From contig NZ_JACJVC010000002.1 of assembly GCF_023369555.1 (NCBI RefSeq), forward strand, positions 1 through 64,000: DNA of 64,000 nt. Direction: 5' to 3'. The position numbers and the translations under genes are program-made. This document shows positions 1 through 64,000 of the stretch, piece by piece. This DNA comes from Actinomyces sp. AC-20-1. Its GTDB lineage: Bacteria > Actinomycetota > Actinomycetes > Actinomycetales > Actinomycetaceae. The notes beneath the pieces were generated by a model. The model saw only the letters and a list, made by a program, of their open reading frames with translations. It was not told the origin of the DNA and ran no database searches. Each line of letters starts with the position of its first letter. Within the stretch, counting starts at the first letter, position 1.

Positions 1-50
1 CCGATGGTACTGCACCCGCCAGGGTGTGGGAGAGTAGGACACCGCCGAGC
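1..50 (+). rRNA. rrf: 5S ribosomal RNA, 3' end only
   Basis: The window opens inside a 5S rRNA gene. The bases GATGGTACTGC, then GGGTGTGGGAGAGTAGG and ACACCGCCG, are the conserved loop and 3' helix strand of actinobacterial 5S rRNA, where the last bases pair with the molecule's missing 5' end. The 5' portion and the presumed 16S and 23S genes lie outside the window. The exact 3' end is uncertain by a few bases. Confidence 0.9.
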
Positions 51-65
51 ACCAACCACACAGCA

Positions 66-100
66 AGAGCCGGTCCACCCACCACGGGTGAACCGGCTCT
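66..100 (+). terminator. Terminator of the rrn operon
   Basis: A 15-bp stem with one mismatch: AGAGCCGGTCCACCC pairs with GGGTGAACCGGCTCT across a 5-nt loop. It starts about 15 bases after the 5S end and is followed by pyrimidine-rich sequence, as expected for the end of a ribosomal RNA operon. Confidence 0.8.
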
Positions 101-650
101 CGCTCTACACCCACACACCAACAACACAACCCCACAACGGGGGCGCGCGCGAACAGACACGACACCACCACAGCCAGTCCACCAACGAACCACCACACAC
201 CACACCCCCCTTACAGGACACCACCACACCCCTTCCGGGGCACCACCCACAGACCCCGCCGACACAAGCACGACGACGCAAGCGCGGGGACGCACCACAC
301 AGTGGCCGTGTAGACAGGGCACACCCCCAGCCAATAGAGCCCAGGGCCGGTGAAGGACTCCCACAACCCAGCCCAAAACCGGGCACCCCACCAGCAGGAC
401 CACCTTTGCGGCCAAGGACAACCTGTCTACGCCAGGACAACCACTTGGACGCGCACACGTTGTCCTAGGACCCACACGTTGTCCTCACACACGGGGACAC
501 ACGCCCTCGGTCCTACTCAGCCCATTTAGCTTCTCTCACTTCCTCAGACGCGCTCGACCGCCCCGGTGTCCGGTCTGCAGAGCAGTCGTCGGCCCCAGCT
601 CAGTGCGTCGTCGTCGGCCGCGTCAACAACAGTCGATGGGGCAGCAACGG
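101..650. other. Gene-free region after the rrn operon
   Basis: No convincing gene is seen on either strand; long open frames here are by-products of base composition. From about 101 to 330 the plus strand is extremely rich in A and C and poor in T, a strong local strand asymmetry. From 415 to 485 it holds the phased repeat array listed separately. The rest leads into the terminator of the minus-strand mannosyltransferase gene. Confidence 0.7.
415..485. repeat. Phased AGGACAAC / GTTGTCCT array, copy 1 (four units)
   Basis: Two direct AGGACAAC units (415, 434) are followed by two inverted GTTGTCCT units (459, 478). The start-to-start spacings are 19, 25 and 19 bases. The units can also pair as nested inverted repeats. 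The same units with the same 19-25-19 spacing occur at 59076-59146. The 6-base core TTGTCC is shared with the high-GC DnaA box TTGTCCACA, but no unit here is a full match. This copy lies between two transcription ends (rrn and pmt), so it is not in an obvious promoter. Confidence 0.75.
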
Positions 651-674
651 GCGACGGCCGGGCCCGGCCGTCGC
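651..674 (-). terminator. Terminator-like palindrome after pmt
   Basis: A perfect 24-base palindrome with 12-base arms (GCGACGGCCGGG / CCCGGCCGTCGC) lies 33 bases beyond the stop codon of the minus-strand mannosyltransferase gene. There is no T tract, which is usual for terminators in such GC-rich genomes. Confidence 0.6.
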
Positions 675-707
675 GGCTCCGGTTCCAACCTCGGGTCCCG
701 CCCAGAC

Positions 708-2582
708 TCAGATCCAGCTGTCGAACAGCATGTGCCTGTGCCAGAACTCGTAGGACACCGTCTGCCCGGTCCAGATGGGCCACCACAGCACTGCGAAGAC
801 CACGGCGGCCACCACCAGCACCCCCATGAGGGCGTAACCCTCGCCCCGGGTACGCCACACCGGCGCACCGCTCCACGCCTCGGGCAGGCCCCGACGCATC
901 GGGCGCATCCCGAAGCCGAGGTAGCGCGCGACCGCACCACGGGGAGCCGGCAGTCCCGGCCCGATCTCGCCAGCCGCCAGCAGACGCTCCTCCCGCCGGG
1001 CCTCGGCCGATCCGGGCACGGACCGCAGCAGGCCCGCCGCCGTCCCCAGGGCCAGCACGAGCACCAGCACCACGTAGGGAACGAAGGCGACCGTGTAGAA
1101 GGTGAAGATCGTGCGGTCCCAGTAGAAGAACCAGGGCAGGTACAGGCCCAGGTAGCCCACGAGGGCGACCCACACCCGCCAGTCCCTCCTGATCCCGGCG
1201 AGCACGATGACGCCGAGGACGAGAGCGAGCACGGCCGCCCACCAGATGGGGATGTTCCCGATGGAGGTGATGGCCTGCACGCAGCGACCACCGCCGCAGC
1301 TCGGGAAGCCCAGGTCCTCCTCTGAGGGCCAGAAGAACGAGGTCGGCCTCCACTGGACGAGCCAGCCGGTCGGCTTGGCCATGTAGGGGTGCTCGGAGTC
1401 GAGCCCCACGTGGAAGGCGTACATGGACTGGTGGTACTCAAACAGGTCGTTGAGCGGGTCAGGCAGCCACGCTCGCACCGGTGTCCCGGCGGCCCGCTGC
1501 TCGGCGGCCCACCCGTGCTTGTACGCCCCGACGTGGGCGAACCAGGACCACCAGTTGACCACGTACACGACGAAGGCCGTCGGGACCAGGTGCAGGAAGT
1601 CGAGCACGCCGCGGTGCAGGACGCCGTCGGCCAGCCAGGAGCGGGCATGGACCCGTCGCAGGGCGGTGAGGTCCCAGACGACCACCATGATCCCCATCGC
1701 GGCGAGCAGGTAGGCGCCGGACCACTTGATGGAGCAGGTGAGCCCAGCGCACAGCCCCGCGGCGAGCAACCAGGGCCGCAGGAGTGGTAGCGGCGCCCAG
1801 GCCCCCGGAACGGTGCCGGCGAGGCCGCAGGCGAGCCGGGCGTGGAACCACTCGCGGTCCCTCACAAGCAGGTAGACCGACGCGAGCCCGAAGAACCCGA
1901 CGAAGACGTCGAGCAGGGCGATACGCGACTCGGTGATCCCCACCCCGTCGATGGCGAGCAGCAGCCCCGCGAGCCCGGCCAGCAGGGGGGAGCGGGTCAG
2001 GCGCATGGTCAGGCGCGCGAGGAGGAGGACGGTGAGGACGCCGGCGACGGCGGGCATGAAGCGCCATCCGACGGCGGAGTCCGCCCCGAAGAGCTGCATG
2101 CCGAGCGCGATGAGCCACTTGCCGAGCTGGGGGTGGACGATGAACGACGCCTCCGTCGTGAGGCCGGAGGCGTCACCCTGCTCGAAGAGCCGGTCGGCGC
2201 CCTCAGTCCACACGGACTCGTAGCCGTTGTGCCACAGCGCGTAGGCGTCCTTGACGTAGTAGATCTCGTCGAACATGAGCCCGTTGGGGTGCCCGAGCCC
2301 GATGAGGCGCGTGAGGGCGGCCACCAGGGTGACGACGCCGGTCGCCACCCATCCGCGCAGCCGTACCGCGGGCGCCAGGCTCCAGCCCAGCGGGTCGAGC
2401 CCGAGGAGCTCTCGCAGCCCCTCCTCGGTACGGGTGCTATCGACGTCCTCCGTCGCACCGGTGCCGCTGGGCAGGTCCTCCGCCGTGCGGGCGTTCTGCT
2501 CACCCCCGTCGGCGGCCGGTGGCGTCTCCGGGACAGTGGCGTCTGTGCTGTCGTGGGAGACGGTGCTCGGGTCAGGGCTCAC
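708..2582 (-). CDS. pmt: Protein O-mannosyltransferase (PMT family)
   Basis: A multi-pass membrane glycosyltransferase of the GT39 family. It is expected to transfer mannose from polyprenyl-phosphate-mannose to Ser/Thr residues of proteins exported through Sec. After a disordered acidic N-terminus (about 70 residues), the first membrane span is followed by the family's Asp-Glu pair in [10 protein letters not shown] (residues 105-106), and about ten further hydrophobic segments run to the C-terminus (624 aa). The start is taken as a GTG at 2582, because TAGACT lies 7 bases upstream on the same strand, a leaderless arrangement. An ATG at 2609 would add 9 residues. It diverges from rsmI, as in M. 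tuberculosis Rv1002c/Rv1003. The window's adhesins and lipoproteins are plausible substrates, by inference only. Confidence 0.88.
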
Positions 2583-2589
2583 GGCGGCG

Positions 2590-2612
2590 AGTCTAAGGGG
2601 ACCGTCCATACT
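2590..2612. promoter_or_regulatory. Overlapping divergent promoters of pmt and rsmI
   Basis: On the minus strand, TAGACT (2590-2595) sits 7 bases before the pmt GTG. On the plus strand, CATACT (2607-2612) sits 6 bases before the rsmI ATG. Both spacings put the transcription start on or next to the start codon, so both genes look leaderless and their promoters share a 36-bp gap. Confidence 0.55.
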
Positions 2613-2618
2613 GGCCTC

Positions 2619-3503
2619 ATGACCCATGCCGCATCCGCTCCCGTGAGTGCCGACGACGAGCCCCGCTCCGGCGTCATCACCCTGGCCGCCACCCCCATCG
2701 GCCACACGGGTGACGCCTCGGCCCGCCTGCGGGCAGCCCTGGCCCACGCCGACCTCGTCGCGGCGGAGGACACCCGGCGGCTGCTCAACCTCGCCCAGCG
2801 CCTGGGCGTGCACGTCAGCGGCAGGGTCCTCGCCTTCCACGAGCACAATGAGCGGGAGCGGGCGGCCGAGCTCATCGAGGCGGCCCGTGCGGGCCGCAGC
2901 GTCCTCATGGTCTCCGACGCCGGGATGCCCTCGGTCTCCGACCCCGGTTACCGGCTCGTCGTCGCCGCCACCGAGGCCGGTGTGCCCGTCACCGTCGCCC
3001 CGGGTCCCTCCGCTGTGCTCACGGCTCTGGCACTGTCAGGCCTGGCCAGTGACCGCTTCTGCTTCGAGGGCTTCCTGCCCCGCAAGCCGGGCGAGCAGCG
3101 TCGTGCGCTCGAGGCGCTGGCTGAGGAGCGGCGCACCATGGTGTTCTTCGAGTCCCCGCGCCGTGTGCACCAGACCCTGACGGTGATGGCGCAGGTGCTT
3201 GGCGCCAGCCGCCGGGCCGCCCTGTGCCGTGAGCTGACGAAGACCTACGAGGAGGTGCGCCGTGCCACCCTGGGTGAGCTCGTGGCCTCCACCACCGGTG
3301 AGGTCCTGGGGGAGATCGTGCTCGTCGTCGCCGGCGTGCAGCCGGTGGCGGCCGACCCGCAGGAGGTCGCGCGCGAGGCCCTGGCGCTGGCCGACGACGG
3401 CATGCGCCTCAAGGCGGCGGCGGCCCAGGCGGCGCGGGAGGCGGGGCTGCGCGCCAACGAGGTCTACCGGGCGGCCCTGGCCCTGCGAGGGGCTGCCGGC
3501 TAG
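2619..3503 (+). CDS. rsmI: 16S rRNA (cytidine-1402 2'-O)-methyltransferase RsmI
   Basis: A SAM-dependent methyltransferase of the tetrapyrrole-methylase fold that modifies C1402 in the ribosomal decoding centre. At 294 aa it is of normal length. Visible family motifs are [15 protein letters not shown] near the N-terminus, [34 protein letters not shown] (the SAM-binding region), [13 protein letters not shown] and VFFESPRRV. The ATG at 2619 has no Shine-Dalgarno sequence but has a -10-like box 6 bases upstream, so it is probably leaderless. It is divergent to pmt, which matches the actinobacterial gene order. Confidence 0.93.
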
Positions 3504-3576
3504 CCCGGCTCGCCCCATGATCTGTCCGCTCTCGACTCGAGCCACGTGCTCAGCAACCGCAAGGCACGTCGAAACG

Positions 3577-3652
3577 TTGACAACCCCACCCGGGCGCTGC
3601 TGCAATGGCCGCATTGCTCCCCATCGCCCTCACGGGTTGGTGGGGATTTTTC
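3577..3652 (+). promoter_or_regulatory. Promoter and leader hairpin before the NYN gene
   Basis: TTGACA (3577-3582), an 18-base spacer and TGCAAT (3601-3606) form a housekeeping-type promoter. Transcription would begin just before a hairpin (3619-3625 CCCCATC with 3639-3645 GGTGGGG) followed by ATTTTT. That structure resembles an intrinsic terminator. It may end rsmI transcription or attenuate the NYN gene, whose AGAGGA ribosome site follows at about 3661. Confidence 0.5.
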
Positions 3653-3673
3653 TCTCCGCCAGAGGATCCCTGC

Positions 3674-4212
3674 ATGTCTGACCTGCTCTCAACGGTCGTG
3701 GTCATCGACTATCAGAACGTCCACCTCACCGCCCATGACATCTTCAACAGGGATGGTGAGCGCCACGAAGCGCTCATCCACCCGCAGCGCTTTGCGCAGA
3801 CCGTGGTCCGTGTGCGCAACGAACGCCAGCACGAGGGCCACCCGCACGCCGTCCTTTGTGAGGCCATCGCCTTCCGAGGCCTGCCGCACTCCCTGTACGA
3901 CTGGGAGCAAAATCGCCGCTGTAGCGCCCAGGCTGCCCGGTGGCGTGCTGACGGCGCCACCATCGAGCTGCGCGACTTGAAGTACCGCTTCCAGACAGCG
4001 GCCGACGGCAGGCCAGCCACTGACATCAACGGGCACAAGATCCCCATTGGCTCAGGACGAGAGAAGGGGATCGACGTGCTCGTCGCCCTGACCTGTCTGC
4101 GCAAGGCCGTCCAGGATGACGTCGACCTGGTCATCACGGTGCGAGGATCTGGAACACCAATCTCGACCGGGCCTGCTATGAAGCCTCGTTTGACCGCCGG
4201 GACTACCTCTGA
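3674..4212 (+). pseudogene. NYN-domain (PIN-like) RNase gene, frameshifted by an internal deletion
   Basis: The first 150 codons encode an NYN-domain protein: VVVIDYQNVHL carries the first acidic residue, and REKGIDVLVALTCL and DVDLVI carry the next ones. Such proteins are usually metal-dependent ribonucleases. After DVDLVI (about 4133) the reading frame loses family character. The +1 frame from 4132 to the TGA at 4212 reads ARIWNTNLDRACYEASFD, which looks like the native C-terminus. The expected stretch with the last catalytic Asp, between these parts, is missing. I read this as a deletion of roughly 50 codons plus a frameshift. Without correction the frame runs on to 4333 through a terminator hairpin. 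Codon use is less GC-biased than in neighbours. The start has AGAGGA 7 bases upstream. Confidence 0.65.
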
Positions 4213-4257
4213 CGCGCTCCTGCGGACGCACGTCGCTCTTACCGAGCTCGATGCTGA

Positions 4258-4296
4258 GGGGCCGAGCTCGATATCTCAGGTATCGAGCTCGGCCCC
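4258..4296. terminator. Strong bidirectional terminator hairpin
   Basis: A perfect 16-bp stem (GGGGCCGAGCTCGATA with TATCGAGCTCGGCCCC) with a 7-nt loop, between the convergent NYN gene and the proline-rich membrane protein gene. It lies inside the out-of-frame extension of the NYN reading frame, which argues that the extension is not real coding sequence. Confidence 0.8.
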
Positions 4297-4387
4297 TTAC
4301 CCTCGGTCTCGCGTGCAACTGATGCGCTGGTGAGCCGATAGCAGCCGGAGGGGGCCTCTCCGCGCAGGTGAGGGAGAGTGAGGAAGG

Positions 4388-5179
4388 TCAGAAGCGTGCC
4401 CCCGGGTAGCCGCCCGCGGCGGCCTGAGCCTGCTTGTTCTGGGAGCGGCGCACGCCCAGCCAGATGAACCCGCCGATGGTGAGGAACAGGCCGGGCAGGC
4501 CCAGCAGGAACGAGCCGATGATGCCCAGACCGCTGGCGATCGCGCCGCTGCCGTTGACCGACAGGCCCAGGTAGACGGGCTTGGAGGAGCTGCTCTGGCA
4601 GGTGATGGTGTAGTCACCGCTCGTCGTCGGGGAGAAGATGCCGATGAGCGGGTTGCCGTCGACGTCGGTCGCGTCGGACGGGGGGACGGAGGTGACGTCC
4701 ACCGGGGCGCCGCTCGGGTCGGCCACCTCGCAGGCGATGAGGCCACCGGAGTAGATGCCGTAGACGTTGCTGCTCTCCAGGGTCGCGGTGGCGGTGCCGT
4801 TGCGCGGGATCTCCGACAGGGAGCCGGAGACGTTGAGGAGCGTCGCCAGCGACACCGCGAAGGCGACGATGGAGCCGATGAGCATGACGAGGCCGATCGT
4901 CAGGAGGATCTTCGGGCCCGTGGTCGGGCGCACCTGGGGCACCGGGCCGGCGCCGTATCCGGCGGGGGTGCCGTAGGCGGGTGCCGTCGGGTAGGTCGGG
5001 GCGCCATAGGCCGGGGCCTGCTGCGCGTAGGGCTGGCCGTAGCCGCCCTGGCCGGCGGGAGGGTAGGCCCCGGGGGCCGAGGAGGCGCTGGGTGTCGTGT
5101 ACGGGCTCGTGCCCGGCTCTCCCTGGCCGTAGGGGGCCGGGCTGTAGGGCGATCCTGAGGAGGGAGGGACCTGGGACAT
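4388..5179 (-). CDS. Proline/tyrosine-rich N-tail membrane protein, function unknown
   Basis: A 263-aa protein with a disordered N-terminal tail of about 90 residues rich in Pro, Tyr, Gly and Ala (GYGQPYAQQAPAYGAP-type repeats). One membrane span follows (ILLTIGLVMLIGSIVAFAVS), then an extracytoplasmic domain of about 110 residues with two cysteines, then a second span (IIGSFLLGLPGLFLTIGGFIWLG) and a short Gln/Ala-rich tail. Such tails are common in actinobacterial membrane proteins and can bind partner proteins. I do not recognise the globular part. The start is supported by AGAGGAA about 6 bases upstream. It is monocistronic and divergent from metG. Confidence 0.75.
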   Translation of the reverse strand: MSQVPPSSGSPYSPAPYGQGEPGTSPYTTPSASSAPGAYPPAGQGGYGQPYAQQAPAYGAPTYPTAPAYGTPAGYGAGPVPQVRPTTGPKILLTIGLVMLIGSIVAFAVSLATLLNVSGSLSEIPRNGTATATLESSNVYGIYSGGLIACEVADPSGAPVDVTSVPPSDATDVDGNPLIGIFSPTTSGDYTITCQSSSSKPVYLGLSVNGSGAIASGLGIIGSFLLGLPGLFLTIGGFIWLGVRRSQNKQAQAAAGGYPGARF

Positions 5180-5351
5180 GACGTTCCTCTGCGGTCGTGG
5201 CGGGAGCGACCCGCACAGGTGCGTGGTGGCACGTCGCGCCGCCGGGCGGGCGCCGTACCCATGACAGGGTCAGGATACGGCGCCAGGAGCCGGGAGTCTC
5301 CGGCCGGCCCGGAGGTGCTCTCCCGCGTCGGGCCGCCACGGGCGGAGCGGA

Positions 5352-5357
5352 TAGGCT
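5352..5357 (+). promoter_or_regulatory. -10 box of metG (leaderless)
   Basis: TAGGCT ends 6 bases before the metG ATG and there is no ribosome-binding sequence, so transcription probably starts at the start codon. Confidence 0.5.
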
Positions 5358-5363
5358 GCCCCC

Positions 5364-7205
5364 ATGAGCCACATCCTCTCCGCGGTCGCCTGGCCCTACG
5401 CCAACGGCCCCCGCCACATCGGTCACGTCGCCGGCTTCGGCGTCCCCTCCGACGTCTTCTCGCGCTACATGCGAATGGCGGGCCACGACGTCCTCATGGT
5501 CTCCGGCACGGACGAGCACGGCACCCCCATCCTCGTGGCGGCCGACGCCGAGGGCATCAGCGCCCGCGAGCTCGCGGACCGCAACAACCGGCTCATCGTC
5601 GAGGACCTGGTGGCCCTGGGCCTGTCCTACGACCTCTTCACGCGCACCACCGCCTCCAACCACTACGCCGTCGTGCAGGACATGTTCCGCACGGTGCGCG
5701 ACAACGGCTACATGGTCGAGCAGGTCACCCGCTCCGCCATCAGCCCCTCGACCGGCCGGACCCTGCCGGACCGCTATATCGAGGGCACCTGTCCCATCTG
5801 CTCCACGCCCGGCGCCCGCGGGGACCAGTGCGACGCCTGCGGCAACCAGCTCGACCCCACCGACCTCATCGACCCGCGCTCACGCATCAACGGAGAGACC
5901 CCCGAGTTCGTCGAGTCCAACCACTGGTTCCTCGACCTGCCGGCCCTCGCGGAGGCCCTGGGCGCCTGGCTGGACGAGCGCGAGGCCTCCGGCACCTGGC
6001 GGCCCAACGTCATCCGCTTCTCCAAGAACATCCTGGAGGAGATCCGCCCGCGCGCCATGACGCGCGATATCGACTGGGGCATCCCGGTGCCCGGCTGGGA
6101 GGACCAGCCCTCCAAGCGCCTGTACGTGTGGTTCGACGCCGTCATCGGCTACCTGTCGGCCTCCATCGAGTGGGCCCGGCGCGCCGGGGACCCCGAGGCG
6201 TGGCGCCAGTGGTGGAACAACCCGGAGGCCCTGTCCTACTACTTCATGGGCAAGGACAACATCGTCTTCCACTCCCAGATCTGGCCGGCTGAGCTCCTGG
6301 GCTACAACGGCCAGGGCGAGCGCGGGGGCGAGCCCGGTCACCTGGGGGTCCTCAACCTGCCCACGGAGGTCGTCTCGAGCGAGTTCCTCACGATGGAGGG
6401 CCGCAAGTTCTCCTCGAGCCACGGCATCGTCATCTACGTGCGCGACTTCCTCGCCCGCTACCAGGCGGACGCCCTGCGCTACTTCATCAGCGCCGCAGGC
6501 CCGGAGACGGCCGACGCGGACTTCACGTGGGCGGAGTTCGTGCGCCGCACCAACGGCGAGCTCGTCGCCGGCTGGGGCAACCTCGTCAACCGCACGGCCT
6601 CGATGATCCACAAGCGCTTCGGCGAGGTCCCCGCCCCGGCGCAGCTGGAGGAGATCGACCGCGCCCTGCTGGACTCGGTCGAGGCGGGCTTCGCCACGGT
6701 CGGCGACCTCATCCGCCACCACCGCCAGAAGGCCGCCCTCACCGAGGCCATGCGCCTGGTGGGGGAGGCCAACAAGTACGTGGCGGACACCGAGCCCTTC
6801 AAGCTCAAGGCGCAGGAGCAGCTGCCGCGCCTGGCCACGATCCTGCACACGCTCGCGCAGGTGGTCGCGGACCTCAACCTCATGCTCTCGCCCTTCCTGC
6901 CGCACGCCGCCAACGACGTCGACCGCATCCTCGGCGGCACGGGCGCGATCGCCCCGATGCCGCGCATCGAGGAGGTGGACGAGCTCGACCCCGAGGTCCT
7001 GCCGCAGGACTTCGCCGGCCGCACCGGCTACCCGGTCATCACGGGCGACTACACGCAGGCGCCCACCTGGGGGCGTCACGAGGTCGTCGTCGGCACGCCG
7101 GTGGGCAAGCCCTCCCCGGTCTTCGTCAAGCTGGACGAGTCCATCGTCGAGGAGGAGCTGGCCCGCTACTCGCAGTCGCGTCCCGACGACGTCACCGGGG
7201 CCTGA
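5364..7205 (+). CDS. metG: Methionyl-tRNA synthetase
   Basis: A class I aminoacyl-tRNA synthetase that charges tRNA-Met (613 aa). The Rossmann fold carries the HIGH-type motif in [15 protein letters not shown] at the N-terminus. A zinc-knuckle region follows with paired cysteines ([18 protein letters not shown]), then the KMSKS-type loop as KFSSSHG, and an alpha-helical anticodon-binding domain. There is no C-terminal EMAP/Trbp111-like extension, as is usual for the short actinobacterial form. The stop codon abuts the GTG of tatD, so the two are probably cotranscribed and translationally coupled. Confidence 0.97.
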
Positions 7206-8135
7206 GTGAGCCGCAAGCACCGCGACCGCTCGTGGCCGGGCCCCGACGCCGTCGCCCCGCTCGCGCTGCCCGTCACCGACAACCACACCCACCTGCCGGT
7301 GCCGGGTCTGGAGGAGACCGGGCCCGGCTCGCAGGCGCCCCTGACGGCGGCCGAGCTGGTCGAGCGGGCCGCCGCCGTCGGCGTCACCCGCACGATCACC
7401 TCCGCCTGCGAGACCCCGGCCTGGGAGGGCAGCATCGCCCTGGCCCGCACCCTGCCGGGGGTGCGCGTGGCCCTGGCCATCCACCCCAACGAGGCGGTGC
7501 TGCACGCGGGGGTGCGTGAGACCGGCCCGGACGGGCTGGATCCGGCCGTGCGCGACCACCACGCCGAGCCGCTGGACGAGGCCATGTCCCGGCTCGAGGA
7601 CCTGGTGCGCACCAGCCCTGACGCGGTGGTCGCCGTCGGGGAGACCGGCCTCGACTTCTTCCGCACGGGCGAGCGCGGGCGCGCCGTCCAGCGCGAGGCC
7701 TTCCGGGCGCACGTCGCGCTGGCGAAGGAGGTGGGCCTGCCCCTGCAGATCCACGACCGTGACGCCCACGCCGAGTGTGTCGAGGTCCTGCTCGCCGACG
7801 GTGCCCCTGAGCGCACCGTCCTGCACTGCTTCTCCGGCGGGACCGAGCTGGCGGCCGTGTGCGCCGAGCAGGGCTGGTACGCCTCCGTCGCGGGGCCGGT
7901 GACCTACCCGGCCAATGACGGGCTGCGGGCGGCGGTCAGCGCCGTGCCCCTGGAGCTGCTGCTGGTGGAGACGGACGCGCCCTACCTGCCGCCCAGGCCG
8001 TGGCGGGGCAGACCCAACGCCGGCTACCTCATGGGGGAGACCGTGCGCTTCCTCGCCGACCTGCGCGGTCTGGACGAGGCGGCCATGTGCGAGCGCCTGG
8101 AGCGCAGCACCCGGGAGGTCTACGGCGCCTGGTGA
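7206..8135 (+). CDS. TatD-family metal-dependent hydrolase / DNase
   Basis: A TIM-barrel amidohydrolase-fold nuclease (309 aa). All metal-site motifs are present: DNHTHLP near the N-terminus, VGETGLDFF, LQIHDRDAHAE, VLHCFSGG and LLVETDAPYLPP. TatD enzymes act as Mg-dependent 3'-5' exonucleases linked to DNA repair. The GTG start immediately follows the metG stop. The metG-tatD-rpfB-ksgA order is widely conserved in actinobacteria. A few extra residues lie before the first His-x-His motif, which is not unusual. Confidence 0.92.
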   Translation: MSRKHRDRSWPGPDAVAPLALPVTDNHTHLPVPGLEETGPGSQAPLTAAELVERAAAVGVTRTITSACETPAWEGSIALARTLPGVRVALAIHPNEAVLHAGVRETGPDGLDPAVRDHHAEPLDEAMSRLEDLVRTSPDAVVAVGETGLDFFRTGERGRAVQREAFRAHVALAKEVGLPLQIHDRDAHAECVEVLLADGAPERTVLHCFSGGTELAAVCAEQGWYASVAGPVTYPANDGLRAAVSAVPLELLLVETDAPYLPPRPWRGRPNAGYLMGETVRFLADLRGLDEAAMCERLERSTREVYGAW

Positions 8136-8313
8136 GTGGGGCCCGACGGCGGGTGCCCGGCGTGGTGCGTCCGCACGGGCCCGTCCGGCTGCCCGTTGAC
8201 TGCCCGACGGCGGCGTCCGGGCCTCCCGGACCGGCCGCCTGACGGCGGTGACCCGGGCCGGGAGCCCGCCAGCGGTGTGACCGGATGCATTGCGCCGTCG
8301 TGACGGGCTCGGC

Positions 8314-8319
8314 TAGCGT
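8314..8319 (+). promoter_or_regulatory. -10 box of the first Rpf-like gene
   Basis: TAGCGT lies 35 bases before the GTG start. The 219-bp gap after tatD holds no further gene, and the leader implied is too short for the c-di-AMP riboswitch that precedes rpf genes in some actinobacteria. Confidence 0.4.
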
Positions 8320-8354
8320 CGTCGGCACCCTGCCGACAGTGAGGAACATCAGAC

Positions 8355-9257
8355 GTGGGACGACACTCGGACGCCAGCTCCGCCGGCACGACCCTGGCCG
8401 AGCTCGGGGCCCTGGCCCGTCGCAGCCTGACGCGCAGCGCCACGGGCTCGCCCGCTCACCGCGGTGCCCCCGCCCGGCCCCGCACCTCCCCGGCCGTGCT
8501 GCGCGCCTCCGGTGCCGCGGCCGCGCTCGCCCTGGCGGTCTCCGGCGGCGCCTACGCCGCCGTCCAGGTCAGCGCCTCCGACGTGCGGCCCCTGACCGAG
8601 ACCCGGGCGCGGCTGCAGGCCATCGGCTCCACGGGTGAGGACGGGGGGACCACCTCCCTGGCGGTCTCCGGCGGCGCCGTCGCCGTCACCACCGTCACCG
8701 AGGACCAGGTGCAGGCCCACACCACCGTCGAGCGGCAGACTGACGCCCTGCTGACCGGCACGAGCGAGGTCGAGACCGCGGGCGTGGACGGCCTGACCCG
8801 CGTCACCTACCAGGTGGTGACCGAGGACGGTGTGGAGGTCTCGCGCGAGGCGGTCTCCAGCGTCGTCGTCACCGTCCCGGTCGAGGAGGTCGTCCTCGTG
8901 GGCACGGGCACGGACACGCAGGTCGCGCTCGCCGCCGCCGGTGACGGCACGACGGCCGCCTCCGCACAGGCGGCAGCCCAGGCGATGATGGCCTCCCACG
9001 GCTGGGACGACGCCGAGTTCCAGTGCCTGGTGAGCCTGTGGCAGCGCGAGTCGGGCTGGAGCTACCAGGCCCAGAACCCCTCCTCGGGCGCCTACGGGAT
9101 CCCGCAGGCCCTGCCGGGCTCGAAGATGGCCACGGTGGCCGCGGACTGGGCGACGAACCCGGTCACGCAGATCACCTGGGGCCTGCAGTACATCGAGGGC
9201 CGCTACGGCTCCCCGTGCAGCGCCTGGGCCCACTCCAACTCCGTCGGCTGGTACTGA
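8355..9257 (+). CDS. Secreted G5-domain protein with transglycosylase-like C-terminus
   Basis: A 300-aa exported cell-wall protein. A cytoplasmic Arg-rich stretch precedes a hydrophobic segment (AAALALAVSGGAYAAV, about residues 55-72) that acts as a signal or anchor. A G5 domain follows (TYQVVTEDGVEVSREAVSS). The C-terminal domain (FQCLVSLWQRESGW ... SGAYGIPQALPGSKM) is lysozyme-like, with a Glu in WQRESGW at the catalytic position, and resembles the soluble lytic transglycosylase / aggregation-promoting-factor type more than a true Rpf domain. It presumably cleaves peptidoglycan. The GTG start has GAGGAAC about 10 bases upstream. The next gene is a paralogue. Confidence 0.82.
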   Translation: MGRHSDASSAGTTLAELGALARRSLTRSATGSPAHRGAPARPRTSPAVLRASGAAAALALAVSGGAYAAVQVSASDVRPLTETRARLQAIGSTGEDGGTTSLAVSGGAVAVTTVTEDQVQAHTTVERQTDALLTGTSEVETAGVDGLTRVTYQVVTEDGVEVSREAVSSVVVTVPVEEVVLVGTGTDTQVALAAAGDGTTAASAQAAAQAMMASHGWDDAEFQCLVSLWQRESGWSYQAQNPSSGAYGIPQALPGSKMATVAADWATNPVTQITWGLQYIEGRYGSPCSAWAHSNSVGWY

Positions 9258-9348
9258 GCCCTGTCGGCTGGTGCCCGGCTGGCACTGAGCCGCCCCTGGC
9301 GGCCGCGGGACGTGACCTGTCCCATTGCCGCCCCCACCAGGGCTCCGT

Positions 9349-9354
9349 TACGTT
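9349..9354 (+). promoter_or_regulatory. -10 box of the second Rpf-like gene
   Basis: TACGTT lies 28 bases before the GTG, with GGAAGGA as ribosome site between them. The paralogues therefore seem to have separate promoters. Confidence 0.4.
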
Positions 9355-9382
9355 GGGTGCAGCCGACGGAAGGACCACTCAC

Positions 9383-10207
9383 GTGACACGGCACCACAAC
9401 GACGACGCCCCCAACGCGCTGAGCCACCTGCCCAGTGAGGCCGGCGCGCACGGCGCCGCGGAGGCGTCGAGGGCGGGTGCCCTGCTGCGGGCGGGCGCCG
9501 TGGCCGCGGCCCTCGCGCTCGCGGTCTCCGGTGGCGCCTACGCGGCCGTCCTGGGAGCGGGGGCCGGCGCGGTCCCGCTGACCGAGGCGCAGGCCCGCCT
9601 CGGTGCCCCCACCTCTGCGGGGCAGGCCGTCGCCACGGCTGCGGCGCTCGACGTGTCGACCACGCAGGTCGTCATCGAGACGGTGACGGAGGACGTCGCC
9701 GACCCCCACGGCACGGTGGAGCAGGAGTCCAGCTCCCTGGCCGCGGGCACCACCGAGGTGCAGACCGCCGGTGTGGACGGGGTCGTGCGCACCACGTACC
9801 AGGTGGTGACCGAGGGTGGTGTGGAGGTCTCGCGTGAGGCGGTCTCCAGCGTCGTCGTCACCCCGCGCACGGACGAGGTGGTCCTCGTCGGCACGGCCAG
9901 CGCCTCTAGCACCTCCGCGTCCGGCGGCTCCGCCGGGACGACGCCGACCACCACCACCGCGGTCAACGACGGCTCGGTGTGGTGGAGCCTGGCCCTGTGC
10001 GAGTCCGGTGGCAACGCCGCGATCAACACGGGCAACGGGTACTACGGCGCCTTCCAGTTCACCTTGTCCACCTGGCAGTCCCTGGGCGGCACGGGCTACC
10101 CGCACGAGAACAGCTACGAGACCCAGCTGGCCCTGGCGCAGGCCCTGCAGGCGCGTTCGGGCTGGGGCCAGTGGCCCGCCTGCGCCGCCTCCCTCGGCCT
10201 GCTCTGA
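9383..10207 (+). CDS. Resuscitation-promoting factor (RpfB-like, G5 + Rpf domains)
   Basis: A secreted muralytic enzyme of 274 aa. It has a short cytoplasmic N-terminus, a signal/anchor segment (GAVAAALALAVSGGAYAAV), a G5 domain almost identical to that of the preceding gene (TYQVVTEGGVEVSREAVSS), a Ser/Thr linker, and a C-terminal Rpf domain: SVWWSLALCESGGNAAINTG with the catalytic Glu, GYYGAFQFTLSTWQ, and a second Cys near the end (WPACAASLGLL) for the family disulfide. Rpf proteins cleave peptidoglycan and promote regrowth of dormant actinobacteria. The position before ksgA matches M. tuberculosis rpfB (Rv1009). The GTG start is preceded by GGAAGGA. Confidence 0.9.
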   Translation: MTRHHNDDAPNALSHLPSEAGAHGAAEASRAGALLRAGAVAAALALAVSGGAYAAVLGAGAGAVPLTEAQARLGAPTSAGQAVATAAALDVSTTQVVIETVTEDVADPHGTVEQESSSLAAGTTEVQTAGVDGVVRTTYQVVTEGGVEVSREAVSSVVVTPRTDEVVLVGTASASSTSASGGSAGTTPTTTTAVNDGSVWWSLALCESGGNAAINTGNGYYGAFQFTLSTWQSLGGTGYPHENSYETQLALAQALQARSGWGQWPACAASLGLL

Positions 10208-10302
10208 CCCGCAGCGGCGGCCCCTCCTCCGAGAGCGGGGCCCGGGCTGGGACCGGGATGACGGGCTTGCCGGGAAAGCGATGAGGGCACCAGACGAGAG
10301 GC

Positions 10303-10308
10303 TAGACT
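10303..10308 (+). promoter_or_regulatory. -10 box of the two-gene unknown cassette
   Basis: TAGACT 46 bases before the chosen ATG at 10355. With transcription from about 10315 the leader carries the GGAAGGGA ribosome site just before that ATG. Confidence 0.45.
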
Positions 10309-10354
10309 GACGGTGTGCTGCCCGTCGATGGCGGGCGGAGTGCGGAAGGGAAGT

Positions 10355-10657
10355 ATGAAGACCTACAGGGCGGCTACCTATCTCGAGCCTCCTGGCGCCG
10401 TTGACATCGACACATTCTGCCGCCTGCTTGAGGACGTGGTCAGATCTGCCTCAGCGGACAGCGACCACGACGTGGAGGTCGATGAGGTCGCGGTCATGCC
10501 TTCGGCTGGGCGTGTGAGGCTCGCACTGGCCATCAAGGCGGGCTCGGTCGCTGATGCGTCTGCGCAGGCGACGAGGGTCCTGGATGGGGCCCTGAATATG
10601 CTTCCGGACTACCGCGAGGGTGTCGTGAGGCGTCATCGCGAGATCTCCTACGTCTGA
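10355..10657 (+). CDS. Small hypothetical protein, first gene of cassette
   Basis: A 100-aa soluble acidic protein that I do not recognise. It has no signal peptide or membrane span. The sequence alternates hydrophobic and charged residues (VEVDEVAVMPSAGRVRLALA, then an Ala-rich helix), suggesting a compact alpha/beta fold. The ATG at 10355 is chosen over an upstream GTG because GGAAGGGA precedes it. It lies 5 bases before the next gene in the same direction, so the two are probably one operon and may be partners. Codon third positions are less GC-biased than in flanking rpf and rsmA, consistent with acquisition. Confidence 0.65.
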   Translation: MKTYRAATYLEPPGAVDIDTFCRLLEDVVRSASADSDHDVEVDEVAVMPSAGRVRLALAIKAGSVADASAQATRVLDGALNMLPDYREGVVRRHREISYV

Positions 10658-10662
10658 CGTTC

Positions 10663-11490
10663 GTGTACACCTATGAGAACGTGCGCGCTCAAGAGACGAG
10701 GATCGCCCACGGGCTCTTAGTGCTCAGGGAGCACCTCGGTAAGGTCCTTGCAGGGCTTGGAGGGGCGGTGCTGCTTGTTCCAAGCTTCTTCGACGGCAGT
10801 GGATTCGCCCGTCCTGCGTGGTGGTGGTTCTCGCTGCTTGCGGGCACCATGTTCTATGCCGGGGCTCTGGTCATGGACCTGCGGTTGCGTCCGAGCCGGG
10901 CAGACGTCCTCAAGGAGGCTCATCGGCTGGCTGAGGAGCACGCGCGTCGAGGGGAAGAGCTGGAGAAGGCCGTGCAGACCCTCGCCCGGCGCACGTTGTC
11001 GCGTATCGAGGCGACCCCTGCTGACACTCGCCTGTCTGTGTATTACCACGCTCAGGACGCGTTTGTCCGCGTGGCGAGGACCTCGGACAACCCCGAGCTT
11101 GCGAAGCCCGGTCGTGAGCGCTACCCCGATCGAGAGGGAGTGATCGCCAAGGCATGGCAGGCCAGGCGCCTCGTCGTCACGGACTTGCCGGAGGACCCTG
11201 ATGAGTGGGTCCAGGCCCGTCGACTGTACAGGATGAGCAACGAGGTCGCCCAAGGGATCTCGATGAAGAGCCGCTCGTATCTCGGGTTGCGGCTGGAGCA
11301 CGGAGTTGATCTCATCGGTGTGCTGATCGTGGAGAGCCTCAAGGCCGACGACATCACCGACAAGGTGGCCGATGCCTTCGAGACTGACCCGGTTCTCCAT
11401 GAGCTGCTCGCCGCGCTCAATGAGGTGGTTTTCGTATTGAGGCAGAGCTTCGACGCCCGTAGTGAGGATGGTAAGGACAGCAATGGCTGA
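10663..11490 (+). CDS. Membrane-anchored GAF-like protein, second gene of cassette
   Basis: A 275-aa protein of unknown role. It carries two membrane spans near residues 25-70 ([16 protein letters not shown] and [19 protein letters not shown]), then a charged helical stretch likely to form a coiled coil ([20 protein letters not shown]). The C-terminal domain of about 150 residues has GAF-like features: [17 protein letters not shown], the phrase [17 protein letters not shown] and [10 protein letters not shown]. That suggests a sensor facing the cytoplasm. It begins with GTG and overlaps the start of rsmA by 8 bases. This pair interrupts the usual rpf-ksgA neighbourhood. The GAF assignment is from pattern only. 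Confidence 0.65.
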
Positions 11491-12475
11491 TACCCCGGCG
11501 CCGACCAGCCTGCTCGGGCTTCAGGACGTGCGCGGCCTGGCCGAGGCCCTGGGGGTGCGTCCCACCAAGACCCTGGGCCAGAACTTCGTCCACGACGCCG
11601 GCACCGTGCGGCGCATCGTGCGCTCGGCGGGCGTGCGCGCCGGCGAGACGGTCCTCGAGGTCGGGCCGGGCCTGGGCTCGCTCACCCTGGCGCTCCTCGA
11701 GGCCGGCGCGCACGTGGTCGCCGTCGAGATCGACCCGCTGCTGGCGCGGGCGCTGCCCGTCACGGTGGCCTCCCGGATGCCCGAGGCGGCCGGGCGCCTG
11801 CGCGTCGTCACCGCGGACGCCCTCACCATCGACGGCCCGGCGGCGCTGGGGCTGTCCGACGGCGAGGCGCTGCCCACCCGGCTCGTGGCCAACCTGCCCT
11901 ACAACGTCGCCGTGCCCGTGCTGCTCACGCTCCTGGGCTGCCTGCCGTCCCTGCAGAGCGTCACGGTCATGGTCCAGGCGGAGGTCGCGGACCGCCTCGC
12001 CGCCCCGCCCGGATCGCGCACCTACGGGGTCCCGAGCGTCAAGGCCGCCTGGTACGCGGCGGCCCGCCGCACCGTCACCATCGGTCGCACCGTCTTCTGG
12101 CCGGTGCCCAACGTGGACTCGGCCCTCGTCGAGCTCACCCGCCGTGAGCCCCCGGCCACCGGTGCCGGCCGTGAGGAGGTCTTCGCCGTCATCGACGCGG
12201 CCTTCGCCCAGCGGCGCAAGACGCTGCGCAAGGCCCTGGCCCCGCTCGCCGGGAGCGCGGAGGCCGCCGAGCGGGCCCTGCGGGCCGCGGGCATCGACCC
12301 GGCCCGTCGCGGCGAGACCCTGGACGTGGCCGACTTCGCGGCCGTCGCCGAGCAGCTGACGGCCGCCGGGCTGCTCTCCTCAGGTGCTGAAATCCCCGAC
12401 GGCCCCGGGCACGCGGGGACCGAGCGAACCGACGCTGAGCCCGCCGGCAGCGGCCCCCGCCAGGAGGAGCAGTGA
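11483..12475 (+). CDS. rsmA: 16S rRNA dimethyladenosine transferase KsgA/RsmA
   Basis: Dimethylates A1518 and A1519 of 16S rRNA during late small-subunit assembly. Motifs seen are [10 protein letters not shown] (the N-terminal substrate loop), [19 protein letters not shown] (SAM motif I), [30 protein letters not shown] (motif IV, NLPY) and [12 protein letters not shown]. The length is 330 aa, slightly long because of a disordered C-terminal tail (after about residue 295). The ATG at 11483 overlaps the preceding gene by 8 bases. It overlaps ispE by 4 bases (GTGA), so the two are translationally coupled as in other actinobacteria. Confidence 0.95.
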
Positions 12476-13449
12476 GCCACCTCAGGGCCGTGCCCAGCCC
12501 GGACGAGCAGCCGCGCACCCGCTCCGGCTCCGCCACGAGCGTGCGCGTCGAGGCCCCGGGCCGCCTCACCCTCTTCCACAGCCGGGGAGCCGCCGGTGCC
12601 GACGGCGAGGCCCCGGCCACCAGCGTCTACCAGGCGGTCCGGCTCATCACCACCGTCACGGCCCGACGCCAGTCCCGTGACGCCCACGGCACCGTCACCC
12701 TCACCCCCGAGGAGCCGGGCGCCGGCCCGCTGGACACGCAGGGTCCCGCCGCCCGGGCCGCCCGGGCCCTGGCCCAGGCCGTCGGGGTCACCGAGGGCGT
12801 GGACCTCCTCCTGCGCCGGCGCGCGCCAGCCCGCTGCGGGCTGGGGGTCGGCGCCGCCGAGGCGGCCGCGACCCTCGTCGCCTGCAACCACCTGTGGGGG
12901 ACCGGCCTCACCCAGCCGGAGCTGCGCGCCGTCGCGGCCGGGCTCGGCGGGGACGCCGCCTTCCCCCTCACGGGCGCCTGCGCCGTCGGGCGCGGACGGG
13001 AGCTGAGCCCTGTCATGACCCGGGGCGCCTACCAGTGGGTGCTCGCGGTGCCCGAGGGGGGCCTGGACCCGGCTGAGGTCCTGGCCCGCCATGACGCGCT
13101 GGGCGTCGCCGGCCACGGCGGACCCCGGCCGCACCCCGGCCAGGAGGTCCCGGAGGCGCTCACCGCCGCCCTGCGCGCCGGTGACACCGCCGCCCTCTCC
13201 ACCCTTCTGCACAACGACCTCGAGGAGGCCGTCCTGTCCCTCAGACCCGTTCTCGCCGACGTCATCACCACCGCCGAGCGGGCCGGGGCGCTGCGCGCCC
13301 TCGTCGCCGGCACCGGCCCCGCCGTCGCCGCCCTCGTGGCGGACACGGTCGCCGCCGCGCGCGTCACCCGCGCCCTGAGCGCCAGCGGGCTCGTCGCCCA
13401 CGTCCTGCGCGCCGACGCCCCGGTCGCCGGCGCACGGGTGGTGGGCTGA
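12472..13449 (+). CDS. ispE: IspE-position GHMP kinase with degenerate ATP loop
   Basis: By position (between ksgA and an ABC-F gene) and overall fold this is 4-diphosphocytidyl-2-C-methyl-D-erythritol kinase of the MEP isoprenoid pathway. The sequence is divergent. The N-terminal motif that normally reads K-I-N-L has Arg-Leu-Thr-Leu ([10 protein letters not shown]), losing the usual catalytic Lys. The phosphate loop normally GLGGGSSDAA reads [11 protein letters not shown], losing both serines. The GADVP-type Asp is kept ([10 protein letters not shown]), and the third motif is AGTGPAV. At 325 aa the length is normal. It could be a drifted but working enzyme or a repurposed GHMP protein. The GTG start overlaps the rsmA stop. 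Confidence 0.72.
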
Positions 13450-15341
13450 TGGCGCACCTCATCGGGCTCGAGTCCATCCGCGTCGTCGTCGGCTCACGCC
13501 TGCTCCTGGACGACGTCACCCTCGGCATCGAGGACGGCACGCGGGTCGGCGTCCTCGGCCCCAACGGCGCGGGCAAGTCCACGCTGCTGGCGGCCCTGGC
13601 CGGCACCCGCGAGGTGGACGGCGGGCGCGTCACCCGCGCTGGGGGCACCCGCGTCGCCCTGCTCACCCAGGCCGACGACCTCGCCCCCGGCACCACGGTG
13701 CGCCAGGCGGTCCACGGCGACGCCCCGGAGCACGAGTGGGCCTCCGACCCGGCCGTGCGCGACGTCCACGCGGGCCTCCTGGCGGACCTCGACCTGGGCT
13801 CCGACGTCGCCACCCTCTCCGGCGGCCAGCGCCGCCGGGTCGCCCTCGCGGCCGTCCTCACCGCCGAGGCCGACGTCGTGGTCCTGGACGAGCCCACCAA
13901 CCACCTCGACGTCGAGGGGGTGGACTGGCTCGCCCGGCACCTGAGCGCCCGGTTCTCCGGCCGACGCGCCTCCACGGGCGCACTCGTCACCGTCACCCAC
14001 GACCGCTGGTTCCTCGACGCCATCTGCACGCACGTGTGGGAGGTCGTCCCGGGCACCGACCCCGGCGGCGGCAGGCCGCAGGTGCCCGGCAGCATCGAGA
14101 CCTACGACGGCGGCTACGCGGCCTACGTCCTGGCCCGGGCTGAGCGCGCCCGCCAGGCCGCCGTCGCTGCTGAGAAGCGCGAGAACCTCCTGCGCAAGGA
14201 GCTGGCCTGGCTGCGCCGAGGGGCGCCGGCCCGCACCTCCAAGCCCCGCTTCCGCATCGACGCCGCCGAGGCGCTGATCGCGGACGTGCCGCCGCCTCGC
14301 GACACGGTCGAGCTCATGGCGATGGCCACCGCCCGCCTGGGCAAGAAGGTCCTCGACCTGGAGGACGTCACCGTCCGCTACCCCCGGCCGCAGGGCCCCG
14401 ACGGGCGGCCCGCCGGGGAGCGGGAGGTCCTGCGCAGGGTCACCTGGCGGCTCGCGCCCGGCGAGCGGGTGGGCGTCGTCGGCGTCAACGGCGCGGGAAA
14501 GACCACCCTCCTGCGCCTGCTCGAGGGCGTCCAGGAGCCCACCGAGGGGCGGGTCGTGCGCGGCACCACCGTCCAGGTGGCGACGCTGTCGCAGTCCACC
14601 CACGAGCTCGACGCCCTGGCGGATATGCGCGTGGTCGAGGCGGTGGCCGCCGTCGGCGAGCGCGTGACGGTCGGCGGCAAGGAGCTCACCGCCGCCCAGC
14701 TGGTCGAGCGCCTGGGCTTCACCCGCCAGCGCGCCTGGACCAGGGTGGCGGAGGTCTCCGGTGGCGAGCGCCGCCGCCTGCAGCTCCTGCGCCTGCTCAT
14801 GACCGAGCCGAACGTGCTCCTGCTGGACGAGCCCACCAACGACCTCGACACGGACACGCTCGCCGCCGTCGAGGACATCCTCGACTCCTTCCCGGGCACG
14901 CTCGTCGTCGTCTCCCACGACCGCTACCTCCTCGAGCGCGTCACGGACCACCAGGTGGCCCTGCTCGGCGACAGGGGCCTGCGGGACCTGCCCGGCGGTG
15001 TCGAGCAGTACCTCGAGATGCGCCGCGAGGCCCTGGCGGCGCAGGCCGGCGCCCCCGCGGTCCCCTCCGCGCGGGCGGGCGCCCCGCAGGGAGCGCAGGC
15101 GGGCGCCCTCAGCGGTGCCGAGCGGCGCGAGGCCATGAAGAACCTGGCCCGCGTCGAGCGGCGCATGGACAAGGCGGCCCAGGCCCTCGAGCGGCTGCAC
15201 GCTCGCATGGAGACGGTCTCCGCGGACCCCGCGCGCGTGGGCGAGCTCGTCGAGCTCGGGCGCGAGCTGGCGTCCGCGCAGGCCGAGCACGACGCGCTCG
15301 AGCTCGAGTGGCTGGAGGCCGCGGAGCTGCTGGAGCAGTAG
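13449..15341 (+). CDS. ABC-F family ATPase (duplicated ATP-binding cassette)
   Basis: A soluble 630-aa protein with two ATP-binding cassettes and no membrane domain. The first cassette has [21 protein letters not shown] and [12 protein letters not shown]. The linker after it is Arg/Lys-rich ([22 protein letters not shown]). The second has [21 protein letters not shown] and [12 protein letters not shown] predicted coiled-coil C-terminus follows (residues about 555-628). ABC-F proteins act on the ribosome (EttA-like translation factors or antibiotic protection). Its place after ispE is the common actinobacterial one, favouring a housekeeping role over resistance. The ATG overlaps the ispE stop by one base. 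Confidence 0.9.
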
Positions 15342-15362
15342 CGGGGCCGGACGCTGCCCGGC

Positions 15363-15989
15363 TTACCGGCCGGCCTCGCGCAGCTGGGGGCGCGCCTCCA
15401 TGGCCCGCAGCCCGTTCCAGGCGAGGTTGACCATGTGAGCGGCCACCTCCTCCTTGCTCATCGTCCGGTTCTCCAACCACCACCAGGCCGGCGAGGACAC
15501 AATCCCCACGAGCATCTGCGCGTACAGGGGTGCCGTGCGCGGGTCCATGCCGTGCTCCTGGAACTGGGAGGCGAGGATCCCCGAGACCTGGATGGCGACG
15601 TCCGCCAGCAGGGTCGAGTACGTGCCCGCCGTGCGGTCCCCTGAGGAGGACAGGATCTGGAAGCCGTCGGGGGAGTCCTCGATGTAGGTCAGCAGGGCCA
15701 GGGCCGCGCGCTCCACCACGAGGGAGGGCGACGGCGAGGAGCGCAGCGCCTGGGTCACCGTGGTGGAGATGGCGCTGAGCTCGCGGTCCACGATGACCGC
15801 GTACAGGCCCTCCTTGCCGCCGAAGTGCTCGTAGACCACCGGCTTGGAGACCTTCGCCCGGGACGCGATCTCCTCGATCGCCGTGCCCTCGAAGCCCTTC
15901 TCCGCGAAGAGGGCGCGGGCGACGTCGATGAGCTGCTCGCGTCTCTCTCCCGCGCTCATCCGGGTCCGCTTGCTCGCCTTGGCTGCCAT
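15363..15989 (-). CDS. TetR-family transcriptional regulator
   Basis: A 208-aa one-component repressor. The N-terminal helix-turn-helix is clear: RREQLIDVARALFAEKGFEGTAIEEIASRAKVSKPVVYEHFGGKEGLYAVIVDRE. The ligand-binding half contains WWWLENRTMSKEEVAAH. The tetrad TetR-glmU-prs-mfd matches Rv1019 and its neighbours, so this is probably the conserved regulator of that locus. I chose the ATG at 15989 (MAAKASK); an ATG at 16001 would add four residues, and neither has a strong ribosome site. It converges on the ABC-F gene with only 21 bp between the stops. Confidence 0.9.
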   Translation of the reverse strand: MAAKASKRTRMSAGERREQLIDVARALFAEKGFEGTAIEEIASRAKVSKPVVYEHFGGKEGLYAVIVDRELSAISTTVTQALRSSPSPSLVVERAALALLTYIEDSPDGFQILSSSGDRTAGTYSTLLADVAIQVSGILASQFQEHGMDPRTAPLYAQMLVGIVSSPAWWWLENRTMSKEEVAAHMVNLAWNGLRAMEARPQLREAGR

Positions 15990-16075
15990 GCGGCCCATCA
16001 TGCCGCCTGGGCGGGGGAGCCGGTGGTGGGCCCGGCCTGTGAGAGGATGGCTCCGCGCTGCCCGAGGGCGCGCTT

Positions 16076-16147
16076 TCCGCCCTGGTGTAGTGGCAGCACG
16101 CAGGCCTTTGGAGCCTTGAGGCCCGGGTTCGAACCCTGGGGGCGGAG
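16076..16147 (+). tRNA. tRNA-Gln (anticodon TTG)
   Basis: The acceptor arm TCCGCCC pairs with GGGCGGA, with G as discriminator base. The T arm is CCGGG-TTCGAAC-CCTGG. The 7-base anticodon loop CTTTGGA has TTG at its centre. The D-loop contains GTAGTGGCAGCA, typical of actinobacterial tRNA-Gln. No 3' CCA is encoded. It lies between the divergent TetR and glmU genes. Confidence 0.93.
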
Positions 16148-16269
16148 CGGCGTGGGCAGGCCCTCACCTCCCGCCGGGGCGCCAGGCCCGCCCAGGACGT
16201 AGGATGACCCTGCTCCGCACAGCCGGGTCACGGTACGGCCGGCCCGCAGTCTCAGCGAGAAGAGGACCT

Positions 16270-17286
16270 GTGGCTCCCACGACCCCCTCAGCCGTCATCG
16301 TCATGGCGGCAGGCAAGGGCACCCGCATGCGCTCCGCCACACCCAAGGTCCTGCACCGCATCGGCGGCAGGAGCCTGCTCGACCACGCCGTCAGCGCCGC
16401 CCGCGCCCTGGCCCCCGAGCACCTGGTGGTGGTCGTGCGCCACGAGCGCGACGCCGTCGTCGCCCACCTCGCCGAGGTCGCCCCCGACGCCCTGCCCGCG
16501 GACCAGGACGAGGTCCCCGGAACCGGGCGTGCGGTCGCCTGCGGCCTGGCGGCCCTGCCTGACGGCCTCACCGGCAGCGTCGTCGTCACCAGCGGCGACG
16601 TCCCCCTCCTCGACACCGCGACCCTGGAGGCGCTGGTCGCCCAGCACGCCGAGCGCGGCGACGCCGTCACCCTGCTCACCACCGAGCTCGCCGACCCCAC
16701 CGGCTACGGCCGTGTGCTGCGCGAGCGGGCCGAGGGTCCCGGCGCGGACCCGCTGAGCGTCGTCGCCGTCGTCGAGCAGCGTGACGCCACCGAGGCCCAG
16801 CGTGCCGTGCGCGAGGTCAACGCCGGTGTCTACGTCTTCGACATCGCCCTGCTGCGCCGGGCCCTGGACACCCTGGGCACCGACAACGACCAGGGTGAGG
16901 TCTACCTCACCGACGTCGTCGCCCGCGCCCACGCCCAGGGGCTGTCCACCTCCGCGCTCCTGGTCGGTGACCACTGGCTCGTGGAGGGCTGCAACGACCG
17001 CGCCCAGCTCGCCGCCCTCGGCGCCGAGCTCAACCGCCGCGTCCTGGCCCGCTGGATGGAGGAGGGCGTCGGCGTCACCGACCCCGCCACCACCTGGGTC
17101 GACGTCGACGTCGAGCTCGCCCGGGACGTGACCCTCGAGCCGGGCGTCGTCCTGCACGGGCGCACCAGGGTCGGCGAGGGGGCCCGCGTGGGCGCCCACA
17201 GCGTCCTGTCCGACGTCGAGGTGCCGGCAGGAGCCGTCGTCACGCCCTTGACGCAGCTCGACGGGAGCCCTCGTCAGGACCGGTAG
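16270..17286 (+). CDS. glmU: GlmU N-acetylglucosamine-1-phosphate uridyltransferase, C-terminal domain truncated
   Basis: The N-terminal pyrophosphorylase domain is complete: VMAAGKGTRMRSATPKVLH (nucleotide loop), GTGRAVACGL, GDVPLLD, REVNAGVYVFD and TDNDQGEVYLTDVV. It makes UDP-GlcNAc for peptidoglycan. After the helix LNRRVLARWMEEGV, only the first few coils of the left-handed beta helix are present (TWVDVDVELARDVTLEPGVVLHG to VLSDVEVPAGAVVT). The protein ends at 338 aa, against about 450-490 for bifunctional GlmU. The catalytic and acetyl-CoA-binding part of the GlcN-1-P acetyltransferase is thus missing. The GTG start has AGAGGA 4 bases upstream; TAGGAT at about 16200 fits as -10. prs follows. 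Confidence 0.85.
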   Translation: MAPTTPSAVIVMAAGKGTRMRSATPKVLHRIGGRSLLDHAVSAARALAPEHLVVVVRHERDAVVAHLAEVAPDALPADQDEVPGTGRAVACGLAALPDGLTGSVVVTSGDVPLLDTATLEALVAQHAERGDAVTLLTTELADPTGYGRVLRERAEGPGADPLSVVAVVEQRDATEAQRAVREVNAGVYVFDIALLRRALDTLGTDNDQGEVYLTDVVARAHAQGLSTSALLVGDHWLVEGCNDRAQLAALGAELNRRVLARWMEEGVGVTDPATTWVDVDVELARDVTLEPGVVLHGRTRVGEGARVGAHSVLSDVEVPAGAVVTPLTQLDGSPRQDR

Positions 17287-17370
17287 GACCCGGGGCCGCC
17301 AGACCACCACCCACACCCAACCACACCCAACCAAGCCGGGGCACTAGGGCCTCAAGAGGGGACACAGTTC

Positions 17371-18354
17371 ATGACGGGCATCATCACGAGCGGTGAGAAG
17401 CGACTGGTCATCGTCTCGGGGCGCGCGCACCCCGAGCTCGCGGCGGCCGTCGCCTCCGAGCTCGGCACGGAGGTCCTGTCCTCCACGGCCTACGACTTCG
17501 CCAACGGTGAGACCTACGTGCGCTTCAACGAGTCCGTGCGCGGCTGCGACGTGTTCGTCATGCAGTCCCACGGAGACCGGGTCAACGACTGGCTCATGGA
17601 GCAGCTCATCATGGTGGACGCCCTCAAGCGCGCCTCCGCCAAGCGCATCAGCGTGGTCGCCCCCTTCTTCCCCTACGCCCGCCAGGACAAGAAGCACCTG
17701 GGGCGCGAGCCCATCTCCGCGCGCCTGGTCGCGGACCTGTACAAGACGGCCGGCGCGGACCGCATCATGAGCGTGGACCTGCACACGAGCCAGGAGCAGG
17801 GCTTCTTCGACGGCCCCTGGGACCACCTGTGGGCCCAGCCGGTGCTCGTGGACTACATCAAGAGCCGGGTGAACCCCTCGACGACGACGGTCGTCTCCCC
17901 GGACGCCGGGCGCATCCGCGTGGCTGAGCGCTGGGCGCACGCCCTGGGTGACACCCCGCTGGCCTTCGTGCACAAGACCCGCGACGTCACGCGCCCCAAC
18001 GAGTCCGTCGCCAACCGTGTGGTGGGTGACGTCACGGGCCGCTCCTGCGTGCTGGTGGACGACATGATCGACACGGGCGGCACCATCGCCAAGGCGGTCC
18101 AGGTGCTCATGGACCAGGGGGCTAAGGACGTCATCGTGGCGGCGACGCACGGAGTGCTGTCCGGCCCGGCAGTGGAGCGGCTGTCGTCCTGCGGGGCGCG
18201 CGAGGTGGTGGTGACGGACACGCTGCCGATCCCGCCCAGCAAGCGCTTCGGGCAGCTGACGATCCTGTCGATCGCGCCGCTGCTTGCCCAGGCGATCCGG
18301 GCGGTGTTCGACGACGGGTCCGTGACCTCGCTCTTCGAGTCCGCCGGCGTGTGA
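17371..18354 (+). CDS. prs: Ribose-phosphate pyrophosphokinase (PRPP synthetase)
   Basis: Makes PRPP from ribose-5-phosphate and ATP for nucleotide, His and Trp synthesis. It has normal class I length (327 aa). Visible motifs are YVRFNESVRG, the ATP-site loop FPYARQDKKH, VDLHTSQEQGFF, VVSPDAGRIRVAE and the PRPP-binding loop VLVDDMIDTGGTIAKAV. It lies 84 bp after glmU in the conserved glmU-prs pair. The gap contains a short CCACACCCAA tandem duplication and no obvious separate -10, so cotranscription is likely. The adhesin genes that follow are not part of the conserved neighbourhood. Confidence 0.96.
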   Translation: MTGIITSGEKRLVIVSGRAHPELAAAVASELGTEVLSSTAYDFANGETYVRFNESVRGCDVFVMQSHGDRVNDWLMEQLIMVDALKRASAKRISVVAPFFPYARQDKKHLGREPISARLVADLYKTAGADRIMSVDLHTSQEQGFFDGPWDHLWAQPVLVDYIKSRVNPSTTTVVSPDAGRIRVAERWAHALGDTPLAFVHKTRDVTRPNESVANRVVGDVTGRSCVLVDDMIDTGGTIAKAVQVLMDQGAKDVIVAATHGVLSGPAVERLSSCGAREVVVTDTLPIPPSKRFGQLTILSIAPLLAQAIRAVFDDGSVTSLFESAGV

Positions 18355-18409
18355 GGCGCGGCCCCGCGCGCCACATGGCACTGACGCAGCCGGGCCGATA
18401 AGGGGACAC

Positions 18410-18437
18410 TATGTCGTTATCGCGATCATGCTAGTGT
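18410..18437 (+). promoter_or_regulatory. Probable promoter of the first adhesin gene
   Basis: TAGTGT (18432-18437) with upstream TTATCG sits in an AT-richer patch about 75 bases before the ATG. The words TGCTAG and a following TGT/CTG recur at the second adhesin promoter (TAGCCT at 20781-20786). The two genes therefore seem to be expressed from related, separate promoters with leaders of about 65-85 bases. Confidence 0.45.
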
Positions 18438-18511
18438 GTTATTGACACCGCATGGAGGTGCCACTGGGGGCGCACAGCGTCCCTGTTTCTTGAAGTGGTA
18501 AGGACACACGC

Positions 18512-20578
18512 ATGCAGATCAACAACTTGACGTCCAGAGGGATCAGAACGGGGGTGCTGGCCGCCCTCCTGACGGTCCTGGCGGCCCTGACCCTGGTGGT
18601 CCAAGGCCTTGCCGTGCCGGCGGCGGCTGACGTCAACAACAGGATCACGGTCGACAACCTCGCGCTGACCAGGATCACCTACCAGGGGCAGGAGCAGCCG
18701 GACAAGCCACTCAGGGTGGGCAGCCTCGCCCTCCTGCGCTTCACCTGGGACGCCCGCAACGCGGAACTCAAGGAGGGTGATCAGTTCTCCGTCGCGCTGC
18801 CGGAGGAGGTGAAGTTCACCGTCCCGACGACCAAGGACTTCCTCCATGACTTCGACGGCGATGGTGTGGCTGAGACGAAGGTCGGCGAGTGCGCCATTGA
18901 GGCGCAGCTGCTGACCTGCACCTTCAACAACGAGCTGCCCGAGCGCATCAAGGGTGGGTTCAAGGACATTCACGGCAGCGGCAAGGTGCAGGTGACGGCT
19001 GTCAAGTCGACCACGACCTCGAAGATCACGGTCACCATCAACGCCGAGAAGAAGGTGGAGGTCCCTCTGCCGAAGGACGAGCCGATCCCACCGGGCTCCG
19101 GCACGCCCTCCCCCTACCAGCCCATGCCCTTCGACAAGAGTGCGTGGGGCATGACCGAGAACGACCTCGGGCCCGTGTGGAACATCTACTTCTCCACCGG
19201 CCTGCCGACCAGCGGGTCGACGGACGGCTACCTCGCCGGCCTCTACGACGTCGGCTACTTCGACGGCACCACCGTCCGGGACATCGTCTTCACGGACGTG
19301 CTCGGTGACGGACAGAAGTTCCCGGACCTTGACAAGTTCAACCTCGTCATGCGCAACTCGAAGAACTCGGCCCTGAGGCACCACCCTCTTGCCCAGGGCT
19401 CCACCAGCGTGAGCACGGAGCTCCCCGGGTTCTCCATTGTGAGCGTCGAGGTTGGGGAGAAGACGGCGGAGGGCACTCCGGCCACGATCACGGTGCGCGG
19501 CCCATTCGCGCCGGACACGAACTACCGGCTGCAGTACCGGGCGCTGGCGGACCCCGCCACGGCGGATGGCAAGGCGGTGCCCGGCACCGTCTACACGAAC
19601 CGCGCCTCGGTCCAGGGGACCAAGCTCGAAAAGTCCGCCGAGCAGTACTTCACCGAGTCCTTCTCCATTGACCTCACACTGACGGTCGGCTACGGCACCT
19701 TCAGCGTCGCCAAGTACGTCGGGGGCAACGGGGCGAGCCAGGTGCCCGCGGACGCGGCCTTCGCTGTCAAGGTGGACTACACCTTGCCGCTGACCGCGGA
19801 CAAGTACCCGGGCTGGACGGCTCCGGGGACCCTCGACGCCGACAACAGGTCCGGCACGGCCACCTTGGAGGCGGTCAAGGGGAAGACCACGGTCTTCACC
19901 GGTCCCGTGGCCCAGTCCACCTTCCCGGTGGGGACCGTGGTGACCCTCAGTGAGGTCCTGGACTCCTCCAGCGCTCCTCCGGCCGGATACGCCTGGAGCG
20001 CCCCGAGCTTCACAGTGGGGTCGACCACGGGTGAGACCGTGACCCTGACGATCACCGACGGCGGGACCACCCCCGTTGAGCTGCGCAATACCACCGAGGC
20101 GCAGTCCAACTACTTCCAGGTCCTCAAGAAGGCCGACGGGGCCCCGAGGGCCGCGGACAAGGACTACACCTTCACCTACACCTGCACCCTGCCGGACCAG
20201 ACCCGAAAGACGGGCGAGATCACGGCCAAGGGCGACGGCGTCGCGGTCAGGGGGCCGGAGCTGCCCGTGGGCACCACCTGCACGGTCGCCGAGGACGCCG
20301 CGAAGGCTGCTATCGACGGCTACACCCTCGATGCCTCGGGTGCCGGTGAGCAGACCGTCACCATCGGCCTGACCAGCGCGGAGACAGTCACCGCGACCTT
20401 CACCAACGCCTACTCTCCGGTGCCCACGCCGACGCCGTCGGCCACCAAGCCCGGCAAGAGGCCGCCGCTGGCCAAGACTGGCGCGTCCAACGTCGTCCTG
20501 CTGGGCGTCGTCGGGGTCGCGCTCGTCGCGGGTGGCGGCCTGGCGGTACTGGTCAGGCGTCGTCGCGACGACGCCTGA
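18512..20578 (+). CDS. LAKTG-anchored surface adhesin, short paralogue
   Basis: A 688-aa secreted, sortase-anchored protein. The signal peptide (TLVVQGLAVPAAA, cleavage near residue 38) is followed by a region resembling MSCRAMM N2/N3 folds: LLRFTWDARNAELKEGDQFS and FVVALPEE-like sequence, then PDTNYRLQYRALADP. Two DUF5979/B-type repeat modules follow (YGTFSVAKYVGGNGAS and FQVLKKADGAPRAADKDYTF). A Pro-Thr stalk (PTPTPSATKP) leads to the sorting signal LAKTG at residue 653, a membrane span and RRRRDDA. The LAxTG motif is typical of class E sortase substrates. No pilin motif or adjacent sortase is seen, so a monomeric adhesin is favoured over a pilus shaft. Confidence 0.85.
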   Translation: MQINNLTSRGIRTGVLAALLTVLAALTLVVQGLAVPAAADVNNRITVDNLALTRITYQGQEQPDKPLRVGSLALLRFTWDARNAELKEGDQFSVALPEEVKFTVPTTKDFLHDFDGDGVAETKVGECAIEAQLLTCTFNNELPERIKGGFKDIHGSGKVQVTAVKSTTTSKITVTINAEKKVEVPLPKDEPIPPGSGTPSPYQPMPFDKSAWGMTENDLGPVWNIYFSTGLPTSGSTDGYLAGLYDVGYFDGTTVRDIVFTDVLGDGQKFPDLDKFNLVMRNSKNSALRHHPLAQGSTSVSTELPGFSIVSVEVGEKTAEGTPATITVRGPFAPDTNYRLQYRALADPATADGKAVPGTVYTNRASVQGTKLEKSAEQYFTESFSIDLTLTVGYGTFSVAKYVGGNGASQVPADAAFAVKVDYTLPLTADKYPGWTAPGTLDADNRSGTATLEAVKGKTTVFTGPVAQSTFPVGTVVTLSEVLDSSSAPPAGYAWSAPSFTVGSTTGETVTLTITDGGTTPVELRNTTEAQSNYFQVLKKADGAPRAADKDYTFTYTCTLPDQTRKTGEITAKGDGVAVRGPELPVGTTCTVAEDAAKAAIDGYTLDASGAGEQTVTIGLTSAETVTATFTNAYSPVPTPTPSATKPGKRPPLAKTGASNVVLLGVVGVALVAGGGLAVLVRRRRDDA

Positions 20579-20634
20579 TGGCAGTGAGCGAGTACTGACC
20601 AGCTGCTGACTGGGCGGCTGACCAGCCTCGGAGC

Positions 20635-20660
20635 GCCCCCACCCCGACCGGGGTGGGGGC
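20635..20660 (+). terminator. Terminator of the short adhesin gene
   Basis: An 11-bp stem (GCCCCCACCCC with GGGGTGGGGGC) and 4-nt loop, 57 bases after the stop codon. The long adhesin has a similar terminator, another sign that the two units arose by duplication. Confidence 0.75.
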
Positions 20661-20780
20661 ACTCGCACGTGTGAGTGAAACGTCTGCAAGGGTCGCAGAT
20701 GTGCAGCCACCTCGGCACGTCTGGGGTGGTTGTCATGCTCAGTGTGATAACGAGCCTCTGCCAGTGATCAGATGTCGTGC

Positions 20781-20786
20781 TAGCCT
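20781..20786 (+). promoter_or_regulatory. -10 box of the long adhesin gene
   Basis: TAGCCT within TCGTGCTAGCCTGTATG, about 90 bases before the ATG. It is part of an AT-richer intergenic block and is similar in context to the first adhesin promoter. Confidence 0.4.
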
Positions 20787-20875
20787 GTATGAAATGATGT
20801 GTAACAGTGTCGTGTGCGCGTGACATCGTTCCTTAGCTTGTCCCAGTCCAATCCGATGAACCGAAAGACAGCAGT

Positions 20876-23800
20876 ATGCAGACACAGATGAGAGGCCTCG
20901 CAGCCAGAGGTGCCAGAACGAGAGTGGCTGCCACTCTCCTGACGGTCTTGGCCTCCCTGGCTCTGGTGGTCCAGGGCCTCGCCGTGCCGGCCGCAGCCGC
21001 GGTGAACCCCAAGATCGAGGTCACCGACCTGACCCTGACCCACATCGTCGACGCGACTGAGAAGCCGGCGGAGGGGCAGATGACTGAGTCCTCTCTCGCT
21101 CTGCTGCAGTACAAGTGGGACGCGACCAAGACCCAGCTCAAGGACGGCGACTCCTTCACTGTCGAGCTGCCCGAGGTCCTCAAGTACCGCGTTCCGGACA
21201 CTAAGCCCATCAACTACACCCGTGCCGGTGTGGAGTACCACGTCGGTGACTGCACTATCAGCGACCGGCTGATGACCTGCACCTTCAACGCGAAGATGGA
21301 GGAGCTCGCCCTCGTCAACAACGACATGCGGGGAACGGGCAAGGTCCAGCTGAGCGCCGCTGGCTCCACCACCAACGAGACCGTCCCCTTCAAGATCAAC
21401 GAGGACAAGACCGTCGACGTCGATCTTCCCGGAGAGGGCGGCATCAAGAAGAACAACAACGCCGCTACTTACGACCCCCTCAAGATCGTCAAGGGCATCA
21501 GCGGCATGTCGGAGAAGAGCACGCACGCCAACTGGTTCGTCACCTTCGGCACGGAGAAGCTCTCTGAGGAGAACGGCGTCGTTTACGACGGCACCAACGA
21601 CCAGACGATCACGTTCTACGACACGCTCGGTGCGGGCATGACTTGTCCTGAGCAGATGAGCAACGTCTGGTTCCATGTCGGGCGTTCTAGGACTGCCCCC
21701 GACAGGGTGCTGACGAAGGTCGACAGTGCTGAGCCCGGCGCCGCAAGCGGTAAGGATGCGTCAACGGCCTACGGGCTGTTCAACATGGTCTTCGACTGTG
21801 GCGTCGCTGGTCCCGACGGTAAGACGCCCATCACTATCACCGTGACCGGTCCCTTTGCCGCTGACACGAACTACTCGATCACGTACTCCACCCCCGTCAC
21901 CACTCCCAATGGCCTGGCGGTTCCCGGCTTCGAGTACAAGAACGAGGTGTCCATAGCCGGCACGACGATGAAGACCGAGGGCAAGAGGACCTTCGCCAAC
22001 TCCTTCAGCATCACCGTGGAGATGAAGCCTGGCCTCGGCACCTTCCGTGTGTTCAAGACGGTCAAGGGCGATGGGGCCAACCAGGTCGGTGCCGGCGCTA
22101 CGTTCCCTGTGACCGTCAACTACGAGCTGCCTGAGGGCACCACAGCGGCGGACTTCAAGGATAGTCTGAGCTGGACGGCTCCCGGCACGCTCAACGCGGA
22201 CCAGCGCACCGGAACAGTGACTTTCAATGCCGAGCTTGGGACCCCGACCCCCTTCAAGGATCTCTTCCCCGTGGGCACGAAGGTCACCCTGAGCGAGGAC
22301 CCGGAGCAGGGTTCCACCCAGCTCGGTACTGACTACTCATGGCGGACCCCCGAGTTCTCCGTCGCGGAGCTGACGATTGAGGACCAGAAGGATCCCATCG
22401 TCAACCTCACGAACTACGTCGACATCAGGCCCAACGGCTTCCAGGTTCTGAAGAAGGTTGACGACACCCCGGGGGCCGCTGATAAGGACTATACCTTCAC
22501 TTACACCTGCACCCTGCCGGACCAGACCCAGAAGACGGGCGAGATCAAGGCGAAGGGCAACGGCGACGCGGTTGACAGCCCGGAGGCCTTCCCCGTCGGC
22601 ACCACCTGCAAGGTCACTGAGAAGACCGACGCCGCCGGAATCGACGGCTACACCCTCGATGACTCGGAGGCTGGGGAGCAGAGTGTCACCATCGGCCTGC
22701 GGAGCCAGCCGGTGGCCACGGCGACCTTCACCAACAAGTACACCCAGGACGCCGGACGCTTCTCGGTGTCCAAGACGGTCAAGGGTGACGCCGGCACCAA
22801 GGTGCCGCCCACCTACACCTTCGACTACACCTGCACGGCGCCCGGTAAGGACAACATCACCGGCGAGATCGTCGTCGACAAGGGTGGGTCCAAGGACAAC
22901 GGCAAGGACATCCCTGTGGGCTACCACTGCGAGGTGACCGAGCGGGTGGCCGAGGGACAGCCTGGCACGGCCTACCTCGAGGGCTACACGCTCGATGTCA
23001 CCTCCACCCCGGGCGTTGACATTGCCAAGGGCGGGAACCCGACCATCGCCGTGACCAACACGTACACGGTCAACAAGGGCAGCTTCTCGGTGAAGAAGGT
23101 CATCGTCGGCCCCACCTTCATCGGGTCCAACAACACCTTCACGGTGTACTACACCTGTGACAACGGCGAGGGGGGCCAGCTGAAGCTGACGGGCGGCGGA
23201 GACGCGGCCACTGTCAAGGACCTGCCCTACGGCATCTCCTGCACCATCACCGAGGACACCGACGCCGCGCAGCGTGACGGCTACGCGCTCGCCACCGCCT
23301 ACTCGACCGGGATGGTGACCATCGGTGTCACCAACCCCAGCCCCGAGGTCACCATCACCAACACCTACACCGCGCTCAAGGGCGGGTTCACGATCTCCAA
23401 GACCGTGGACGGTGACGGTGCTTCTCTAGCCGCCAACACGAAGTTCACTTTCGAGTACGCCTGCACGCCCGCCGCTGCCGGCCAGGACGTCTTCGAGGGG
23501 ACTGTCGAGCTCAAGGGCGGGGAGACCGCCACGTTCGACCAGGTGCCCGTCGGCCCCTGCGTCGTCACCGAGCGTGACGCCACCATCGACGGAGCCGACC
23601 TGAGCACGGTTGTCACCGTCAATGACTCCTCCGACGGGGTCGACGGCAACGAGGCGCACTTCAGTGTCAGCGACGGCACCACGGTCAAGGTCGCCGCGAC
23701 CAACACCTACACCCGTCACCGCGGCTCCTTCTCCGTCGCCAAGGCGGTCGTGGGTGGTCAGGACTCCTACACGCAGGACACCTTCGTGTTCGACTACACC

Positions 23801-24178
23801 TGCACCGACGGCAGCCAGGGCAGACTCGACGTCCCTGGTGACGGCACCGCCGTCACCTCGGAGACGATCCCGACCGGCTCCGAGTGCACCGTGACCGAGC
23901 GCGCCGACTCCGCCGGCCGCACCGGCTACACCGTCGTCTCGGAGATCTCCGACGGCGGCAAGGTCACCATCGCCGAGAAGGACAAGGTGGTGGCGCTGAC
24001 CGCGACCAACACCTACTCTCCGGTGCCCACGCCGACCCCGTCGGCCACCAAGCCCAGCAAGAGGCCCCTGGCCAAGACCGGTGCGTCCAATGTCGTCCTT
24101 CTGGGCGTCCTTGGGACCGCGCTCGTCGCAGGCGGAGGCCTCACCGTCCTGGCCATGCGTCGCCGTGATGAGGCCTGA
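20876..24178 (+). CDS. LAKTG-anchored surface adhesin, long paralogue with six repeat modules
   Basis: An 1100-aa paralogue of the preceding gene with a nearly identical signal peptide (LVVQGLAVPAAAA), N2/N3-like head (LLQYKWDATKTQLKDGDSFT) and C-terminus (PVPTPTPSATKP, LAKTG at residue 1065, span, MRRRDEA). Between head and stalk I count six DUF5979-like modules of about 85-105 residues, opening with GTFRVFKTVKGDGAN, FQVLKKVDDTPGAADKDYTF, GRFSVSKTVKGDAGT, GSFSVKKVIVGPTF, GGFTISKTVDGDGAS and GSFSVAKAVVGGQD. Most contain a paired Cys pattern (YTCT ... C-V/T-E). The short paralogue has two modules, so length differs by module number. Likely role: adhesion to host or partner bacteria. Confidence 0.85.
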   Translation: MQTQMRGLAARGARTRVAATLLTVLASLALVVQGLAVPAAAAVNPKIEVTDLTLTHIVDATEKPAEGQMTESSLALLQYKWDATKTQLKDGDSFTVELPEVLKYRVPDTKPINYTRAGVEYHVGDCTISDRLMTCTFNAKMEELALVNNDMRGTGKVQLSAAGSTTNETVPFKINEDKTVDVDLPGEGGIKKNNNAATYDPLKIVKGISGMSEKSTHANWFVTFGTEKLSEENGVVYDGTNDQTITFYDTLGAGMTCPEQMSNVWFHVGRSRTAPDRVLTKVDSAEPGAASGKDASTAYGLFNMVFDCGVAGPDGKTPITITVTGPFAADTNYSITYSTPVTTPNGLAVPGFEYKNEVSIAGTTMKTEGKRTFANSFSITVEMKPGLGTFRVFKTVKGDGANQVGAGATFPVTVNYELPEGTTAADFKDSLSWTAPGTLNADQRTGTVTFNAELGTPTPFKDLFPVGTKVTLSEDPEQGSTQLGTDYSWRTPEFSVAELTIEDQKDPIVNLTNYVDIRPNGFQVLKKVDDTPGAADKDYTFTYTCTLPDQTQKTGEIKAKGNGDAVDSPEAFPVGTTCKVTEKTDAAGIDGYTLDDSEAGEQSVTIGLRSQPVATATFTNKYTQDAGRFSVSKTVKGDAGTKVPPTYTFDYTCTAPGKDNITGEIVVDKGGSKDNGKDIPVGYHCEVTERVAEGQPGTAYLEGYTLDVTSTPGVDIAKGGNPTIAVTNTYTVNKGSFSVKKVIVGPTFIGSNNTFTVYYTCDNGEGGQLKLTGGGDAATVKDLPYGISCTITEDTDAAQRDGYALATAYSTGMVTIGVTNPSPEVTITNTYTALKGGFTISKTVDGDGASLAANTKFTFEYACTPAAAGQDVFEGTVELKGGETATFDQVPVGPCVVTERDATIDGADLSTVVTVNDSSDGVDGNEAHFSVSDGTTVKVAATNTYTRHRGSFSVAKAVVGGQDSYTQDTFVFDYTCTDGSQGRLDVPGDGTAVTSETIPTGSECTVTERADSAGRTGYTVVSEISDGGKVTIAEKDKVVALTATNTYSPVPTPTPSATKPSKRPLAKTGASNVVLLGVLGTALVAGGGLTVLAMRRRDEA

Positions 24179-24225
24179 TGACGCAGCCCAGCCGCTGCTG
24201 AGCAGAGGCTGAGCACCCATCAACC

Positions 24226-24261
24226 TGAGCGCCCTCACCCCACCCGGGGTGAGGGCGCTCA
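24226..24261 (+). terminator. Terminator of the long adhesin gene
   Basis: A perfect 16-bp stem (TGAGCGCCCTCACCCC with GGGGTGAGGGCGCTCA) and 4-nt loop, 47 bases after the stop and just before the mfd promoter. Confidence 0.85.
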
Positions 24262-24274
24262 GGCGTCCCGCCCG

Positions 24275-24280
24275 TACAAT
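24275..24280 (+). promoter_or_regulatory. -10 box of mfd (leaderless)
   Basis: TACAAT ends 8 bases before the mfd ATG; no ribosome site is present, so the mRNA probably starts at or next to the start codon. Confidence 0.5.
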
Positions 24281-24288
24281 CCCCGCTG

Positions 24289-27978
<3,690 letters not shown>

Positions 27979-28047
27979 GCCGGCCGGGGCCATGGAACTG
28001 CGATGCTCCGGGGTCCTGAGCCCGGACGGGCCCCGGCTCCTGTGCTC

Positions 28048-28707
28048 TCACCGGCGGGAGGCTCGCCGCGTGGCGGAGACCTCCCTCATGGCGCTGATGA
28101 GGAGGTCCATGCCGGACGACGGGTTGTCATCCGGGAACACCGTCCCATTGTCCTTGTGACGCTGCCGGAGCCTGCGGGAGCGCGCACAGGCGCGCGAGAC
28201 GCTCTCGGAGCTGACCGGGGTCCGCTCCGTCAGGTGCTTGTCCTTCGAGCCGTCCATCGCACGGCGCCTGGACTCGGCCGTCGTACTGTCGAGGTATCCG
28301 TCCTGGTCCCCAGTGTGCAGGAGCAGCCACAGCTCGACGCAAGGGTTGGACACGGCAGTGGGGAGGTCATGATGTCGAGCGAGCGACATCGCGTCGCTCA
28401 GGTCACCGTGAGGATCCGGGGCCTCGACATCGAAAACGGCCCAGAACTGGTGGATGTCGCCGTCGGCGCTCGCGTCGCGTGCTGCCACGGCAGCGTTGAC
28501 GATCGGGCGCGGACTGTTGCCAGGGTGGTGCACCTTGATTGTGATCCCACCTGCGACGTCGGAAACCTCGCGGAGCCTCTCGACGTACTCCGGCTCTGTT
28601 ACGGAGCCCTCGACAAAGACATGGAAGACAGGAATCCGAGGAGTGCCTGCGACCCCCAGCCGGCGCAGTCCCCGTTCTCGAGACCGGTGATGGTCCCGGG
28701 CGCTCAT
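28048..28707 (-). CDS. RloB-like protein (AbiLii-type), second gene of defence-like operon
   Basis: A 219-aa protein with the RloB family pattern. It has a basic N-terminus, VFHVFVEGSVTEPEYVERL (residues 27-45, with the conserved EG-x-TE-x-x-Y), FWAVFDVEAPDPHG (about 88-101, the acidic TOPRIM-like position, usually D-x-D-x-H) and SNPCVELWLLLH (120-131). RloB proteins are paired with an AAA-type ATPase in restriction-linked and abortive-infection loci such as AbiL. The RloB part is thought to act as a nuclease-like effector (inference from the fold). The start ATG overlaps the ATPase stop (ATGA), so translation is coupled. The acidic motif departs from the usual form, so activity is not certain. 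Confidence 0.82.
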   Translation of the reverse strand: MSARDHHRSRERGLRRLGVAGTPRIPVFHVFVEGSVTEPEYVERLREVSDVAGGITIKVHHPGNSPRPIVNAAVAARDASADGDIHQFWAVFDVEAPDPHGDLSDAMSLARHHDLPTAVSNPCVELWLLLHTGDQDGYLDSTTAESRRRAMDGSKDKHLTERTPVSSESVSRACARSRRLRQRHKDNGTVFPDDNPSSGMDLLISAMREVSATRRASRR

Positions 28708-29915
28708 GGGACCAGCCCCAGGGCCCGCTGCATCTCGTAGCGCCGGATGTCCGGCAGAGCCCCGAAGGCGCCGTCGAGGTAGGACCGCTCCAGGCCCCGG
28801 GACTGCTCGACGTTCCGACCGGAGAAGTCTGCGAGGGCCCGCAGGGACGTGGAGCCCTTATCGTCACGGTGGGTGAGCCAGACCTCGTCCCGGTTGAGGT
28901 GGTTGAGCAGGTTCGTGTCATGCGTGGTGAAGATCAGCTGCGCACCGAGAGGGTTCATCTCCGTCGACTGGAAGAGGTGGAGCAGCTCCACGGTGAGCGT
29001 CGGGTGCAGGCTCGCGTCGATCTCGTCGCACAGGAGGAGCGAGCCTCGACCGAGAGCGGTGAGTGCCGGCCCGATGGTCTGCAGCCACTCGATAGTGCCT
29101 GCGGACTCCTGGTCGCGAGTGAAGGGCACGGGGCCGTTGCCCGCGTCATGCAGCAGACGGAGCTTGCGATCCTGGAGAGCCCGATGCGGCAGACGGTCGA
29201 TGGAGGACACCGTGGCGTCGGTGATACCAAGGTCGGCCAGGCGCAACAGCGACAGCGCGCGCTCGCGCCGAGGAGAGTCCGCCTCGAAGGCGTCCAGAGT
29301 GGACTCCTGAAACCCCAGCCACAGGCTGGTCCTGGGGCTGAGGAAGTCGATGGAGACCAGCGTCCTGGCAACCCCGTCGACGTCCCGGTCACCAAAGCGC
29401 TCTCTCATGACGGACAGGGCCAAGGCGCGTGAGGACAGGATCAGCCGGGTGCCTCGGAGCCTGTCCTCGCGCTCCGGGGCGAGGACGATCTCGTTGTCCT
29501 CGCGCTCGAAGACGAGGACCCGCTCCTCGCCGTCGAGGCGGAACAGCGCCTCGTACTCGATCCTGTCGGCTGTCAGGTCCATGAGGTACTCGAAGACGTG
29601 GCCGTCGACCAGAACAGCGACGGTGAAGGACGTCGTCGGGCGCGCCGGTGAGGTGAGTGCGAAGGGTTCTACAGGGATCCTGTCAGTCCATTCGGACATG
29701 GATCCCTTGACGCCCCGGGCCAGCCAGTTGAGAGCGCGCAGGACATTCGTCTTGCCCGACGCGTTGGGCCCGAGGATCCCTGCGACGGGAAGGATGACGA
29801 CGCCCGCGCCTGGCGCGGGGCGGACGCAGTCGCGCTCCTCGTCGACGGCGACCATCGACAGCTCCACGGCGGCGTCGATGGAGCGGAAGTTCTCCACCTC
29901 GGCACGGATGAGCAT
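28704..29915 (-). CDS. AAA15/21-family ATPase (RloA / AbiLi-type), first gene of defence-like operon
   Basis: A 403-aa ABC/SMC-related ATPase of the OLD/RloA class. Features are LIRAEVENFRSID at the start, Walker A GPNASGKT (49-56), a helical middle region, Walker B LLLCDE (about 293-298) followed by IDASLHP, and an H-loop in LIFTTHDTNLL (His near 332). No TOPRIM domain is attached; the nuclease-like partner is the coupled RloB gene. This ATPase-plus-effector layout resembles AbiL and PARIS antiphage systems. The ATG at 29915 is chosen because the protein then opens with the family's conserved strand. The pair lies on the minus strand between plus-strand mfd and eno, with less extreme GC3, which suggests acquisition. 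Confidence 0.85.
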   Translation of the reverse strand: MLIRAEVENFRSIDAAVELSMVAVDEERDCVRPAPGAGVVILPVAGILGPNASGKTNVLRALNWLARGVKGSMSEWTDRIPVEPFALTSPARPTTSFTVAVLVDGHVFEYLMDLTADRIEYEALFRLDGEERVLVFEREDNEIVLAPEREDRLRGTRLILSSRALALSVMRERFGDRDVDGVARTLVSIDFLSPRTSLWLGFQESTLDAFEADSPRRERALSLLRLADLGITDATVSSIDRLPHRALQDRKLRLLHDAGNGPVPFTRDQESAGTIEWLQTIGPALTALGRGSLLLCDEIDASLHPTLTVELLHLFQSTEMNPLGAQLIFTTHDTNLLNHLNRDEVWLTHRDDKGSTSLRALADFSGRNVEQSRGLERSYLDGAFGALPDIRRYEMQRALGLVP

Positions 29916-30045
29916 GCCTGTAGTGTCCGGTAGTCCCCGGGTCCCGTCAAACGGTCTTCTGCATGGTGACAACCAGCTGCCAGCCGACTATGAGGACGGC
30001 GTCACGCCGCAGGTGAATGCCGCCCGAGGACCATGGCCCTCGTGA

Positions 30046-31395
<1,350 letters not shown>

Positions 31396-31440
31396 GCTGA
31401 GCACAGCGCGCTGAGCGTCCTCAGCTGAGCGCAGCCACCG

Positions 31441-31480
31441 GTGCCCGGACGCCGTCGGACCTCCGACGGTGCCCGGGCAC
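31441..31480 (+). terminator. Terminator of eno
   Basis: A 19-bp stem with two mismatches (left arm GTGCCCGGACGCCGTCGGA, right arm TCCGACGGTGCCCGGGCAC) and a 2-base hinge, 45 bases after the stop codon. Its left arm contains the short word GCCGTCGGAC that recurs in other intergenic regions. Confidence 0.75.
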
Positions 31481-31568
31481 CGCTGCGTCTCGTGCGTCCG
31501 GCATGGCGGCTGTGTCTGGCGCGCCCGCCGCGGCTGCTGCGTCCGCCGCGTCCGCCACACCCTCGAGA

Positions 31569-31628
31569 TCCTCGGTTCGCGCGCGAACTCCCTGAGAGTT
31601 TGCCGCACGTTCGAGCGCAAACCGAGGA
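31569..31628. repeat. Dispersed 60-bp palindromic element, copy A
   Basis: Arms of 19 bases (TCCTCGGTTCGCGCGCGAA and TTCGAGCGCAAACCGAGGA) pair with two G-T type mismatches around a 22-base centre beginning CTCCCTGAGAG. It lies in the 319-bp gap between eno and the FtsB-like gene, which otherwise holds the eno terminator. Same orientation as copy D; copies B and C are reversed. Confidence 0.85.
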
Positions 31629-31714
31629 GTTGGGCGGGGGAGGACGGGGTGGGCGTGAGCGACGCGCCCCGGGGCGTGGAGCGCGCTCCCAGGAGGCTGG
31701 GGCAGGATGCCCCC

Positions 31715-32437
31715 ATGAGCCCGCGACGCCCCACCCCCGCCCGCCCGGGCAGCCGCCCCGGCGCGCGCCCCTCGGGACGCCCGGCCTCACGCGCCGCCAC
31801 CCCCGCCCCCGGCCGCACCGGCGACAAGCCCACCGCGCCCCGCGCCACCCCCCGGGCCGCAGCGCACTCAGCACGCCCCGAGACCGCCACCCCGCCCGCG
31901 CCGGAGCACACCGTCCTGCGCCTGGGAGGCGCCGACGGCGTGGCCGTGCCCGCCCGCGTCCTCATCATCGCCCTCGTCCTCCTGGGCGCCTTCATCATCA
32001 CCTTCCCCTCCCTGCGCGGCTACCTCTCCCAGCGCGCCCAGTACGACGCGATCCTCCACGAGATCGACGAGGCCGAGGCCGTCTCCACCGCCCTCGAGGC
32101 CGAGCTCGCCAAGTGGCAGGACGACGACTACGTCCGCTCCCAGGCCCGCGAGCGCCTGTCCTACGTCATGCCGGGCGAGACCACCTACGTCGTCGTCGGT
32201 GCCGACGCCTTCGAGGAGGAGCAGGCAGCGTCCACCGCCACCGCCTCGGGCGGCACCACCCGACCCTGGTACGAGATCGTGCGAGAGTCCGCGCGCGTCG
32301 CCGGGCAGACCGGCGGGCCCGAGCCCGCCGAGCCCGCCCAGCGGGGCTGGTCCACCGCCGTGCCCACCGTGCCGACGCCGAGCGCCCCGCCCGCCGAGGC
32401 CCCCGGCGACGCGCCCGCCCCCGTCGACGAGCCGTGA
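31715..32437 (+). CDS. FtsB/DivIC-family septum formation protein
   Basis: A 240-aa bitopic membrane protein of the divisome. A basic, Pro/Ala-rich cytoplasmic tail of about 80 residues precedes one membrane span (ARVLIIALVLLGAFIITF). A periplasmic coiled coil follows (YDAILHEIDEAEAVSTALEAELAKWQDDDYVRSQARERL), then YVMPGETTYVVV. That order is the DivIC/FtsB signature. A long acidic/Pro-rich C-terminal tail follows. The eno-FtsB-DUF501-ppx order is the conserved actinobacterial one (Rv1023-Rv1026). In other bacteria FtsB bridges FtsL and FtsQ. The ATG at 31715 is chosen because upstream in-frame sequence runs through the eno terminator and the palindromic element. Confidence 0.88.
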   Translation: MSPRRPTPARPGSRPGARPSGRPASRAATPAPGRTGDKPTAPRATPRAAAHSARPETATPPAPEHTVLRLGGADGVAVPARVLIIALVLLGAFIITFPSLRGYLSQRAQYDAILHEIDEAEAVSTALEAELAKWQDDDYVRSQARERLSYVMPGETTYVVVGADAFEEEQAASTATASGGTTRPWYEIVRESARVAGQTGGPEPAEPAQRGWSTAVPTVPTPSAPPAEAPGDAPAPVDEP

Positions 32438-32451
32438 CCGAGAGGACCCCC

Positions 32452-32967
32452 ATGACCCAGAACCACGCCGTCGCGCCGGCCGTCACCGACGCCGACCTCG
32501 AGGCCCTGCGTGAGCAGCTCGGCCGCGTGCCGCGCGGTGTCGTCGCCATCGCCGCCCGCTGCGTGTGCGGGCGGCCCACCGTCGTGCGCACCACCCCCCG
32601 CCTGCCCGACGGCTCCCCCTTCCCCACGAGCTACTACCTCACCCACCCCGTCGCCGTGAAGGGCTGCTCCACTCTCGAGGCCGAGCACCTCATGGAGGAC
32701 TACAACACCCTCCTGGCCGAGGACCCCGAGGTCGCCGCCGCCTACGCCGCTGCCCACGAGGACTACCTCGCCCGCCGCGCCGAGCTCGGCACCCCCAAGG
32801 AGATCGACGGCGTCTCCGCCGGCGGCATGCCCACGCGCGTCAAGTGCCTGCACGCCGTGGTGGGGCACGCGCTGGCCGCAGGACCCGGAGTCAACCCCAT
32901 CGGGGACCGGACCCTGGACGTGCTGCGCGAGCGAGGCCTGTGGGACCCCGCCCGCTGCAGCTGCTGA
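32452..32967 (+). CDS. DUF501 family protein
   Basis: A 171-aa soluble protein of the DUF501 family, of unknown biochemical role. It is conserved next to the FtsB-like gene and ppx in actinobacteria. Conserved elements are RVPRGVVAIAARCVCGRPTVVRTTPRLPDGSPFPT, YYLTHPVAVKGCSTLEAEHLM, and the C-terminal block GMPTRVKCLHAVVGHALAAGPGVNPIGD, rich in Cys and His (RCVCG, KCLHAVVGH) and possibly metal-binding. The ATG at 32452 with GAGAGGA upstream is preferred to a GTG overlapping the previous stop. It lies 19 bp before ppx, so the three genes are probably one operon. Confidence 0.88.
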   Translation: MTQNHAVAPAVTDADLEALREQLGRVPRGVVAIAARCVCGRPTVVRTTPRLPDGSPFPTSYYLTHPVAVKGCSTLEAEHLMEDYNTLLAEDPEVAAAYAAAHEDYLARRAELGTPKEIDGVSAGGMPTRVKCLHAVVGHALAAGPGVNPIGDRTLDVLRERGLWDPARCSC

Positions 32968-32986
32968 CCCTGCCCCAAGGAGCACC

Positions 32987-33949
32987 ATGACACGCGTCGC
33001 CGCCATCGACTGCGGGACCAACACCATCCGCCTGCTCGTCGCCGACCTCCTGCCCGGCCCCGACGGCGCCCCCAGACTGGCCCCCCTCGTCCGCGAGAAC
33101 GAGATCGTGCGCCTGGGTCAGGGAGTGGACCGCACCGGCCGGCTCGACGAGCGGGCCCTGGCGCGCACGCTCGCCGTCGTCGACGACTACGCCACCCGCC
33201 TGCGCGCGCTCGGCGCCGAGCGCGTCCGCTTCGTCGCCACCTCCGCCACCCGCGACGCTGAGAACCGCGCCGTCTTCGTCGACGGCGTGCGCGAGCGCCT
33301 GGGCACCGAGCCCGAGGTCGTCTCCGGCGACGAGGAGGCCCGCCTGTCCTTCTGCGGCGCCCTGTCCGGGGCCCACGGGACGGCGCAGACCACACGCCTC
33401 GTCGTCGACCTCGGGGGCGGCTCCACCGAGCTGGTGCTCGGCACCGACGCCCCCGCCGCCGCCTGCTCCATGGACACCGGCAGCGTGCGCGTCACCGAGC
33501 GCTACCTCGCCGACGGCGTCACCCCCGCCGCCGAGGCGGCCGCCCGCGCACACGTGCGGGACCTGCTCGACGCCGCCGGCCGGAGCGTGCCCGTGGAGCG
33601 CGCCACCGAGCTCGTCGGCCTGGCCGGGACCATCACGACCATCACCGCCCACGCCCTGGGGCTGCGCGCCTTCGACCCCGAGGCCCTCGACGGCGCCCGT
33701 CTCAGCGTCGAGGACACCCTCGCCTCCTGCGAGGCGGTGCTGCACTCCACCCCGGCCGAGCGTGAGTCCTGGGGGTACCTGCGCCCCGGCCGCCGCGACG
33801 TCATCGCCGCCGGCGCGCTCGTGTGGTCCGAGGTGGTCGCCCGGGCGGTCGAGCGCACCACCGCGGCCGGGGCCCCGCTGACGACGACGGTCACGAGCCT
33901 GCACGACATCCTCGACGGCATCGCCCTGTCCCTGGCGGGCCGCCCGTGA
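32987..33949 (+). CDS. ppx: Exopolyphosphatase / guanosine pentaphosphatase (Ppx/GppA family)
   Basis: A 320-aa ASKHA-fold phosphatase, the short actinobacterial form without the extra C-terminal HD-like domains. Motifs are AAIDCGTNTIRLLVAD (phosphate 1), FVATSATRDAENR, GDEEARLSFCGA, VVDLGGGSTELVLG (phosphate 2) and GLAGTITTITAHALGL. Family members hydrolyse inorganic polyphosphate and some also pppGpp. In actinobacteria the two activities are split among paralogues, so the exact substrate cannot be told here. AAGGAG lies 5 bases upstream of the ATG. It overlaps aroD by 4 bases (GTGA). Confidence 0.92.
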   Translation: MTRVAAIDCGTNTIRLLVADLLPGPDGAPRLAPLVRENEIVRLGQGVDRTGRLDERALARTLAVVDDYATRLRALGAERVRFVATSATRDAENRAVFVDGVRERLGTEPEVVSGDEEARLSFCGALSGAHGTAQTTRLVVDLGGGSTELVLGTDAPAAACSMDTGSVRVTERYLADGVTPAAEAAARAHVRDLLDAAGRSVPVERATELVGLAGTITTITAHALGLRAFDPEALDGARLSVEDTLASCEAVLHSTPAERESWGYLRPGRRDVIAAGALVWSEVVARAVERTTAAGAPLTTTVTSLHDILDGIALSLAGRP

Positions 33950-34923
33950 GCGGCCCGAACGCCCTGCCCGACGGCGACCGGCTCGCGCAGGCGCTGGCCG
34001 CCCTGCGCGCCGAGGTCGAGGCCGCCGGCCTCAGCGTCCCCGGCGGCCCGCGCGCACCGCGGCCCGTCCCGCTCGGCGCAGTCGGCCCCGCCGGGGGAGC
34101 TGGGGTGGCAGGGCCCGTGCTCGGCGGGCCGGTCCCGCTCATCGCCGTCGCCACCACCACCGGGAGCGAGGCGGAGGCCATGCGCCAGGCGGTCGTCGCT
34201 TCCGCGCTGGGCGCCGACCTCGTGGAGGTGCGCGCCGACCTCATCGAGCCCGAGCCGGACAGCACGGCCCCGTCCCAGGGACGGGCCGCCGCCTGGGCCT
34301 CACCGGCACTGGCCACCGCCTCCCTGCTCGCCGCCGAGGGGCGCAGCACCCCCGTGCTCCTCACCGTGCGCACCACCGCGGAGGGGGGCGCCGCCGACGT
34401 CGACGACGCCGCCTACCGCCGCACCCTGCTCGAGACGATCCGCTTTCTCGGCGAGGCGCGCGCCACCGGCCGCTTCGACCTCGTGCGCGCCGTCGACGTC
34501 GAGATCGCCCGCGGCTGCCTGACGGAGGCGTCCACAGCCGCCCACGAGGCCGGGCTCGCCGTCGTCGTCTCCGCCCACTTCTTCACCTCCACACCCGGCC
34601 AGGAGGAGATCGTGGCGCTCCTGAGCCGGATGCAGCAGGAAGGGGCGGACGCCGCCAAGACCGCCGTCATGCCCCGCGACGGGCAGGCCGGGCACGACGA
34701 CGTCCTCACCCTCCTGAGGGCCACCGCCCGGGCCCGCGCCGAGCTCGAGGTCCCCGTCATCACCATGTCCATGGGCGAGCAGGGCGTACCCACCCGTCTC
34801 CTCGGCGGGGTCTTCGGCTCCGCCCTCACCTTCGCCACCGCCGGGGCCGGCGCCTCCGCCCCCGGGCAGCCGGAGATCACCCAGGTGCGCCAGGCCCTCG
34901 CCCGCCTCACCTGGGCCCGCTGA
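33946..34923 (+). CDS. aroD: Type I 3-dehydroquinate dehydratase
   Basis: Shikimate-pathway enzyme forming 3-dehydroshikimate through a Schiff base. Residues about 1-65 are a low-complexity Ala/Gly/Pro extension not needed for the fold. The TIM barrel then shows ADLVEVRADLIEPE (the Glu-x-Arg substrate pair), VLLTVRTTAEGG, VDVEIARG, VVVSAHFF (catalytic His), AAKTAVMPRDG (Schiff-base Lys) and VPVITMSMGEQGVPTRLLGGVFGS. The extended N-terminus makes it 325 aa against about 250 usual. The GTG start overlaps the ppx stop. A later in-frame start could give a shorter protein. Confidence 0.9.
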   Translation: MSGPNALPDGDRLAQALAALRAEVEAAGLSVPGGPRAPRPVPLGAVGPAGGAGVAGPVLGGPVPLIAVATTTGSEAEAMRQAVVASALGADLVEVRADLIEPEPDSTAPSQGRAAAWASPALATASLLAAEGRSTPVLLTVRTTAEGGAADVDDAAYRRTLLETIRFLGEARATGRFDLVRAVDVEIARGCLTEASTAAHEAGLAVVVSAHFFTSTPGQEEIVALLSRMQQEGADAAKTAVMPRDGQAGHDDVLTLLRATARARAELEVPVITMSMGEQGVPTRLLGGVFGSALTFATAGAGASAPGQPEITQVRQALARLTWAR

Positions 34924-34989
34924 GCGCGCCGGCCCCGAGTATGTCCCGCGTCACCGGGACCGGGCTCGCCCCCCACGGGGCGCAGCCCG

Positions 34990-35141
34990 TATGCTCAGCA
35001 CGTTGCCCCGGCGAGGGACACGCGCGACGCGCGTGCATCCGTGATCGACGTGGTGGTGCCGGAAGGTGCTGCGCGTCGTCGCGCCACGCCGGACCACCAG
35101 ACCCGCGGGGCCCGCTCCCCGCCCGAACCGAGGAGAACCCC
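34990..35141 (+). promoter_or_regulatory. Promoter and structured leader of rplY
   Basis: TATGCT (34990-34995) is a good -10. The roughly 140-base leader that follows has three hairpins: CACGCGCG/CGCGCGTG at 35019-35035, TGGTGGTGCCGG with CCGGACCACCA at 35049-35100, and GCGGGG/CCCCGC at 35105-35122 just before the GAGGAG ribosome site. Most genes in this window are leaderless or have short leaders, so this looks like an autoregulatory ribosomal-protein leader. Confidence 0.4.
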
Positions 35142-35744
35142 ATGGCCCACAACGCCATCAGCCTCAAGGCCACCGTCCGCACCGACTTCGGCAAGGGCTC
35201 CGCCCGCCAGGCCCGCCGCGACGGCCTCGTGCCCGTCGTCGTCTACGGCCACGGCACCGAGCCGCGCCACCTGCTGCTCGACGAGCACACCACCCGCCTG
35301 GCCCTGCGCGGCAACGAGAACGCCCTCGTCGAGCTCGACGTCGACGGCGACAAGGTCCTCGCCCTCGCCAAGGACGTCCAGCGCCACCCGATCCGTCCGG
35401 GCGTCCAGCACGTCGACTTCCTCCTCGTCAACCGCAACGAGCGCGTCGAGGTCGAGGTCCCCGTCGTCCTCACCGGTGAGGCCGCCCCCGGCGCCCTGCC
35501 CATGATCGAGTCCGCGCACGTCGTCGTCTCCGCCCCCGCCGTCGAGATCCCCGAGTCCATCGAGATCGACGTCACCGACGTCGCCCCCGGCACCGTCATC
35601 ACCGTCGCCGACCTCGCCCTGCCCGCCCACGTCGAGGCTGTCACCGACGCCGAGACCGGCGTCGTCAACGTCGCCGACGAGGCCGCCGTCTCCACCGAGG
35701 AGGCCCCCGAGGAGGAGGCCGCTGAGGCCCCCGCCGCCGAGTGA
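35142..35744 (+). CDS. rplY: 50S ribosomal protein L25 / general stress protein Ctc
   Basis: A 200-aa L25 of the long (Ctc/TL5) type that binds 5S rRNA. The N-terminal L25 domain has [23 protein letters not shown] and the C-terminal beta domain has [17 protein letters not shown] and [19 protein letters not shown]. It ends in an acidic tail ([15 protein letters not shown]). It is preceded by GAGGAG and a structured leader. pth follows after 31 bp, the standard actinobacterial rplY-pth pair (Rv1014c-Rv1015c). Confidence 0.96.
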
Positions 35745-35775
35745 CCCGCACGGCACCCACGCACAAGGAGCTCGC

Positions 35776-36378
35776 ATGAGCGACCCCTGGCTCATCGTCG
35801 GGCTGGGGAACCCCGAGACCCGGTACGCCCGCAACCGCCACAACGTCGGCCACATGGTCATCGACGTCCTGGCCGGGCGTACCGGGTCCCGGCTGTCCCG
35901 GCACAAGACCCGCGCGCAGGTGGCCGAGGCGCGACTGGGCACCATGCCCGGCGGCGCCCCCGGCCCGCGCGTCATCCTCGCCACCCCCGCCACCTACATG
36001 AACACCTCGGGCGGGCCGGTCAAGGCGCTCGCCCAGTTCTACGGCGTCGAGCCCACCGCCCGGCTGCTCGTCATCCACGACGAGCTCGACATCCCCGCCC
36101 ACGAGCTGCGGCTCAAGCGCGGCGGCGGCGAGGGCGGGCACAACGGCCTGCGCTCCATCAGCCAGGCCCTGGGCACACGCGGTTACGCCCGCCTGAGGGT
36201 CGGCGTCGGACGACCCCCCGGGCGCCAGGACCCGGCCGACTACGTCCTGTCCGACTTCCCGGCCCGCGAGCGCGATGCCCTCGCCGTCACCCTCGAGCAG
36301 GCGGCCGACGCCGTCGAGGAGGTCGTCGCCCTCGGCCTCGAGGCCGCCCAGGGCAGGCTGCACCGGCCTACTTCATGA
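35776..36378 (+). CDS. pth: Peptidyl-tRNA hydrolase
   Basis: Recycles peptidyl-tRNAs released from ribosomes. It has the usual length (200 aa) and complete motifs: [25 protein letters not shown] (with catalytic His), [21 protein letters not shown] (Asn and Met of the active site), [32 protein letters not shown] (catalytic Asp and the GGHNG loop) and [26 protein letters not shown] lies 8 bases before the ATG. Its last 11 bases overlap the 3' end of the convergent response-regulator gene. Confidence 0.97.
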
Positions 36379-37066
36379 GCCCCGTCTCATAGGCCACGAC
36401 GACGGCCTGCACCCGGTCGCGCACGTCCAGCTTCGCCAGCACGTTGCCCACGTGCGTCTTGACCGTCGTCGCCGAGACCACCAGGTGGTCCGCGATCTCC
36501 GCGTTCGACATCCCCTGCGCCATGAGCACCAGGATCTCGCGCTCGCGCGGTGTCAGAGCCGCGATGCGCCCGTCCTCGGAGGCCGCCTCCTGGCCGTCCT
36601 GCGGCAGGTGCGAGGCGAACATCTCCAGCATCCGCCGCGTCACCCGCGGCGAGACGACCGCCTCACCCGAGGCCACCGTGCGGATCGCCTCCGCCAGCTC
36701 CGCCGGGCGCGTGTCCTTGAGCAGGAAGCCGCTGGCCCCGGCGCGCAGGCCCGCGAAGGCGTACTCGTCCAGGTCGAAGGTCGTGAGGATGAGGATCCTC
36801 GTGCCCGGGCACTGGGCGGTGATCGTCTCAGTCGCCTCGATGCCGTTCATCCCCGGCATGCGCACGTCCATGAGGATGACGTCCGGGCGCAGCGCGCGCG
36901 CCTGCGCCAGCGCCGAGGAGCCGTCCGAGGCCTCACCGATGACCTCGATACCGTCCTCGGCGTCCAGCACCATGCGGAAACCCATCCGCATGAGCGCCTG
37001 GTCGTCCGCCAGCACGACGGTCACGGGGCGGGTGGCCTCCTCGGAGGTCAGAACGGCATCTGCCAC
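36368..37066 (-). CDS. NarL/LuxR-family response regulator
   Basis: A 232-aa DNA-binding regulator. The receiver domain has [18 protein letters not shown] (acidic pocket), [18 protein letters not shown] with the phospho-accepting Asp, [26 protein letters not shown] (Thr and Lys switch residues). The C-terminal LuxR helix-turn-helix has [43 protein letters not shown]. The GTG at 37066 is chosen because AAGGGA lies 8 bases upstream; it overlaps the kinase gene by 19 bases. It is the partner of the kinase immediately upstream. The neighbouring ABC exporter genes are a plausible target (inference). Confidence 0.93.
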
Positions 37067-38613
37067 GACGTGGTCCCTTCGTTGCTCTCGTCCCAGCGCA
37101 GGACCGCGCGCACCTGCCAACCGGTGGGTGTGGGGCCCGCGTCCACGGTCCCACCATAGACGGCGGCCCGCTCCCTCATGCCGATGAGCCCCTTGCCGGA
37201 GCCGTGCACCGGCGTCGAGCCCGGGGCGGCGTCGTTGTCCACCGTGAGGACCGCCGTGCCCGTGCGCCGCACGAGCCGCACGAGCACCCGCCTCGTCGTC
37301 GGGGCGTAGCGCAGCACATTCGTCAGGGACTCCTGGGCGATGCGGAAGACCGTCAGCTGCAGGCCCTTGTCGTCCGGCAGCGGCTCACCCACCCACTCGT
37401 ACTCCACCGGCACGCCCGCGGCCGTGAAGCGCTCGACCAGCACCGTCAGGTCCGCCGACTCCGGGGCCGGCGCCGTCGGCAGGTCCCCGGTGGAGCGGTC
37501 CGTGCCCGAGTCGGTCGCCGTGAGGCGCAGGGCCGCGATCTGCGCCGAGGGCTCCGCCGGGGCCACGGTGCCCGGGGGCGCGAACTCCGGCACCGGAAGC
37601 GCGCGCACGGCGGGCGCGCCGGGGACAGTGGCCGGGCCGCTGGCTGCCGGCCCGCTGGTAGCCGGCCCACCGGCCTCCGGTGAGGCCGCCGCCGGGGCGG
37701 CCTCGTGGCGCCGGGCCGGGTCCGAGGAGGCCCCCGGGTCGTCGCGCAGCACCCCCACGAGCCGGCGGGTGTCCGCCAGCGCCGAGCGGCCGGTCTCCGC
37801 CAGGACGCCCAGCGCCTCCCTCGCCATCTGCGGGTTGCGCTCCACCGCCGCGGCCGCGCCGTCGGCCATCGTGATCATCACCGCCAGGGAGTGGGCGACG
37901 ACGTCGTGCATCTCCCGGGCGATACGGCTGCGCTCATTGGCGGAGGCCAGCGCCGCCGCCTGCTCACGGGCCAGGGCCAGCCGGTCGTTGCGCTGGGCGA
38001 GCTCGACCACCTGGGCCCGCTGGATGCGGATGATGATCCCCACCAGCGTGCCGATGACGTTGACCAGCCCGTAGGGCATGAGGACCTCCACGAGCCCCAG
38101 GTGCGTGAGCACCAGGCTGCCGCCCAGCAGCCGCCCGCACAGGATCGAGGTGAGGGTGGAGACCGCGCACGCCGCCCACGCCCACCCCAGGCGGTGGCGC
38201 GAGGCCAGGGTCGCGAGCACCACCGGGGTGCCGATGAGGGTGACCGCCTGCAGGGACCACACGACGTAGGAGCCCTCGACCACGCCCAGGCCCAGCACCC
38301 GGGGGACCACGGCGGCGTGCACCAGCGGCACGAAGGTCACCAGGGCCCAGGCCAGGCGCGGGCTCAGCCGCCGCAGGAACATCCCCGCGCCGCACACGAG
38401 GCTGGCGGACACCGAGGCCGCGAGCACCACGCGCACGTCGGTGACCATCGCCAGGTGGCCGTCCCACAGGGGGGCGAGCCCCAGGGGGACGTTGAGCACG
38501 AGGACGACGACGGCGACGAGCACGTCCGCCAGCAGGGCGTGAGAGTCGTGCCAGCGGGCGAGACGGCGGGCGGAGGGCGGGATACTCACGGCAGGGACCT
38601 CGCGGGTGGTCAT
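37048..38613 (-). CDS. Membrane sensor histidine kinase (HisKA_3 / DesK-NarX type)
   Basis: A 521-aa kinase. Five to six membrane spans occupy about residues 25-190. The HisKA_3 dimerisation helix carries the phospho-His in SRIAREMHDVVAHSLAVM, preceded by a coiled-coil-like stretch. The HATPase domain follows (IAQESLTNVLRYAP as N box, VDNDAAPG, GKGLIGMRERAAVYGG). Unusually, a disordered segment of about 100 residues rich in Ala, Pro and Gly (PEAGGPATSGPAASGPAT region) separates the His helix from the ATPase domain. The ATG at 38613 has GACAAT 7 bases upstream and no ribosome site, so it is probably leaderless. Confidence 0.9.
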   Translation of the reverse strand: MTTREVPAVSIPPSARRLARWHDSHALLADVLVAVVVLVLNVPLGLAPLWDGHLAMVTDVRVVLAASVSASLVCGAGMFLRRLSPRLAWALVTFVPLVHAAVVPRVLGLGVVEGSYVVWSLQAVTLIGTPVVLATLASRHRLGWAWAACAVSTLTSILCGRLLGGSLVLTHLGLVEVLMPYGLVNVIGTLVGIIIRIQRAQVVELAQRNDRLALAREQAAALASANERSRIAREMHDVVAHSLAVMITMADGAAAAVERNPQMAREALGVLAETGRSALADTRRLVGVLRDDPGASSDPARRHEAAPAAASPEAGGPATSGPAASGPATVPGAPAVRALPVPEFAPPGTVAPAEPSAQIAALRLTATDSGTDRSTGDLPTAPAPESADLTVLVERFTAAGVPVEYEWVGEPLPDDKGLQLTVFRIAQESLTNVLRYAPTTRRVLVRLVRRTGTAVLTVDNDAAPGSTPVHGSGKGLIGMRERAAVYGGTVDAGPTPTGWQVRAVLRWDESNEGTTSWQMPF

Positions 38614-38714
38614 GGCCTTATTGTCACAGCAGCCGCAGCGCTCACAGCGCTGCCTCCGGCCCCGGTGCCCAGGCTCAGCGCCTAGCCACCGGAGCCGGTG
38701 ACCCGTGGCCGCCC

Positions 38715-39662
38715 TCAGGCGTCGCGACGGGAGAAGACGACGGCAGCGAGCACCATCGGCACCAGGGCCCACAGGGCGAAGCCCAGGGCGGCCTGCCAGT
38801 GCTCGATGAAGAGCAGGGTGTCCGGCTCGCCCCACTGCACGACGGCCTCGAGGGGGTCGAAGACGGCCCTGGACAGGGTCAGGGGCTCGAAGGTCTGGAG
38901 CTTGGCGACCCACTCCCACTTGAGCGAGGCGATGTTGATGGGGATGTCGATGATGAACAGGAGGGTGAGGACCATCGTGATGGCCCCGGCGGTCGAGCGC
39001 ATGAGGAAGCCCAGACCCATGGCGAGCAGGGCCGTGCCGGCGTAGGTCAGGCCCGTGCCCCACACGAAGCCGAGGTAGGCGGGGTCGGCCAGGGACCCGG
39101 CCGCCTCACCCGCGAAGAGGGCGGAGGCGGCCCAGGCGATGAGGATGGACAGGGCGCCGAGCACGAAGCTGAACAGGGACAGGACGGTGGCCTTGGCCAG
39201 CAGCAGGCGGCTGCGGCGGGGCACGGCCGCCAGGCTCGAGCGGATCTGCCCGGAGGAGTACTCCCCGGTGATCGCCAGGGCTCCCAGCACGGCGACGACG
39301 ATCTGCCCGAACTGGATGCCGCCGACGACGTTGGTCCACGCCTGAGGGTGGTCCAGGTCGTTCATGCCGACGACGATCGCGGCACCGAAGCCGGAGGTGA
39401 GCAGGACCGCGATGAAGGCGGTGATCCAGGTCGAGCGCAGGGTGCGCAGCTTGACCCACTCCGAGGCCAGGGTCCGCCAGAAGGTCTGGCCGGCGCCGCC
39501 CGAGGAGGCGGCGCCTCGGGCAGTGCGGGCGGCTGCGCGCGCGGCGCGCCGGGAGCGGGCGGTGGGCTGGGCGGGGGAGGGGCTGGTGGTCATGTCGGGC
39601 TCCATCGAGGACTCCAGGGAGGACAGGAAGGTGTGGCTCATGGGGGTGGCGGCGGCGCTCAT
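38715..39662 (-). CDS. ABC-2 type exporter permease
   Basis: A 315-aa integral membrane protein with a basic cytoplasmic N-terminus of about 65 residues, then TLASEWVKLRTLRSTW, a hallmark before the first span of actinobacterial ABC-2 permeases. Six spans follow, including AIVVGMNDLDHP, QIVVAVLGALAITGEYSSGQIRSSLAAVPRR (the conserved EY-x-x-G-x-I-R loop) and TLLFIIDIPINI. It lies one base after the ATPase stop and clearly forms a two-gene transporter with it. The substrate is unknown; such pairs next to two-component systems often export antimicrobial peptides or lipids. Confidence 0.9.
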   Translation of the reverse strand: MSAAATPMSHTFLSSLESSMEPDMTTSPSPAQPTARSRRAARAAARTARGAASSGGAGQTFWRTLASEWVKLRTLRSTWITAFIAVLLTSGFGAAIVVGMNDLDHPQAWTNVVGGIQFGQIVVAVLGALAITGEYSSGQIRSSLAAVPRRSRLLLAKATVLSLFSFVLGALSILIAWAASALFAGEAAGSLADPAYLGFVWGTGLTYAGTALLAMGLGFLMRSTAGAITMVLTLLFIIDIPINIASLKWEWVAKLQTFEPLTLSRAVFDPLEAVVQWGEPDTLLFIEHWQAALGFALWALVPMVLAAVVFSRRDA

Positions 39663-39663
39663 G

Positions 39664-40623
39664 TCAGTGCCCGCCCAAGGCGCGGCGCGAGCGGCGGGTC
39701 CCGCCCTGCTCGGCGGCCGGGGCGCCGGTGGCGTACTCGACCTCGCCTCCGGTCAGCTCCAGGTAGGCCTCCTCCAAGGAGGCGTGCTGGGTGACGAGCT
39801 CGTGCAGGACGAGGCCGTGGGCGGCGGCCGTCTCACCGATGCGGGCGGCGGGCACCGTCGTCGTCGTGAGCGTGTCCGGGGCGGTGAGCTGGGCCTGCAG
39901 GCCGTCGGCGGCCAGGGCCTCGGCGAGCCGGCCGGCGTCGGGGGACACGACCCGCACGACGTCACTGGTGGCGGCCGCGATGACCTCTCCCACGGGGCCG
40001 GAGGTGAGGATGCGGCCCCGGCCGATGACGATGAGGTGGTCCGCCGTCAGCGCCATCTCGCTCATGAGGTGGGAGGAGATGAAGACCGTGCGCCCCTGGG
40101 CGGCCAGCGAGCGGCAGGTCTCACGCACCCACTTGACGCCCTCGGGGTCGAGGCCGTTGACCGGCTCGTCGAAGATGAGGACCTTCGGGTCGCCCAGCAG
40201 GGCGGCCGCGATCCCCAGGCGCTGGCCCATGCCCAGGCTGAAGCCCTTGACCTTCTTCCTGGCGACGGAGGTCAGGCCCGTGGTCTCCAGGACCTCGTCC
40301 ACGCGGCGGGTGGGGATGCCGTTGGAGACTGCCAGCTGGGTGAGGTGGGCGCGGGCGCTGCGCGAGCCGTGCAGGCCCTTGGCGTCCAGCAGGGCGCCGA
40401 CCTCGCGCAGCGGTGTGGCCAGCTCGCGGTAGGGGCGCCCGTTGACCGTGACGGTGCCGCTGGTGGGCTTGTCCAGGCCCATGATCATGCGCATCGTCGT
40501 CGACTTGCCCGAGCCGTTGGGGCCGAGGAAGCCGGTGACGGTGCCGGGCTCGACGGTGAAGGAGGCGTTGTCGACGGCGGTCTTGGAGCCGTAGCGCTTG
40601 GTGAGACCGACGGCTTCGATCAT
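39664..40623 (-). CDS. ABC exporter ATP-binding protein
   Basis: A 319-aa cassette ATPase: Walker A GPNGSGKST, Q-loop with ALLDAKGLHGSRSAR, signature FSLGMGQRLGIAAALLGDPKVLIFDEPVNGLDPEG with Walker B, and VFISSHLMSEMALTADH as H-loop. The signature is SLGMGQR rather than LSGGQ, typical of the DrrA/CcmA-like group for ABC-2 exporters. A C-terminal domain of about 80 residues (VVRVVSPDAGRLAEALAADG) matches that group. It is the first gene of the exporter pair. Confidence 0.92.
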   Translation of the reverse strand: MIEAVGLTKRYGSKTAVDNASFTVEPGTVTGFLGPNGSGKSTTMRMIMGLDKPTSGTVTVNGRPYRELATPLREVGALLDAKGLHGSRSARAHLTQLAVSNGIPTRRVDEVLETTGLTSVARKKVKGFSLGMGQRLGIAAALLGDPKVLIFDEPVNGLDPEGVKWVRETCRSLAAQGRTVFISSHLMSEMALTADHLIVIGRGRILTSGPVGEVIAAATSDVVRVVSPDAGRLAEALAADGLQAQLTAPDTLTTTTVPAARIGETAAAHGLVLHELVTQHASLEEAYLELTGGEVEYATGAPAAEQGGTRRSRRALGGH

Positions 40624-40763
40624 GGGGATCAGCTCGTTTCTGACGGGCGGGCGCTTCGGCCGGCGGGAACCGGCGCCGCGTGTGCCCCCAGGCTAGGAAG
40701 GGCCCGCGCCCCGATGATCGGCCGGGGTGACGAAAGCGGGGGAGCGCGGGCGCGGGCCGCCAG

Positions 40764-40805
40764 GCGGAGCACCCTCCTCCTGGGGGAGGATGCGGGGTGC
40801 TCCGC
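40764..40805. repeat. Inverted repeat in the divergent ABC exporter / Bax1-I region
   Basis: GCGGAGCACCC (40764-40774) pairs with GGGTGCTCCGC (40795-40805), with a second small stem (CCTCC/GGAGG) in the loop. It lies in the 311-bp gap between two divergent genes that otherwise shows no gene, so it is not an ordinary terminator. It may be part of a leader or a regulator site. Confidence 0.45.
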
Positions 40806-40934
40806 CCCGGTTCAGGTGCCGTTCAGGAATGTGGGGCACGATGCCGCTGTTGTGCCACACAGGTGCTGATGGACCGGCCCCGCCGGACGCCGTCGGCCCC
40901 ATCCCGTCCCCCGTCCGAGAGGGAACCACAGGAC

Positions 40935-41891
40935 ATGAGCAACCCGTTCTTCGACCGCAGCCCGGCCTTCAAGGAGGGCGCGACGGCGACCGCCACCCGC
41001 ACCCCCGCGGGCTACCCGGCCATGCCCGGCTACCAGCCCGGGTACCAGGGCCAGCAGCAGTACCGGCAGTACCCGCAGCCCGCCCAGGGCTACGGTCAGC
41101 AGTACGGCCAGCAGCAGTACGGCCAGGTCAGCCCCGAGCAGGTCGCCGGGCTCGAGGCCCAGTACGGCGCGCCCGCCGCCGCCAACGTCGACCTCGGCCG
41201 CATGACCTATGACGACGTCATCGTGCGCACCGCCGTCCTGCTCGGCGTCATCGTCCTCGTCGGCGGCGCCTCCTGGATGCTCGCCACCAGCCCCGCCACC
41301 GCCGCCCTCGGCATGATGGTGATGATGGCCGGCTGCGTCGGCGCCCTCGTCATGGGCCTGGTCAACTCCTTCAAGAAGGTGCCGAGCCCTGCGCTCATCG
41401 TCACCTACGCCGTCTTCGAGGGCATGATGCTCGGCGCCCTGTCCGGCGTCATGGAGATGGTCTACCCCGGCATCGTCATGCAGGCCGTCGTCGGCACCGT
41501 CGCCACCTTCGGCGTCATGCTCGCCGCCTACAAGGTCGGCGGCTTCCGGCTCACCGGCAAGGCCCAGAGGATCCTCCTCATCGCCATGGGCGGCTACCTC
41601 GTCTTCAGCCTCGTCAACCTCGTCCTCATGGTCACCGGCCTCGTGAGCGACCCCTGGGGCCTGCGCGGCGTCACCGTCATGGGCATCCCGCTGGGCCTGC
41701 TCATCGGTGGGCTCGCCGTCGTCATGGCAGCCTTCAGCCTGGTGATGGACTTCGACTCCATCCAGCGCGGTGTCGAGCGCGGCCTGCCCACCCGCTACGC
41801 CTGGGCCGGGGCCTTCGGCCTCACCGTCACCCTCGTGTGGCTCTACGTCGAGATCCTCAGGATCCTCGCGATCCTGCGCGGGAACGACTGA
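40935..41891 (+). CDS. Bax inhibitor-1 / YccA-family membrane protein
   Basis: A 318-aa protein. The N-terminal tail of about 90 residues is rich in Gln, Tyr, Pro and Gly (GYQPGYQGQQQYRQYPQPAQ). After RMTYDDVIVRTAVLLGVIVLVGGASWML come about seven membrane spans, with the family's EGMMLGALSGVMEMVYPGI and DFDSIQRGVERGLPTRYAW (acidic pore residues). Bacterial relatives such as YetJ and YccA act as pH-sensitive Ca2+ leak channels or modulate FtsH. The exact role is unknown here. The ATG at 40935 is 6 bases after ACAGGAC. Confidence 0.9.
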   Translation: MSNPFFDRSPAFKEGATATATRTPAGYPAMPGYQPGYQGQQQYRQYPQPAQGYGQQYGQQQYGQVSPEQVAGLEAQYGAPAAANVDLGRMTYDDVIVRTAVLLGVIVLVGGASWMLATSPATAALGMMVMMAGCVGALVMGLVNSFKKVPSPALIVTYAVFEGMMLGALSGVMEMVYPGIVMQAVVGTVATFGVMLAAYKVGGFRLTGKAQRILLIAMGGYLVFSLVNLVLMVTGLVSDPWGLRGVTVMGIPLGLLIGGLAVVMAAFSLVMDFDSIQRGVERGLPTRYAWAGAFGLTVTLVWLYVEILRILAILRGND

Positions 41892-41963
41892 GCGAACGGG
41901 ATGGGCGCAGGGGGGCGCGGTGCGTGCGGCCCGGCGGCTGAGCGCGCCGCGGCCGGCACCCGC

Positions 41964-41969
41964 TAGGCT
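41964..41969 (+). promoter_or_regulatory. -10 box of the FKBP gene (leaderless)
   Basis: TAGGCT ends 6 bases before the ATG, with no ribosome site. Confidence 0.5.
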
Positions 41970-41975
41970 CGAGCC

Positions 41976-42383
41976 ATGATCAACCTCAACATGCCCACGG
42001 TCGAGGGTGCCAAGGGCACCAAGCCGGTCCTCACCTTCCCGTCCCCCGAGGCCCCCGAGGGCCTGCAGGTCCAGGTGCTCGACGACGGCGACGGCCAGGT
42101 CGTCGAGGCCGGCGACCACATCGTCTGCCACTACCTCGGTCAGTGCTGGAACGGCAACGTCTTCGACAACTCCTACGACCGCGGCGCCCCGCTGGACTTC
42201 CAGATCGGCGTCGGCATGGTCATCCGCGGCTGGGACGACGGCCTGGTCGGCCAGCGCGTCGGCAGCCGCGTCCTGCTGTCCATCCCCTCCGACCTCGGCT
42301 ACGGCGACCGCGGCGTGCCCCAGGCCGGCATCAAGGGCGGCGACACCCTTGTCTTCGTCACGGAGATCCTCGGCGTCATGTGA
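41976..42383 (+). CDS. FKBP-type peptidyl-prolyl cis-trans isomerase
   Basis: A 135-aa single-domain, cytosolic FKBP without signal peptide. Active-site signatures are VCHYLGQCWNGNVFDNSYDRGAPLDFQIG, VIRGWDDGLVGQRVGSRVLLSIPSDLGYGDRG and GGDTLVFVTEILGV. It catalyses proline isomerisation during protein folding. Single gene, followed by its own terminator. Confidence 0.95.
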   Translation: MINLNMPTVEGAKGTKPVLTFPSPEAPEGLQVQVLDDGDGQVVEAGDHIVCHYLGQCWNGNVFDNSYDRGAPLDFQIGVGMVIRGWDDGLVGQRVGSRVLLSIPSDLGYGDRGVPQAGIKGGDTLVFVTEILGVM

Positions 42384-42420
42384 CGCCCGCGCCCTGCTGC
42401 GCTGACACACTGACGCACCC

Positions 42421-42454
42421 GTGCCCCGTCCGGCCCTCAGCCCGGACGGGGCAC
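42421..42454. terminator. Terminator between FKBP and the LAATG surface protein genes
   Basis: A perfect 13-bp stem (GTGCCCCGTCCGG with CCGGACGGGGCAC) and 8-nt loop between convergent genes, 37 bases after the FKBP stop. Confidence 0.85.
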
Positions 42455-42468
42455 GGTCGTACCCGAGC

Positions 42469-42528
42469 TCCTCGGTTTGCGCTCGAAACCACGGGGTTCT
42501 CCCAGGGAGTTCGAGCGCAAACCGAGGA
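42469..42528. repeat. Dispersed 60-bp palindromic element, copy B
   Basis: Perfect arms TCCTCGGTTTGCGCTCGAA / TTCGAGCGCAAACCGAGGA around a 22-base centre; pairing extends outward to 23 bp (GAGC / GCTC). Reverse orientation to copies A and D as judged from the centre (CCCAGGGAG). It lies between the FKBP terminator and the 3' end of the convergent LAATG gene. Confidence 0.9.
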
Positions 42529-42556
42529 GCTCAGGCCGGCGGGGTGGGACGCCGGG

Positions 42557-43600
42557 TCAGGCGCGGCGGGTGCGCCTGAGCGAGAGGGCGCCCGCGCCGA
42601 CGAGCACCAGCGCGAAGGTCAGCGCGCCCAGCGTCTGGGGGCCGGTGGCCGCCAGACGGGCGGAGCCCGTCCCGGACCCCTTCTGCTGGGGACGGCTCGA
42701 CGCGGTGGCTGACACGGCGGCCGCCGTCGGGCCCTCGGTCGCTGAGGCGGAGGCCGTGGGGTCCTGCTCGGAGCCCGTGGCCGACTGCGTGGGCGAGGGC
42801 ACCGGCGCGGGAGCGGCCTTGGTGGTCACGCGGAAGGAGGGCGCAGTCACCGGCGCGCAGTCAACGGTGACCTCCGGGGTGTGGGTGGCCTCCGCGCCGT
42901 TGGTGTCCGGGGCCTGACGGGTGACGACGGCGGTGCCCCGCCAGGTCCCGTCGGCGTCCACCGTCCCGGCAACGCTCTGGCCGTCAACGGTGACCGCGGG
43001 CGCGGTAGCCGGGGCCGCAGGGGTGGGCTGCGTCTGGGAGGCCAGCGTCCAGGCGGCCAGCTGCTCGCCCCCGTAGCTGCCCCGACGGAAGGCCGTGACA
43101 CGGGTGCCGCCCTCGGGGACCGTGCAGGTCACGGTCACCTGCTCGCCCGCGTTGAGCCTCTGCTCCGCGGGGGTGCAGGTCCCGCCGGGCAGCTCGGTGC
43201 CGGCAGCGTCAGTGACGTGGAGACGCATGTCGAGGGGGACGGAGAACAGTCCGGTGCCGTTCTCGATGAGCAGCGAGACCCTGTGCGGCGAGGTGGGGGA
43301 GACCTGGGACGGGATGGTGACCTCATAGGTCCTCGTCACCGTGCTGCCCGGCTCGACGTCCAGGGCGTCGGCCGGGGTCTCCGCCAGGCCCACCTGCGGG
43401 GTGCCCCAGACCGTGTCAGGGCCGGGCTGGTCCGTGGTGTAGGCGGCGCTCACGCCGCCGGTGATGATCGGGTTGGCGCAGGTGAACCCGTTGCACTCCA
43501 GTGACGGCTGCTGCGCGGCGAGCGCGGCGGGGGACAGCAGGACGCCCGCGGCCATGATGGCGACGGCGGAGGCTGTGGCGAGTGGGTGGCGGAGTCTCAT
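42557..43600 (-). CDS. LAATG-anchored surface protein, probably iron-regulated
   Basis: A 347-aa exported wall protein. It has a signal peptide (LATASAVAIMAAGVLLSPAALA), then a beta-rich domain of about 180 residues with four to five cysteines (SLECNGFTCANP, GTCTPAEQ, VTVTCTVPEGG), a second smaller domain ending at VDCAPVTAP, and a Ser/Thr/Pro/Ala stalk. The sorting signal is LAATG at residue 316 with span and RRTRRA. The head domain is not recognised. An iron-box-like site overlaps its -10, so a role in iron or haem capture is possible but unproven. ACGAGG lies before the ATG. It is monocistronic and convergent with FKBP. Confidence 0.8.
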   Translation of the reverse strand: MRLRHPLATASAVAIMAAGVLLSPAALAAQQPSLECNGFTCANPIITGGVSAAYTTDQPGPDTVWGTPQVGLAETPADALDVEPGSTVTRTYEVTIPSQVSPTSPHRVSLLIENGTGLFSVPLDMRLHVTDAAGTELPGGTCTPAEQRLNAGEQVTVTCTVPEGGTRVTAFRRGSYGGEQLAAWTLASQTQPTPAAPATAPAVTVDGQSVAGTVDADGTWRGTAVVTRQAPDTNGAEATHTPEVTVDCAPVTAPSFRVTTKAAPAPVPSPTQSATGSEQDPTASASATEGPTAAAVSATASSRPQQKGSGTGSARLAATGPQTLGALTFALVLVGAGALSLRRTRRA

Positions 43601-43633
43601 GGGGAACCTCGTTCAGGACATGGAGAAGGAAGG

Positions 43634-43652
43634 TAAGGACAGCCTAACCAAT
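43634..43652 (-). promoter_or_regulatory. DtxR/IdeR iron-box-like operator at the LAATG gene promoter
   Basis: The minus-strand 19-mer ATTGGTTAGGCTGTCCTTA matches the DtxR/IdeR consensus TTAGGTTAGGCTAACCTAA at 14 positions. TAGGCT inside it is also a good -10 for the gene starting at 43600, so a bound repressor would block initiation. Confidence 0.5.
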
Positions 43653-43822
43653 GCTTCTGTTCCTCTGGCGGCCCTGTGGGGCGACATGGCTCACCTCACC
43701 GTCCCGGGCGGAGCCTGGCCCCGGGAGACGGGTGCGCTCCGGAGCCCTGAGGGGCGGCGCTCCGTGAGCCTCGATGAGCCCGCGGCGCCTCGGGCTCGGC
43801 TGCCGTGGCCCTACCCCCGACC

Positions 43823-43882
43823 TCCTCGGTTTGCGCTCGAAACCCCGGGGTTCCCCCAGGGAGTTCGAGCGCAAACCGAGGA
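43823..43882. repeat. Dispersed 60-bp palindromic element, copy C
   Basis: Arms identical to copy B and perfectly paired; the centre differs at three positions. It lies in the 430-bp gap between the divergent LAATG gene and ilvD. The remainder of that gap holds the LAATG promoter and the ilvD promoter. Confidence 0.9.
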
Positions 43883-43983
43883 GTTGGGACAGGGGGTGGG
43901 GCTGGGGTGGGGCAGAAGGGAGCGGGTAAGGGCCGCCTTGGTCCGGGTGATGGCCTCCACGACGGCGCCGGGCGCCGCCCCAC

Positions 43984-43989
43984 TAGTCT
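43984..43989 (+). promoter_or_regulatory. -10 box of ilvD
   Basis: TAGTCT, 41 bases before the ATG; AAGGAG lies 10 bases before the start codon. Confidence 0.5.
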
Positions 43990-44030
43990 TGGACCCAGTT
44001 CATGACGCCTCGTAAGGAGAACCCGGGCCC

Positions 44031-45899
44031 ATGCCGCAGTACCGCAGCGCCACCTCCACCTCCGGCCGCAACATGGCCGGCGCCCGCGCGCTCTGGCGCG
44101 CCACCGGCGTCAAGGACTCCGACTTCGGCAAGCCGATCATCGCCATCGCCAACTCCTTCACCGAGTTCGTCCCCGGGCACGTCGGCCTGCGCGACGTCGG
44201 CAGGCTCGTCGCCGAGCAGGTCCAGGCCGCCGGCGGCATCGCCAAGGAGTTCAACACGATCGCCGTCGACGACGGCATCGCGATGGGCCATGACGGCATG
44301 CTCTACTCCCTGCCCAGCCGCGACATCATCGCCGACTCGGTGGAGTACATGGTCAATGCCCACTGCGCCGACGCCATCGTGTGCATCTCCAACTGTGACA
44401 AGATCACCCCCGGCATGCTCATGGCCGCCCTGCGGCTCAACGTCCCCACGATCTTCGTCTCCGGCGGGCCCATGGAGTCCGGCAAGATGACCGCCAACGA
44501 CGGCACCACCCGCAAGCTCGACCTCATCGACGCCATGATGGACGCCGCCGACCCCACCGTCTCCGACGAGACCATCAGCGCCATCGAGCGCCTGGCCTGC
44601 CCCACCTGCGGCTCCTGCTCCGGCATGTTCACCGCCAACTCCATGAACTGCCTCACCGAGGCCCTGGGCCTCGCCCTGCCGATGAACGGCACCCTGCTCG
44701 CCACCCACGCGGACCGCGGCGAGCTCTTCCGCCGGGCCGGCCGCCAGATCGTCGAGATCACCAAGCGCTACTACGAGCAGGATGACGCCAGCGTCCTGCC
44801 CCGCTCGATCTGCACCAAGGCCGCCTTCGAGAACGCCATGAGCCTCGACGTCGCCATGGGCGGCTCCACCAACACGGTCCTGCACCTGCTGGCCGCCGCC
44901 CAGTCCGCCGAGGTCGACTTCACCATGGCGGACATCGACCGCCTCTCGCGCGTCGTGCCCCACCTGTGCAAGGTCGCGCCGTCGACCAACCTCATCCACA
45001 TCGAGGACGTCCACCGTGCCGGCGGCATCATGGGCATCCTCGGGGAGATCGACCGCGCCGGCCTGCTCGACACGACGACGACCAACGTCCTGGGCACCAC
45101 CCTGCGCGACACCCTCGACGAGTACGACGTCGCCCGCCCCGGCGCCACCGTCCCCGACGACGTGCGTACCGCTTACCTCGCCGCCCCCGCGGGCGTGCGC
45201 ACCACCCGGATGCTCTCCCAGGCCTCGCGCTGGGAGCGGCTGGACACCGACCGTGCCGAGGGCGCCATCCGCGACCGCGCCCACGCCTTCTCCCAGGACG
45301 GCGGCCTGGCCGTCCTCTTCGGCAACATCGCCGAGAAGGGCTGCATCGTCAAGACCGCCGGCGTGGACGCCTCCATCCTCACCTTCACCGGGCCCGCCGT
45401 CGTCTTCGAGTCCCAGGAGGACGCCGTCGAGGGCATCCTGGGCGGGAAGGTGGCGAGCGGCGACGTCGTCGTCATCAGCCACGAGGGCCCGCGCGGCGGC
45501 CCGGGCATGCAGGAGATGCTCTACCCGACGACGTACATCAAGTCGATGCACCTGGGCAAGGAGTGCGCCCTGCTCACCGACGGCCGCTTCTCCGGCGGCA
45601 CCTCCGGCCTGTCCATCGGCCACGTCTCCCCGGAGGCGGCCGCCGGCGGCCTCATCGGCCTCGTCCGCACCGGCGACCTCATCGAGATCGACATCCCGAA
45701 CCGCTCCATCGTCCTCAAGGTCGACGACGCCGAGGTCGCCCGTCGTCGCGCCGCCGAGGAGGCCCGCGGTGACGCCGCCTGGACCCCGCACACCCAGCGC
45801 CCGCGCCAGGTGAGCGCGGCGCTGCGCGCCTACGCCATGCTCGCCACCTCCGCCGACCTCGGCGCGGTGCGCGACCTGAGCAGGCTTCCCCGGTACTGA
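44031..45899 (+). CDS. ilvD: Dihydroxy-acid dehydratase
   Basis: Iron-sulfur enzyme of valine, leucine and isoleucine synthesis; 622 aa. The cluster cysteines are present in [11 protein letters not shown] and [21 protein letters not shown], with the first ligand in the segment ending [13 protein letters not shown]-terminal motifs are [35 protein letters not shown]. The length of about 620 matches the E. coli-type DHAD. AAGGAG precedes the ATG. ilvA lies 5 kb downstream, separated by a peptide/metal transporter operon, so isoleucine genes are near but not in one operon. Confidence 0.96.
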
Positions 45900-45941
45900 G
45901 CCGCGGGAGTCTCCGGTGCGCAGATGTGACCCACTTTGGTT

Positions 45942-45992
45942 TGAGAACGGGTCCCGTTGCCACATAGAGTGCGAGTGTGACAATCGTTCTCA
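45942..45992 (+). promoter_or_regulatory. Promoter with Fur/Zur-like operator of the Opp-family importer operon
   Basis: TAGAGT (45965-45970) ends 6 bases before the GTG, a leaderless layout. TGACAATCGTTCTCA (45978-45992) overlaps the start codon and has the TGA-N-AA...TT-N-TCA form of Fur/Zur-family boxes. TGAGAACG, identical to its inverted half, recurs at 45942-45949 and runs into the perfect palindrome AACGGGTCCCGTT (45946-45958) over the -35 region. Two operators bracketing the -10 would give tight repression. Confidence 0.5.
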
Positions 45993-46894
45993 GAGGGCTG
46001 GTGGTGGAGATCGCCGGCCGGCGCCTCGTCAACGGCGTCGACCTCGACCTCGCCCCCGGCACCTCCACCGCGCTCGTCGGCGCCTCCGGGGCCGGCAAGT
46101 CCCTCACCTGCGCCGCCCTCGCCGGCACCCTCGCCCCCGGGGCCCGTGCCGAGGGGCTGCTCACGCGCCGCGAGCGGGCGCAGCACGACGGGCAGGGCGC
46201 ACAGCCCGACGCCGTCGTCAACCTCCTGCCCCTGCCCGCCCAGCAGCGCCCCGCCGGAGCCCGCGTCGCCCTCGTCCAGCAGGACCCCGCCACCGCCCTG
46301 CACCCCCTCCTGCCCGTCACCGAGCAGGTCGCCCTCGCCGTCCGCTCCACCCGCAGCGGAGCCGGCCGCCGACGCCGCGTCGCCCGTGCGCTCGAGCTCC
46401 TGGCCGCCGTCGGGCTGCCCGCCGACCTCACCGAGCGCGTCCCCGGACGGCTCTCCGGCGGCCAGCGCCAGCGCGCCGCCCTCGCCCTGGCGCTCGCCTG
46501 CGACCCCGCCGTCCTCGTCGCCGACGAGCCCACCACCGCCCTCGACGTCATCGCCCGCGCCGAGGTCCTCGACGTCCTCACCGGCGTCCTCGCCTCCCTC
46601 GGGGACCGCGCCCCCGCCCTCCTGCTCGTCACCCACGACCTGCCCGCCGCCGCCCTGTGCGACCGCGTCCTCGTCATGCACGACGGGCACGTCATCGAGG
46701 CCGGCGACGCCACCACCGTCCTCACCACCCCCCAGCACCCCCTCACCCGCGCCATGTGCGCCGCCGCCCGCGAGGAGACCCTCGCCGGGGCCCTCGCCGC
46801 CGTCGAGGCCCGCACCGCCTTCACCACCGGCTCCGACTGCCCCGAGTGCGCCACCCACGCCCTCGAGCACACCGCCTCGGAGGCTGCCCGGTGA
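45977..46894 (+). CDS. Opp/Dpp-family ABC importer ATPase (DppD-like)
   Basis: A 305-aa cassette ATPase: Walker A GASGAGKS, Q-loop VALVQQDPATALHPLLPV, signature RLSGGQRQRAALALALA, Walker B AVLVADEPTTALDV and H-loop LLLVTHDLPA. The Opp/Dpp-type C-terminal extension retains two cysteines (TGSDCPECATH). The GTG start is leaderless. It is the first of four tightly packed genes (ATPase, ATPase, binding lipoprotein, fused permease) that make a complete importer of the peptide/opine/nickel family. The Fur/Zur-like operator suggests a metal or metallophore substrate. Confidence 0.93.
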   Translation: MTIVLRGLVVEIAGRRLVNGVDLDLAPGTSTALVGASGAGKSLTCAALAGTLAPGARAEGLLTRRERAQHDGQGAQPDAVVNLLPLPAQQRPAGARVALVQQDPATALHPLLPVTEQVALAVRSTRSGAGRRRRVARALELLAAVGLPADLTERVPGRLSGGQRQRAALALALACDPAVLVADEPTTALDVIARAEVLDVLTGVLASLGDRAPALLLVTHDLPAAALCDRVLVMHDGHVIEAGDATTVLTTPQHPLTRAMCAAAREETLAGALAAVEARTAFTTGSDCPECATHALEHTASEAAR

Positions 46895-47727
46895 GCGCCC
46901 CCTCGTTCGCCGTCCGCCACCTCACCCGCTCCTACCCCGGCGAGGACGGCCGCCCCCACCGCGTCCTCGACCGGCTCGACCTCACCCTCGCGGGCTCCGA
47001 GACCGTCGCCCTCCTCGGCCGCTCCGGCTGCGGCAAGACCACCCTCCTGCGCGCCCTGCTCCTCATCGACCACCCCCAGCGCGGCGACGACGGCGACATC
47101 CTCCTCGACGGGCGCAGCGTCCTCGCCGGCGGGCGCAGCGCCCGCGCCCTGCGCCCCTACCGCCGCGCCGTCCAGTACGTCCCCCAGGACCCCGCCGCCA
47201 GCCTCGACCCCCGCCACGACGTCCTGTCCCAGGTCACCCGCACCCTGCGCAGCCTCGGCGCGCCCGGCGGCCGGGACGAGCACGAGGCCACCGCCCACGC
47301 CGTCCTGGCCGCCCTCGACCTGCCCCGTGACCTGTGGCGCCGCCGCCCCCACGAGGTCTCCGGCGGACAGGCCCAGCGCGTCGCCCTCGCCCGAGCCCTC
47401 GCACCCGCCCCCCGCTTCCTCCTCCTCGACGAGCCCGTCTCCGGCCTCGACCCCGCCCTGCGCCACCAGGTCCTCGACCTGCTCGCCGGGCTCAGCGACG
47501 CCGACGGCGGCCTCTGCCTGCCCGCCGCGCCCGACGGCGCCCCCACCCCCGGCCTCCTCGTCGTCTCCCACGACCTGGCCGCCGTCGCCCGCGTGTGCCG
47601 CCGCGCCCTCGTCATGGACGACGGCCGCATCGTCGAGGACGCCCCCACCACCCAGCTCCTCACCACCCCGCACCACCCGGCCGCCCGCGCCCTGCGCGAC
47701 GCCGTGCCCCAGATGCCCGCCGGCTGA
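46891..47727 (+). CDS. Opp/Dpp-family ABC importer ATPase (DppF-like)
   Basis: A 278-aa second cassette: Walker A GRSGCGKTT, Q-loop QYVPQDPAASLDPRHDV, signature VSGGQAQRVALARALA, Walker B FLLLDEPVSGLDPALR and H-loop LLVVSHDLAAVARV. It is short, lacking the usual Cys-containing C-terminal extension, and contains an insertion of about 20 residues (LCLPAAPDGAPTPG) before the H-loop strand. The GTG start overlaps the previous stop (GTGA), so translation is coupled. Confidence 0.93.
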   Translation: MSAPSFAVRHLTRSYPGEDGRPHRVLDRLDLTLAGSETVALLGRSGCGKTTLLRALLLIDHPQRGDDGDILLDGRSVLAGGRSARALRPYRRAVQYVPQDPAASLDPRHDVLSQVTRTLRSLGAPGGRDEHEATAHAVLAALDLPRDLWRRRPHEVSGGQAQRVALARALAPAPRFLLLDEPVSGLDPALRHQVLDLLAGLSDADGGLCLPAAPDGAPTPGLLVVSHDLAAVARVCRRALVMDDGRIVEDAPTTQLLTTPHHPAARALRDAVPQMPAG

Positions 47728-47757
47728 GCCGGCACCCGCACCCCGGAAAGGACCCCC

Positions 47758-49335
47758 ATGAACGCCACCCAGGTCACCCGCCGCCACGTCCTGGCCCTGC
47801 TCGCCGCCGGAGCCGTGGCCGGCGCCGTCGCCGCCTGCTCCAGCAGCCCCAGCACCACCGGCGGGGCCGCCTCCGCCTCCGACGGCCGCATCCGCATCGC
47901 CATGCTCCAGCCGCCCCGCTCCGGCCTCAACCCCCTGTCCGACGACGCCTTCAAGCTCTCGCGCTGGTCCACCGCCGAGACCCTCGTCGTCCTCGACGCC
48001 GACGGCAACGCCCTGCCCTGCCTCGCCACCAGCTGGACCCGCGAGAACGACACCACCTGGCGCTTCACCATCCGCCAGGGCGTCACCTTCCACGACGGCA
48101 CCGCCCTCACCGCCGAGCAGGTCGCCGCCGACCTCGCCTTCGCCGCCGCCTACTCCACCCCGCCGCGCATCCTCGACGGCACCGACCTGGCCGCCACCGC
48201 CGACGGCGACGACGTCCTCGTCACCACCTCCAGCCCCGACCCCCTCGTCCCCCAGCGCCTGTCCAGCCCCCAGCTTGCCATCCTCGCCGCAGCCGCCTAC
48301 CCCGCCGACCTCAGCCCCGACGGCCCCGTCAACCCCCAGGGCCACGGCACCGGCGCCTTCATCCTCACCGAGGTCGGCGGCACCGCCACCGCCACCCTCG
48401 AGCGCAACGAGGACTACTGGGGCGAGAAGGCCGCCGCCACAGGCCTCGACGTCTCCTACGTCCCCGACGGCACCGCCCGCGGCGCCGCCCTGCGCACCGG
48501 CGAGGCCGACATCGTCGAGGCCGTGCCCGTCTCCCAGGCCGCCACCATCGACGAGGGCCTCCTCCACGAGGTCCCCATGCCCCGCACCGCCACCCTCTAC
48601 CTCAACACCCGCAGCGGAGCCTTCACCGACCACGGCCTGCGCGCCGCCGCCCGCGACGCCATCGACGTCACCGGCCTCGTCGAGACCATGTACGAGGGCC
48701 ACGCCGACGTCGCCGCCGGGCTCCTGGGCCCCGCCCTCGCCTGGAGCGTCGAGCAGCGCGCCTGGGGCGCCCAGGCCTGGGCCGGCAGCGACGGCGCCGC
48801 CGCCACAGGCAAGGCCCCCACCGCCACCCGCGCCACCGCCGTGCCCGCCGGCACCACCATCACGCTGGGCACCTACACCGACCGCCCCGAGCTCGCCGAG
48901 ATCGTCGTCCTCATCGCCCAGCAGCTCGAGGCCGTCGGCTTCACCGTCACCCAGGACGTGCGCGAGTACGCCCAGATCGAGGCCGACGCCCTCGCCGGGC
49001 GCTTCGACGCCTTCCTGCTCTCACGTGCCACCGTCCTCGACTCCGGCGACCCCGTGGCCTACATGGTCTCCGACTTCTCCTCCAGCGGCTCCTTCTCCCT
49101 GTGCTTCCTCCAGGACGCCGAGGTCGACGCCGCCCTGGCCGGCGCCGCCGCCCTCGAGGCCGGCGACGAGCGCCGCGCCGCCATCATCGCTGCCGAGCAG
49201 CTCATCCTCGCCACCGACTGCGCCGTCCCGCTGCTGCACGAGCGCGTCCTGCAGGGCGAGGGCGCCGGTGTCACTGGCGCCGAGCGCGACCCGCGCGAGC
49301 GCGCCCTCGTCACCACCGCCACCCAGGTCTCATGA
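47758..49335 (+). CDS. Extracellular solute-binding lipoprotein, family 5
   Basis: A 525-aa SBP_bac_5 protein. The signal has twin arginines and a lipobox (TRRHVLALLAAG ... VAAC, lipid-Cys at residue 27). Family features are RSGLNPLSDDAFKLSRWSTAETLVVLDADG, SWTRENDTTWRFTIRQGVTFHDGTALTAEQV, GTGAFILTEVG and NEDYWGEKA. It captures the substrate and delivers it to the fused permease. Family 5 members bind oligopeptides, nickel chelates or opine metallophores, which cannot be told apart by sequence alone. GGAAAGGA precedes the ATG. It overlaps the permease gene by 4 bases (ATGA). Confidence 0.93.
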   Translation: MNATQVTRRHVLALLAAGAVAGAVAACSSSPSTTGGAASASDGRIRIAMLQPPRSGLNPLSDDAFKLSRWSTAETLVVLDADGNALPCLATSWTRENDTTWRFTIRQGVTFHDGTALTAEQVAADLAFAAAYSTPPRILDGTDLAATADGDDVLVTTSSPDPLVPQRLSSPQLAILAAAAYPADLSPDGPVNPQGHGTGAFILTEVGGTATATLERNEDYWGEKAAATGLDVSYVPDGTARGAALRTGEADIVEAVPVSQAATIDEGLLHEVPMPRTATLYLNTRSGAFTDHGLRAAARDAIDVTGLVETMYEGHADVAAGLLGPALAWSVEQRAWGAQAWAGSDGAAATGKAPTATRATAVPAGTTITLGTYTDRPELAEIVVLIAQQLEAVGFTVTQDVREYAQIEADALAGRFDAFLLSRATVLDSGDPVAYMVSDFSSSGSFSLCFLQDAEVDAALAGAAALEAGDERRAAIIAAEQLILATDCAVPLLHERVLQGEGAGVTGAERDPRERALVTTATQVS

Positions 49336-51098
49336 GACGGCCCGCAGGCGCCGGCGTCCTCAGCGGCCGCGGTGCTGTCAGGGGCGCCATCGGCGCCAAT
49401 GGCGTCACGGCCGCCTCAAGGGCGCTGGCCGTCGCGGCCCTCATCGCCCTCATCGGGCTCCTGCCCTGGCTCAGCGGCAACGACCCCGCCCTGACGATCC
49501 TGCGCGCCACCTCCGCCGAGCGCGAGGCCACCGCCGAGGTCCTCGACGCCATCCGCCAGCGCCTCGGCCTGGACCGCGGCCCTCTGGGCACCATCGGCCA
49601 CTGGCTCGCCGGGCTCGCCCACGGCGACCTCGGCACCTCCTGGATCTCCGGCGCCCCCGTCGGCCCCGGTACCCTCGAGGCCTTCCGCGTCTCCCTCACC
49701 CTCATGGGCGCGGCCCTCGCCGTCGCCGTCCTCACCGCCGCCCTGCTCACCGCCCCCGCCCTGCGCGACGCCCTCACCGGCCGCCGCCGCAGCCGGGGCG
49801 GGGCAGCGGCCGCCGCCCTGACCTCCCTGCCCGAGTACCTGCTCGCCCCCGTGCTCCTGCTCCTGCTCAGCGTCTACGCCGGGTGGCTGCCGCCCTACGG
49901 CTGGGGGGACCTGGCGCACCTCGTCCTGCCCGCCCTGTCCCTCGGCCTGCCCGCCGGCGGCCTGCTCGGCGGCCTCGTGGCCGACGCCGTGGCCGCCGTC
50001 ACCGCAGAGAAGTGGGTCGCCACCTGGGCCACCGCCGGCATCCGCGGCCCCGCCCTCGCCCTGGCCGTCCTGCGCCGCGCCCTGACCCCGCTCACCGGGC
50101 AGGTCGCCCTCGTCGTCGTCGGCCTGACCGGCGGGGCCGTCGCCGTCGAGAAGGTCTTCGCCATCCCCGGACTCGGACGCGCCCTGCTCGGCTCCGCCAC
50201 CGCCCAGGACGTGCCCGCCCTCCAGGCCGGTGTCATCCTCCTGCTCGCCCTCGCCCTGGGCGCCGGGGCGCTCGCCTCCCTCACCCGCCGCCTCCTGCTC
50301 GCCGGCGCCCACGGAGCCGGAGGCGTCGCCGCCGCCCCCGCCGTCACCAGCCCCGGACGCGGCGCGCGACTCGTCGCCCTCGCCGGCGCCCTCGCACTCA
50401 CCGCCCTCGTGCTCGCCGGCGTCGCCCGCGACCCCTACACCGTCGTCGCCTCACGCCTCCAGGCGCCCAGCGCCACCCTGCTGCTCGGGGCCGACGCCCT
50501 CGGGCGCGACGTGCTCGCCCGTGTCGCCCACGGCGCCGTGTCCACCATGCTCGCCGCCCTGGCCGTCACCGCCGTCTGCCTGCTCATCGGCCTCCTGCTC
50601 GGGCTGGTGCCGCGCGCCTCCACCGGCCCCATCGAGGTCGCCAACGCCGCCCCGCCCGTCCTCGCCGGCCTCATGGTCGCCGCCGTCACCGGCCCCAGCG
50701 CCCTCGGTGCCGCCCTCGCCGTCACCTGCGTCGGCTGGGCACCGCTCGCCGCCCACGCCGCCGCCCTCGTCCAGGAGGCCCGCGAGCGCCCCGACGTCGC
50801 CATCGCCCCCGTCCTGGGGGAGGGGCGGGTGCGCGTCACCCTCACCCGGGTGCTGCCCGCCGTCGTCGGACCCCTCCTGCGCCACGCCGCCCTGCGCCTG
50901 CCCGGCATCGCCCTGGCCCTGGCCGGGCTCGGCTTCCTCGGCCTCGGCGCCCAGGCGCCCGAGCCCGAGTGGGGGCTCGTCCTCGCCGAGGCCCTGCCCT
51001 ACATCGAGCGCGCCCCCTGGGCCGTCGCCACGCCCGCCGCCGCCCTCGTCCTGCTCAGCGTCACCGCCGTCGCCGCCTCCCGCACCGGCCGTCGCTGA
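49332..51098 (+). CDS. Fused Opp/Dpp-type permease (DppB and DppC in one protein)
   Basis: A 588-aa membrane protein made of two transporter permease halves. The first half (about 1-310) ends after VEKVFAIPGLGRALLGSATAQDVPALQAG, the DppB-type EAA loop region. The second half starts near GARLVALAGALALTALVLAG and has the DppC hallmarks ATLLLGADALGRDVLARVAHGA and FLGLGAQAPEPEWGLVLAEA. These subunits are normally encoded by two genes. The first half lacks the long periplasmic loop usual between spans 1 and 2. About eleven to twelve spans in total. The ATG overlaps the lipoprotein stop. It is the last gene of the operon. Confidence 0.9.
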   Translation: MRRPAGAGVLSGRGAVRGAIGANGVTAASRALAVAALIALIGLLPWLSGNDPALTILRATSAEREATAEVLDAIRQRLGLDRGPLGTIGHWLAGLAHGDLGTSWISGAPVGPGTLEAFRVSLTLMGAALAVAVLTAALLTAPALRDALTGRRRSRGGAAAAALTSLPEYLLAPVLLLLLSVYAGWLPPYGWGDLAHLVLPALSLGLPAGGLLGGLVADAVAAVTAEKWVATWATAGIRGPALALAVLRRALTPLTGQVALVVVGLTGGAVAVEKVFAIPGLGRALLGSATAQDVPALQAGVILLLALALGAGALASLTRRLLLAGAHGAGGVAAAPAVTSPGRGARLVALAGALALTALVLAGVARDPYTVVASRLQAPSATLLLGADALGRDVLARVAHGAVSTMLAALAVTAVCLLIGLLLGLVPRASTGPIEVANAAPPVLAGLMVAAVTGPSALGAALAVTCVGWAPLAAHAAALVQEARERPDVAIAPVLGEGRVRVTLTRVLPAVVGPLLRHAALRLPGIALALAGLGFLGLGAQAPEPEWGLVLAEALPYIERAPWAVATPAAALVLLSVTAVAASRTGRR

Positions 51099-51142
51099 GA
51101 CCCGTGCCGCGGACGCCCGGGCGGTACCCGCCGTCGGACCGA

Positions 51143-51148
51143 TAGCCT
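51143..51148 (+). promoter_or_regulatory. -10 box of ilvA (leaderless)
   Basis: TAGCCT ends 7 bases before the GTG start, with no ribosome site. Confidence 0.5.
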
Positions 51149-51155
51149 GAGCCGC

Positions 51156-52712
51156 GTGAACGAGCTCGGCACCGACGGCATGACCTGGGACTCCGCCCGC
51201 TACCTCAAGGAGGTGCTGCGCGCACCCGTCTACGAGGCCGCCGAGCACACCCCCCTGCAGGAGATGCCCGCCCTGTCCGCCCGCCTGGGGTGCACCGTCC
51301 AGGTCAAGCGCGAGGACCTGCAGGCCGTCCACTCCTTCAAGATCCGCGGCGCCTACAACGCCATGCGCTGCCTCGACGAGGCCGCCCGCGCCCGCGGCGT
51401 CATCACCGCCTCGGCCGGCAACCACGCCCAGGGCGTGGCCCGCTCGGCCTCCCTGCTCGGGGTGAGCGCCACCATCGTCATGCCCACCGTCACGCCGCGC
51501 ATCAAGGTGGACGCCGTGCGCGCCCTGGGCGGTGAGGTCCTTCTCCACGGGGACAACTTCGACGCCGCCGCCCGCGAGGCCCGGCGCCTGGCCGAGGCCG
51601 AGGGGCGCACCTACGTCGCCCCCTTCGACGACCCTCGCGTCATTGCCGGCCAGGGCACCATCGGGCTCGAGCTCATCCAGCAGGACGCCCAGCTCGACCG
51701 CGTCTTCGTGCCCGTGGGCGGCGGCGGACTCGTCTCCGGCATCGCCGTCCTGGTCAAGGCCCTCATGCCGGACACCGCCGTCATCGGCGTCGAGCACGAG
51801 GAGTCCGCCTGCCTGAGCGCCGCCCTGGCGGCCGGGGAGCCCGTCACCCTCGGGCACGTGGGCCTCTTCGCCGAGGGCGTCGCCGTGCGCCGCGTGGGCG
51901 ACGAGACCTTCCGCCTGTGCCGGGCCCTGCTCGACGACGTCGTCACCGTCTCCTCCGACGAGGTCTCGGCCGCCGTGCGCGACCTCTTCGAGGACGTGCG
52001 CGCCGTCCCGGAGCCCAGTGGCGCGGTCGCGCTCGCGGGGCTCAAGAAGTACGCCGGTGAGCACGCGCTCAGCGGGGAGAGGCTCGCCTGCGTGCTGTCG
52101 GGCTCGAACCTCAACTTCCACCAGCTGCGCTACATCTCCGAGCGCAGCGAGATCGGTGAGCAGCGCGAGGCGATGCTCGGGGTCACCATCCCCGAGCGCC
52201 AGGGGGAGTTCCTGCGCTTCGCCTCCGTCCTGGGCGGGCGGGCCGTCACCGAGTTCAACTACCGCGTCTCGGCCAGCGCCGACCCGGGGCAGCCGGCCCG
52301 GATCTTCGTCGGCGTGCGCCTGAGCCGAGGGCGCGAGGAGCGCCGCGAGATCGTCGCGGACCTGGAGGGCTGCGGCTACGGCGTCATCGACCTCACCGAG
52401 GACGAGCTCGCCAAGGTGCACGTGCGCTCGATGATCGGCGGGCGGGCTCCGCGCGGGATGGCGGAGCGGCTGTTCTCCTTCGAGTTCCCCGAGGCCCCGG
52501 GTGCGCTCGTGCGCTTCCTGGAGGTGCTGGGCACCCGCTGGAACGTCACGCTGTTCCACTACCGCACGGACGGCGCGGACTACGGGCGCATCCTGTGCGG
52601 CTTCGAGGCCGGTGAGGGGGACACGGCGCTGACCGAGCACATGGACCGGCTCGGCTACGCCTACCGCGAGGAGACCCAGGACCCGGCGGCGAGGTTCTTC
52701 CTCGCGCGCTGA
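51156..52712 (+). CDS. ilvA: Threonine ammonia-lyase (biosynthetic, two C-terminal ACT-like domains)
   Basis: A PLP enzyme that deaminates threonine to 2-oxobutanoate, the first step of isoleucine synthesis. At 518 aa it is the long IlvA form. The catalytic core has VQVKREDLQAVHSFKIRGAYN with the PLP Lys, ASAGNHAQGVA, and the glycine loop VGGGGLVSGIA. From about residue 340 two ACT-like regulatory domains follow (IPERQGEFLRFASVLG and FEFPEAPGALVRFLEVLG), implying feedback control by isoleucine. The GTG at 51156 is leaderless; an ATG nine codons in is an alternative. Not in an operon with ilvD. Confidence 0.94.
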   Translation: MNELGTDGMTWDSARYLKEVLRAPVYEAAEHTPLQEMPALSARLGCTVQVKREDLQAVHSFKIRGAYNAMRCLDEAARARGVITASAGNHAQGVARSASLLGVSATIVMPTVTPRIKVDAVRALGGEVLLHGDNFDAAAREARRLAEAEGRTYVAPFDDPRVIAGQGTIGLELIQQDAQLDRVFVPVGGGGLVSGIAVLVKALMPDTAVIGVEHEESACLSAALAAGEPVTLGHVGLFAEGVAVRRVGDETFRLCRALLDDVVTVSSDEVSAAVRDLFEDVRAVPEPSGAVALAGLKKYAGEHALSGERLACVLSGSNLNFHQLRYISERSEIGEQREAMLGVTIPERQGEFLRFASVLGGRAVTEFNYRVSASADPGQPARIFVGVRLSRGREERREIVADLEGCGYGVIDLTEDELAKVHVRSMIGGRAPRGMAERLFSFEFPEAPGALVRFLEVLGTRWNVTLFHYRTDGADYGRILCGFEAGEGDTALTEHMDRLGYAYREETQDPAARFFLAR

Positions 52713-52768
52713 GCGGGTGTGTCCGGGCTCATGGTGACGGGTGTGGAGCGGGGCGGACCTTGGGCCTA

Positions 52769-52792
52769 AAGTAGTTCGCGGATCAACTACTT
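52769..52792 (+). promoter_or_regulatory. Palindromic operator over the FMN reductase promoter
   Basis: AAGTAGTT-N8-AACTACTT is a perfect 8-base inverted repeat. TAAAGT (52767-52772) looks like the -10, so the repeat covers -10 to about +12. GAGGAG (52795-52800) is the ribosome site. The geometry fits a MarR- or HxlR-type redox- or quinone-sensing repressor, which is not encoded beside it. Confidence 0.55.
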
Positions 52793-52805
52793 CTGAGGAG
52801 TCCCC

Positions 52806-53363
52806 ATGACCACCATCGCCGTCATCTCTGGTTCCGTCCGCCCCGCCTCCGTCGGCGGCCCCGTCGCCCAGTGGGTGGCCGACAAGGCCAACGCCGTCGA
52901 GGGGGTCGAGGCCACCGTCCTCAACCTCGCCGACTTCAACCTGCCGGTCTTCGTCGAGGACTACCCGACCGCCGTGCGGCCCGCAACCGACCCCGCCGCC
53001 GTGAGGTGGAACGAGGCGCTGGCCTCCTACGACGCCTACGTCTTCGTCACCCCCGAGTACAACCACTCCATCCCCGGGGCCCTGAAGAACGCCATCGACT
53101 TCATCACCCCCTCCGTCCTGGCGAACAAGGCCGTCGGCCTCGTCTCCTACTCCTTCGGCTCCGGCTTCCGCCCCATCGAGGCGCTGCGCCTCATCCTCGC
53201 CAACTTCACCACCGGCGTCGTCGGTCCCCAGGTCAACCTGCACCTGGCCACCGACTTCGAGAACATGAGCGTCTTCAAGCCCGCCGCCTTCCACGACGCC
53301 GAGGTCCCCGCCATGGTCGAGGCCATCGTCGCCCAGGACAGGGCGCTGTCGGTCCTGCGCTGA
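52806..53363 (+). CDS. NADPH-dependent FMN reductase family protein
   Basis: A 185-aa flavodoxin-fold reductase. Motifs are IAVISGSVRPASVGGPVAQWV (phosphate loop for FMN), FVTPEYNHSIPGALKNAIDFI (the family's PEYN-x-S-x-P-G-x-LKN signature) and VGLVSYSFG. Relatives reduce FMN, quinones, azo dyes or chromate with NADPH and protect against electrophiles. The palindrome over its promoter fits induction by such compounds. Single gene with strong GAGGAG and a following terminator. Confidence 0.93.
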   Translation: MTTIAVISGSVRPASVGGPVAQWVADKANAVEGVEATVLNLADFNLPVFVEDYPTAVRPATDPAAVRWNEALASYDAYVFVTPEYNHSIPGALKNAIDFITPSVLANKAVGLVSYSFGSGFRPIEALRLILANFTTGVVGPQVNLHLATDFENMSVFKPAAFHDAEVPAMVEAIVAQDRALSVLR

Positions 53364-53432
53364 CACCGGCGCCCCGCGCCGGCGGGGCAGCCTGTCACGC
53401 ATCCCTAGTCAGAACGGGGAGCCCCTGAGCGA

Positions 53433-53474
53433 CCGGGCCCTTCATCCGCGCCATCGCGCGGATGAAGGGCCCGG
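53433..53474. terminator. Bidirectional terminator
   Basis: A perfect 19-bp stem (CCGGGCCCTTCATCCGCGC with GCGCGGATGAAGGGCCCGG) and 4-nt loop between the convergent FMN reductase and COG3044 ATPase genes, 24 bases beyond the latter's stop. Confidence 0.9.
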
Positions 53475-53498
53475 CTGCTGCGCGGCGCCAGTGGCTGA

Positions 53499-55361
53499 CT
53501 AGGCCTCAGTGACAGCAGCGACCTCCAGCAAGCGGTACCGGTTGACCGTCCCCGCCACATCCACCATCCGCGGGCGCACGAGGAAGGCCGGCCTGTCGCC
53601 CAGCGCGTCCAGCCCCTCCTCGTCCAGCAGCGCCTCCAGGTCGCCCAGGCACTCGGCCAGCGTCGACCCGCCGTCGAAGCGCTGCTCCAGCAGCGCCCGC
53701 AGCGCGTGGGCGAGAGCCTCGGCCTGGCCGGGGTCCACGATGCCGGCGACGTCCGAGACGTCCACGTCCTCACGGTCCAGCGTGAGCGAGCCCGTGCCCC
53801 GGGCCCGCGTGCGCACCGGGCCGCGGCGCTCGCGCGCGGGGGCCGGCAGGGGCACCCGCGCCGCCGGGGCCGGGAAGGCGCTCATCGCCGTCGCCGGCCG
53901 CGGCAGGTCCGCGACGACGGCGGCCGCCCGGGCCGTGGTGTCACGCAGCTCGTAGGAGTCCATGAGCAGCACCCGGTCCGCGACGTCGAGGTAGTCGCCC
54001 GAGCCGCCCATGACGAGCACGGTCGAGACGCCCCTGTCCCGCGCCAGCGCGCCCACACGGTCCACGAGCGGCGTGATCGGCTCGTGCTCGTCCGCCACCA
54101 GGGCGCGCATCCGCGAGTCCCGGATGAGCAGGTTCGTCGCGCTCGTGTCCTCGTCCAGCAGCAGGGCCGAGGCCCCGGCCTCCACCGCCTCCATGAGTGA
54201 GGCCGCCTGCGAGGTCGAGCCCGAGGCGTTCTTCGTCGTGAAGGAGGCCGTGTCCTGGCCGCCCGGCAGGTGCGAGATGAAGGGCGTGAGGTCCACCGAG
54301 GTCACTGCCCGGCCGTCCGCCGCCCTCGCCTTGACCGCGTCGGGGACCGTGGCCACGAGCTCGCGCCCGTCCCCGGGCACGTGCGGGTACACGCCCCGCT
54401 CGATCGCCGTCAGCAGGGTCGACTTGCCGTGGTAGCCGCCACCCACGATGAGCGTCACCCCCGCTCCGACGGCGGTGCCGCGCACCGTGCCCGCGTGCGG
54501 CAGGCTCACGCTCGCGGCGAGCGTGTCCGGGGCGGTGAGCGGGACCGCGCCCGAGCGCATCGGCTCGTCGGAGACGCCCGAGCGGCGCGGCAGCAGCGAG
54601 CCGTCCGCGAGGAAGCAGACCCAGCCGTTGGCGCGCACCGCCTCGGTCAGCGCCCGGTGGTCCTCCAGGGCGGCGACGTGCGCCAGCAGGCGCTCGGCGC
54701 GCCGTCCGGTGAGGTCGAGGGCGGCCCCCACCTCCCGCGTGAGGTCGCGGCCGATGATGCGCGAGGCCTCGTGGCCCTGGATAGAGCGACCGCGTGCGGG
54801 CAGCGAGACGCGGGCGCGCACCTCGACCACCCAGGTGCCGGGCTGCGGCCCGGGCAGGAAGGTGACGCAGGAGCGCTCGAGGATCTCCTGGCCGGGCACC
54901 GCGATCGACAGGCTCGTGCCCTTGAATCCCTGGTGGAGCTCGCGGCTGAGGAAGTCGCCGACGGCGGTGCGCCGGTCCCGCGTCGCCAGCAGCTCGTGCT
55001 CGCCCAGCACCTCGAGGCCCGGCAGGTCGGTGGGGACCTCGAGGCGGATGTGGGTCGGGGGCGCGTAGGGGTCCGGCTGGACCCGGTCGACGTGCAGCAC
55101 CCAGCCCTCGGGGGCCGTGTAGTGGCCGATGATCGCCTTGTAGGCCGCGTAGGAGCGGTTGTCGAGGGCGTGCAGGTGCCCGACGAGGTCGGACAGGGCA
55201 CCCTCACGGGGCTGGTCGTCGTAGTCGCGGCGGGGGCGGTCGGGACGGTAGCCGCCGGGGCCGCCGCGGTGACCCCGGCCCGTCCGGTCCGGCCGGCCGC
55301 CCGCGCGCCCCGGTCCTGTGCGATGAAGAGGCTCGCCGCCCGTGTACCTGCTCTCAGTCAT
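53499..55361 (-). CDS. Predicted ABC-class ATPase (COG3044 / PF09818 family)
   Basis: A 620-aa soluble P-loop protein. The N-terminal tail of about 50 residues is Arg/Gly-rich (GRPDRTGRGHRGGPGGYRP) and looks RNA-binding. The core has LVGHLHALDNRSYAAYKAIIGHY and LPARGRSIQGHEASRI, then Walker A GGGYHGKST, VDLTPFISHLPGG, FTTKNASGSTSQAASLMEAVEAGASALLLDEDTSATNLLIRD (signature and Walker B) and VLVMGGSGDYLDVAD. These match the conserved family whose trypanosome member MRB1590 takes part in RNA editing. The bacterial role is not known; an RNA-related one is a guess from the Arg/Gly tail. The ATG at 55361 is the first residue of the tail. Single gene. Confidence 0.85.
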   Translation of the reverse strand: MTESRYTGGEPLHRTGPGRAGGRPDRTGRGHRGGPGGYRPDRPRRDYDDQPREGALSDLVGHLHALDNRSYAAYKAIIGHYTAPEGWVLHVDRVQPDPYAPPTHIRLEVPTDLPGLEVLGEHELLATRDRRTAVGDFLSRELHQGFKGTSLSIAVPGQEILERSCVTFLPGPQPGTWVVEVRARVSLPARGRSIQGHEASRIIGRDLTREVGAALDLTGRRAERLLAHVAALEDHRALTEAVRANGWVCFLADGSLLPRRSGVSDEPMRSGAVPLTAPDTLAASVSLPHAGTVRGTAVGAGVTLIVGGGYHGKSTLLTAIERGVYPHVPGDGRELVATVPDAVKARAADGRAVTSVDLTPFISHLPGGQDTASFTTKNASGSTSQAASLMEAVEAGASALLLDEDTSATNLLIRDSRMRALVADEHEPITPLVDRVGALARDRGVSTVLVMGGSGDYLDVADRVLLMDSYELRDTTARAAAVVADLPRPATAMSAFPAPAARVPLPAPARERRGPVRTRARGTGSLTLDREDVDVSDVAGIVDPGQAEALAHALRALLEQRFDGGSTLAECLGDLEALLDEEGLDALGDRPAFLVRPRMVDVAGTVNRYRLLEVAAVTEA

Positions 55362-55561
55362 GGGGCGATCCTGGCACACGCGGCCGGGTGGCTCGGTGGG
55401 TGGCCGAGTGAGCCGGAGGATGCCGGGTCGCCCGGCCGGTGGACGGCGGGCCGGCTGCCGTGCCCCCGGGCCGACGGCTGCGGTGCCCCGACCTGCCGGT
55501 GCGCCCGGCTCACCCGGCTGGTGGGGGACCCGCCCAGCGGGCCGGACGCCGTCGGACCGCT

Positions 55562-56266
55562 CTACGCCCCGGGCGCGTCCTCGGGGGCGAGCACGTCCAC
55601 CTGGGCGGGCAGGTCGACGACGCCGACCGGGCAGGTCACGCCGTTGGGCCCGTGGTTGCAGTAGCCGTCGGGGTTCTTCGCCAGGTAGCCCTGGTGGTAG
55701 TCCTCCGCCAGGTAGAAGGGGCCTCCGAACTGCGAGTACAGCGAGGCGGCGTCCGCGATCGTCGTCTGGCAGGTGCCCAGTCCCATGCGCGTGAGCTCGC
55801 CCTGGAACAGGTCCCGGACCCGGTGGGCGGCCGCGTCCTGCTCCGGCGTCGTCGTCCACACCGCGGAGCGGTACTGGGTGCCGACGTCGTTGCCGTGCCG
55901 GTTGAGCTGGGTGGAGTCGTGGTTCTCCCAGAAGAAGCGCAGCAGCGCCTCGGCGCCCTCGCCCACCACGGACGGGTCGTAGGCGACCCGCACCGTCTCG
56001 GCGTGGCCCGTCCGCCCGGTGCACACCTCGCGGTAGGTGGCGTTCGGCGTCGTGCCGCCCATGTAGCCGACGGCGGTGGACACCACCCCGGGACGGCGCC
56101 ACAGGAAGCGCTCCACGCCCCAGAAGCAGCCGCCCGCCAGGTAGATGACCCGGGTGCCCTCGGGCCAGGGGCCGTCCAGCGGCGTGTGGAGGACGACGTG
56201 GTGCCCCGGGTCCGGCAGGAGGGGCTCCTCGCGGCCCGGCAGGAGGGTGCTGCGTGCGTGCGTCAT
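55562..56266 (-). CDS. msrA: Peptide-methionine (S)-S-oxide reductase MsrA
   Basis: Repairs oxidised methionine in proteins; 234 aa. The catalytic Cys is in YLAGGCFWGVERFLWRRPGV. Other family motifs are VGYMGGTTPNATYREVCTGRTGHAE, TQYRSAVWT and FYLAEDYHQGYLAKNPDGYCNHG. The C-terminal Cys pair (CNHGPNGVTC) could supply resolving cysteines. TAGCGT ends 7 bases before the ATG on the minus strand and no ribosome site is seen, so it is probably leaderless. Copy D of the palindromic element lies upstream. Confidence 0.95.
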   Translation of the reverse strand: MTHARSTLLPGREEPLLPDPGHHVVLHTPLDGPWPEGTRVIYLAGGCFWGVERFLWRRPGVVSTAVGYMGGTTPNATYREVCTGRTGHAETVRVAYDPSVVGEGAEALLRFFWENHDSTQLNRHGNDVGTQYRSAVWTTTPEQDAAAHRVRDLFQGELTRMGLGTCQTTIADAASLYSQFGGPFYLAEDYHQGYLAKNPDGYCNHGPNGVTCPVGVVDLPAQVDVLAPEDAPGA

Positions 56267-56330
56267 GGCCCGAACGCTACCGGGACGGTGCCCGCGGGCC
56301 ACCCCGCTTCACTCATCGCGAGCGCCCACC

Positions 56331-56390
56331 TCCTCGGCTTGCGCGCGAGCTCCCTGGGGTTTTGCCGTACGCTCGTGCGCAAAACGAGGA
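56331..56390. repeat. Dispersed 60-bp palindromic element, copy D
   Basis: Arms TCCTCGGCTTGCGCGCGAG and CTCGTGCGCAAAACGAGGA are the most diverged of the four copies but keep length and register; the centre begins CTCCCTGGGG as in copy A. It lies in the gap between greA (3' end) and msrA (5' end), both on the minus strand. Confidence 0.8.
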
Positions 56391-56426
56391 TCTCGGGGGC
56401 GGGGCGGCGTCGGGTGGCCTTGTGGG

Positions 56427-56912
56427 TCACAGGGCCTTGACCGAGACGATCTCCGCCGTGATCCGCTTGCCGTTGGGGGCCTCGTAGGAGACTGTCTCGC
56501 CGGCCTTGTGCCCCATGAGGGCCCTGCCCAGCGGGGCGTCGGGGGAGAAGACCTTGACGCCCGCGGGGACGTCGGCCGCGATCTCCTGGCCGCCCAGCGC
56601 GAAGGTCTGCTCCTTGCCCGCGACCTTCGCGGTGACGACCGTGCCCGCCGCGACGGTGCCGTCGTCCACCACCTCGCCGATCTGGGCGTGCTCGAGCATC
56701 TCGGTGAGCTGGACGATGCGCGCCTCGTTGAGCGAGGCCTCCTCGCGGGCCGCGTGGTAGCCGGCGTTCTCGCGCAGGTCGCCCTCCTGGCGGGCGGCCT
56801 CCACGCGCTGGGCGATCTCCTTGCGGTCGGTCTCCTTGCGGCGGTTGAGCTCGGCGGTGAGGCGGTCGAAGGCGTCCTGGGTGAGCCAGGTGCCCTGGGT
56901 GGGCTCGGACAT
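56427..56912 (-). CDS. greA: Transcription elongation factor GreA
   Basis: Rescues backtracked RNA polymerase by stimulating transcript cleavage; 161 aa, normal length. The N-terminal coiled coil contains the acidic tip GDLRENAGYHAAREEASLNEARI. The C-terminal FKBP-like domain has VFSPDAPLGRALMGHKAGETVSYEAPNG. AAAGGAGA is 5 bases upstream of the ATG, one of the best ribosome sites in the window. A TAGACT -10 at 57013-57018 implies a leader of about 95 bases. Confidence 0.96.
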   Translation of the reverse strand: MSEPTQGTWLTQDAFDRLTAELNRRKETDRKEIAQRVEAARQEGDLRENAGYHAAREEASLNEARIVQLTEMLEHAQIGEVVDDGTVAAGTVVTAKVAGKEQTFALGGQEIAADVPAGVKVFSPDAPLGRALMGHKAGETVSYEAPNGKRITAEIVSVKAL

Positions 56913-57141
56913 GGCATCTCCTTTGAATGCAGGTCCCGGCGCCGGGGCGGTCCGACGCCGGGACGTGTGAGGTCTCGCTCCCGGTGGTGAGGCCGGGGTC
57001 ATATGGCTCAGCAGTCTAGCCGCAGGCCCCGGGCCGGGTCCCGGGGCCATGCTGCGGGCTGAATCGCGCGCCGGGGCCGCGTGACGGGCCCTGAGGGCTC
57101 ATGCGTCCCGCTCGTGCCCCCCCGTCGACCCTGGCCCTTCG
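56913..57141 (-). promoter_or_regulatory. greA leader and promoter; otherwise empty gap
   Basis: On the minus strand, TAGACT (57013-57018) is a good -10 for greA. The leader between it and the start codon contains GC-rich self-complementary stretches (GGCGCCGG area) but no recognised RNA family. No gene is seen in the rest of the 334-bp gap between greA and trhA. Confidence 0.45.
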
Positions 57142-57196
57142 CACTGAGCCCTGGTGCTTCTGGTCAGGTCTCAACGTGAGAGGTCAGGGCTCAGTG
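57142..57196 (-). terminator. Composite hairpin after trhA
   Basis: A perfect 12-bp outer stem (CACTGAGCCCTG / CAGGGCTCAGTG) encloses a second 5-bp stem (TCTCA-ACG-TGAGA). It lies 51 bases beyond the trhA stop codon and is probably its terminator. Confidence 0.6.
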
Positions 57197-57246
57197 GTCC
57201 GGTGCCGGTGGTGCGTCCCGGGAGGGTGCTGGTGCTGCGTCCTGTC

Positions 57247-58014
57247 TCAGAGGACGGCGAGGTAGCAGGCGACGCAGTGGCAGGCCCAGGCGGCGACCGT
57301 GCACACGTGGAAGACCTCGTGGAAGCCGAACCAGCGGGGCAGCGGGTCGGGGCGCTTGCGGGCGTAGACGACGCCGCCGACCGTGTACGTCACGCCGCCG
57401 GCCACGAGCAGCCACACGATCTCCGGGCCCCCGGCCTGCCAGAACTGCGGCAGGAACCACAGCGCCACCCAGCCCAGGACGATGTACAGCAGGGTCACCA
57501 GCCAGCGCGGCGCCGTCGGCCACACGAGGGAGGTGACGATGCCGATGACCGCCCCGCCCCACACGACCCCGAGCACGAGCGCCGCCATGCGCGCATCCAG
57601 CAGCGCCACCGACAGTGGCGTGTAGGTCCCGGCGATGAGCAGGTAGATGTTGGCGTGGTCGAAGCGCCGCAGGACGGTGGTGACGGGTGCCGGGAAGTGG
57701 CCGTTGGAGATGTGGTAGACGCCGGAGTTGGCGAACAGGAGCAGGGAGCACACGAGGTAGGTGGCGCAGGCCCAGGTCAGGGCGGCGCCGTCGGCCAGGA
57801 CGGTGAGCACGAGGCAGGCGGCCAGGGCGAGGGGGGCGGTGGCCGCGTGGATCCAGCCGCGCAGGCGGGGCTTGACGGCCAGGGCGGCCTCGCGCGCGGC
57901 GTCCCTGGCGGCGCTCGCGGCACCGACGAGGGCGGAGGCGGCGCCGGCTGCCCCGCCGGCTGCGGGGGCCTCGGGGCGGGGGCGCTCCGTCGCGGGTCCG
58001 GGGTGGGTGGTCAT
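57247..58014 (-). CDS. trhA: Hemolysin III / TrhA (PAQR) family membrane protein
   Basis: A 255-aa protein with a disordered Ala-rich N-terminus, then seven membrane spans from RGWIHAATAPLALAACLV to the C-terminus. PAQR zinc-site motifs are present: NSGVYHISN (first His), RFDHANIYLLIAGTYTPL, and the C-terminal FGFHEVFHVCTVAAWACH with two His. TrhA is linked to membrane energetics and fatty-acid homeostasis in bacteria; the haemolysin name is historical. The ATG has GGAGGA 5 bases upstream. It diverges from uppS, the same pairing as Rv1085c/Rv1086 in M. tuberculosis. Confidence 0.92.
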   Translation of the reverse strand: MTTHPGPATERPRPEAPAAGGAAGAASALVGAASAARDAAREAALAVKPRLRGWIHAATAPLALAACLVLTVLADGAALTWACATYLVCSLLLFANSGVYHISNGHFPAPVTTVLRRFDHANIYLLIAGTYTPLSVALLDARMAALVLGVVWGGAVIGIVTSLVWPTAPRWLVTLLYIVLGWVALWFLPQFWQAGGPEIVWLLVAGGVTYTVGGVVYARKRPDPLPRWFGFHEVFHVCTVAAWACHCVACYLAVL

Positions 58015-58035
58015 GGGTCCTCCGGCGCTCCAACT

Positions 58036-58070
58036 AAGTTACGGTTCCGTAGGTTACGCCTCCGTAGGTT
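58036..58070. promoter_or_regulatory. Repeated TACGG/CCGTA sites upstream of trhA
   Basis: TACGGTTCCGTA (58040-58051) is palindromic. TCCGTAGGTT occurs twice (58046-58055 and 58061-58070), 15 bases apart, and AAGTTACGG adds a further half-site. The form TTACGG-N2-CCGTA is typical of TetR-family operators in actinobacteria, often of lipid-metabolism regulators. The sites lie 22-56 bases upstream of the trhA ATG and within the divergent uppS region. Confidence 0.45.
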
Positions 58071-58218
58071 CGGTGGGAAGAGGGGGTGCTGTGCCGGCCG
58101 TCTCCTGCCCGCCCTCCCGGCCTTCCTCCTGGCCCGGCTCGCGTACCGTTGGGCACGGCGCGCACCGTGCGGGCCCGCAGCGCCGCCTCCGGGCGGCCGA
58201 GTGGAAGGCAGGTGCGAG

Positions 58219-58989
58219 ATGGCTGGCAACAACCTCGTCTACGACCTCTACGAGCGCCGGCTCGCCTCCCAGGTTGAGGCCGACCGCGTGCCCGAGCACG
58301 TCGGCGTCATCCTCGACGGCAACCGCCGCTGGGCCAGGCAGATGGGCATCGGCACCTCCCAGGGCCACAAGCGCGGCGCCGACAAGATCGAGGACTTCCT
58401 CGGCTGGGCCCACACCGCCGGCGTCAAGGTCGTCACCCTGTGGCTGCTGAGCACCGACAACCTCAACCGCGACCCCGCCGAGCTCTCCCCCCTGCTCGAC
58501 ATCATCGCCACCGCCGTCGAGGGCCTGGCCGGAGCCGGCACCTGGCGCCTGCGCCTGGTGGGCGCCGTCGACCTCCTCCCCGAGCCCGTCGCCCTGCGCC
58601 TGCGCGCCGCCGCCGACTCCACCCGCCCCGACGACGCCGACGGGCGCATGCAGGTCAACGTCGCCGTCGGCTACGGCGGCCGCCAGGAGATCGCCGATGC
58701 CGTGCGCGACGTCCTGCGCGAGCGCGCCGCTGCCGGCGTCACCCTCGAGGAGGTCGCCGAGACCCTGTGCGAGGAGGACATCACCGCCCACCTCTACACC
58801 AAGGGCCAGCCGGACCCCGAGCTCGTCATCCGCACCTCCGGCGAGCAGCGCCTGTCCGGCTTCCTCCTGTGGCAGTCCGTCCACTCCGAGTACTACTTCT
58901 GCGAGGTGTACTGGCCGGACTTCCGCCGTATCGACTTCCTGCGGGCCCTGCGCGACTACGCGCGCCGCGAGCGTCGCCTGGGACGTTGA
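58219..58989 (+). CDS. uppS: cis-Prenyltransferase (undecaprenyl/decaprenyl diphosphate synthase family)
   Basis: A 256-aa Z-type isoprenyl diphosphate synthase, producing polyprenyl carrier lipid or a short Z-farnesyl intermediate. Motifs are HVGVILDGNRRWARQMGI (catalytic Asp), GHKRGADKIEDFLGWAHTAGVKVVTLWLLSTDNLNR, VNVAVGYGGRQEIADAV, DPELVIRTSGEQRLSGFLLWQSVHSEYYF (signature) and WPDFRRIDFLRAL. The pairing with trhA resembles Rv1086, a Z-farnesyl diphosphate synthase, so chain length is uncertain. The N-terminus is short. The ribosome site is weak. Confidence 0.93.
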   Translation: MAGNNLVYDLYERRLASQVEADRVPEHVGVILDGNRRWARQMGIGTSQGHKRGADKIEDFLGWAHTAGVKVVTLWLLSTDNLNRDPAELSPLLDIIATAVEGLAGAGTWRLRLVGAVDLLPEPVALRLRAAADSTRPDDADGRMQVNVAVGYGGRQEIADAVRDVLRERAAAGVTLEEVAETLCEEDITAHLYTKGQPDPELVIRTSGEQRLSGFLLWQSVHSEYYFCEVYWPDFRRIDFLRALRDYARRERRLGR

Positions 58990-59070
58990 CGGTCCCGACG
59001 GCGGGTGGTCAGCAGGCCCGCCGTCCGGGTGATGGGTAGGCGCCGCGCGAGCCGCCAGGACCACTTCCGT

Positions 59071-59185
59071 GCAGCAGGACAACCTGTGCGCACCAGGACA
59101 ATCTCATGGCGTCTACCAGGTTGTCCTGCTGCAGGCAGGTTGTCCATATGTGCGCCACGTTGTCCAAGCGCGTGCACGTTGTCCG
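59071..59185. repeat. Phased AGGACAAC / GTTGTCC array, copy 2 (six units)
   Basis: Units start at 59076 (AGGACAAC), 59095 (AGGACAAT), 59120 (GTTGTCCT), 59139 (GTTGTCCA), 59159 (GTTGTCCA) and 59178 (GTTGTCCG). Spacings are 19, 25, 19, 20 and 19 bases. The first four reproduce the geometry of copy 1 at 415-485. GCAGCAGGACAACCT (59071-59085) pairs perfectly with AGGTTGTCCTGCTGC (59118-59132), giving a possible 15-bp stem. The array fills much of the 389-bp gap between uppS and phoH; no gene is seen in that gap. Confidence 0.8.
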
Positions 59186-59378
59186 TGTTGCCGGCGCGTG
59201 TGCGCAGTTGCCGGCGTGCGCGGGCGTGTGCGACGGGCCCGACGGCGGGGCTGCTGAGCGTGTGCTGACCGACCGCGCCAACCACACCAACCGCGTGTCG
59301 TGGGTCACAGGCGGCTTACCCTGGTCACCACGAGGCGGCCGGCCGCCGGGGCGCCGCCACGACCCCTGGAGCGGCGAC

Positions 59379-60692
59379 ATGCGCACCTACGTCCTGGACA
59401 CCTCCGTCCTGCTCTCCGACCCCCGAGCCCTCCTGCGCTTCGCCGAGCACGCCGTCATCGTGCCCGTCGTCGTCATCACCGAGCTCGAGGGCAAGCGGCA
59501 CCACCCCGAGCTCGGCTACTTCGCCCGCTCCGCCCTGCGCCTGCTCGACTCCCTGCGTGAGACGCACGGTCGGCTCGACCGCCCCGTCCCGCTCAACGAC
59601 CTCGGCGGCACCCTGCACGTCGACCTCGACAGCGACGACCCCGCCGTCCTGCCCACGGGCATGCGCCTGGGGGACAACGACACCCGCATCCTCAGCGTCG
59701 CCGTCACCCTCGCGCGCGCGGGCGAGGACGTCATCGTCGTCTCCAAGGACCTGCCCATGCGGATCAAGGCTGCCGCCGTCGGCCTCCAGTCGGACGAGTA
59801 CCGCGCCCAGCTCGCCACCGACTCCGGCTACACCGGCATGACGAGCCTGGCCGTCAGCGCCGAGGAGATGAACGCCCTGTGGGAGGACGAGTCCCTGCCC
59901 CTCGAGGGGCTGTCCGACGGCGAGACCGCCGCCCGCCTGGCCGAGGAGCCCGTCCACACCGGCGTCACGGTCACCTCCCCGCGCGGCTCCGCCCTGGCCA
60001 CCGTCGTCGACGGCGCCCTGCGCCTGGTGCGACCCGACCGGGAGGTCTTCGGCGTGCGCGGGCGCTCCGCCGAGCAGCGCGTCGCCATCGACCACCTGCT
60101 CAACCCGGCCATCGGCATCGTCTCCCTGGGCGGGCGCGCCGGCACCGGCAAGTCCGCGCTCGCCCTGAGCGCCGGGATCGACGCCGTCGTCAACCGACGA
60201 GAGCACCGCAAGGTCCTCGTCTTCCGCCCCCTGTACGCCGTGGGCGGCCAGACCCTCGGCTTCCTGCCCGGCGACAGCGGCGAGAAGATGCAGCCCTGGT
60301 CCGAGGCCGTCTTCGACACCCTCACCTCCGTCATCCCCGCCGAGCGCATCGACAGGATCGTCCAGCTCGGTCAGATCGAGGTCCTGCCGCTGACGCACAT
60401 CCGCGGGCGCTCCTTCCACGACGCCTTCGTCATCGTCGACGAGGCGCAGTCCCTCGAGCGCAACGTCCTGCTCACCGTGCTCTCGCGCGTGGGGCAGAAC
60501 TCCAAGGTGGTGCTCACCCACGACGTCGCCCAGCGCGACAACCTGCGTGTGGGGCGCTGGGACGGCGTCGCCTCCGTCATCGAGTCGCTCAAGGGCAACC
60601 CGCTGTTCGCGCACATCGACCTCGTGCGCACCGAGCGCAGCGAGATCGCCGAGCTCGTCACGACGATGCTCGACGACGTGCCCCTGTACTGA
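59379..60692 (+). CDS. phoH: PhoH2-type protein (PIN nuclease domain fused to PhoH ATPase)
   Basis: A 437-aa fusion protein. The N-terminal PIN domain has [28 protein letters not shown] and [27 protein letters not shown] (acidic catalytic residues). A linker domain is followed by the PhoH RNA-helicase-like ATPase: [18 protein letters not shown] (Walker A), [38 protein letters not shown] (Walker B) and [10 protein letters not shown]. PhoH2 proteins unwind and cleave RNA in a sequence-dependent manner and are often toxin-like or stress-related. The ATG at 59379 is chosen because upstream frame runs through the repeat array; GAGCGGC upstream is a weak ribosome site. Confidence 0.93.
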
Positions 60693-60728
60693 GCGTCCCT
60701 GTGCTGAGTGGGCCGGGGAGGCCGGGCC

Positions 60729-61685
60729 TCAGACCAGCTCGGCGCGCGTGGGAGGGTTCGCCCCGGCGCGCGAGACGGTGATGTCCGCGATCGCCGCGGC
60801 GTGGCGCACGACGCGCTCCAGGGTCGCCGCGTCGATGGAGCGCAGGGCCTCGCGGCGGTCGGCGCCCACCAGGTCCTCGCACCACAGGCCGTCCTCGAGC
60901 CCTCCCATGAAGGAGTCGCCGGCCCCCACCGTGTCCGCGACGACGACGGCCGGGTCGGCCGGGACCTCGACGCGCTGGCCCGAGGCCGACAGGGCCAGGG
61001 CGCCGCGCTTGCCCCGGGTGACGACGACGAGCGCCGCCCCCAGGTCCAGCCAGCCGCGCAGCACCGCCTCAAGAGCCTCGTCCGAGGAGGCGTCGACGCC
61101 GTAGAGCCAGGTGACGTCCTCGTCGGAGCACTTGACGAGGTCCGACAGGGCGATGAGGGACTCCGCGGTGGCGCGGGCCGCGGCCGGCTCCCCCATGAGC
61201 TGGGGGCGGGCGTTGGGGTCGTAGCAGACGGTCGCCGTCGCCCGGTGCTCCTCGAGGGCACGGCGCACCGTGGCGGCGCCCGGCTCGAGGACCGCGGCGA
61301 TGGAGCCCGTGTGCACGAGGACGGGGGCGTCGTCGTGCTGGGGGAAGGGCGGGTTCCAGTCGAGGTCGAAGACGTAGGTGGCGGCGCGGTCGGCGCCGAT
61401 GGTCGCCTGAGCGGTGGAGGTGCGCGCCGCGCCGTCGCTGCCGGGAGCCAGGCGCACCCCGGAGGCCTCGAGGTGGGCCCGGATGGCGGCGCCGCGCGCG
61501 TCCGTGCCGATCCAGCAGGTGAGCTCGGCGTCCCGGCCCAGGCGCGACAGGCCCAGGGCCACGTTCGCGGGCGAGCCTCCGGGGATCTCCCGGGGCTCCT
61601 CGCCGGGGTGGATGACGACGTCGACGAGGGCCTCGCCGATGACGAGGGCGGTGCCGGGGCAGCCGGTGGTGGGCGTGTAGGTCAT
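60729..61685 (-). CDS. PfkB-family sugar kinase (fructokinase-like)
   Basis: A 318-aa ribokinase-fold kinase. Motifs are VIGEALVDVVIHPG (N-terminal strand), EIPGGSPANVALGLSRLG (PfkB signature 1, GGSPANVA), CYDPNARPQLM, VKCSDEDVTWLYG, VVVTRGKRGALAL and ADTVGAGDSFMGGLEDGL (signature 2, catalytic Asp in GAGD). The overall pattern is that of bacterial fructokinases. The sucrose/fructan locus 1.5 kb away fits that substrate, since a cytosolic GH32 enzyme releases fructose. It converges on phoH with a 36-bp gap and reads in the same direction as xseB. Confidence 0.88.
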   Translation of the reverse strand: MTYTPTTGCPGTALVIGEALVDVVIHPGEEPREIPGGSPANVALGLSRLGRDAELTCWIGTDARGAAIRAHLEASGVRLAPGSDGAARTSTAQATIGADRAATYVFDLDWNPPFPQHDDAPVLVHTGSIAAVLEPGAATVRRALEEHRATATVCYDPNARPQLMGEPAAARATAESLIALSDLVKCSDEDVTWLYGVDASSDEALEAVLRGWLDLGAALVVVTRGKRGALALSASGQRVEVPADPAVVVADTVGAGDSFMGGLEDGLWCEDLVGADRREALRSIDAATLERVVRHAAAIADITVSRAGANPPTRAELV

Positions 61686-61824
61686 GGCAGGTCCTTCGTG
61701 AGCGGCGGGTGTGCGGGTGTCGGTGCGGCGGTGAGGTCTGAGAAGCAGTGGAGGGGCGGTGTCGGTGGGGCTGGGGCCGGCAGTGGTGCCCGCGGGCGGA
61801 TGAGAGGGCCCGCGCCGCACGGTG

Positions 61825-62097
61825 TCAGACCTCGCTGCCGTTGGCCTCCTGACGGGCGACGGCGGCCAGGCGGCCACGGGCGTCATCGAGCCAGGACTGG
61901 CAGCGGGCGGCCAGGGCCTCGCCCCGCTCCCACAGGGCCAGCGCCTCCTCGAGCGGCACCTGGCCCGCCTCCAGGCGCTGGACCACGGTGACCAGCTCCT
62001 CGCGCGCCCGCTCGTAGGACAGGGAGGCGACGTCCGCGTGGGCGTTCTCGCCGCCGGCGTCGCTTCCGAGGGGGGAGGTGTCCGGGCTCAGGCTCAT
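61825..62097 (-). CDS. xseB: Exodeoxyribonuclease VII small subunit
   Basis: A 90-aa protein. The typical helical-hairpin core is seen in SLSYERAREELVTVVQRLEAGQVPLEEALALWERGEALAARCQSWLDDARGRLA, preceded by an acidic tail of about 25 residues. XseB helices bind XseA to form the single-strand-specific exonuclease. No xseA is in the window, although the two usually sit together. AAGAAT ends 6 bases before the ATG with no ribosome site, so it is probably leaderless. An upstream start would add residues of no family character. Confidence 0.9.
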   Translation of the reverse strand: MSLSPDTSPLGSDAGGENAHADVASLSYERAREELVTVVQRLEAGQVPLEEALALWERGEALAARCQSWLDDARGRLAAVARQEANGSEV

Positions 62098-62244
62098 ACG
62101 GCGATTCTTGCACGGTGGTCCGACGCGTTGGGAGGCCCGGGAGCGGCCAGCGCCGGAGCAGCCCGGGGGACCCGCGCGCGGGGTGGCGGCCGCGCTTGTG
62201 GAGACGGGCGGCACGAGGCCCGGCGGCAGCGTCACCTGTCAGGC

Positions 62245-63468
62245 CTAGGCGGTTGTCGACACGGTCAAGTCGGAGTCCGTGCTGGTCGCGAAGCACCCCG
62301 TCCGCAGGAAGACCTCGAGGACAGGGCCGTCGACGAGGACCGGGACGTGTCTGCCAGGATCACCGGGAATGGTCAGGCTCTGGTCGTCTGAGGCCACCTC
62401 GGTCCCGGTCGCTGTGCGCCTCAGGACGGTCGTGGTCCCGCCGCCCGAGGACGCGCTGAGGGTGGTGGCCGAGGGATCCCAGTCGAGCAGGGCCGGCGAC
62501 CCGGTCTGCGCGGTCTCGTTGAGGGCGGTGAGCCTTGCCGTGAGGCTCGGGTGCGGGCGCGTCACGAGGTGACCGCCCTCGAGCGACAGCTGGTGGGGGA
62601 CGCTGTGAGCGCCGACCCAGCCCTGGGCCGGGCCGCCGACCCCGCGCATCCAGAATATGAGGCAGGGCTGACCGTCACGGTCACGGAAGAAGGAGGGGGC
62701 GTAGTAGCTGTCTCCGTAGGTGAGGCGGTGCCAACGGTGCGGGGTGAACCGGTTGTGCTCGTACCTGCCGATGGCGTAGGCGACGTGGTGCAGCACGTCG
62801 GCGTCCCACACGGATGTGATGAGCACGTGGGACCCGTCGATCTCGAACAGCTGCGGGCACTCCCACAGGGTGCCTGTCCACACGGGGTCCGTGACGCTGC
62901 GTGAGCGCTGGGCGGCCAGCCCGTCGTAGCTCCACCTGAGACGGTCGGGTGAGGAGAAGGCCGCGGCCGCGGCGGTGCCGTCGCGCAGGGCCGTGCCCAC
63001 GAGCATGCGCCAGCCGGAACCGTCGCGGAACACGAAGGGATCGCGGAAGGCGACGGCGTCGAGCTCTGTGGGCAGGTCGACGACGACGTCGCCCTTCTCC
63101 CAGTGGTCCCAGCCCGGGTCGGTGGGGCGCGCGACGCGGACGCGACCGATGCCGAAGTCGGGCACGCTCACTGAGGTGTAGAAGGCCAGGGCCTCACCGG
63201 CGTCGTCGATGGTGACCGACCCGGACCAGACGCCGTCGTCGCCATCGCCGGGGGCCAAGGCGATGGGGCGGTGCTCCCAGGTGATGAGGTCGTCGCTGAC
63301 GGCGTGCCCCCAGTGGCAGCCGGGTGCCCATGCCGTGCGGCCGGGGACGTGCTGGAAGAACAGGTGGTAGCGGCCGTCAACGACGCTGATCCCATGCGGG
63401 TCGTTGATCCAGCCTGACTGGGCCGTGAAGTGCGCGGCGGGCCTTGTGCGTGTGGGTGCCCCATCCAT
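62245..63468 (-). CDS. Glycoside hydrolase family 32 (sucrose / fructan hydrolase), cytosolic
   Basis: A 407-aa beta-fructosidase with no signal peptide. All three GH32 catalytic blocks are present: HFTAQSGWINDPHGISVVDG (nucleophile Asp), DAVAFRDPFVFRDG (transition-state Asp) and GTLWECPQLFEIDG (acid/base Glu). The C-terminal beta-sandwich ends LDVFLRTG-like (VLEVFLRTGCFATSTDSDLTV). It hydrolyses imported sucrose, sucrose-6-phosphate or short fructo-oligosaccharides. AAGGGGGA lies 8 bases before the ATG at 63468. Divergent from a sugar-binding lipoprotein across a LacI-type operator, so substrate uptake and cleavage are probably coregulated. Confidence 0.93.
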   Translation of the reverse strand: MDGAPTRTRPAAHFTAQSGWINDPHGISVVDGRYHLFFQHVPGRTAWAPGCHWGHAVSDDLITWEHRPIALAPGDGDDGVWSGSVTIDDAGEALAFYTSVSVPDFGIGRVRVARPTDPGWDHWEKGDVVVDLPTELDAVAFRDPFVFRDGSGWRMLVGTALRDGTAAAAAFSSPDRLRWSYDGLAAQRSRSVTDPVWTGTLWECPQLFEIDGSHVLITSVWDADVLHHVAYAIGRYEHNRFTPHRWHRLTYGDSYYAPSFFRDRDGQPCLIFWMRGVGGPAQGWVGAHSVPHQLSLEGGHLVTRPHPSLTARLTALNETAQTGSPALLDWDPSATTLSASSGGGTTTVLRRTATGTEVASDDQSLTIPGDPGRHVPVLVDGPVLEVFLRTGCFATSTDSDLTVSTTA

Positions 63469-63542
63469 TGTCCATCCCCCTTGATGAGATTGTCATGAGC
63501 TGCGAGTGCCTGCGAGGACGAGACCAGTATGGGGTTGGCACG

Positions 63543-63559
63543 ACGTTTTGGCAAAACGT
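63543..63559. promoter_or_regulatory. LacI-family operator between GH32 and sugar-binding genes
   Basis: ACGTTTTG-G-CAAAACGT is a perfect 17-base palindrome in the 170-bp divergent gap, 75 bases from the GH32 ATG and 80 from the lipoprotein ATG. Its length, AT-rich arms and central base fit LacI/GalR-type sugar repressors. The repressor gene is not in the window. Confidence 0.65.
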
Positions 63560-63638
63560 ATTGTCAGCGATGGGGACGGCCGACGACGTCACGTCCCACC
63601 TCTCCGTGCACTGACGCACAGAAGATGGAGGCGAAGTG

Positions 63639-64000
63639 ATGATGCTTCGTGGTACCTCAGCCCAACTTGCCCGACGCACGTTCCTCGGAGGCAGCCTCAC
63701 CCTCGCGACCGCGGCGACCCTCGCAGCATGCGGTGCCGGCGGCAGCGGCTCCTCAGACGACGGCGACACCCTCACCGTCCTGGTCGAGGCCGGCGGACAC
63801 GGCCAGCTCCAGCCGATCGCCGACCAGTTCCAGGCGGAGACCGGGACCAAGGTGTCCTTCGTCGAGCTCCCCTACGACGGCCTCTACAACCGCCTGAGCA
63901 GCGAGCTCAACGGCAACGCTGTCTCCTTCGACGTCGCAGCCCTTGACGCCATCTGGCTTCCCGCGTTCCAGAGCTCACTCACACCACTGGACAGCCTGTT
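63639..64000 (+). CDS. ABC sugar-binding lipoprotein, partial (runs off the window)
   Basis: The first 120 codons of an extracellular solute-binding protein, family 1. Twin-arginine signal ARRTFLGGSLTLATAATLAAC with lipid-Cys at residue 31, then DTLTVLVEAGGHGQLQPIAD, FQAETGTKVSFVELPYDGLY and VAALDAIWLPAF, which are typical of carbohydrate-binding members. GGAGG lies 7 bases before the ATG; a second ATG follows at once. The permeases expected next are outside the window. With the divergent GH32 enzyme it forms a sucrose or fructo-oligosaccharide uptake locus. Confidence 0.88.
   Translation, partial: MMLRGTSAQLARRTFLGGSLTLATAATLAACGAGGSGSSDDGDTLTVLVEAGGHGQLQPIADQFQAETGTKVSFVELPYDGLYNRLSSELNGNAVSFDVAALDAIWLPAFQSSLTPLDSL

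Follow-up and report, generated by a model that had tools for sequence, protein, structure and literature searches.

The attC sites of integrons, which are imperfect inverted repeats, can stand on either side of toxin-antitoxin cassettes, and transposon ends of the Tn7, Mu, and Tn402 type carry several transposase sites arranged head-to-tail at about 19 to 22 bp. A REP unit is, in its own right, an imperfect palindrome. According to the part of PMC3116915 used here, REPINs and BIMEs are formed by inverted pairs of REP sequences. In the part of PMC4596501 used here, BrickBuilt, a MITE of Porphyromonas gingivalis, is described as a non-coding intergenic mobile element containing tandem 23-nt units and present in 19 copies. 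We describe here a family of arrays from Actinomyces that resembles each of these systems in part. Among the titles and abstract openings searched, a scope that leaves out most subscription journals, we recognized no published description of such arrays.

The window, that is, the whole stretch of 64,000 nucleotides analyzed from Actinomyces sp. AC-20-1, carries two arrays of a short unit repeated in direct and then in inverted orientation. A re-reading of the sequence found both of them where the first-pass annotation had placed them, with all of the units it had listed; one unit upstream in each array (AGGACCAC at 396 and at 59057) had gone unlisted. Array 1 (396..485, no strand assigned) consists of plus units at 396, 415, and 434 and minus units at 459 and 478. 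Besides the upstream unit, these read AGGACAAC at 415 and 434 and GTTGTCCT at 459 and 478, and they surround a 17-bp centre at 442-458 (CACTTGGACGCGCACAC). Array 2 (59057..59185, likewise without strand) consists of plus units at 59057, 59076, and 59095 and minus units at 59120, 59139, 59159, and 59178 around a 17-bp centre at 59103-59119; here AGGACAAT stands at 59095 (one mismatch), TGGACAAC at 59139 and 59159, and CGGACAAC at 59178. The step from plus to minus measures 25 bp by octamer, or 24 bp between 7-mer starts, and same-strand steps are 19 bp throughout except for that from 59139 to 59159 (20 bp). With at most one mismatch, the octamer occurs 86 times in the window compared to 28.9 expected (100 shuffles, maximum 44). 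Its remaining exact copies in the window (6253, 22848, 22893, and 29493) form no such arrays.

Array 1 is preceded by what looks, by resemblance, like the 3' terminus of a 5S rRNA gene (1..60, plus strand), a cut end that gave no match to Rfam at the gathering threshold. It is followed by a PMT-family mannosyltransferase gene (708..2846, minus strand; hexamer gene finder and Pfam). Array 2 lies between the undecaprenyl diphosphate synthase gene uppS (58219..58989, plus strand; Prenyltransf) and the gene of a PIN-PhoH protein (59226..60692, plus strand), for which the later ATG at 59379 may be the true start.

The arrays proved to be a genome-wide feature. The genome of this strain (2.70 Mb in 47 contigs; labeled G000, with Gnnn for genomes and Lnnn for loci) holds at least 29 of them, spread over 12 contigs and usually made of two to five direct copies of the core GGACAAC, a 17-bp centre, and two to five inverted copies, at a pitch of 19 bp. 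Pairs of AGGACAAC 19 bp apart, allowing at most one mismatch, number 101, compared to 1 for the reversed control. In the 29 arrays, a step of 19 bp between same-strand neighbors was counted 127 times and the second most frequent step, 20 bp, four times, and the 24-bp step from plus to minus (7-mer starts, cores with at most one mismatch) 26 times. When cores had to match at 6/7 positions or more with strict spacing, 26 of the 29 had two to five units per side; the other three are interrupted by a 20-bp step or have decayed cores. The core is strongly conserved, whereas the linkers follow only a weak consensus (CTGC...); the centre consensus is CTG..GG..GYC..CAG, and the outer units are often CGGACCAC. 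Flanks are not conserved among the copies, and the earlier statement that unit and spacing, and not the whole stretch, are conserved is supported. The octamer pairs at 19 bp, which the first-pass annotation had proposed to scan for, are thus enriched over the control, and the arrays are not unique to one locus. The observation behind that annotation was real and understated the extent of the arrays, which occur throughout this genome and in part of the genus. A second family of dispersed palindromes, about 70 to 90 bp long (CTCCTCGGTTTGCGCTCGAA...TTCGCGCGCAAACCGAGGAG) and unrelated to the GGACAAC arrays, has copies at 31569-31649, 42462-42535, 43816-43888, and 56322-56404 of the window, at 3332-3419 of L038, and at 2236-2324 of L043.

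Twenty-eight of the 29 arrays overlap no called gene, and called coding sequence makes up 87% of the 230 kb examined; the sole overlap, at 6413 of L037, is with a weak ORF. A called gene is present on both sides of 28 arrays (hexamer gene finder), the array at 434 of the window having no called left gene. Ten of these lie between convergent genes (one such assignment depending on weak ORFs), 14 between tandem genes, and 4 between divergent genes, compared to 2, 11, and 8, respectively, for gaps of 120 bp or more between genes in the window. Only in 6 of the 14 tandem cases is the array closer to the upstream gene's 3' end. Neighbors with a Pfam match are mostly ordinary cellular genes. One array, at 3532 of L053, lies between the convergent genes for phosphomethylpyrimidine kinase and dnaB. 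A transcription-factor regulon was rejected, since promoters were not preferred (4/28 divergent).

To see how widely the arrays occur, we searched other genomes with the exact GGACAAC geometry, allowing one mismatch. It was found in 3 of 213 genomes of the family (G000, G029, and A. bovis, G004) and in 1 of 396 genomes of the phylum, that of our strain. Without mismatch, genome_contigs, from which records near our strain are possibly absent, returned 12 stretches, all from A. bovis, and the G004 arrays are the same in sequence as the loci of A. bovis NCTC11535. A generalized pattern, GGACNNC-12-GGACNNC-17-GNNGTCC, matched 31 of the 213 family genomes. At least eight forward matches were obtained in 10 of 49 Actinomyces genomes (G026, 58; G012, 38; G031, 31; G000, 22; G029, 19; G043, 13; G004, 12; G013, 11; G027, 9; G030, 8). 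Fewer than eight were found in the other 39, twelve of which had 1 to 5 matches in all, and 27 of the 49 had none on either strand. Other genera yielded 1 or 2 matches in 9 of 164 genomes, and the reversed control yielded 1 to 3 in 6 of 213, with more than one in a single genome. A restriction to three species therefore holds for the GGACAAC core only, and this view was dropped after the generalized search. Among the places listed, the core is species typical while the geometry is constant: GGACAAC in G000 and G004; GGACCAC in G013, in most of G029, and in the few matches of G007 and G019; and GGACCGC, often together with GGACCCC, in G012, G026, G027, G030, and G031. The one G043 array that was read also has the core GGACCGC. 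Plasmid and phage records contained no match to one array of our strain (L050), and viral contigs gave none to the full pattern and two contigs with three direct units; carriage by plasmids or phages was rejected on these grounds.

The spacing was also recovered by a de novo scan for two direct and two inverted 7-mers at periods of 12 to 30, from which 7-mers with fewer than three different bases were excluded. In 555 kb of mainly relatives' DNA, a sample enriched in that much of it had been fetched for GGACAAC arrays, period 19 gave 172 matches and every other period at most 18. Because matches overlap, as frames of one array or in overlapping loci, we relied on cluster counts, which after merging of exact duplicates were 21 for period 19 and at most 3 for the others. 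The same sample also contained arrays with the cores GGACCAC and GGACCGC that have the identical geometry. In 800 kb sampled regardless of arrays (200 kb each of G018 and G026, 140 kb each of G006 and G050, and a further 120 kb of G029), there were five clusters at period 19 and three each at 20, 21, and 24, with 23 matches at period 19 compared to 19 at period 20. G008, G011, G018, G026, and G029 also have palindromic arrays whose cores are different and whose period is 19, 20, or 22 bp. Those with a 20-bp period, at ~13264 of L207 (G026), ~446 of L188 (G011), and ~5643 of L224 (G029), have the cores CACGACC, GTCGTACC, and CTCGTTC, respectively, and are possibly sister families of the 19-bp arrays. 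Those with a 22-bp period and the core GAGACCGGTCGA lie near prfB, at ~1974-2070 of L131 (G018) and ~1990-2090 of L132 (G008), in the same prfB neighborhood as the L032 arrays of our strain.

We compared the array sites of our strain with those of its close sister G029, which is 92-96% identical in the genes compared and 82-93% identical over the stretches compared. Six orthologous sites were compared, chosen for having both sides and not drawn at random. At three of them (uppS-phoH, the carbamoyltransferase locus L039, and ettA-prfB), G029 lacks an array, and at two it has another core: the array beside its PMT gene is of the GGACCAC type and part of a larger element, and CTCACAnnnTTGCAC palindromes stand on either side at its MntA/HepT locus. 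At the sixth site, the ABC transporter/holin locus, a GGACAAC array is common to both genomes; this location is occupied in G026 as well, which looks like long vertical retention. In the opposite direction, seven regions of G029 were fetched for their GGACAAC arrays, and this locus is the only one of them that matches an array locus of our strain. No target-site duplication or clean empty site was seen at the G029 sites compared, where the DNA between genes has diverged too far for exact insertion junctions to be read. A case with sharp edges is provided by L041 and L052, which are identical at 17-20 of 20 positions in six 20-nt bins (120 bp) and at 4-9 of 20 in the eleven outer bins. Judging from this alignment, the likeness could equally be due to a recent copy or to a gene-conversion tract between two existing arrays.

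In some relatives, the arrays lie inside longer non-coding elements of two kinds, both derived from insertion sequences (IS). In G029, the array is part of an element of ~1,045 bp with inverted ends of ~57 bp, present in at least eight near full-length copies, seven of them at places listed as arrays. The left part of this element matches the end and the N-terminal region of an IS of G006 that has integrase-core and IS481 zipper domains. Many array copies of G012 and G026 lie within an element of ~560 bp with inverted ends. Thirteen copies were aligned; 12 remain similar as far as the right end (...ACAACCGGACCTAG), and the left end that matches it, AGGTC..GTTGTGT, is seen in 4. Among the matches listed, this left end corresponds to ISs of other congeners, and the two that were checked encode DUF4096 and DDE_Tnp_1 transposases. 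Terminal inverted repeats are thus found on the larger elements of G012/G026 and G029, and the arrays of our strain have no such surroundings. None of G000, G004, and G029 has PF09299, the domain of transposases of the Mu/TnsB/TniA type, which was detected in only one of the 49 genus genomes, G022, which has zero array matches by the generalized pattern. Ends of the Tn7/Mu type were rejected, since the domain is absent from the three genomes with GGACAAC arrays.

Four pairs of arrays in our strain lie less than 3 kb apart, and all four enclose accessory-looking genes: FitA-like RHH and PIN genes (L032), an MntA-like gene with a HepT-like gene that looks broken (L044), an uncharacterized protein of ~310 amino acids (L046), and HTH genes (L037). 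The arrays of L032 and L044 are near-identical direct repeats of 196-278 bp that extend past the array. The L044 duplicate takes in 18 bp of a neighboring gene, presumably of the ROK type, and the duplication is therefore not bounded by the array. The two L046 arrays differ from each other in centre and linkers. The holin locus has one array in our strain, array-gene-array in G026, and array-gene-channel gene-array in G029; its first gene is homologous between G026 and G029 (58%) and also to the gene between the L046 arrays (53-57%). A. bovis also has an array pair, at L084. In G013, pairs with spacings of 2.7 and 4.5 kb, and in G030 one with a spacing of 6.4 kb, surround genes that look ordinary, as judged from the start of each protein. 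G045, examined over 120 kb and at its ettA-prfB locus, carries at this locus a VapBC-like pair beside which no array was detected. These pairs and G045 weaken the idea that toxin-antitoxin genes travel with the arrays as a rule.

Three further observations concern the genes beside arrays. At 3682-4349 of L044, the gene of the MntA-like antitoxin stands beside a HepT-like toxin gene that is apparently interrupted, a 50-amino-acid open piece matching the end of the HepT profile. Members of an uncharacterized family of ~310-360 amino acids lie beside arrays in three species (L046, 3779-4714; L122, 923-1984; L276, 1129-2208) and have the invariant sequence VDF.WP..GVIGEFDG.VKY. This protein gave no Pfam match below an E value of 0.05 and no NCBIfam match at 0.01, and no relative of solved structure in the PDB (best E value, 0.61); it may be AbiEi-like / PD-(D/E)XK-like. 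Finally, at ~620-860 of L122 in G029, a long run of 20-bp units, CACTTCGGACCA(C/G)CAGCGGG, is followed by inverted units and adjoins a gene homologous to the between-array gene of our L046 and of L276 in G026.

We then asked whether the arrays act as double-stranded DNA or as hairpins. Hairpins acting in single-stranded form, either as REPIN/RAYT-like replicons or as transcribed 3' hairpins, would fit dispersed intergenic inverted repeats of REPIN-like size. Indeed, six arrays are predicted to fold better than shuffles (z from -3.2 to -11.1), and in L075 of A. bovis the inverted repeat is perfect, linkers included. Good folds are, however, what inverted repeats must give, and the two arms do not covary. 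Counting units outward until the core fell below 5/7 (linkers) or 6/7 (octamers) matches, facing linkers were alike at 5.26 of 12 positions in our strain compared to 5.20 with the linkers of other arrays (54 comparisons; P = 0.39), and at 7.27 compared to 7.11 in A. bovis (15 comparisons; P = 0.36). Mirrored octamers were identical in 39 of 73 cases compared to 48% expected (P = 0.11). Compensatory changes between facing arms were thus found neither for linkers nor for octamers in the arrays tested. Linkers of the same arm were more alike in our strain (6.25), as expected from local duplication of units, and not more alike in A. bovis (6.17). In addition, single units are not palindromic, and tandem genes show no preference for the 3' end. 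A continuous RNA or DNA hairpin was rejected, with L075 as the exception, and the structured RNA that had been suggested at first is not supported; core-only stems with open linkers may still fit the data, and we regard hairpin-acting elements as unlikely. Mirrored linkers and cores that do not covary fit double-stranded protein-binding sites better, and a double-stranded binding array is the reading that we prefer on these sequence comparisons. At 10.5 bp per turn, 19 bp amounts to 1.81 turns, rotating each unit by about -69 degrees, and 25 bp to 2.38 turns. From the early proposal of a protein bound on one helix face about every two turns, the bound protein is retained as the best reading, and a single face is not supported. 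A DnaA-titrating cluster had also been proposed, on the strength of the TTGTCC shared between the unit and TTGTCCACA, which we take to be the actinobacterial DnaA box. However, none of 180 units of our strain (core at 6/7 or more) matches TTGTCCACA / TGTGGACAA, the three bases before GGACAAC being CAA, GCA, or CCA in 97 of them; the relatives' cores GGACCAC and GGACCGC depart from the consensus; and the 6.5 kb around dnaA contain TTGTCCACA twice and no array. DnaA titration was rejected, and we consider it extremely improbable.

Two other explanations give the arrays a role for the host or for its accessory genes. Sites that organize or insulate the chromosome, bound by a nucleoid, segregation, or transcription-stopping protein, would account for fixed geometry, for the spread between genes over 12 contigs, and for the excess of convergent positions over the window gaps. 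Such sites would hardly be expected to be scarce in 39 of 49 genus genomes and missing from 27, or to differ between sister species, and only 6 of 14 tandem arrays lie nearer the upstream 3' end; we think this explanation quite unlikely. The arrays might instead play a part like that of attC, as sites at which small accessory cassettes recombine: a toxin-antitoxin-like cassette would enter at an array and leave one on each side, single arrays being empty sites. Duplication of the array around candidate cassettes was found in four of four pairs of our strain and at the L276/L122 locus, the repeats of L044 and L032 reach beyond the array, the holin locus runs from one array to array-gene-gene-array with a homologous first gene, and other-core palindromes flank the MntA/HepT pair of G029. 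It was not found in the G013 and G030 pairs with their ordinary-looking genes, and the VapBC-like pair of G045, the L044 duplication beyond the array, and the dissimilar L046 arrays do not fit it either, so that we hold the cassette explanation to be rather unlikely. A bolder form of it, a dispersed integron-like cassette system of Actinomyces in which a putative DNA-binding recombinase and its sites co-evolve, each species with its own core word and single arrays as empty sites, appears improbable to us. In this form, protein-bound sites of fixed geometry and rapidly changing recognition code would let toxin-antitoxin and other accessory cassettes come and go at many positions of the chromosome.

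The most economical reading of these data is an intergenic repeat that is non-autonomous and bound by a protein, that moves or converts, and whose recognition code drifts. Specifically, we give about an even chance to the arrays being short intergenic elements of Actinomyces, non-coding, non-autonomous, and either mobile or copy-converted, whose arms would be bound by a putative protein of drifting specificity; the first-pass annotation had come close to this with the arms of a small mobile element. The functional part would be the double-stranded array of half-sites, with two opposed arms, a 19-bp pitch, and a 17-bp centre. A putative protein encoded elsewhere may bind cooperatively along each arm, a unit every 19 bp, and may pair both arms across the centre. 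Its specificity would drift while its stacking geometry stayed fixed, and cores would then turn over genome-wide in step. Copying and homogenization of the arrays could be the work of this putative binder or of ordinary ectopic gene conversion, and the arrays may also serve as recombination sites around accessory genes. If so, constant geometry with a species-typical core within one genus would record a change in binder specificity without loss of stacking geometry, and a binder that was a recombinase would explain the toxin-antitoxin cassettes between housekeeping genes in these bacteria.

Compared to known systems, the arrays share head-to-tail sites in each of two opposed arms with the ends of Tn7, Mu, and Tn402 and differ from them in that nothing is carried between the arms, PF09299 is absent from the three genomes with GGACAAC arrays, and no target duplication was seen. 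Like attC sites, they are imperfect inverted repeats able to flank toxin-antitoxin cassettes, but they are dispersed and have multi-unit arms. With BrickBuilt, as described in the part of PMC4596501 used here, they have in common tandem short units within a non-coding intergenic mobile element; its units follow one another without spacers, whereas the Actinomyces arrays have two opposed arms, variable linkers, and either MITE ends or none. Similar to REPINs and BIMEs, they are short inverted repeats, dispersed between genes, that increase in number within a genome and vary in sequence from one lineage to another. Unlike these, their arms usually contain two to five units at a locked 19-bp pitch and do not covary, and the units GGACAAC, GGACCAC, and TTGGACCGC, by reading, are not self-complementary as a REP would be. 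Overall, we read the Actinomyces arrays as a REPIN/MITE-like family.
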